Virus record (IMG/VR): IMGVR_UViG_3300027901_000032
Location: 1 to 25,175 of that record
Length of the DNA: 25,175 nucleotides
Direction: 5' to 3' (one strand)
DNA from: a virus
This document shows, one piece after another, positions 1 through 25,175 of the stretch. Each line of letters starts with the position of its first letter. The stretch's first letter is position 1. The notes below the pieces were generated by a model. That model had not been told where the DNA came from, ran no database searches, and saw nothing but the letters and a program-made list of their open reading frames with translations. A program made the position numbers and the translations under genes.

Positions 1-150
1 CATAACCACTTCCTACAACCGATAAACCACAAGGACCGGATCAGTGGAGTCAACCTACAGCGCTGTCTCCAGCTACTCTACAATCACGACCACCCGACCC
101 GTTCCCTTCGCCTATCTGTCCAACTTCACAAACTAATAGGAGTCAAATGA
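1..150 (+). CDS. C-terminal end of an unidentified protein (partial)
   Basis: Frame 1 is open from the window edge to a TGA at 148-150, giving 49 residues with no start visible. The stop overlaps the ATG of the next gene (ATGA at 147-150), the coupling used throughout this arm, which is the main reason to believe the frame is coding. The piece is rich in Leu, His and Arg (it contains HDHPTRSLRL). I do not recognise a family from so short a tail. Confidence 0.5.
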   Translation, partial: HNHFLQPINHKDRISGVNLQRCLQLLYNHDHPTRSLRLSVQLHKLIGVK

Positions 151-344
151 ACATCACAACTAACTATACTGTACGTCCTCGCGTAGCCGAACGTCACTTC
201 GTCGATGTACGGGTAACGTTTGACGACGACGAGTGCGCACTACTACTAAAAGCTCTAGGGTCCGATGACATCCTAGAGATTCGCGACCGTCTACGTCGGC
301 ATCTTCATAATCATTTTAGGAGGTTAATGAGTGGAGCGCTCTAA
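147..344 (+). CDS. Small hypothetical protein (65 aa)
   Basis: This is a 65-residue protein with no recognised family. The ATG at 147 follows AGGAG at 135-139. The middle is acidic (FDDDEC), and a basic, probably helical C-terminal half follows (IRDRLRRHLHNHFRR). No membrane segment, signal peptide or Cys cluster is visible. Its 3' end overlaps the GTG start of the folE-like gene by 14 bases, and the folE SD (AGGAGG) lies inside it, so the two are probably translationally coupled. A small regulatory or DNA-binding role is possible from its charge pattern, but nothing shows it. Confidence 0.6.
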   Translation: MNITTNYTVRPRVAERHFVDVRVTFDDDECALLLKALGSDDILEIRDRLRRHLHNHFRRLMSGAL

Positions 345-924
345 AATCGAAAAGGGAATAGAGATGGTCCTGGAGGGTTTACTGGGTCCTGAGTGGGAAA
401 GCGACCGCAACTACGAGGACACTCCAAGACGAGTAGCAGACTTCTACGAAGAGATGTTTGGGCCTCGTGGCTACGAGATAACAACGTTCCCCGACAAGTT
501 TCGCCAGATGATAGTTCTAGCCCACCATCAGGCTTGGACTTTGTGTCCCCACCACCTACTGCCCGTCCGGTTCGACGTATCGGCGGCCTACATTCCGGGC
601 GTCAAGTCGATCTACAAGGATGAGATCACCATCAGCGAGGAAAGTGAAGTGATAGGCCTCAGTAAATTGGTGAGGCTGGTGATGAACCACTTTACGGAGC
701 CGATACTCCAAGAGACGCTAACCGAAAGCGTCGCCGACGAGCTGATGAGAACTACAGACCCCCAACCTAAGGGCTCTGCTGTGTTGATATACGGAGACCA
801 TTCCTGTACACAGATTCGGGGACCCAAGACGTCAGGCTTCTTCGTTACAAGTGCAATGCGGGGGGCTTTCCTGGACAAGCCGGAGGTCAGGAACGAGTTT
901 CTAAACCTGGTTATGAGGAAATAA
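331..924 (+). CDS. folE: GTP cyclohydrolase I (FolE-like)
   Basis: GTP cyclohydrolase I converts GTP to 7,8-dihydroneopterin triphosphate, the first step toward both folate and 7-deazaguanines. The 197-residue protein keeps the family landmarks: CPHHLLPV at 72-79 (zinc ligand C72; H74 and H75), VIGLSKLVRL at 107-116, a LQETLTESVADEL segment matching the family's QERLT motif, and DHSCTQIRG at 156-164 with H157 and C159, the second zinc/catalytic pair. The usual CEHH is CPHH here, so one conserved Glu is Pro. The GTG start at 331 sits 7 bases after AGGAGG (318-323). A DpdA-like and a QueD gene lie 5-6 kb downstream on the same strand, so its likely job is feeding 7-deazaguanine DNA modification rather than folate. 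The gene ends directly at the AT-rich cassette (TAA then ATG at 925). Confidence 0.93.
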   Translation: MERSKIEKGIEMVLEGLLGPEWESDRNYEDTPRRVADFYEEMFGPRGYEITTFPDKFRQMIVLAHHQAWTLCPHHLLPVRFDVSAAYIPGVKSIYKDEITISEESEVIGLSKLVRLVMNHFTEPILQETLTESVADELMRTTDPQPKGSAVLIYGDHSCTQIRGPKTSGFFVTSAMRGAFLDKPEVRNEFLNLVMRK

Positions 925-2301
925 ATGGATAAAAAAGAGGTTATTAGACTACTCTATGATCTCAATAAGACTATCAACGACTGTAATATTAGGTATTGGG
1001 AGAAGAGCGAAAAAATTCAGGAGTTATCACAGGACAGACCAGATGTACTCTCTATGGTAAAGGAAGCCTATCGGACATTCTCAAAAGGTGATCCCAATGG
1101 TGCAAAACGGCAACACCTTGCCACCGTCAAATACATCGAGAGTTACAATACCCCCCCTCCGCCTCCGCCACCGCCTGAAACCGAACCACTAAAACTATTC
1201 CACTTGGACTCCGCAGGTATGCTCATGGATATCCTAGAACACGGATGGGAAGAAAGGTATGAGGATGAAGCATTTGAACGGATTGAGGCTTACCTACAGA
1301 AAGTGCTAAGCTATGCGCACCCTACGGCACTCAGCTTTTTCTCTGTGATACACAGCGAGAGACCAGAGCACAGCCACCTAAACTTCAAGACACCCTGGAT
1401 TGTTGATGTTGAAGAGGATAGATTTGATTTCACAGTCTGGAATGAAAGGTATTGGGAATTATACATAAGGTTCTTACAGCTTCTGGGGAGACTCAAGATA
1501 CAGGCTATGCCACAGGCGTTCATGCGTGAATATTACAATGCCTTCTTTAAGAGAGAGAATAATATACATGGGATAGATGGAATTTTAGACCCTAATGCTC
1601 TGTGGGTAGCAAAGAGATACGTAGGCAGGTTAATCCAGGGACAGTTGGGAACATTGCTAAGCCCGAACATAATCTTTGCAAACGAAATAGCTCATGGTGG
1701 GAAAGATGACATATACCATGCGATAGCGAACTGGCATAAATATTTGTGGGAACACCTGAGAGATCAGAAGGGCATCCCGTTGACAAGCATCTGGGCTGAT
1801 ACCTCACACTCTGAGGCTACGAGAGCGCAGTTGGTGTACCACGGCAAGGGCGATGCTTACTGTCCCAAGTGTGGGAAATATAAGTGGGATAACATACAGG
1901 AATACGGAAGGGATTGCAGGGCTATAAAGCACAGCATCGGCATTATAGATGACCTTGAACGTGGCGATGTGAGTTTTAAGACATGGAAGGGTAGTGCAAA
2001 TTGGGGTGGTAAAGGAAGTGAAGACGGGTCTCATAATCCAGATGCAAGGATTATTCCGTTACCTTCGATGAAATGGAGAGTGGCTAATCCCGATCAGTTA
2101 AGAACCATGCTGATATACGTCTGGACAGAGTGCAAGGAAGCCAAGAAGCGTAAGGAATACACGTGGGGCATGTTCTTCAATGGACAGCATAGCTTGGTGA
2201 ACGGTAAGATAAAGTCGTATTTTACCGATGATTTACCTGCTGTTTATTGGGAACGACTCCATGTTGTAGGTGAAATACATAGTGAAATTTTTAAAGAGTG
2301 A
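925..2301 (+). CDS. 458-aa cassette protein, possibly a TIM-barrel glycoside-hydrolase-like enzyme
   Basis: I do not recognise this protein with certainty. Three parts are visible: a charged helical N-terminus (1-75), a run of eight prolines (77-84) acting as a linker, and a domain of about 370 residues. The domain opens with LKLFHLDSAG (89-98). It has WNERYWELYIRFL (172-184) and NIIFANEIAHGG (248-259), whose Asn-Glu pair N253-E254 is placed like the acid/base NE of clan GH-A glycoside hydrolases. It also has a CPKCG zinc-ribbon-like knuckle (C313, C316) near an EYGRDC segment, and HSIGIIDDL. The fold and enzyme class are inferred by eye. The ATG directly follows the folE stop. Codons are much AT-richer than in the flanking genes (23 G+C of 60 at 1561-1620 against 29 of 60 at 661-720), which suggests transfer. 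Confidence 0.75.
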   Translation: MDKKEVIRLLYDLNKTINDCNIRYWEKSEKIQELSQDRPDVLSMVKEAYRTFSKGDPNGAKRQHLATVKYIESYNTPPPPPPPPETEPLKLFHLDSAGMLMDILEHGWEERYEDEAFERIEAYLQKVLSYAHPTALSFFSVIHSERPEHSHLNFKTPWIVDVEEDRFDFTVWNERYWELYIRFLQLLGRLKIQAMPQAFMREYYNAFFKRENNIHGIDGILDPNALWVAKRYVGRLIQGQLGTLLSPNIIFANEIAHGGKDDIYHAIANWHKYLWEHLRDQKGIPLTSIWADTSHSEATRAQLVYHGKGDAYCPKCGKYKWDNIQEYGRDCRAIKHSIGIIDDLERGDVSFKTWKGSANWGGKGSEDGSHNPDARIIPLPSMKWRVANPDQLRTMLIYVWTECKEAKKRKEYTWGMFFNGQHSLVNGKIKSYFTDDLPAVYWERLHVVGEIHSEIFKE

Positions 2302-2331
2302 CATCATAACTACTCTCAACGGAGGCGTGAG

Positions 2332-2559
2332 GTGAACAAAGCAGACAAACGAGACTTCGATGCACACTATGAAGATAAAAGGGATTGGTGTGAAATACCC
2401 GATGAAGCCAAACGTATCTGTAATAATTGCAAATATTTCGAGCCAGAGGTGCATTATTCAGGTGGGGAAAAAGGATGGTGTTTTTTAGCAGGGGAAATAT
2501 TAGGTATTGATGTTGAGTGGGATGATACCTGCGAAGATTGGAGGGACAAAAATGACTAA
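2332..2559 (+). CDS. Small Cys-rich protein (75 aa)
   Basis: A GTG start at 2332 follows GGAGG (2321-2325). The acidic 75-residue protein carries CNNCKYF, a later GWCFLAGE and then DTCEDW near the C-terminus: CxxC plus two single Cys, with another Cys near residue 20. This C-x2-C-x-(Y)F...G-x-C...C spacing is common in small uncharacterised phage and environmental proteins and could bind zinc or an iron-sulfur cluster. It lies in the AT-rich cassette. Its stop overlaps the next gene's ATG, so the small Cys proteins form one operon. Function unknown. Confidence 0.65.
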   Translation: MNKADKRDFDAHYEDKRDWCEIPDEAKRICNNCKYFEPEVHYSGGEKGWCFLAGEILGIDVEWDDTCEDWRDKND

Positions 2560-2725
2560 ACCTACCACCCCCGAATGGGTAAGTGATTGCTGTGGGGCTG
2601 AGGCAGTACGTCTGTTTAGCGAGAGATATGCGAAATGGATATATGTCTGCAAAAAATGCGTAAGAGATTGCACCCCCGTAGAATCGGGGAGAAGCAGGAA
2701 GAAAGGAGAATCCGATGAAATTTGA
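2552..2725 (+). CDS. Small zinc-ribbon-like protein (57 aa)
   Basis: The start is placed at the ATG at 2552, which overlaps the previous stop and follows GGAGGGA at 2540-2546. An upstream in-frame ATG at 2507 has no such site. The 57 residues contain SDCCGAEAV and, about 20 residues later, CKKCVRDC: a CC...CxxC zinc-ribbon pattern typical of tiny phage proteins. The C-terminus is basic and Ser-rich (SGRSRKKGE). It belongs to the AT-rich cassette and is likely translated with its neighbours. No specific function can be given. Confidence 0.6.
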   Translation: MTKPTTPEWVSDCCGAEAVRLFSERYAKWIYVCKKCVRDCTPVESGRSRKKGESDEI

Positions 2726-2737
2726 TGGAGGTGTGAG

Positions 2738-3025
2738 ATGACCATAACAAGTTCGGGTGCTATATGTGATGTATGTGGGAAATATATTTTACCCCTAGAT
2801 CCAGAAGAAAGGGTAAATTTATTTTCAATTAAGGGCATTGATAGAACACTTCATTGTGACAACGCCTGTAAAAAAATATTAATTGATGCTGATAAGGACT
2901 GGAAAAAACTTCCTAGTGGCCCATTAAGAAAAGCATTTGAAGAACAAGAAGCCAATAAGGAGCATCGTGGAGGAATGATTGAAAAGCAAAGTATGTCAAG
3001 GGTGTCCTTTAGCGGACGTCGGTGA
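2738..3025 (+). CDS. Small Cys-containing protein (95 aa)
   Basis: The ATG at 2738 follows GGAGGTGTG at 2725-2733. The N-terminal half has CDVCGKYIL and, after about 30 residues, HCDNACKKIL, a CxxC...CxxxC arrangement suggestive of a zinc-binding fold. The C-terminal half is a charged helix (WKKLPSGPLRKAFEEQ). It overlaps the start of the polymerase gene by 47 bases in another frame. The last 15 or so residues may therefore be accidental, produced where the cassette was joined to the original phage sequence. It is the last gene of the AT-rich cassette. Confidence 0.55.
   Translation: MTITSSGAICDVCGKYILPLDPEERVNLFSIKGIDRTLHCDNACKKILIDADKDWKKLPSGPLRKAFEEQEANKEHRGGMIEKQSMSRVSFSGRR
2969..2974 (+). 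promoter_or_regulatory. Shine-Dalgarno deciding the TTG start of the polymerase
   Basis: GGAGGA lies 4 bases before the TTG at 2979. No ATG or GTG precedes the first cysteine pair of the UDG domain in this frame with a comparable site. Confidence 0.6.
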
Positions 3026-5174
3026 GGGGTACTGTTATGGAGAAGGCCCTGAAGAAGCAACTGTACTCCTCCTTGGGGAAGCGTTGGGTGCTGAGGAAGC
3101 CAGGCAGGCGCGTCCGTTCGTGGGTGGAGCCGGACGCGTTCTTAACATGCTTCTCGGGAAGGCTGGTGTTAAAAGATCTAGGCTCTACGTCACCAACGTG
3201 GTACGTTGTCGCCCACCAGGCAACCGAACACCTACTGAGAAGGAGATCCGCGAGTGTGGGCAGCGACATAACCTACATAGCTTACTCACCAAGTTCAATC
3301 TGGTTGTACCTATGGGAAACGTCGCTCTCTATGCGGTCGCGGGTGAGACGCATATCACTCGTTGGCGCGGGTCTGTCTTCCAAAAAACGTATGGAGATAA
3401 GAGAGTCAAGGTCCTTCCAACGCTTCATCCAGCGGCTGTTATGCGGCAACAGGAGTTCATCCCAGCCGTCGTCCACGACTTCTCTAAAATCAACCAAGAA
3501 GGGTGGACCGACGAATACCTAGAACCAAAACAGGACTACGAACTACATGCGTACACAGGACACCTTTTACCTATGGCTCAGCGCCGTGAGTTTGCGTTTG
3601 ACGTGGAAACGCGCTCCTTGGAACCGTATCGTGGTTCTGTTACGCTGCTTGGTTTGTCGTGTGAGGCAGGCAAGGCGGTAGTACTAGATGACCTGGTAGC
3701 ATCGCAGACACAACTAGAAGCGCTGTTCGCCAGCCACCGACTGAAGATAGGGCATAACGTCGCTTTCGATATGGCTCACATGGAGTCGAATGGGTTTCCT
3801 GTTTCGCCTCCCTGGTATGACACTATGATAGCTCACCACCTACTGCTCAGTGACACGCCTAAAGATCTGGGGTTCGTAGCATCGTTGTACACCAGAATCC
3901 CGTATTGGAAACACCTTATGAAACAAGACCTACGGCTATACAACGCTACCGACGCCGACGCGACATACCGTATCTACGAGGCTACCGCTCCGGAACTAGA
4001 AGCTAAGGGGCTGAAGCCGGTGTTCGACACCTCGATGGCCTTGATACCGATCTTTAGTAGGATGACTCAACGTGGTGTAAGGGTGGACATGAAGCTCCAA
4101 AAGAAGTGGAGAGTTGGGCTGGAGAAGAAGATAGAACAACTGGACACAGCCCTGAAGAGGGGTCTCGACGACCAGTTGTTTAACTGGAGGTCACACAAAC
4201 AACTGGTTAAGCTGCTCTACATTAAACTAGGGCTGCCTCGCCAGTATTCGAAATATGGAAAGTCGTTAACCGCCAACGAAGAAGCATTAACGGAACTCCA
4301 CAAACTTACAGGGAGTAAGATTGTCGAAGCACTACTGAAACTACGGAAACTAAGTAAGCTAAGTAGCACATACTTCGCGAGCGAACGCCCCAGGGTACAT
4401 AGTGAGTACCTATTGCACGGCACAGCAACGGGTCGACTATCTTCACGAAACCCCAATTTACAAAACGTCCCTAAGGGGCCCGCTCGCGAGATATACCTAC
4501 CGGAGGAGGGTCATGTATTTATATCAGCAGATTACAATCAGATCGAGCTGCGTATTGCTGCCCTGCTGGCTGAAGAGAAAGAACTACTGGCTGCTTTTGG
4601 GCGGGGAGAGGACATCCACCGTACGGTTGCTAGTACGGTGTACAAAGTACCACAGGCAGCTGTTACCGACCTCCAGCGGTTTAGAGCGAAGTTCATCGTC
4701 TATGGACTCGGCTACGGACGAGGTGCTCGTTCGCTTGCTAAGGCATACGGGATGACTGTAGCCGAGGCCGAGAGGTTTATATACGAATATTTTAATGCGT
4801 TTGGACGGATCAAGTTATGGCGTGAGGATCTAGTAGAAGAGGTTCGTAAAACGGGTTACTTAGCTAACCCCTTCGGACGGCGTCGCTATTTCTTTGGTCC
4901 ATCTATAATACCAAAGGTCTATAACTTCCCACCGCAAAGTACTGCTGCTGACGTTATTCTACGCGCTATGGTGAAAATAGACGAGCAGTTACCTAAGGGT
5001 AGTTGGTTGGCAATCCAAGTTCATGATGAGGTGGTTGTTCAGGCGCCTGAGGACAACGTACGACAGGTAGGAGAGTGTCTACGGGACGTCATGCAGGCTC
5101 CGGTTCCTGAACTAGGAGGGTATCAGTTCCCAGTAGATGTAAAGGTGGGGAAGACCTGGAGGGAGGTTGAATGA
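2979..5174 (+). CDS. Uracil-DNA glycosylase-like / family A DNA polymerase fusion
   Basis: This is the probable replicative polymerase (731 aa). Residues 1-175 are a family 4-like uracil-DNA glycosylase domain: C6, C9, C77 and C93 match the four 4Fe-4S ligands, GEALGAEEARQARPFVG (33-49) is motif 1, and LHPAA (149-153) is the His motif. Residues 200-345 form a 3'-5' exonuclease: FDVET with D208 and E210, NVAFD with D264, and YNATDAD near 321-327. Residues 350-731 are the family A polymerase: motif A SADYNQIELR (516-525, D518), motif B around R567, K571, Y575 and Y579, motif C VHDE (681-684). Y575 sits where E. coli Pol I has Phe762, and T7 polymerase also has Tyr there. Phage SPO1 polymerase likewise carries a UDG-like N-terminus. 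The TTG start leaves three residues before the first cluster motif. Whether the UDG domain is catalytic or structural is unknown. Confidence 0.95.
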   Translation: MKSKVCQGCPLADVGEGYCYGEGPEEATVLLLGEALGAEEARQARPFVGGAGRVLNMLLGKAGVKRSRLYVTNVVRCRPPGNRTPTEKEIRECGQRHNLHSLLTKFNLVVPMGNVALYAVAGETHITRWRGSVFQKTYGDKRVKVLPTLHPAAVMRQQEFIPAVVHDFSKINQEGWTDEYLEPKQDYELHAYTGHLLPMAQRREFAFDVETRSLEPYRGSVTLLGLSCEAGKAVVLDDLVASQTQLEALFASHRLKIGHNVAFDMAHMESNGFPVSPPWYDTMIAHHLLLSDTPKDLGFVASLYTRIPYWKHLMKQDLRLYNATDADATYRIYEATAPELEAKGLKPVFDTSMALIPIFSRMTQRGVRVDMKLQKKWRVGLEKKIEQLDTALKRGLDDQLFNWRSHKQLVKLLYIKLGLPRQYSKYGKSLTANEEALTELHKLTGSKIVEALLKLRKLSKLSSTYFASERPRVHSEYLLHGTATGRLSSRNPNLQNVPKGPAREIYLPEEGHVFISADYNQIELRIAALLAEEKELLAAFGRGEDIHRTVASTVYKVPQAAVTDLQRFRAKFIVYGLGYGRGARSLAKAYGMTVAEAERFIYEYFNAFGRIKLWREDLVEEVRKTGYLANPFGRRRYFFGPSIIPKVYNFPPQSTAADVILRAMVKIDEQLPKGSWLAIQVHDEVVVQAPEDNVRQVGECLRDVMQAPVPELGGYQFPVDVKVGKTWREVE

Positions 5175-5590
5175 GCCTATTCGATGCGTTATCCGGTGGG
5201 GCCTCACAATGGCCTCCTTACTACTTAACTGGGGGATACGGACGTCCACCATGGCAAGACCAATTGTATGGTATGATGGCCAGCCAACAAGCCGCAGCTA
5301 TTCAAAGCCCGGTCGGCTGCCTAGAATGGGCGCGTGGCGAGGAACCCCACTACATTAAACAAAAGGAGGATAAGTTGGACGTGAAAATTTCTGTCCGCAA
5401 GATCGATGATCACTACCTAGCCGAAGCTGGGTGTGTGAAGTTCATCGCGCATGACAAGAAAGAGTTCAAGAAAAAGGCATTCCAACTTCTGGAGAAGTAC
5501 TTGGACACCCTGATGAGCGTACAGCCTCAAGACCCACGAGACCTGTCCAGGGAGCCCGCAGTACCTCCAGATGAGCAGGAGCGCGGATGA
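5171..5590 (+). CDS. Hypothetical protein (139 aa), possibly with an internal second start
   Basis: The ATG at 5171 overlaps the polymerase stop (ATGA). The first 65 residues are rich in Gly, Pro, Tyr and Gln and look disordered. The rest (from about residue 69) looks like a compact alpha/beta domain with charged segments (KKEFKKKAFQLLEKYLDTL) and a Pro-rich acidic tail. A strong SD (AAGGAGGA, 5363-5370) precedes an in-frame TTG at 5375, which would give a 71-residue product covering only the second half. Either the full protein, the short one, or both are made. A competing frame from 5167 to 5358 (TTG start) exists, so the first half is less certain. No family recognised. Confidence 0.6.
   Translation: MSLFDALSGGASQWPPYYLTGGYGRPPWQDQLYGMMASQQAAAIQSPVGCLEWARGEEPHYIKQKEDKLDVKISVRKIDDHYLAEAGCVKFIAHDKKEFKKKAFQLLEKYLDTLMSVQPQDPRDLSREPAVPPDEQERG
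5363..5370 (+). promoter_or_regulatory. Internal Shine-Dalgarno before an in-frame TTG (5375)
   Basis: AAGGAGGA followed after four bases by TTG, in frame with the 139-residue gene. It is as good as the sites used by true starts here, so it may mark a separate 71-residue gene. Confidence 0.5.
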
Positions 5591-5805
5591 ACAACAAACC
5601 GAAATTTAACTGGACAGCAGTACTCCTAGCACTGGCTATAGTTTTTCTGGTCTTCGACATCGCACGCCTTCGTTACCGTGTCGATCAGGTAGAAAAGGAA
5701 GTCGTAGAACTCAAAGAGGCGATCGTTCAGATTGAGGCAGCGACGGCTATAGCCGTGGAGGCAGTAGACCAGTACTACGATGCACTTGACAAACTCAACA
5801 ATTGA
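5587..5805 (+). CDS. Small membrane protein with coiled-coil tail (72 aa)
   Basis: The ATG at 5587 overlaps the previous stop (ATGA). After a short basic N-terminus (KPKF) there is one hydrophobic segment, residues 9-25 (WTAVLLALAIVFLVFDI). A heptad-like stretch follows (RVDQVEKEVVELKEAIVQI), and then an Ala-rich acidic helix. One membrane anchor plus a coiled coil is all that can be said. Basic residues on both sides of the segment make the topology unclear. It overlaps the start of another tiny membrane protein gene, and the two may act together at the membrane. Confidence 0.65.
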   Translation: MNNKPKFNWTAVLLALAIVFLVFDIARLRYRVDQVEKEVVELKEAIVQIEAATAIAVEAVDQYYDALDKLNN

Positions 5806-5881
5806 CGACATCTACGACGCCATTGAAGAGATAGCCCCTATACTATTAGGTATAGGTTGGCTACTGCTGTTTTTTGTGTAG
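5780..5881 (+). CDS. Very small membrane protein (33 aa)
   Basis: The ATG at 5780 overlaps the end of the preceding gene by 26 bases, and the frame closes at TAG 5879-5881. The N-terminal half is polar and acidic (TIDDIYDAIEEIAP) and the C-terminal half is a hydrophobic segment (ILLGIGWLLLFFV), giving a C-tail anchor with an acidic face. The stop overlaps the SD of the dpdA-like gene, which fits an operon member. Codon choice (CTA, ATA, GAC) resembles the neighbours. No clear SD was seen at its start, so it may depend on coupling. Function unknown. Confidence 0.45.
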   Translation: MHLTNSTIDDIYDAIEEIAPILLGIGWLLLFFV

Positions 5882-5885
5882 GAGG
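5880..5885 (+). promoter_or_regulatory. Shine-Dalgarno deciding the TTG start of the dpdA-like gene
   Basis: AGGAGG ends 4 bases before the TTG at 5890. A longer in-frame reading from the TTG at 5857 has no SD and would add 11 residues unlike the family, so 5890 is preferred. Confidence 0.6.
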
Positions 5886-5889
5886 AAGA

Positions 5890-6636
5890 TTGGAACTTAG
5901 CTTCGAAATACCGATACCACACCTTCATGAGTTTCTTCCGTTATCCGACTTCGGTTTCGGGCTGGCTCACCTGATGCTCGACAAGGAATACAAGCACGCA
6001 GGAACATACCACACCATAATGCAGGGCTGCCTACTAGACAACAGCATGTACGAGCTACAGGACGAGCCACTTACCAACGAACAACTGATAGCGGCAGCCG
6101 AGGTCTGTAGTCCGGTAGCAGTTATCGCTCCCGACTGGATGGATAAGAAGGGTCCGTCCACCGACGCTGCTTACACCTTAATAGAGGCAGTACACCACCT
6201 CAACATGAAAGCCGTTACGTTCCTAGGAGACAGAGAGGTTCCTATGATCTTGTGGACGGTTGGAGGGGTAGTTCAGGGCAAAGATCTCCAGGAACGAGTT
6301 CAGTGCTTTCACGACCTACAGAAACTGGGTTGTAGACCGATCTGCTTTCCGTTTAGGACGCCTCGACACGAAACCATCGGGCAACTACTCCTACTACAGG
6401 CGTTCAGGGAAGAGGAGTGGTACCACCTGCTCGGACTACAAGATCTTACGGAACTGACCTGGAAACTACCTGGACGCTGGTCAGTCGACACAGCTAAACC
6501 CTTCAAGGGGAAGAGGTTGGATAAGGAGAAGAGTATTCGGGGACTGGGAAGGCTGCGTATCCACGAAGAGCTGTCGGAGGAAGCGAGACGGATAGCGGCT
6601 TGGAATATCGCATATCTAACAAGGCTAGCAAGATAA
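5890..6636 (+). CDS. TGT-superfamily protein, DpdA-like DNA 7-deazaguanine inserter
   Basis: This 248-residue protein resembles tRNA-guanine transglycosylases (TGT) and their DNA-acting relatives (DpdA), which swap guanine in DNA for preQ0 or a derivative. Visible landmarks are LLDNSMYEL (48-56, D50), VIAPDWMD (78-85, D82), a TGT-like GGVVQGKDLQERVQC segment (125-139), HLLGL (179-183) and RWSVDTAKPF (196-205, D200). D50 and D200 are candidates for the two catalytic Asp of the superfamily. It is shorter than bacterial TGT (about 370 aa), as phage DpdA-type proteins often are, and lacks the classical CxCxxC zinc site. QueD follows 13 bases downstream and FolE lies upstream, making DNA modification more likely than tRNA modification. 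The exact DpdA subfamily cannot be told by eye. Confidence 0.8.
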   Translation: MELSFEIPIPHLHEFLPLSDFGFGLAHLMLDKEYKHAGTYHTIMQGCLLDNSMYELQDEPLTNEQLIAAAEVCSPVAVIAPDWMDKKGPSTDAAYTLIEAVHHLNMKAVTFLGDREVPMILWTVGGVVQGKDLQERVQCFHDLQKLGCRPICFPFRTPRHETIGQLLLLQAFREEEWYHLLGLQDLTELTWKLPGRWSVDTAKPFKGKRLDKEKSIRGLGRLRIHEELSEEARRIAAWNIAYLTRLAR

Positions 6637-6649
6637 GAAAGGAGAAGCA

Positions 6650-7006
6650 ATGAACGTAACAGTATGGCGGCGGTGCACATTCGACGCCGCACACCAACTA
6701 TCAATGCACAATGGGGTGTGTAGTCGTCTCCACGGACACACATACACTGTAGAGGTCGGTGTAGTGTGTCCTATAGACGAGACTACCGGGATGGGGATAG
6801 ACCTCATCGAGTTGAAGACATTCTTATACCAGGAGGTCATCGCGCGGTTCGACCACCGCTATCTTAATGACCATATCGCTGGACAACCAACTGCAGAACT
6901 AATAGCGTGTACCGTACTCGACGCCGCTAACAGGGTGTTTCCAGGACATCAGACTCTAGTACGGATATACGAAAGTCCTGACGGTTGGGTGGAGGTATCA
7001 CGATGA
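6650..7006 (+). CDS. queD: 6-carboxy-5,6,7,8-tetrahydropterin synthase (QueD)
   Basis: QueD turns the FolE product dihydroneopterin triphosphate into 6-carboxytetrahydropterin, the second step to preQ0. The 118 residues are full length for the family. FDAAHQL (11-17) supplies zinc ligand H15, and RLHGHTY (26-32) supplies H28 and H30. C24 is the catalytic Cys, FDHRYLND (67-74) holds the catalytic Asp/His pair, and RIYESP (105-110) carries the substrate-binding Glu E108. The ATG at 6650 follows AAGGAG. It sits 13 bases after the dpdA-like gene, and its TGA overlaps the next gene's ATG at 7003, so it is central in the operon. PTPS-type activity for biopterin is the alternative, but the FolE and DpdA context points to deazaguanine synthesis. 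Confidence 0.92.
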   Translation: MNVTVWRRCTFDAAHQLSMHNGVCSRLHGHTYTVEVGVVCPIDETTGMGIDLIELKTFLYQEVIARFDHRYLNDHIAGQPTAELIACTVLDAANRVFPGHQTLVRIYESPDGWVEVSR

Positions 7007-7329
7007 CCCCAGAAAGAGAAAAATTTATGCGCGATCTTGGTAAAGCTGCTCGCGAGAAACGTGACGAGGTCATCACAGAGGTTCTGAAAGCAGACCCTAG
7101 GGTAGACCATCCACCCTACTATAACCAAGGGCAGATCGAGGTTATCGACTTCATCCGCGATCAGTTGACTAGGGAACGCTACGAGGGTTTCCTACAGGGC
7201 TGCGTTTTACAGTATATCTGTAGGTACCCCCACAAAGGAGAGGCCGAGACCGACCTTAAGAAAGCACGATTTTACCTAAACGAACTGATCCGCGTATATG
7301 GAAGACCAACAACTAGAGAAGGCTCTTGA
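7003..7329 (+). CDS. DUF3310 family protein
   Basis: The start is the ATG at 7003, which overlaps the queD stop (ATGA) and follows GGAGG at 6991-6995. The GTG at 6985 has no site. The 108-residue protein ends in the DUF3310 pattern: PPYYNQGQIEVIDFI (residues 37-51), then FLQGCVLQYICRYPHKG and DLKKARFYLNELI. This family is widespread in phages beside replication and nucleotide genes. It is often labelled nucleotide kinase, but its biochemistry is not settled. The first 35 residues are charged and helical. It overlaps the next gene by 32 bases in another frame. Confidence 0.82.
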   Translation: MTPEREKFMRDLGKAAREKRDEVITEVLKADPRVDHPPYYNQGQIEVIDFIRDQLTRERYEGFLQGCVLQYICRYPHKGEAETDLKKARFYLNELIRVYGRPTTREGS

Positions 7330-8656
7330 GCTATTCAAAGACTTCCTACGCGGACTCGAGGGGGCGTCACGCGAGTCGGAAACCTACCGAAAAGCACGGA
7401 AGTTTATAGAAGAGTTCCCGAGACCATTCACTACTGTCGAACGTCAAGAACTATCCGCCTTGATGAGAAAGGCGTTCGGGCTACCAAAGGACAGCGACCC
7501 CTCAACAGAACCGTTCGCAAGTTTGATTCCGAAAGTCGGATGGTTACACGACTACTACAAATACACACTGCGGAGTGAGCCGCCCGCAGTGTTTCATTTT
7601 ATGTCAGCGTTGACAGTACTAGGAGCAACGCTGGGAAGGAGTGTGTACTTTGACAAAGGGTTTTACAGAGTATATCCAAACATTGCTACAGTGCTTATTG
7701 CTCCGACGGGGCGCTGCCGAAAGACTAGCGCGACGAACGTATCTTTACAGCTTGCTAGGGCTGTCGGGGTTAATGTCCTTAGCGAGCGCCTTACCCCTGA
7801 AGCTCTCGTCGAAGGCCTTGGAGGAAGTGAACAAGCAACTGGATTGGTTTACGCACCAGAACTCGCAGTCTTCCTCGGACGACAAAAGTACCTCGAAGGT
7901 ATGGTACCACTACTAACGTCGCTATTTGACTCTCCTGACGTCTGGAAGTCGTCTACCATAGGACGTGGTGATTTATGCCTGTCGAGAGTAGCGGTGTGTA
8001 TGTTAGCTGCCAGTACTGTGGAGTGGTTCGTGGAGGCCCTACCACGAGAGGCTTTCTCGGGCGGCTTCATGTCCCGTATCCTTTTTGTAGTACAAGAGGA
8101 TACCGCGCGGGAGTTCGCTCTACCCGAACGTGGCGAGGGACATGTGTGGGAAGGCCTCCGTGAACAACTCCAGGAGATCGGGCAGCTCAGTGGAGAGGTG
8201 TTCCTAGAACGTGACGCTGAACTGTGGTATAAACAATGGTATGCCACTCACCACAGAACTCCTGTCTTCGATGCTAAGTTTGCGGGGTACCACGAGCGGA
8301 AGCCCGACCATATGTTACGAATCGCTTATCTGTTACGAATCGCGAATACCAGATCGCTACGAATCCAGAAGGAGGACCTAGACCACGCTCTCGGGATTCT
8401 AGACTGGATGGAGGTACTGTTACCTGAGGTGTTTGACATGGTTGCGCATACAGCCGTCGGTGAAACACACCGCCGTATCGTACGACAGTTAAAGGCAGCT
8501 GGAGGGCGCATCGCACACAGTACACTCCTTCGGAAGAACCAATACTACATGACCGCCCGTGCGTTCGCTGAGGCTATGATCACGCTAAAGGAAAGTGGGA
8601 CCGTAGACGAGGAGAGAACCGTTGGCGGGCGGTACTACACTCTACAGGAGAAATAA
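7298..8656 (+). CDS. DUF3987-like P-loop ATPase, putative replicative helicase
   Basis: The 452-residue protein resembles the DUF3987 ATPase/helicase-like proteins found in phage and plasmid replication modules. Seen here: a helical N-terminus, SEPPAVFHFMSALTVLGATLG (93-113, family-like), a Walker A variant APTGRCRKTSA (135-145, K142 and T143) and a Walker B-like LVYAPELAVFLG (183-194, E188). GGFMSRILFVV (255-265) may hold an arginine finger. A winged-helix-like C-terminus (about 400-450) follows. The P-loop is unusual in having RCRKT instead of GSGKT. The gene lies after the polymerase, consistent with a helicase role in phage replication. The ATG at 7298 lies inside the DUF3310 gene without a strong SD, so translation may be coupled. 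Confidence 0.7.
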   Translation: MEDQQLEKALELFKDFLRGLEGASRESETYRKARKFIEEFPRPFTTVERQELSALMRKAFGLPKDSDPSTEPFASLIPKVGWLHDYYKYTLRSEPPAVFHFMSALTVLGATLGRSVYFDKGFYRVYPNIATVLIAPTGRCRKTSATNVSLQLARAVGVNVLSERLTPEALVEGLGGSEQATGLVYAPELAVFLGRQKYLEGMVPLLTSLFDSPDVWKSSTIGRGDLCLSRVAVCMLAASTVEWFVEALPREAFSGGFMSRILFVVQEDTAREFALPERGEGHVWEGLREQLQEIGQLSGEVFLERDAELWYKQWYATHHRTPVFDAKFAGYHERKPDHMLRIAYLLRIANTRSLRIQKEDLDHALGILDWMEVLLPEVFDMVAHTAVGETHRRIVRQLKAAGGRIAHSTLLRKNQYYMTARAFAEAMITLKESGTVDEERTVGGRYYTLQEK

Positions 8657-8657
8657 C

Positions 8658-8837
8658 ATGGACCAATGTACCTGTGTGTCTGTTAAATGGAACCCGGATA
8701 ACGCGGTTCTTCAGTGCCACAGGTGTGGGCGAGTAATCCACTTGTGTTACTGGTGTAAGGTCCGCGCTGCGAGGTTAGATGGGCACAAATATCCTAGACC
8801 GGAGGAGAACGATGGACATACCAAAAAACCTGCCTGA
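8658..8837 (+). CDS. Small zinc-finger-like protein (59 aa)
   Basis: The start is the ATG at 8658, just after the previous stop with AGGAG at 8647-8651. An in-frame reading from 8622 lies inside the ATPase gene without a site. Three Cys pairs are visible: CTC (residues 4-6), CHRC (20-23) and CYWC (32-35), consistent with one or two zinc sites. The C-terminus is polar and Lys/Pro-rich. It overlaps the next gene by 26 bases. Nucleic-acid or protein binding is plausible, nothing more. Confidence 0.6.
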   Translation: MDQCTCVSVKWNPDNAVLQCHRCGRVIHLCYWCKVRAARLDGHKYPRPEENDGHTKKPA

Positions 8838-9153
8838 GAACATCCAAGTCTCCCCGGTACGTCGCGAGGTGTTATGGTTTGCAGAACTAATGGAACAGAA
8901 ACTATCTCAATTCGACACCAGCAGAAACTGGAAAGACGCAAAGATAGACTACCTGTTGGGTAGGCTCCACGACGAGTTCCTCGAGCTTACGCAGCTACTC
9001 AAAGCTAGAACCTACATCGAACCCTTTACTGGGGGAAATAAAATCCGGTATGCTACCGCTGGCGTTGTAAACGAGGAAGCGGTTATCGAGGAGGCAGTAG
9101 ATATGGCTAACTTCTGTATGATGATTGCCGACCTCTGTAGGAGACAGTTGTGA
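8812..9153 (+). CDS. MazG-like nucleotide pyrophosphohydrolase
   Basis: The ATG at 8812 follows GGAGGAG (8801-8807), and the longer reading from 8779 lacks a site. The 113-residue, all-helical protein has WFAELMEQKL (22-31), HDEFLELTQLL (53-63) and EEAVDMANFCMMIADL (93-108). Together these form the ExxE ... ExxD metal-binding pattern of the MazG/all-alpha NTP-pyrophosphohydrolase superfamily. Phage members cleave (d)NTPs or lower (p)ppGpp and so tune nucleotide pools. Here, beside a DNA-modification pathway, removal of an unwanted nucleotide is an appealing but unproven role. The stop overlaps the next gene's GTG (GTGA). Confidence 0.65.
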   Translation: MDIPKNLPENIQVSPVRREVLWFAELMEQKLSQFDTSRNWKDAKIDYLLGRLHDEFLELTQLLKARTYIEPFTGGNKIRYATAGVVNEEAVIEEAVDMANFCMMIADLCRRQL

Positions 9154-9518
9154 TACACTGGGACCTGATCTTAGGCACTGAAGAAGTGTGTGAAGAGCTA
9201 CAGAGACTCTACGACCAAATGTCGCTGAGCTTCTTAGCGGAGCACCTAGGAGTCTCGCCAGCAGCACTGCGAAACCAACTAAAGAAATGCGGGATTAAGT
9301 TACGTCCTCGCGGAGGAGCACACCACAAGGTTCCACGGGAGGATCTTCCAAACAACCTCTCGGATATGTCTCCGCAACAAATAGTCAAGCTGACGGGGTA
9401 CTCTCCAAGCTATGCCCGTAAACTGAAGTTTAGGTTAAGGAGGGAACGTGAACTTAGGAAAAGTGTACAGACACAAACTGAGCGGTCACCTGATAAAACT
9501 AACAGCAGTAACAGTTAA
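9150..9518 (+). CDS. Helix-turn-helix protein (122 aa)
   Basis: The GTG at 9150 overlaps the MazG-like stop. Residues 20-45 (LYDQMSLSFLAEHLGVSPAA onward to LKKCGI) form a clear helix-turn-helix of the MerR/homeodomain-like kind. A second HTH-like unit lies at about 72-96 (MSPQQIVKLTGYSPSYARKL). Between them is a basic loop (KLRPRGGAHHK), and the tail is basic then Ser/Thr-rich. Two DNA-binding units in a row recall transposase-like or recombinase-like HTH modules, but no catalytic domain is attached. It may regulate the switch from the left (early) to the right (late) arm. That role is inference. Confidence 0.6.
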   Translation: MIHWDLILGTEEVCEELQRLYDQMSLSFLAEHLGVSPAALRNQLKKCGIKLRPRGGAHHKVPREDLPNNLSDMSPQQIVKLTGYSPSYARKLKFRLRRERELRKSVQTQTERSPDKTNSSNS

Positions 9519-9708
9519 CGTTCACTTGGAACACAATACGGTAGTCCACCAGGTTGAGCTTACATTTAAGTTGGTAGGTGAGCACGCATACCTCCCCCAA
9601 CGTACACGCACTTCCAAAAGGCTGTATGAAGGAGCTAACGATCCCGTAAATACCTATCTAGAAGAGCTCTTATCCCTGCCATATCCCTCTCAAGCTGACC
9701 AAGCCTAA
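9448..9708 (+). CDS. Small beta-rich hypothetical protein (86 aa)
   Basis: A GTG start at 9448 follows AAGGAGGG (9437-9444), one of the best SD sites in the window, and lies inside the preceding HTH gene. The sequence opens with GKVYRHKLSGHLIKLTAV and continues as alternating hydrophobic strands, suggesting a small beta barrel of the SH3 type. The C-terminal third is polar. It is the last plus-strand gene. Its final 74 bases overlap the 3' end of the minus-strand membrane protein gene. No family recognised. Confidence 0.6.
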   Translation: MNLGKVYRHKLSGHLIKLTAVTVNVHLEHNTVVHQVELTFKLVGEHAYLPQRTRTSKRLYEGANDPVNTYLEELLSLPYPSQADQA

Positions 9709-9970
9709 GGAAGATATTGTCTATGTCTTCCTTACACTCCTTGTGGCGCTCATCGGCCTTCTTCCTACATTCTTCAAACTGGGTGTGCAGTTGGGTAAAT
9801 GTTACGCTACCAACTACTGAGTTGTAGGGGTTGTTAGGACCCTTCGGCAACAGCTTTTTTCTAGCCCAGGGGGGTCCGTATTTGTAGATGATTAACGCAA
9901 CGATGATGAGTAGTATTACAACCGAGTTAGCGACTCCTAGTTCGGTGCCTAAACCCTGCAACACGTTCAC
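9635..9970 (-). CDS. Membrane protein with cytoplasmic coiled-coil-like tail (111 aa)
   Basis: One transmembrane segment spans residues 14-29 (ANSVVILLIIVALIIY), followed by a basic patch (PPWARKKLLPKG). By the positive-inside rule this puts the C-terminus in the cytoplasm. The C-terminal half is a charged helix (EECRKKADERHKECKEDIDNI) likely to coil. The GTG at 9970 overlaps the stop of the lipoprotein gene (GTGA). A GTG at 9964 has better spacing to GAGGAG and is an alternative start. It is the last gene of the late arm, next to a putative lipoprotein, a typical place for lysis genes. Holin or lysis-accessory functions are possible. The topology argues against an inner-membrane spanin. Confidence 0.6.
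   Translation of the reverse strand: MNVLQGLGTELGVANSVVILLIIVALIIYKYGPPWARKKLLPKGPNNPYNSVVGSVTFTQLHTQFEECRKKADERHKECKEDIDNIFLRLGQLERDMAGIRALLDRYLRDR
9707..9733. terminator. Putative terminator hairpin at the convergence of the two arms
   Basis: AAGGAAGA (9707-9714) and TCTTCCTT (9726-9733) form a perfect 8-bp stem with an 11-base loop, directly at the last plus-strand stop (TAA 9706-9708). There is no strong T tract, so it may be a weak terminator, or chance. It lies within the coding region of the minus-strand gene. Confidence 0.35.
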
Positions 9971-10278
9971 CTCCTCAACCTCTCCACTTCAAGGAAGAGC
10001 TCCTTGTTCCACTGCAAGAAGGCCTGTTTAACGACGTAGTAGACCTCCGTCTTGTCTGGTTTGAACGTCGGAGCCCACTCCACAACCCACTGACTTCCAT
10101 TGTAGATAACAATAGCCATAGGGCTGTCCTTGTCAGAGGGATTCAGAACGTCGTAACCCGGATACAGGGCCGGGTTATAACTTGTACAACTGTTCCCTAA
10201 CACCATCAAGGCGGCTAGCATCACGGTACTTAGCCACCTTATCGCACTTCTCCTTAAGCTTTGCCCGTTTCTTCGCAT
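9967..10278 (-). CDS. Putative phage lipoprotein (103 aa)
   Basis: The N-terminus has a basic region (MRRNGQSLRR), a hydrophobic stretch (VMLAALMVLGNS) and Cys at residue 31 followed by TSYNPALYPG. This looks like a lipoprotein signal peptide with a relaxed lipobox, since Leu is at -4. The mature part is mixed alpha/beta with a charged helical end (WNKELFLEVERLRR). AAGGAGA lies 3 bases before the ATG, supporting this start, which lies deep inside the 3' end of the previous gene (104-base overlap, different frame). Candidate outer-membrane or lysis-related lipoprotein. An outer-membrane spanin role is possible but the partner is missing. Confidence 0.6.
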   Translation of the reverse strand: MRRNGQSLRRSAIRWLSTVMLAALMVLGNSCTSYNPALYPGYDVLNPSDKDSPMAIVIYNGSQWVVEWAPTFKPDKTEVYYVVKQAFLQWNKELFLEVERLRR

Positions 10279-10369
10279 CTTTCTCCTTCTTTAAAGCCGT
10301 GTCGAGAGCGTTACCTAACCTTATTAGTTCGCTGAGGATAAATGTTACCTCGTCTATATTTATACCCAT
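10175..10369 (-). CDS. Small charged helical protein (64 aa)
   Basis: The ATG at 10369 follows GAGGAG, which itself spans the stop of the 1455-residue gene. The protein is probably almost all helix, very rich in Lys, Ala, Arg and Asp (TALKKEKDAKKRAKLKEKCD), with no membrane segment. Its last 104 bases overlap the start of the lipoprotein gene in another frame. The good SD and tight spacing argue that it is real. It might be a small virion or assembly protein, with no family recognised. Confidence 0.55.
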   Translation of the reverse strand: MGINIDEVTFILSELIRLGNALDTALKKEKDAKKRAKLKEKCDKVAKYRDASRLDGVREQLYKL

Positions 10370-10373
10370 AGTA

Positions 10374-13300
10374 TTACTCCTCTGGGGTTCTAAACCCGAT
10401 CACCCGCTTTAGTGCCTCGCTTAGTTCCTCCTCGTTCAGGGCTCTATGTACGTCCTGAATAAACAACCCAAACGGGACCAACGTTCTGAACTGCCTCTTA
10501 AGATCCTGCTTGGCGAGGTCCGCCTGAAGACCACCCCTCGTGAGATCTTGAACATTGTTAAAGATCTGGGCCATCGGACCGCCTCCAAAGACGAACGGTC
10601 CTTCTAAAATCCAGGGCCTTACATCTATTCCTAACAGGTGTTTCCCTGCGAGGTGGAGCCCCTCGTTTACCAGGAACCACCTGGCTAGGAAGTTCTGCGA
10701 GGCTTTCGAACCTACACCATTCGCTCTTGCGCCACGCAACCAGAACCTCACGAAGTTCGTAGGCCAGGTACCAAACTGCCCAAACAACCGGCCTATCCGA
10801 GAAGTGAAGATCTGCGGAGAGTTCCCCACTCTATATATCCACTGGGTGTCTTCAGCCATGTGAAGTGCGTACGTCTTAGCTGCCTTCTCTATTCCAACAG
10901 CAACGTCCTCTACCACAGGTATCTGGTAGGCCTCCGTAGCCTCCCACATGGGTAGCATCTTTCGGAGGACCTGGCTCTGGGCACTCTTCGGGAAATAGAC
11001 AAGCCCTGTTAAATCCTTGAACTCCTGAAGGGTTATCTGCCCCTTCAAGAACTTGGGTGCGTAGTGTTTGATAGTGGTGTACCCGATGTTAGCTGATATG
11101 TTACGATTTATCCAGGCGTCTACTCCCTTATAGGCAATCATCCCCTTGTTGTAGGCGGTACGAAGCTTCCCAGCAACCGGTGCGGTTTCTCTGGCCAGCA
11201 TCTCCTCTAGGGGGACTCCGGTCAGTTCGTTAAGACCCAGCTCGCGAACCAGCTGGCGTCCTTCCTTCGTAAAGGCTCTTGCAAATCCACGCGCGTAGTT
11301 TTCTGCACCAGCGTAGAGGAAGGTTGTAGTAAAAGTCTGTGTCATGTTTCTAAGTACCAGTCCAAGACGCAGCGGCATAGTCCCCGTATATGTAAGCAGA
11401 AGGAAGTGTCGAGCGAACCAGCTGGGAAGCTGCCCACTAATCTTCGTACCTAAGTGTGTGTTAAGCACCTGAAAAAAGTCACTCGCAGTCTTCATATCGT
11501 TGCTTACAGAAGCCATGATCTGGGCCTGATACCTGGATATATCCTGGATGATCCTCGTCCTTGTACTACCCGTTAGGTTAGCCCCACGCACTAACTCCTT
11601 CAGTTCATTCATCTGTTCCCAGTACGGAGATAGATGGAGACGCATCTTCGTAGCAAATGCGTTGTTAATGAAATCCCACAGGCGCGGCGTCTCCGGAACT
11701 AGCCCATGGTCTATCCACACCTTCAGTTCGTCTGGAACCTCCTCTGGACGTATCTTCTGCGCACGACCGAAGGCAGCCCTACCCCCTAGCTCCTTCAACA
11801 GGATTGCTTCCGCGACGGCGGGTAGTTCAGCGTCGGGAGTGAGACCATAGTTTTGGGCTAGGCGTACACGTTCTGCAGGAGCCTGACCCCGGAGATAGGA
11901 TAGAATCTGGATCTTCCTCCTGATGAACGGTCCTGTAGTCTCGCCAACCATTGAGCTGTAGGCTGGAATCCAATCTCTCATCATGGCTTCGTAGTTTTTT
12001 CCGAACACCTCGCGAAGGATTACTTCTACCTCTGTCGCAACTGCTACGTCTCCACGCTTCATCCCGTACCGCTCAGCTACAGCGCTACGCTGTCCCATTT
12101 CCGTGCTGATATACTCCCAGATAGCTCCGTCGTTACGGTACTTCAACTCCCGTAGAACGTTACGGAGTCTAGGCCCCAAGGACTTTCCCCATTCACGCAG
12201 TGGTCTTACCCCCATTTGTTCCATAGCATTCCACACGTCCAGTAACGGAAGGCGTAACGCGTCTTGGTACTGAGCAAATAGCTGCTTTGTAGGGGTGAAG
12301 ACTCTTAGTGGCAGAAAGACGGCACCCTGAGGACCATCAGTAGTTCCAAACGTATAGCCCTCTGCACTGAAGGTCTCCGGGGATACCATAGACCCCCCGC
12401 GAGCTCTCAACATCTCTGTAACTTCGGGAGACAGGTCTTCTAACAACGACGTCTCTGCAAGAACCTTCCGCAGCTGAAACTCGTCATACATCCTACGAGC
12501 CCCAGAAATGATGTCTCTGATCTGATAACCACCATCGGGAGTAAGACGCTCAAGAACGAACCCCTTATTAACCATTAGTAGATCACGAACCTGACTATAA
12601 GTCAGTGGCTTTTGCCTCCCACGCTTCGAGGAAGCGTCTTTCCTGAAGGCCGAATACTCAATACTACCATCTGGCTTCTCTTGTTGCACTATATAAAAGG
12701 CCTTATCTCCTTTGGTAGTAATCACCACATTGCCAAGAGCATCTGAGTCCCCAGCGTCAGGAAACTTCTCTAGCTCCTCCGCGAGGACGGAGATAAACTT
12801 TCCTGGCCTTTGGGGATCCTTCCACCTGACCTTACCACTCTTCGAGTGCCAGCTACCGAAGATCCCCTTCTGTGCCATGAGACGGGCTACATACAACCCG
12901 TCTGTGTATTCGGGAGCTTGAGGAGCGTAGGCAGCGCCGATCTCCCAAATGTTCCGTTTACCCATCTCCTCGATCTCCTTGAGGTCCATAGACGAGTCGT
13001 AGGTACCGACGTCGGTATCAGTCAGGGGTTCCTTACCACGTTCAGCCCTGTTAAGGCGAGCCAGTTCGTCTTCCAGTTGTAGTGTGTACTCACGCTTCTT
13101 GGCTTCAGAGGCTTTCATGTTCTTGATCTGTTCCCGTTTGGCATGCGCTACTCTACGAACGTCCTCACTCAGAACTTGGGGGTATCCTCTTATGTCTTCC
13201 ATCCCTTCAAGACCACGGAGTGGAGTAGGTTTGTTTTCCAGGATTTTAGCTTTCCACAGCGTTTCGATAAACTCTGGTAAGTTCTTTCTAGTGTACCCAA

Positions 13301-14741
13301 ACTCCTCTAGAAAAGCCTCGGTAAACGGACGACCAGAACCCTCGGGGCCTACAGACATCTCGGCCAGGTACTCGAACAGTGGTCCCTTGTCTGCAGCCCT
13401 AGCTAGCTCGTCTACACGAGGACCGCTTGCTGGAATTGGTCTGTGTCTGAGCCGCTGAAGTGCCGGAGCGGTTCTTGGTCCCAGAGGCACCTTCCTTCCG
13501 GCATCCAGCATAGCTTCGCCCTCCGCCGATAACCTTACAACAGCATCTCCACCAGTCCAGTACTCAACAGGTAGCGACTCTACTAGCTTATCAGCGTCCA
13601 TCATAAAGTTGTCGTAGCTTCGGAGAGAGGCCACGAGCTCAGCTTCGGAGCTCTGAGCGGCAGCCCGAACGTCTCCAGCAACCAGTTGGAGGTTTTGTAA
13701 CTCCTCTGTACGCCCCGACCGCTCCAACTTCAGGGACATAGCTTTAGTCTCCTCGTTGACCTTGTAAATGATGTGGTCTACCTGTTGCGCATAGCGATTA
13801 CGCGCCAGTTCTTCTAGGTTCTTCGGCGGAGCTTCTAACTTCCTAGCTCCCAGGGCTAAAGGCTCACCCCAGGAACCTTCTTGAACGTCTCTAGCCAGGT
13901 CGATAACTAGCTGATCTTTAGGGCTGAGGTCCAGGCGCTTAGCAACTCGCCTCCTTGTCAAGACGCTTTCCAGCTTACGTAACGCTCCCACAGTAACCAT
14001 GGCCTGAATGCCCGTTACTATAGGTAGGCGTCCGGCGGCTACTTCTTCTGGGTGTAGAATTGCTTGGGTTCCTGCAGCACCTACACCAGCCAGACCTGCC
14101 CCAACCAACTTACTAGCGGGACCGAAGCCGAGACCACCGATAGCTGCGGATTCCAGAATCTGTCCCGGAGGTCGATGACCCGCAGCCCACTGCATTATAT
14201 CTGGCGTTGCAAATGACATAGCTCCACGAACTCCCCTAGACAGTGCTCCAGCTCCTCTGGTCATGGCTCCTCCAGCAGCTCCACCGGCTAGATACCAAGG
14301 AGCAGCTCCTACCATCTCTCCAACAGCAGCTCCGATAGGGTGTTCTGGTCTAGCCCTGGGGGTCTCTGGTAAGAACGGCCACAGACTATGAGCCATATGG
14401 TATCCGAAGGATTCTAGAAAGTCCGGTTTGAAGTAGGTTTCTAGAACCTGCATCTGTGCGTCAGTATAGCCCTCCTTTTGTGCTAGTGGGAGTACCTGTT
14501 CACGAAAGTACCGTTGTCTTATGAGGTTCTTTTCTTGTTCCTTTCTGTTGACGAAGTCGGGGTGTGGTTCCGCTGTTTGAACCCACTCATGAATCTTAAA
14601 TGCTACTTCCGGAGGTAGGAGTTGCATTTCTTCTGGAGAAGGCACCCTGAGAGCAGCACGTTCCTCGATAAAGGGAATCCGTTCCCCAGTTACAGGATCG
14701 TATCTGACTTTCGGTAGACGTTCCTCTTCTTCGTCTGGCAT
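10374..14741 (-). CDS. Very large virion protein, putative DNA-ejection/internal protein (1455 aa)
   Basis: By size and position, after the tail genes and before the lysis-type genes, this resembles the large internal (ejection) proteins of podoviruses. The start is the ATG at 14741 overlapping the previous TGA (TGATG), with GAGGAG at good spacing. A GTG one codon earlier is too close to it. The N-terminus (1-130) is charged. Residues 136-230 are a Gly/Ala-rich hydrophobic region (for example WYLAGGAAGGAMTRGAG) that could insert in a membrane. The middle is long and charged with coiled-coil-like stretches. The C-terminal 350 residues are aromatic and helical (FGQFGTWPTNFVRFWLRGAR), reminiscent of large polyvalent-protein-associated domains. 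No lytic enzyme motif seen in it. The function is inferred. Confidence 0.7.
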   Translation of the reverse strand: MPDEEEERLPKVRYDPVTGERIPFIEERAALRVPSPEEMQLLPPEVAFKIHEWVQTAEPHPDFVNRKEQEKNLIRQRYFREQVLPLAQKEGYTDAQMQVLETYFKPDFLESFGYHMAHSLWPFLPETPRARPEHPIGAAVGEMVGAAPWYLAGGAAGGAMTRGAGALSRGVRGAMSFATPDIMQWAAGHRPPGQILESAAIGGLGFGPASKLVGAGLAGVGAAGTQAILHPEEVAAGRLPIVTGIQAMVTVGALRKLESVLTRRRVAKRLDLSPKDQLVIDLARDVQEGSWGEPLALGARKLEAPPKNLEELARNRYAQQVDHIIYKVNEETKAMSLKLERSGRTEELQNLQLVAGDVRAAAQSSEAELVASLRSYDNFMMDADKLVESLPVEYWTGGDAVVRLSAEGEAMLDAGRKVPLGPRTAPALQRLRHRPIPASGPRVDELARAADKGPLFEYLAEMSVGPEGSGRPFTEAFLEEFGYTRKNLPEFIETLWKAKILENKPTPLRGLEGMEDIRGYPQVLSEDVRRVAHAKREQIKNMKASEAKKREYTLQLEDELARLNRAERGKEPLTDTDVGTYDSSMDLKEIEEMGKRNIWEIGAAYAPQAPEYTDGLYVARLMAQKGIFGSWHSKSGKVRWKDPQRPGKFISVLAEELEKFPDAGDSDALGNVVITTKGDKAFYIVQQEKPDGSIEYSAFRKDASSKRGRQKPLTYSQVRDLLMVNKGFVLERLTPDGGYQIRDIISGARRMYDEFQLRKVLAETSLLEDLSPEVTEMLRARGGSMVSPETFSAEGYTFGTTDGPQGAVFLPLRVFTPTKQLFAQYQDALRLPLLDVWNAMEQMGVRPLREWGKSLGPRLRNVLRELKYRNDGAIWEYISTEMGQRSAVAERYGMKRGDVAVATEVEVILREVFGKNYEAMMRDWIPAYSSMVGETTGPFIRRKIQILSYLRGQAPAERVRLAQNYGLTPDAELPAVAEAILLKELGGRAAFGRAQKIRPEEVPDELKVWIDHGLVPETPRLWDFINNAFATKMRLHLSPYWEQMNELKELVRGANLTGSTRTRIIQDISRYQAQIMASVSNDMKTASDFFQVLNTHLGTKISGQLPSWFARHFLLLTYTGTMPLRLGLVLRNMTQTFTTTFLYAGAENYARGFARAFTKEGRQLVRELGLNELTGVPLEEMLARETAPVAGKLRTAYNKGMIAYKGVDAWINRNISANIGYTTIKHYAPKFLKGQITLQEFKDLTGLVYFPKSAQSQVLRKMLPMWEATEAYQIPVVEDVAVGIEKAAKTYALHMAEDTQWIYRVGNSPQIFTSRIGRLFGQFGTWPTNFVRFWLRGARANGVGSKASQNFLARWFLVNEGLHLAGKHLLGIDVRPWILEGPFVFGGGPMAQIFNNVQDLTRGGLQADLAKQDLKRQFRTLVPFGLFIQDVHRALNEEELSEALKRVIGFRTPEE

Positions 14742-16045
14742 CACTTCTCCTCAGGAGGACGTTGTACGTAGGATATTGCGCTAGATCCAACAGGAGCGGT
14801 CTGTATCATATACTGTCCCATTAACATCTCTATGATCTTCTCACCCACTGACTTCGCCTCCACATATGATAGTCCCAACATACGGAACAGTTCCTTTGTC
14901 CTCTCTTCGTACAGCTTCGCCCCCTGCCTCTTTACAGAGTCGGAGACCCCAGAAGCCATCATACCCTTAGCCATCATCAATCCGCGGAGCTGGTATACAA
15001 TATTGGCGTCCATCAGCAGACTGTTGAAATACGAAGGTGCGTAGAGAGTCCCGGTACGCATACCCCTTACTATATCCATAGAAGTCATCGCTAGCTCCGC
15101 GGGGTCAGTGGACCCCTGTTGCCTGATTGCTGTGTAAATATTCATCGCCTCCCGCCACTCGGCAGTGGAAACGGTTTTCTCTCCTTCTTTTTCGGGAGGG
15201 GTAGGTGGACGGTTCGGAAGCTCGCCATGCTCCTGTAACCTCCGGATCTCCGCAGGGGTTATGTCCGTCCAGATTTCTAGGGCCGTCCTTAAGTCGGATA
15301 TCTTGAAGTCGTAACCAGGGCCCGTTCCAGTAAAGGCTGCCGAGCTGGGAGCCGTAAACGGAAACGGCCACTGCAGCTGAGGTGCCGCAGCCATAGCAAG
15401 ACCTGGACTAGCTTTGTAGAGGTCTCCTAGAAATTCCATGTGCTGCATGTACTGTTCTGTAGGAGTCATAGGAGGCGGAATCCCTAACGCCGCTGACACC
15501 GGAGCGGGGAGCTGCCTACCAGCCATAGACTCATGTATCGCTCTAACCGTAATCCCTTCTCTAGTGGAGGGCCAAGGCAAAGGCTCCTCTCGACGAGCAG
15601 CTTCGGCTGTAGGTGGAGGTGCTCCCGCTGCCGGTGGAACTATCTGACCTCCTGGAGCCATAGGGGCAACCATACCCCCTGCTGGCATTCCAGGCGCTTG
15701 TATTCTACCCATAGTTGGGGGGGCTAGTTGTGGAGGTCCGCCTGCAGTCATCTGCGGAGGGAATGGAGGTACCTCTACTCCATATGTTCCTTCTGCTGGT
15801 GCGGGGTACGGGATACCGGTTTGCTTTTCGAACGGCTTCACTGCTGTAGGGTATTCACGCGACAAGGCTTCAAGGGGCTCTTTGTCGCCAGTCATAATAG
15901 CTACTTCCATAGCCCCAGTCATCTCCTTAACCGCTTTCTGGCGTTCATGTAGAGGTCTAGTAAGATACCAAGCTATCAGGCTGCCTACAAGTTCACCAGG
16001 ACCGGACCACGGACCCTGTTGTCTATATCTACTGTAACCATCCAT
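14741..16045 (-). CDS. Pro/Gly-rich virion protein (434 aa)
   Basis: The ATG at 16045 follows GGGAGGATAAG, and the SD spans the previous stop. N-terminal residues 1-75 are helical. Residues 75-155 are a low-complexity, Pro/Gly/Met/Ala-rich stretch (PPQLAPPTMGRIQAPGMPAG), and 200-434 is again helical with Met-rich ends (LMMAKGMMASGVSD). The stop overlaps the start of the giant ejection-type gene. Together with the next upstream gene it forms a pair of low-complexity proteins in the place where podoviruses encode small internal virion (core) proteins, so an internal or ejection protein is the best guess. No enzymatic motif seen. Confidence 0.6.
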   Translation of the reverse strand: MDGYSRYRQQGPWSGPGELVGSLIAWYLTRPLHERQKAVKEMTGAMEVAIMTGDKEPLEALSREYPTAVKPFEKQTGIPYPAPAEGTYGVEVPPFPPQMTAGGPPQLAPPTMGRIQAPGMPAGGMVAPMAPGGQIVPPAAGAPPPTAEAARREEPLPWPSTREGITVRAIHESMAGRQLPAPVSAALGIPPPMTPTEQYMQHMEFLGDLYKASPGLAMAAAPQLQWPFPFTAPSSAAFTGTGPGYDFKISDLRTALEIWTDITPAEIRRLQEHGELPNRPPTPPEKEGEKTVSTAEWREAMNIYTAIRQQGSTDPAELAMTSMDIVRGMRTGTLYAPSYFNSLLMDANIVYQLRGLMMAKGMMASGVSDSVKRQGAKLYEERTKELFRMLGLSYVEAKSVGEKIIEMLMGQYMIQTAPVGSSAISYVQRPPEEK

Positions 16046-16046
16046 C

Positions 16047-17537
16047 TTATCCTCCCTTAAAAGCGAAGGGCAGACTTCCTAGAGCGCCACCGAGACCGCT
16101 TAAGAACTGTCCCCACGCACTAGGCACTGCCTGACCTCCAGCTCCAAACGGGTAGCTCATTCCCCACTGCATACCGTAAGGCAGGAATGGGTGATACTGG
16201 GGTTGTGTTCTCGCCCATTCCTGATATTCTGGCATCATCATCTGTTGTTGTGTTTGCCAGAGTTGCGGACCCAGACCTAACGCAGCACCAATCCTCCCCA
16301 TTTGTATAGCCTCCTGAGCCTGGCCTAGTCCGGTTCCCAGTTGAGCAGCCTGTAGTGCACGCTGTCTCTGAGCTTCCCTAGCTGCGAAGTCGAGTTGCGA
16401 CAGTTCAGTCTCGAACTGCCCCATCTCTCGTGCACCTAACGCGGCTAACCTGTTCTGCATTCCGCTGCTATATCTACCCCCTGTAAGGTAGCTCTGAGCT
16501 AGTGGTTCCTGCATCCCCCATTGAATGTTCTGTTCAGCCTGAGCCCGTCTTGCCTGTTGCCAGGGCTCTGTAGTTGTAGGTGGACCGAACATCCCCTGAC
16601 GCAGAGCTGCTTCAGTGGGACCGAAGATACCTGGCATCGGCATGGAACCTACCCCACCGCCAGTAGCTGATGGATACTCGGTACCCATCGTACCAGGCTG
16701 CCCGGGAATAGGAGTGAACCCATCCACAGGCTCAGGGATCCTGAAACCACCGTCGCCGGGCTGTATAGGAATAAAGCCACCTCCAGGCGGCATCTGAGCT
16801 CCCAGCGAACCGGGAGCTTTCACACGCTCTGGAAAATAAGTTCTCCAGTCACCGAATTGTGGTGTTAGCCCCCACTCAGCAAACTGCTCCGCGGACACCG
16901 GGCCTCCAGCCTCGGCATACATTTTGGCCATAGTTGGGAAGTCCTGATACCCTACTTCTGGATTCCAGATGATATGACCACCCCAACCTTCACCACCGTA
17001 CACACCACCGCGACCGGGCTTTCTGTACCACTCCTGCATCACGTTCGCGCCAGCACCAGGATATTTGCGAGCGTGACCCCACTTCACAGCCTCTTGAGTA
17101 GCCCCTATAGGAACTTCAGTAGGAGTAGTACTTGGAGCTCCGTAGGTGGGGATCATCCCTCCCTTACCAGTTATACCTACTTGTGGAGCAACTCCTCCCC
17201 GCGGAGTAACTCCTCCTTTACCATCGTCCCCACCGCCGTCAGGAGGAGCATAGGGACTAGTATCCCAGTTCCACCACCAAGGGGTTCCGGCACGTCCGGT
17301 CCTTGGCATAGGGTATGGTGACCAGGTTTCTGGCCCCTGGGATCCTAGTAGCCTAGACAGTTGGGCACCTGCGGGTCCTATGAACGGAGGCATCTGTGTA
17401 GTCATCATATACGGGTACATCTGCATGGGCTGCATAAGCCCTTGTTGAAGGATGTTCTGCATGCCGCCACGGAACTGTCCGAGACCGTACGGCATAGTTG
17501 GAAGTTCTGGCTTTATAGTTTGATAACCGCTTCCCAT
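16047..17537 (-). CDS. Low-complexity Gly/Pro/Met/Gln-rich virion protein (496 aa)
   Basis: The ATG at 17537 follows GAGGAGGTG. The N-terminal 350 residues are dominated by Gly, Pro, Met, Gln, Tyr and Trp, with stretches such as GQFRGGMQNILQQGLMQPMQ and GGGDDGKGGVTPRGGVAPQ. They are probably disordered or extended. A helical Gln/Ala/Arg-rich block lies at about 345-425 (REAQRQRALQAAQLGTGLGQ), and an aromatic Pro-rich tail follows. The composition is extreme but the frame is intact. It lies between a GNAT gene and other internal-type virion genes. A structural or ejected virion protein is likely, with no homology claimed. Confidence 0.6.
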   Translation of the reverse strand: MGSGYQTIKPELPTMPYGLGQFRGGMQNILQQGLMQPMQMYPYMMTTQMPPFIGPAGAQLSRLLGSQGPETWSPYPMPRTGRAGTPWWWNWDTSPYAPPDGGGDDGKGGVTPRGGVAPQVGITGKGGMIPTYGAPSTTPTEVPIGATQEAVKWGHARKYPGAGANVMQEWYRKPGRGGVYGGEGWGGHIIWNPEVGYQDFPTMAKMYAEAGGPVSAEQFAEWGLTPQFGDWRTYFPERVKAPGSLGAQMPPGGGFIPIQPGDGGFRIPEPVDGFTPIPGQPGTMGTEYPSATGGGVGSMPMPGIFGPTEAALRQGMFGPPTTTEPWQQARRAQAEQNIQWGMQEPLAQSYLTGGRYSSGMQNRLAALGAREMGQFETELSQLDFAAREAQRQRALQAAQLGTGLGQAQEAIQMGRIGAALGLGPQLWQTQQQMMMPEYQEWARTQPQYHPFLPYGMQWGMSYPFGAGGQAVPSAWGQFLSGLGGALGSLPFAFKGG

Positions 17538-17538
17538 A

Positions 17539-17985
17539 TTACACCTCCTCGGAGAGCAAACTAAACAACGCCACGTCTCTTAGCTCTCCGTCGTAATACG
17601 TAAATCTACGTAAGTTCCCTTCCAGCGTAAATCCCAGTGCTTCTGCGTACTCGCAGGCAGCCTCGTTGAACGTAGGTATATACGCCGAAAGACGTCGTAA
17701 CTTCAATAAACTAAAGAGGTCGGAGACGATCTCCTTCGCCCGGGTATACTGCTTCTTCATTTTGTCCCCCCACAACACTATGTGTATGTTGGCGCTGACG
17801 CCGAGGACGATATCCGAAAGCCAAAATACACCCTCGAACTCTCCGACCTCGAAAAACATACTATTTCCTGAGGAATATAAGGCACTAAAGGTCGAGGGTT
17901 CCCGAAGGCAGTCGGGAACATAGTCCCGGACCTTCTCGAACGTATCCTTCAGAAGGTCGGGATGTAGAAAACAATACTTCTTCAT
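17539..17985 (-). CDS. GNAT-family acetyltransferase-like protein (148 aa)
   Basis: The C-terminal half reads as the second half of an N-acetyltransferase fold: FWLSDIVLGVS (54-64), a helix following MKKQYTRAKEIVSDLFSL, then the RimJ/RimL-like end LSAYIPTFNEAACEYAEALG (99-118) with FTLEGNLRRF and FSLL at the end. The acetyl-CoA pyrophosphate loop is not textbook (no clear QxxGxG/A), so binding is uncertain. The ATG at 17985 overlaps the upstream stop (ATGA). A GTG at 17997 would add four residues. GNAT-like proteins are found among podovirus internal-virion genes, so it may modify or be part of the virion rather than act on metabolism. Confidence 0.68.
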   Translation of the reverse strand: MKKYCFLHPDLLKDTFEKVRDYVPDCLREPSTFSALYSSGNSMFFEVGEFEGVFWLSDIVLGVSANIHIVLWGDKMKKQYTRAKEIVSDLFSLLKLRRLSAYIPTFNEAACEYAEALGFTLEGNLRRFTYYDGELRDVALFSLLSEEV

Positions 17986-19058
17986 ACCTTCACCCACTTT
18001 ATTAAACTAGAGTACCCCGTGAAGTCTTGCATAGTCCAGTTGTTTTCTTCGTAGTTGTATATCCAGGCGCGAACGGTTGCGTCCTTCATGTCGGTGACTA
18101 AATAGTAACGCTTTTCACGGGGGTCAAGCGCCGACCATGCGTAGAGCAACTTCGCCGGGTCTGCAGTTGCGAACAGTTCTTTTCTGATTCTACTACCGAC
18201 ACCCTGCCAGACACTAGGACCACATAAATACACATCGTCATCACTCAGAAATAGAAACCCTGCTTCCTCTATCCGTTGGAGGCTAAAGGGCGCAGCGAGC
18301 CCCCGTCCTGCGTATATGTGATCTTCTATCGGAGCGAGGAAGTTACCTGTAGGTGGGATCCGATATACCGTGTTCTTACGGAACGCCCAGAGGATCCTAC
18401 CCAGAACGCCGAGCCTGCGTATCTCGTCACCTTCGTTTTCTAGGTCGTACCAACCACTCGTAATGCCACTCCACGCGGTAATGTCACCACTGTCAGACCA
18501 CCGTAACCGGTTCGGGTACCATGTAGAGGACTCGAAGGAATGTCCCATGAACAAGCTACCAAGAAAGGGGACACAACACTTACCCTTGTAACTGTCAGTA
18601 AGGATCAAGAACAAACCACCACCACCATCCCAGTAGTGAGGTTTGTCTGTCCCGAAGTTGTTACACACTGCAACCGGACTCCCACTAGTCAACATGGTAT
18701 ACGCTTCATATCTGTGGTGGGTAGTACTAGTAAAAGGGGTACTGGGCGTCTTATCAACGGGAGTACCTGTATTATCTACATACACCTTCGTATCACAAAA
18801 CATACACAACCACGCAACGGCTCCCTCGTAAACATACATATGGTAGACAATCTGGTTGGCGGTAGCAGACAGATCATACACCACATCCGTATGTCTCTTA
18901 CATGGTTCCAGTCTCCCCATTTTAGGGTAGGTATCCCACAGGTACGAAGCTTCGCCCTCGGCCAGAGTTCTCACAGGGGAAGTAGAGTTCAGACCACCTC
19001 CAACTGCTAGGACTCTGTGGAAGAGCTGTTGTCTTCGTTCGTTGAATCCTGTTGGCAT
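17982..19058 (-). CDS. Tail/stabilisation protein, beta-propeller-like (358 aa)
   Basis: This protein is rich in beta strands, Trp, Tyr and Gly. It contains YPNRLRWSDSGDITAW (181-196), a signature seen in podovirus tail-hub or packaged-DNA stabilisation proteins with beta-propeller folds. Later segments (GRILWAFRKNTVYRI, FLFLSDDDVYLCG, KRYYLVTDM) repeat the blade-like strand pattern. The ATG at 19058 follows GAGGAG and overlaps the transglycosylase gene by 52 bases. Function: probably part of the tail nozzle or neck that plugs the portal. Identity to a specific phage family is not claimed. Confidence 0.62.
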   Translation of the reverse strand: MPTGFNERRQQLFHRVLAVGGGLNSTSPVRTLAEGEASYLWDTYPKMGRLEPCKRHTDVVYDLSATANQIVYHMYVYEGAVAWLCMFCDTKVYVDNTGTPVDKTPSTPFTSTTHHRYEAYTMLTSGSPVAVCNNFGTDKPHYWDGGGGLFLILTDSYKGKCCVPFLGSLFMGHSFESSTWYPNRLRWSDSGDITAWSGITSGWYDLENEGDEIRRLGVLGRILWAFRKNTVYRIPPTGNFLAPIEDHIYAGRGLAAPFSLQRIEEAGFLFLSDDDVYLCGPSVWQGVGSRIRKELFATADPAKLLYAWSALDPREKRYYLVTDMKDATVRAWIYNYEENNWTMQDFTGYSSLIKWVKV

Positions 19059-19540
19059 TCGTGCTCCTCATGCCAGGCATACTGGCGTTTGAACTTAGCT
19101 ATATAGTGTTCTGGCTTTATGGTGTCTTTAAATGAACCACTGTTGTAGGCATCCGCTACCTGTTCAATAGTAGTAGCTCCCCGATCAAACACACGTTCGT
19201 TGAGATAGCGAACTACATACGGTATTGCTACACTGTCACGGTCTAACGCTAGTGGAGGGCCGTCGTACCCCAACTCCACTGCTACAATGTACAGTATCTG
19301 GAAGTTGCTGTAACTACAGGCAGCCCAAGCTTGCCATTTTGCGTACTCCATACGAACCAACTCTGAGTTCTTAAAGTAGATCCCGTCAGGCGCGTAGGCT
19401 GCCTCGAACCTCGGAACCTTGTTAGAGGGAGTGTACTTCTCACAGTCGTATACAGCAAACAGGACAGCACAAGGGTCCATCCCTTCAGGCACCCGTAACA
19501 ACGGAGAGTACTCCTTTATTAGTTGTGTAATTCTAGTCAT
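19007..19540 (-). CDS. Virion-associated lytic transglycosylase (SLT-like, 177 aa)
   Basis: The protein has the order of motifs of SLT-type lytic transglycosylases, which cut peptidoglycan glycan strands: VPRFEAAY (42-49, candidate catalytic E46), ACSYSNFQILYIVAVELGY (74-92, matching the usual ASxGxxQI...A..LG) and VADAYNSG (128-135, usual AYNxG). No signal peptide is seen, so it is unlikely to act as a free exported endolysin. Its position among tail genes suggests a virion enzyme that opens the cell wall during DNA entry. The tail is Ser/Asp-rich (NEDNSSSTES). The start ATG 19540 overlaps the previous gene by 8 bases and follows AAGGAAGG. Confidence 0.78.
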   Translation of the reverse strand: MTRITQLIKEYSPLLRVPEGMDPCAVLFAVYDCEKYTPSNKVPRFEAAYAPDGIYFKNSELVRMEYAKWQAWAACSYSNFQILYIVAVELGYDGPPLALDRDSVAIPYVVRYLNERVFDRGATTIEQVADAYNSGSFKDTIKPEHYIAKFKRQYAWHEEHECQQDSTNEDNSSSTES

Positions 19541-20519
19541 CTGAAGCCTTCCTTCCTCTTGGAGCAGCCCAGAAGAGATAGGATACCATTTGGAAGCCGT
19601 AACCGCGCAGACGGATCTTGAACGCCTCAGCGGTCTGCCAGGGGTGTACGAACCCCACCTTCCCTTTCTGTAGAGTTACCGCTCCTACAGACGTCCAAGT
19701 AACCCCAGCGTCGGTACTGACATACACGCTCACTGTGTGGGGGGTAGGAGAGTCGCTATACAGGACCCCCTCTGTGAGGGTCTTCTCCTCGCCTGGGGTA
19801 CCGAAGTCTAGGACGTCAGAGTCGTAGAACCCTTCAGTGCTTCCGGGTCTGAAATCATAGACCTTCTTATCACTGTAACCCACCACCATCCTCTCTTCAG
19901 CAGTGGACAAGCCCCCAAGACGGGTAATCGAAAAGTGTTCTGTAAGGACGTTCTGTTCCAGGAACTCCATCGGAGCTCCCTTGGTCAGCTCAAAGTGCTC
20001 GGTAAAAACGTTCTGGTCTAAAAGTTCGATAGTTCTCCCAAGGGTGACCTCCAACGAAATGTTGTCGTACCACCCCTTACTGGAAGTGCCCTGATCATCC
20101 GGGTTAACTGCACAGGCCACCTCGAAGATGTACACCCCAGCCTGATCCATATAAGCCACAACATCCTCGTCCTGTAACGCGTACCCAGATCCAGAAGCCC
20201 CCGCAGAACTATACTTAGCGTGGTATAAAATGATAGTAGTGCTATCCGGCTTCCTTAGATAAACCCAAAATTCAGTATAACCACCAGAACCGGTCCCTGC
20301 AACAGCCCACTGACGCCAGACATCAACACTAGCTGTTAGAACAGTATCTAGGACCTCGATAGACTGGCGCATCTGGAAACGTTTGACATCTATTTCCTCC
20401 GACTCAGCAAGCGCCTTGTTGGAGTCGGGTGTAAACATGTAGTGTGCTGGACTAGGACTCTTCGACCAGCCGCCTAGACCCCCTGTAAAGGTCCCGTTAG
20501 TTATCAGTTCGTGAGCCAT
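19533..20519 (-). CDS. Virion protein with carbohydrate-binding-like N-terminus (328 aa)
   Basis: Residues 1-158 look like a jelly-roll carbohydrate-binding module: the opening ITNGTFTGGLGGWS is the usual start of CBM4/9-type domains, and the end GWYDNISLEV is their usual closing strand. A perfect two-copy repeat of 20 residues follows (165-204), then a beta-rich C-terminal domain (VYVSTDAGVTWTSVG). The TAATG overlap with the previous gene supports this start. It probably sits on the tail and may help bind the host surface. The sugar target is not known, and a purely structural role remains possible. Confidence 0.62.
   Translation of the reverse strand: MAHELITNGTFTGGLGGWSKSPSPAHYMFTPDSNKALAESEEIDVKRFQMRQSIEVLDTVLTASVDVWRQWAVAGTGSGGYTEFWVYLRKPDSTTIILYHAKYSSAGASGSGYALQDEDVVAYMDQAGVYIFEVACAVNPDDQGTSSKGWYDNISLEVTLGRTIELLDQNVFTEHFELTKGAPMEFLEQNVLTEHFSITRLGGLSTAEERMVVGYSDKKVYDFRPGSTEGFYDSDVLDFGTPGEEKTLTEGVLYSDSPTPHTVSVYVSTDAGVTWTSVGAVTLQKGKVGFVHPWQTAEAFKIRLRGYGFQMVSYLFWAAPRGRKASDD
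19908..20027 (-). repeat. Two-copy 20-residue in-gene repeat
   Basis: Residues 165-184 and 185-204 of the 328-aa virion protein align without gaps: ELLDQNVFTEHFELTK and EFLEQNVLTEHFSITR. It links the carbohydrate-binding-like domain with the C-terminal domain. Confidence 0.8.
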
Positions 20520-20983
20520 TAACTATTCTGTAGATCCCACTGAACCAGGCACTGGTCGCCGTTCTCAAACGCGATAGCATCAAAAACCTGGTACAAGAAC
20601 AAGTCACCTCCACTAGCGGCGTTCAGTAACCCAGCCTCAGTCAAGTTATGGGTAGCAGTAATACTGATCGACTTAGTATACCGCGAGGTGTCGTTAGTAA
20701 TGGTTCTGGTCACCTTCGACTTGTCTGCAGCGTCTCTATACTGTTCAGACCCTAACGCAGTAGCCTCGGCAGGAGGATCCTGAGCCCCTGTACCTATAGC
20801 GATGTGTGTCGGGGCCGCCGTACCACCAGTAATCATGATATCGGAGATAGCTGCTACCCCAGCGTTGGTCTTTGTGTTCTGTATGTTGAGAACCAACTCC
20901 GGGACCCCAGTACGTATCCTCCAGATTTTGATATGCCCGCGCCACTTGTTATTACATTTTAATGGAAAAGCCAATGTCCGCAT
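20519..20983 (-). CDS. Phage virion protein (154 aa)
   Basis: The start is placed at the ATG at 20983 behind a purine run GGAGGAAGAGGAAG. A GTG at 21010 would add nine basic residues and lies deeper in the previous gene. The core reads THIAIGTGAQDPPAEATALG, then KSISITATHNLTEAGLLNA and QVFDAIAFENGD. This pattern (IGTG ... TALGxE ... NLTEAGL ... GD) recurs in small structural proteins of many tailed phages, next to tail or baseplate genes. Its exact place in the particle is not known to me. It overlaps the adaptor gene by 32 bases and the carbohydrate-binding-like gene by one. Confidence 0.65.
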   Translation of the reverse strand: MRTLAFPLKCNNKWRGHIKIWRIRTGVPELVLNIQNTKTNAGVAAISDIMITGGTAAPTHIAIGTGAQDPPAEATALGSEQYRDAADKSKVTRTITNDTSRYTKSISITATHNLTEAGLLNAASGGDLFLYQVFDAIAFENGDQCLVQWDLQNS

Positions 20984-21590
20984 CTTCCTCTTCCTCCGTA
21001 TATTGTTCACTGTGGGCCGCCATGGTGTTCTTTAGGTCTCGTAACCACCTGTCGGCCTCAGGATAGTTTAGACTGCGCGCACCCCTGTACGTAGCGGCCT
21101 CCTCCAAAGCAATATGATACTCCTCCCCTATAATAGGCGTATCAGTGTTGTTTATCAAAGAGGTCCCTACTACCTTCTTCCGTCCGCGCCTCTGTATCTG
21201 ATAAGAGGCATCCGGAACTGGGTCCCAGTATACCTCACGCCCGTATTGCGCATAGCGTTCAGGGGGGCCTTCAGTAGTACTTCGGTACCTGTCCAACCAA
21301 CGGATCCCCCGCTGTTTGATTGGAGTGTTGTTAGTTAGGTCCCGAAGGCTAACAATAAACAGCATGTCTGAAGGCAGAGTAAAGCTAGGGTCACTCGCAG
21401 AAGTATAGAAAGTGTCTGTACCATCCAGCTGAGGGATCGGAAGCGGATCGAACCTCCTAGCCTCAGGGAACTTCCCGGTGGTTACAACATCTAAGTAAGC
21501 GGAGTTAATCCACTCTTTAATTAATGTGTCTACATCAGTCCTGTTACCGAGGTTCCGCTTAACATGTTGTTGAAGCGTTAAAAAGTTCAT
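20952..21590 (-). CDS. Neck/head-tail adaptor-like protein (212 aa)
   Basis: The N-terminus (FLTLQQHVKRNLG, then LIKEWINSAYLDV) and the middle (FTLPSDMLFIVSLRD, ERYAQYGREVYWDPVPD) match the layout of phage adaptor proteins: a short helix-rich start, a beta insertion and a closing long helix (EEYHIALEEAATYRGARSLN). Such proteins join portal to tail tube in podoviruses and siphoviruses. The C-terminal tail is very acidic (YTEEEEDADIG). The ATG at 21590 follows AGGAGGACAG. Its place upstream of tail genes fits. Tail-completion protein is the closest alternative. Confidence 0.7.
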   Translation of the reverse strand: MNFLTLQQHVKRNLGNRTDVDTLIKEWINSAYLDVVTTGKFPEARRFDPLPIPQLDGTDTFYTSASDPSFTLPSDMLFIVSLRDLTNNTPIKQRGIRWLDRYRSTTEGPPERYAQYGREVYWDPVPDASYQIQRRGRKKVVGTSLINNTDTPIIGEEYHIALEEAATYRGARSLNYPEADRWLRDLKNTMAAHSEQYTEEEEDADIGFSIKM

Positions 21591-21598
21591 CTGTCCTC

Positions 21599-21817
21599 CT
21601 AGTCAGGATCCCAGGGTCCGAACTTCGGTCCTCTAGGTTCCTTTATCTCGCCCTCAGCTATGTATTGTCGGTGGTCCTTCTTGTCGATACACTCCGGACA
21701 CAAGTCGAGCCCTCGTTGTTTCTTATACACCTGTCTGGGCCAAGGTAGCCCACACCGCGGGCAGTCCATCCACCGACTGAAGGTTATCTTGTTATTGGGG
21801 CGCCATCTAGCCTTCAC
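21599..21817 (-). CDS. Small zinc-ribbon protein (72 aa)
   Basis: A GTG start at 21817 follows AAGGGGGTG. The protein has CPRCGLPWP (19-27) and, 17 residues on, CPECIDKK: a typical two-knuckle CxxC zinc ribbon. The N-terminus is basic (KARWRPNNK) and the C-terminus is Pro/Gly/acidic. It sits between the tailspike and the adaptor genes, so it is probably expressed with virion genes, though it need not be in the particle. No function assigned. Confidence 0.65.
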   Translation of the reverse strand: MKARWRPNNKITFSRWMDCPRCGLPWPRQVYKKQRGLDLCPECIDKKDHRQYIAEGEIKEPRGPKFGPWDPD

Positions 21818-21850
21818 TTAACACCCCCTTACGAGTTCGCTGTATAAACA

Positions 21851-23062
21851 CTACGGTCCTCCTGTCCATACACCGACTTTCAAAAATGGTTTCCACCTGC
21901 CATCTCCATCACACCTCAGTTCTAGAATACTCCCCAGAACACCATCCGAGTCTACGTATGTATTACCCCCAGACATTATTGACCAGATAGTTTCACCAGA
22001 CGCGGGCGTAATCCGGATCACTTGAGCAACACTGTTATGGAAAGTAATGTGCATGTTCCTAAGAGCCGGAGGTAGCGTAAAGTTATAAGTCCCAGTAGCC
22101 ATAAGGTTTGTACGTATACCTCCGCTACACTCCGCAGCGTCAACAGTAACGTCGCCGCTACCAGGTACGTAGGGATGAGTCCAGTGATCGGCATAGCCGC
22201 CTGGTTCAGGAGCGATGTATGTATCAGTTCTAATGAAGACGCACTCACTGCGGTCTAAGTAGCTAGCTAGGATTAAACTTCCTAACTGTCCGCCAGCCAT
22301 TGCATTATACCAACCGTAAGTCCCTCCGTAACCACCAGCGGTAGCGTGAAGGACTCCAGTAAACAGAATACCTCCAGCTCGTGCACCGTTGTCTATCCTA
22401 ACACAATACTCGCACATTACAATACCACCACCAAGAAGTTTGGTTCCCTCAGCCATGGAAGTGCAATTACCGCCGATATAGAAGGCGTACTTTGCGTAGT
22501 GCCAATCTTCGAAGACAAACGTATTGCCATTCAGGTTGTTTGAACTATACTCATTCAACTTTACAACACTCTCAAGATCATGCGCAACGCCTATGTAGAA
22601 GTGTCCGAAGATACAGTTGCGTAGTTCGAGGAAGATCTGGCCGGAACCCGAACCGATCCCTTCTACATAGTCTACGTGTAGGGTTACCCCTCGAAGCGTC
22701 GCGGACGTTCCTACTGTAAACGCCACTAGACTGCTTCCAACAAGTTCGACCTTCCCCCGAATGTAAATGTGGACACGCTTCAAGACATTTATAGTGGACC
22801 CTAGAACTGTTACCGGTCCCGGAACAAACACGCAGCCATTCTCGTCGACGTCGTCGATAGCACGCTGGATCGCCAAACTGTCATTGGTTACCCCATCGCA
22901 TTTAGCTCCGTATATACGGACGTCGGCCCAGGGCCGTGCGGCTTTGACGTCGTCGATACCCCCAGGAAAATAGTTACGAAGCTGTCCAATCTGGCGGAAA
23001 CGCTCAGCCTCGGTAGCGGCGTCCAGGTCGCTCAACAGACCTCTAGAGGCTTTATCGTTCAT
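21851..23062 (-). CDS. Tailspike with pectate-lyase-like beta-helix (403 aa)
   Basis: Residues 47-71 (DVRIYGAKCDGVTNDSLAIQ and on) carry the signature of the pectate lyase 3-type right-handed beta-helix, followed by VFVPGPV and many short Gly/Asn-rich strand turns to about 310. The C-terminus (320-403) is a beta domain with IWSIMSGGNTYVDSDG, which may form the trimer end. The N-terminal 35 residues are helical and could attach to the tail. Such spikes bind and often cut host surface polysaccharide. No catalytic residues can be assigned by eye, so binding only is possible. The start overlaps the previous stop (TGATG). Confidence 0.8.
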   Translation of the reverse strand: MNDKASRGLLSDLDAATEAERFRQIGQLRNYFPGGIDDVKAARPWADVRIYGAKCDGVTNDSLAIQRAIDDVDENGCVFVPGPVTVLGSTINVLKRVHIYIRGKVELVGSSLVAFTVGTSATLRGVTLHVDYVEGIGSGSGQIFLELRNCIFGHFYIGVAHDLESVVKLNEYSSNNLNGNTFVFEDWHYAKYAFYIGGNCTSMAEGTKLLGGGIVMCEYCVRIDNGARAGGILFTGVLHATAGGYGGTYGWYNAMAGGQLGSLILASYLDRSECVFIRTDTYIAPEPGGYADHWTHPYVPGSGDVTVDAAECSGGIRTNLMATGTYNFTLPPALRNMHITFHNSVAQVIRITPASGETIWSIMSGGNTYVDSDGVLGSILELRCDGDGRWKPFLKVGVWTGGP

Positions 23063-23226
23063 CAGTGATCCTGGTACTTCTCCGTTACGTTGTATCGCGG
23101 GTATGGCTCTGGATACGTGGGCGGTTTTGCGCTAACAAGTCTAGGGTCAGCGGATACCGTCTCTGTAGGGGGTTTCGGTTCCCCTACAAGTTTCCGTCTC
23201 CGAAATAATCTAGTCAGGAATTTCAT
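23062..23226 (-). CDS. Small basic/Pro-rich protein (54 aa)
   Basis: This reading is 54 codons from the ATG at 23226 to a TGA at 23064-23062 that overlaps the tailspike ATG (TGATG). AAGG lies about 11 bases before the start. The N-terminus is basic (KFLTRLFRRRK) and the rest Pro-rich and polar (KPPTYPEPYPRYN). It fills the gap between two tail genes on the same strand with the overlap style used throughout, so it is probably real, perhaps an attachment or assembly peptide for the spike. No family recognised. Confidence 0.55.
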   Translation of the reverse strand: MKFLTRLFRRRKLVGEPKPPTETVSADPRLVSAKPPTYPEPYPRYNVTEKYQDH

Positions 23227-25024
23227 ATACTGGATACCTTATAATTGGATTGTCGTACCGATAGTCCGAAGGGGCCGCGCCTCCTACAACGGTTACGCTG
23301 CCGAAGGCCGCACTGCTCGTCTTACCAGCACAGATAATTGTAAAGTTAAGTTGAGGCGTTCCAAACGCCGCACTAGTAGTAATACCTGTGGCCACTATAT
23401 ATAATACAAGCCTATGAGTTCCAAACGCTGCATTGCTCGGAATACCCGTAGGTTCAAGAAACTGCTCCGGCATCAGGATATGGGTTCCGAACGCCGCCTG
23501 GCTTGAGACGCCGGACGCAAAGATTGTAAAGTTGAGTTGGGCTGTCCCGAAAGCCGCCTGTGAACTGATCCCAGCTGTCATCGTAATATATTGAAGTCCA
23601 CCCTCCTTCACTACCGTATGAGCACCATAAGCAGCCGAGGAACCGATACCAGCAACCAGTACAATGTCTTGGTCTTGTGCGATGTTAACGGAACCGAAAG
23701 CGGCCCCAGAGGTCTTCCCTGTACAAATGATAGTGAGGTTGAGCTGTGGGGTTCCGAAGGCGGCCTGAGACGGAATCCCGGTAAGCCCGTTGATAAGGTG
23801 CTTTAACATTACCGTTCCGAAAGCGGCCGAGCTACCAAGCCCCGTCGGCTCGAGACGTAGATTCAGCTTGGTAGTTCCGAAAGCCGCATTACTGCTCAGG
23901 CCTGTAGGAGAGATAGTTTGTGTGCCCACACCCGGCACATAATCCACCTCGATCATCAATGAGTGCCAACAGGGATCAGGATTTGCATCGCTCGAATAAC
24001 CCACTCTACCAAGTAAGGCATTTACCTCGCTTTGACTCCATCCACCAGAAGGAGGCGTTACTATCGCTGACTTATAGAATCTGACTGATTCCGACATATC
24101 ACCATCATAAATAACGGAATCATAAGGATCGGAATTTCTGACAACTGTTTTCCCATGATTCGTTTGAGTTGCCTCAGAATCATAGGCAACTATTCCCATA
24201 ACTCCGTTGACTGTACCTGCACCACTAAGATCTGCAAATGCCACTTCCGCAAAATTATCCGTACCATTTCCTGTCTGCTGAATATAATCTGTCCCTCCAT
24301 CCATCGGCACATCATCAAGCTCAACGTATGCAGGATTTGTGGAATCATCTATAAGGACATCTCCATCGTCATATATAACCGAGCCAGGATTTGATCCTGT
24401 TGCACCTGCTACGGGAGAAAGACCGACAACCTGACCCTCACCAAATGGATAGTCGCCAGAAGTAACTGATAAAATCAAATCATCAATATAAACTTCTGTA
24501 TTTATAGCACTCCAGGGGTCACAAAATCCAAGGGTATCAAAACTGGTAGCTGAGGTTATGCCTCCAGTTGCTTGGGTTTGTGCATTGCCGTCAACTTGCC
24601 AATCTATTATTCCCGTTGAATCACCACAATACATTTTAAAATCAATGCGATACCAAGTATCAACAGTAAGCGTAGGCCCGTTTCGTGTTGTACCGCTGTG
24701 TACTTGACAGGCAATTCGCCTATCAGCATAAAGATGAAATTTAAACATTGAGCCATTTGCTGTCCAACATATAGCAAGATGAGCATTAGAACTAGGAGCA
24801 CCAGAAATTTGTAAATAAAATCTTCCAACCAAATAAGTCGGTGATCCTGGAATGTTCCATTGGATATGTTCAGTAGAAGCAGAGCCTATTTCTAGTGCAT
24901 AATCACCCGTTCTTTTAACAATGTTTTGGACAGCGGGGCTTCCTGTAATTGAGTCACATATACCACCTCCACTAGGGCTTAAAACTCCGTGTTCAAAGCC
25001 TGTGATAAAAATAGGTGTCGGCAT
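23210..25024 (-). CDS. Mosaic tail protein: LamG-like domain plus ten AAFG repeats (604 aa)
   Basis: Residues 1-190 resemble a concanavalin/LamG-like jelly roll: GFEHGVLSPSGGG, then YLVGRFYLQISG, WYRIDFKMYCGDSTGIIDWQVDG and YIDDLILSV, which is how such lectin-like domains usually end. Residues 195-365 are another beta domain. Residues 369-580 are ten repeats of about 20-26 residues with the core G-(I/L/K/V)-x-(S/T)-x-A-A-F-G-(T/S). The last 20 residues form a short aromatic tail. The protein is likely a tail fibre or other surface adhesin. The N-terminal two thirds (nt 23940-25024) are clearly AT-richer than the repeat part, so the gene looks like a recombinant of two sources. It overlaps the next gene by 17 bases. 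Confidence 0.72.
   Translation of the reverse strand: MPTPIFITGFEHGVLSPSGGGICDSITGSPAVQNIVKRTGDYALEIGSASTEHIQWNIPGSPTYLVGRFYLQISGAPSSNAHLAICWTANGSMFKFHLYADRRIACQVHSGTTRNGPTLTVDTWYRIDFKMYCGDSTGIIDWQVDGNAQTQATGGITSATSFDTLGFCDPWSAINTEVYIDDLILSVTSGDYPFGEGQVVGLSPVAGATGSNPGSVIYDDGDVLIDDSTNPAYVELDDVPMDGGTDYIQQTGNGTDNFAEVAFADLSGAGTVNGVMGIVAYDSEATQTNHGKTVVRNSDPYDSVIYDGDMSESVRFYKSAIVTPPSGGWSQSEVNALLGRVGYSSDANPDPCWHSLMIEVDYVPGVGTQTISPTGLSSNAAFGTTKLNLRLEPTGLGSSAAFGTVMLKHLINGLTGIPSQAAFGTPQLNLTIICTGKTSGAAFGSVNIAQDQDIVLVAGIGSSAAYGAHTVVKEGGLQYITMTAGISSQAAFGTAQLNFTIFASGVSSQAAFGTHILMPEQFLEPTGIPSNAAFGTHRLVLYIVATGITTSAAFGTPQLNFTIICAGKTSSAAFGSVTVVGGAAPSDYRYDNPIIRYPVYEIPD
23285..23920 (-). repeat. Ten tandem AAFG repeats in the tail protein
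   Basis: The conserved AAFG (once AAYG) cores begin at residues 380, 400, 421, 441, 464, 490, 510, 532, 552 and 572. Repeats 3-4 and 9-10 are more alike than the rest (PQLNLTIICTGKTSGAAFGS and PQLNFTIICAGKTSSAAFGS), which shows block duplication inside the array. Confidence 0.9.
23940..25024. other. AT-rich segment coding the N-terminal two thirds of the mosaic tail protein
   Basis: Lines 24481-24540 and 24601-24660 have 22 and 18 G+C of 60, against 34 of 60 at 23701-23760 in the repeat part of the same gene. The change falls close to the junction between the second beta domain and the repeats (residues about 360-368). It points to domain exchange. Confidence 0.55.
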
Positions 25025-25025
25025 T

Positions 25026-25175
25026 TTATCCTACAAATACGAAATTTGCTGAATTCGCTCCTGTATAATACGGAGGCCAAAGTACCAGAACATCCCTGTG
25101 ATTCCCGTCCATACAGACCGCAAACGGATACCGCCTGAGTCCATCGGGAGAAACTATCATTCTTCCTACAACCTT
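25026..25175 (-). CDS. C-terminal end of a tail or virion protein (partial)
   Basis: The frame is open from the window edge to a TAA (25028-25026), leaving 49 residues of a beta-rich C-terminus with SPDGLRRYPFAVCMDGNHRD and WPPYYTGANSANFVFVG. The next gene's ATG follows after one base, so both belong to the same transcript. A tail fibre or similar adhesin end is plausible from the composition. The rest of the gene is outside the window. Confidence 0.6.
   Translation of the reverse strand, partial: KVVGRMIVSPDGLRRYPFAVCMDGNHRDVLVLWPPYYTGANSANFVFVG

Follow-up and report, generated by a model that had tools for sequence, protein, structure and literature searches.

A probable full preQ0-to-DNA pathway and its divergent short DpdA in a podovirus-like phage represented by an incomplete contig

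We suggest that the phage described here very probably encodes the whole preQ0-to-DNA route within its replication operon, and that the end of an incomplete contig hides the remainder of it. The stretch of DNA analysed, hereafter the window, is the whole of IMG/VR record IMGVR_UViG_3300027901_000032 (25,175 bp), classed as linear and without end repeats; it is an incomplete genome of a podovirus-like phage, covering ~25 of an inferred 42–45 kb. Its genes follow the order FolE, a 458-aa orphan, a fusion of UDG, exonuclease and PolA (UDG-PolA), DpdA, QueD, DUF3310 and helicase (Table 1). The original prediction that FolE, QueD and a TGT/DpdA-type protein are real genes, all on one strand amid replication genes, agrees with the Pfam matches and a predicted fold, and the same genes and fold support its 7-deazaguanine-to-DNA pathway and TGT/DpdA assignment; the order it gave was wrong, since it set FolE and QueD first and DpdA last, and DpdA precedes QueD. 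Such a pathway and its part in protecting DNA from restriction are established (PMC6884629), and the present system appears to be a divergent member of it, probably with the full preQ0-to-DNA route.

Table 1. Features of the window that bear on the proposed pathway
Feature	Position	Strand	Basis
queE 3' end, truncated by contig edge (final 49 codons plus stop)	1..150	+	HMM, BLASTP, alignment
folE, GTP cyclohydrolase I, 197 aa	331..924	+	Pfam PF01227 (GTP_cyclohydroI), E 8.4e-31
Orphan gene, 458 aa, between folE and polymerase	925-2301		No family or relative
Fusion of a family-4 UDG domain, in front, to a 3'-5' exonuclease and a family A DNA polymerase, 731 aa	2979..5174	+	Pfam UDG, DNA_pol_A_exo1, DNA_pol_A
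dpdA-like, short TGT-superfamily putative DNA guanine transglycosylase, 248 aa, TTG start	5890..6636	+	Fold, profiles, relatives
queD, 6-carboxytetrahydropterin synthase family, 118 aa	6650..7006	+	Pfam PF01242 (PTPS), E 4.3e-27
DUF3310 protein adjoining queD	6985..7329	+	Pfam PF11753, E 6.8e-19
Primase/helicase-like protein, 452 aa, adjoining pathway genes	7298..8656	+	phrog_14296, E 7.9e-38; 59-66% identity to four relatives

Searching with FolE recovered one related record, IMGVR_UViG_3300009034_000091 (L005/G001, 42.4 kb), and a two-sequence DpdA alignment recovered six more, while nearest-neighbour scans with a single DpdA or a single polymerase sequence found no relatives. The same DpdA alignment gave 0 relatives in a scan of bacterial genomes, and therefore no host is inferred. 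Four close relatives (G001–G004; 47–61% identity in DpdA, 52–61% in FolE and 46–57% in QueD) keep the gene order of the window, with QueE before FolE in all four. In G001, G003 and G004 this order is QueC, PD-(D/E)XK nuclease, AAA ATPase, small protein, QueE, FolE, UDG/PolA, DpdA, QueD and helicase, and G002 (15.8 kb), whose contig starts with the AAA gene, agrees from there on; QueD of G001 lies at the opposite end of its contig, as expected if that contig is circularly permuted. G001, G003 and G004 also carry a terminase, and none was found in the window by tblastn with the terminase of Podoviridae sp. ctLwi270 (MW202554.1, Manatee Spring); Pfam Terminase_6N had 0 matches in any record and is uninformative. 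Against NCBIfam, the FolE of the window matches FolE models at E 5e-33, below their cut-offs, and the closest model to its QueD is TIGR03367 QueD, at 82.5 bits just below the cut-off of 89.25.

The left edge of the window lies inside queE. Frame 1 is open from base 1 to a stop at 148–150, and its 49 residues, ending ...RLSVQLHKLIGVK, align with the C-terminus of the relatives' QueE. With an HMM made from the QueE of five relatives, the segment scored 41.5 bits (E 4.5e-12, hmmsearch), compared with 3.7 bits for the next window segment and 6.2 bits for the best of 20 shuffled windows, and BLASTP against the QueE of L005 gave 40% identity (E 9e-10). Since alignment, BLASTP and HMM all place the segment at the QueE C-terminus, QueE is present but cut by the contig end, its catalytic N-terminal part falling outside, and the absence of QueE claimed in the original prediction is not borne out. 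The truncated QueE could in principle belong instead to a gene damaged upstream. Both QueE and QueD were matched in 6/7 relatives, the seventh record being 4.1 kb long; the best matches of the relatives' QueE proteins are QueE models, yet below the cut-offs of those models.

A missing QueC, as originally noted, is true of the 25,175-bp fragment, which stops ~3–5 kb short of where relatives have the gene: QueC lies 3–5 kb farther upstream in the three close relatives reaching that far. It is above the Pfam cut-off in 5/5 records that reach the region (5/7 overall, the two without it being the 15.8 kb and 4.1 kb fragments), and two more distant records also have all five genes, FolE, QueD, QueE, QueC and DpdA. 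The claimed absence of QueE and QueC thus stems from truncation of the contig. As QueC is not in the window, we infer it for this phage from relatives whose DpdA is 47–61% identical, and it would be encoded just beyond the contig edge. No QueF was found above cut-off in the window or the relatives, and the weak matches, which fall inside FolE, were rejected as a QueF candidate.

That the phage has kept FolE, QueD, QueE and DpdA but lost QueC, and either inserts 7-carboxy-7-deazaguanine or takes the QueC product from its host, is improbable. Besides the lack of the gene in the fragment, this reading has a precedent in Mycobacterium phage Bipper, a member of the preQ0 group in which queC alone is missing (PMC6884629). 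However, the fragment ends before the QueC position is reached, and every relative that covers the region encodes QueC, three close ones in the same operon and order.

The longest ORF for the DpdA-like protein begins at 5857; the likely start is the TTG at 5890, in agreement with the original prediction, as GGAGG precedes it at 5881–5885 and the relatives begin there too. The ORF (5857–6636) has no Pfam, NCBIfam or PADLOC match and no meaningful PHROG match, and PDB searches by sequence returned only PPR/tektin entries, taken as chance matches. An AlphaFold2 model from a 7-sequence alignment reached a pLDDT of 85.6 and a pTM of 0.85, and the best 50 PDB matches of this model in Foldseek were all TGTs or 7ui4, the solved DNA preQ0 insertase DpdA (E 2.9e-07 to 1.1e-05, TM 0.49–0.62); among viral models, the highest TM-score (0.74) belonged to a protein of Cellulophaga phage phiST. 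Judged by its predicted fold, the protein is a member of the TGT superfamily, and a placement outside TGT/DpdA, which would have counted against the original reading, was not what the fold test gave. Among the invariant positions of ten short DpdAs are D61-N62, E66, P92-D93, G141, R170, H190, G193 and D211-T212 (numbering of the 5857 ORF). By motif, and not by superposition, we tentatively equate D61, D93 and D211 with D102, D156 and D280 of TGT, and they may represent its catalytic and base-binding positions.

Profile comparisons relate the protein to the one annotated as DpdA in Flavobacterium phage immuto (E 7.9e-20), to CPT_0056 of Campylobacter phage CP220 (E 1.3e-17 over 188 columns) and to a protein of Weizmannia phage Youna2 (E 3.4e-16), and reveal no homology to the DpdA of phage 9g, of the DpdA1 type (hhalign E 0.037 over 31 columns). 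In PHROGs, the 9g DpdA falls in phrog_887 and phrog_7068, and the relatives in phrog_19058 and phrog_20335, with L008, L013 and L014 matching phrog_19058. The original prediction left the subfamily to be compared, and by sequence the protein appears to group with the short phage DpdAs of the immuto and CP220 type, not with that of 9g. With this family (immuto, CP220 CPT_0056 and Youna2; phrog_19058/phrog_20335) it shares a length of 248–264 aa, the invariant pattern DN..E, PD, G, R, H..G, DT and profile E-values of 3e-16 to 8e-20; it differs from it in an identity of ~25% or less and in itself being below the threshold for both PHROGs. Immuto differs further in having QueF.

Campylobacter phages such as CP220 were placed among those without a recognised DpdA (PMC6884629), and the DNA of CP220 and CPt10 carries dADG (cited in PMC8306585). 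CPT_0056 of CP220 (L042:5995-6771) is annotated as hypothetical, yet is homologous to DpdA-like proteins of the type in the window; UKM63149.1 of Youna2 (L043:4956-5726), which likewise bears a hypothetical annotation, resembles a short DpdA and has QueC, QueD, QueE, FolE and PolA next to it. The Campylobacter-type enzyme was reportedly named DpdA3 later, by Cui et al. in 2023.

It is very improbable that the pathway serves tRNA queuosine or pterin metabolism and that the putative transglycosylase modifies tRNA or is some other TIM-barrel enzyme. Enzymes of the FolE and QueD families do take part in folate, pterin and tRNA-Q pathways as well, TGT works on tRNA, and in Foldseek TGT is a slightly better match than DpdA 7ui4. 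Against this, the protein has only 248 aa, compared with roughly 340–390 aa in TGT chains, its homologues include an annotated DNA guanine transglycosylase (immuto) and CPT_0056 from a phage with dADG in its DNA, and all pathway genes lie beside a DNA polymerase. Least tenable is the reading first proposed, of a split pathway without QueE and QueC that would parasitise host queuosine synthesis or make a different base: the window contains no complete copy of either gene, but its first 150 bases are the end of queE and relatives carry both genes, so dependence on host intermediates or the making of another base is unsupported and extremely improbable.

In the full preQ0-to-DNA route that we favour, FolE would convert GTP to dihydroneopterin triphosphate, QueD would make carboxytetrahydropterin, QueE would make 7-carboxy-7-deazaguanine and the predicted QueC would make the 7-amido and 7-cyano bases. 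The short DpdA-type transglycosylase would then put the deazaguanine base into phage DNA in place of guanine, which presumably blocks host restriction; DNA as the target and anti-restriction as the role are predictions. The inserted base is most likely preQ0 or its amide. Supporting this, dPreQ0 or dADG would be likelier than dPreQ1 or archaeosine because QueF is missing above cut-off and the QueC of L005, although above both Pfam and NCBIfam QueC cut-offs, has a plain length of 221 aa and carries no amidotransferase domain. This is similar to the preQ0-to-DNA system described earlier (PMC6884629) in the combination of FolE, QueD, QueE, QueC (inferred for the window contig) and a DpdA, with neither an amidotransferase nor QueF detected. 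It differs in that the DpdA is of another, shorter subfamily, outside the PHROGs that hold the 9g DpdA, and in that the genome is podovirus-like and the window genes are split around the UDG-PolA fusion.

The UDG domain of this fusion scores 144 bits with TIGR00758 UDG_fam4, above the cut-off of 125.3, and the fusion is a conserved neighbour between folE and dpdA in the relatives; a literature search found no evident description of it. It also occurs in ctLwi270, which has the same replication module of UDG/PolA (36% identity in the UDG part) and helicase in a similar layout, whereas tblastn detected no FolE, QueD or DpdA in the complete 44-kb genome of ctLwi270. Therefore, the fusion is not tied to the deazaguanine pathway, and the pathway can be seen as an optional cassette in a broader group. 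It is conceivable, if doubtful, that in this small podovirus-like phage the short DpdA, a relative of the CP220 protein, exchanges most or even all of the guanine for preQ0 or its amide, and that the UDG-PolA fusion is adapted to such a genome.

The 458-aa orphan matches no family, and searches of phages (best E 0.05), plasmids, viral contigs and the related records gave no convincing relative. It is absent from all of the latter, the same place in L008 being held by other small genes (4133-5177), and its single-sequence AlphaFold2 model was unusable (pLDDT 37.6). As a substitute for QueE or QueC it was rejected; the window has QueE and the relatives have QueC, which leaves nothing to be replaced. 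Two small ORFs of the pathway region in G002 (L008), at 2296-2886 and 4133-4519, are by eye putative homing-endonuclease genes.

We conclude that this case can be struck from the examples of split, host-dependent deazaguanine pathways, and that the edge of a contig can mimic gene loss. At the same time, the known system gains a podovirus-like lineage whose short DpdA is divergent. Because the DpdA of the window escapes Pfam, NCBIfam, PADLOC and PHROGs alike, counts of deazaguanine modification in such phages are probably too low.
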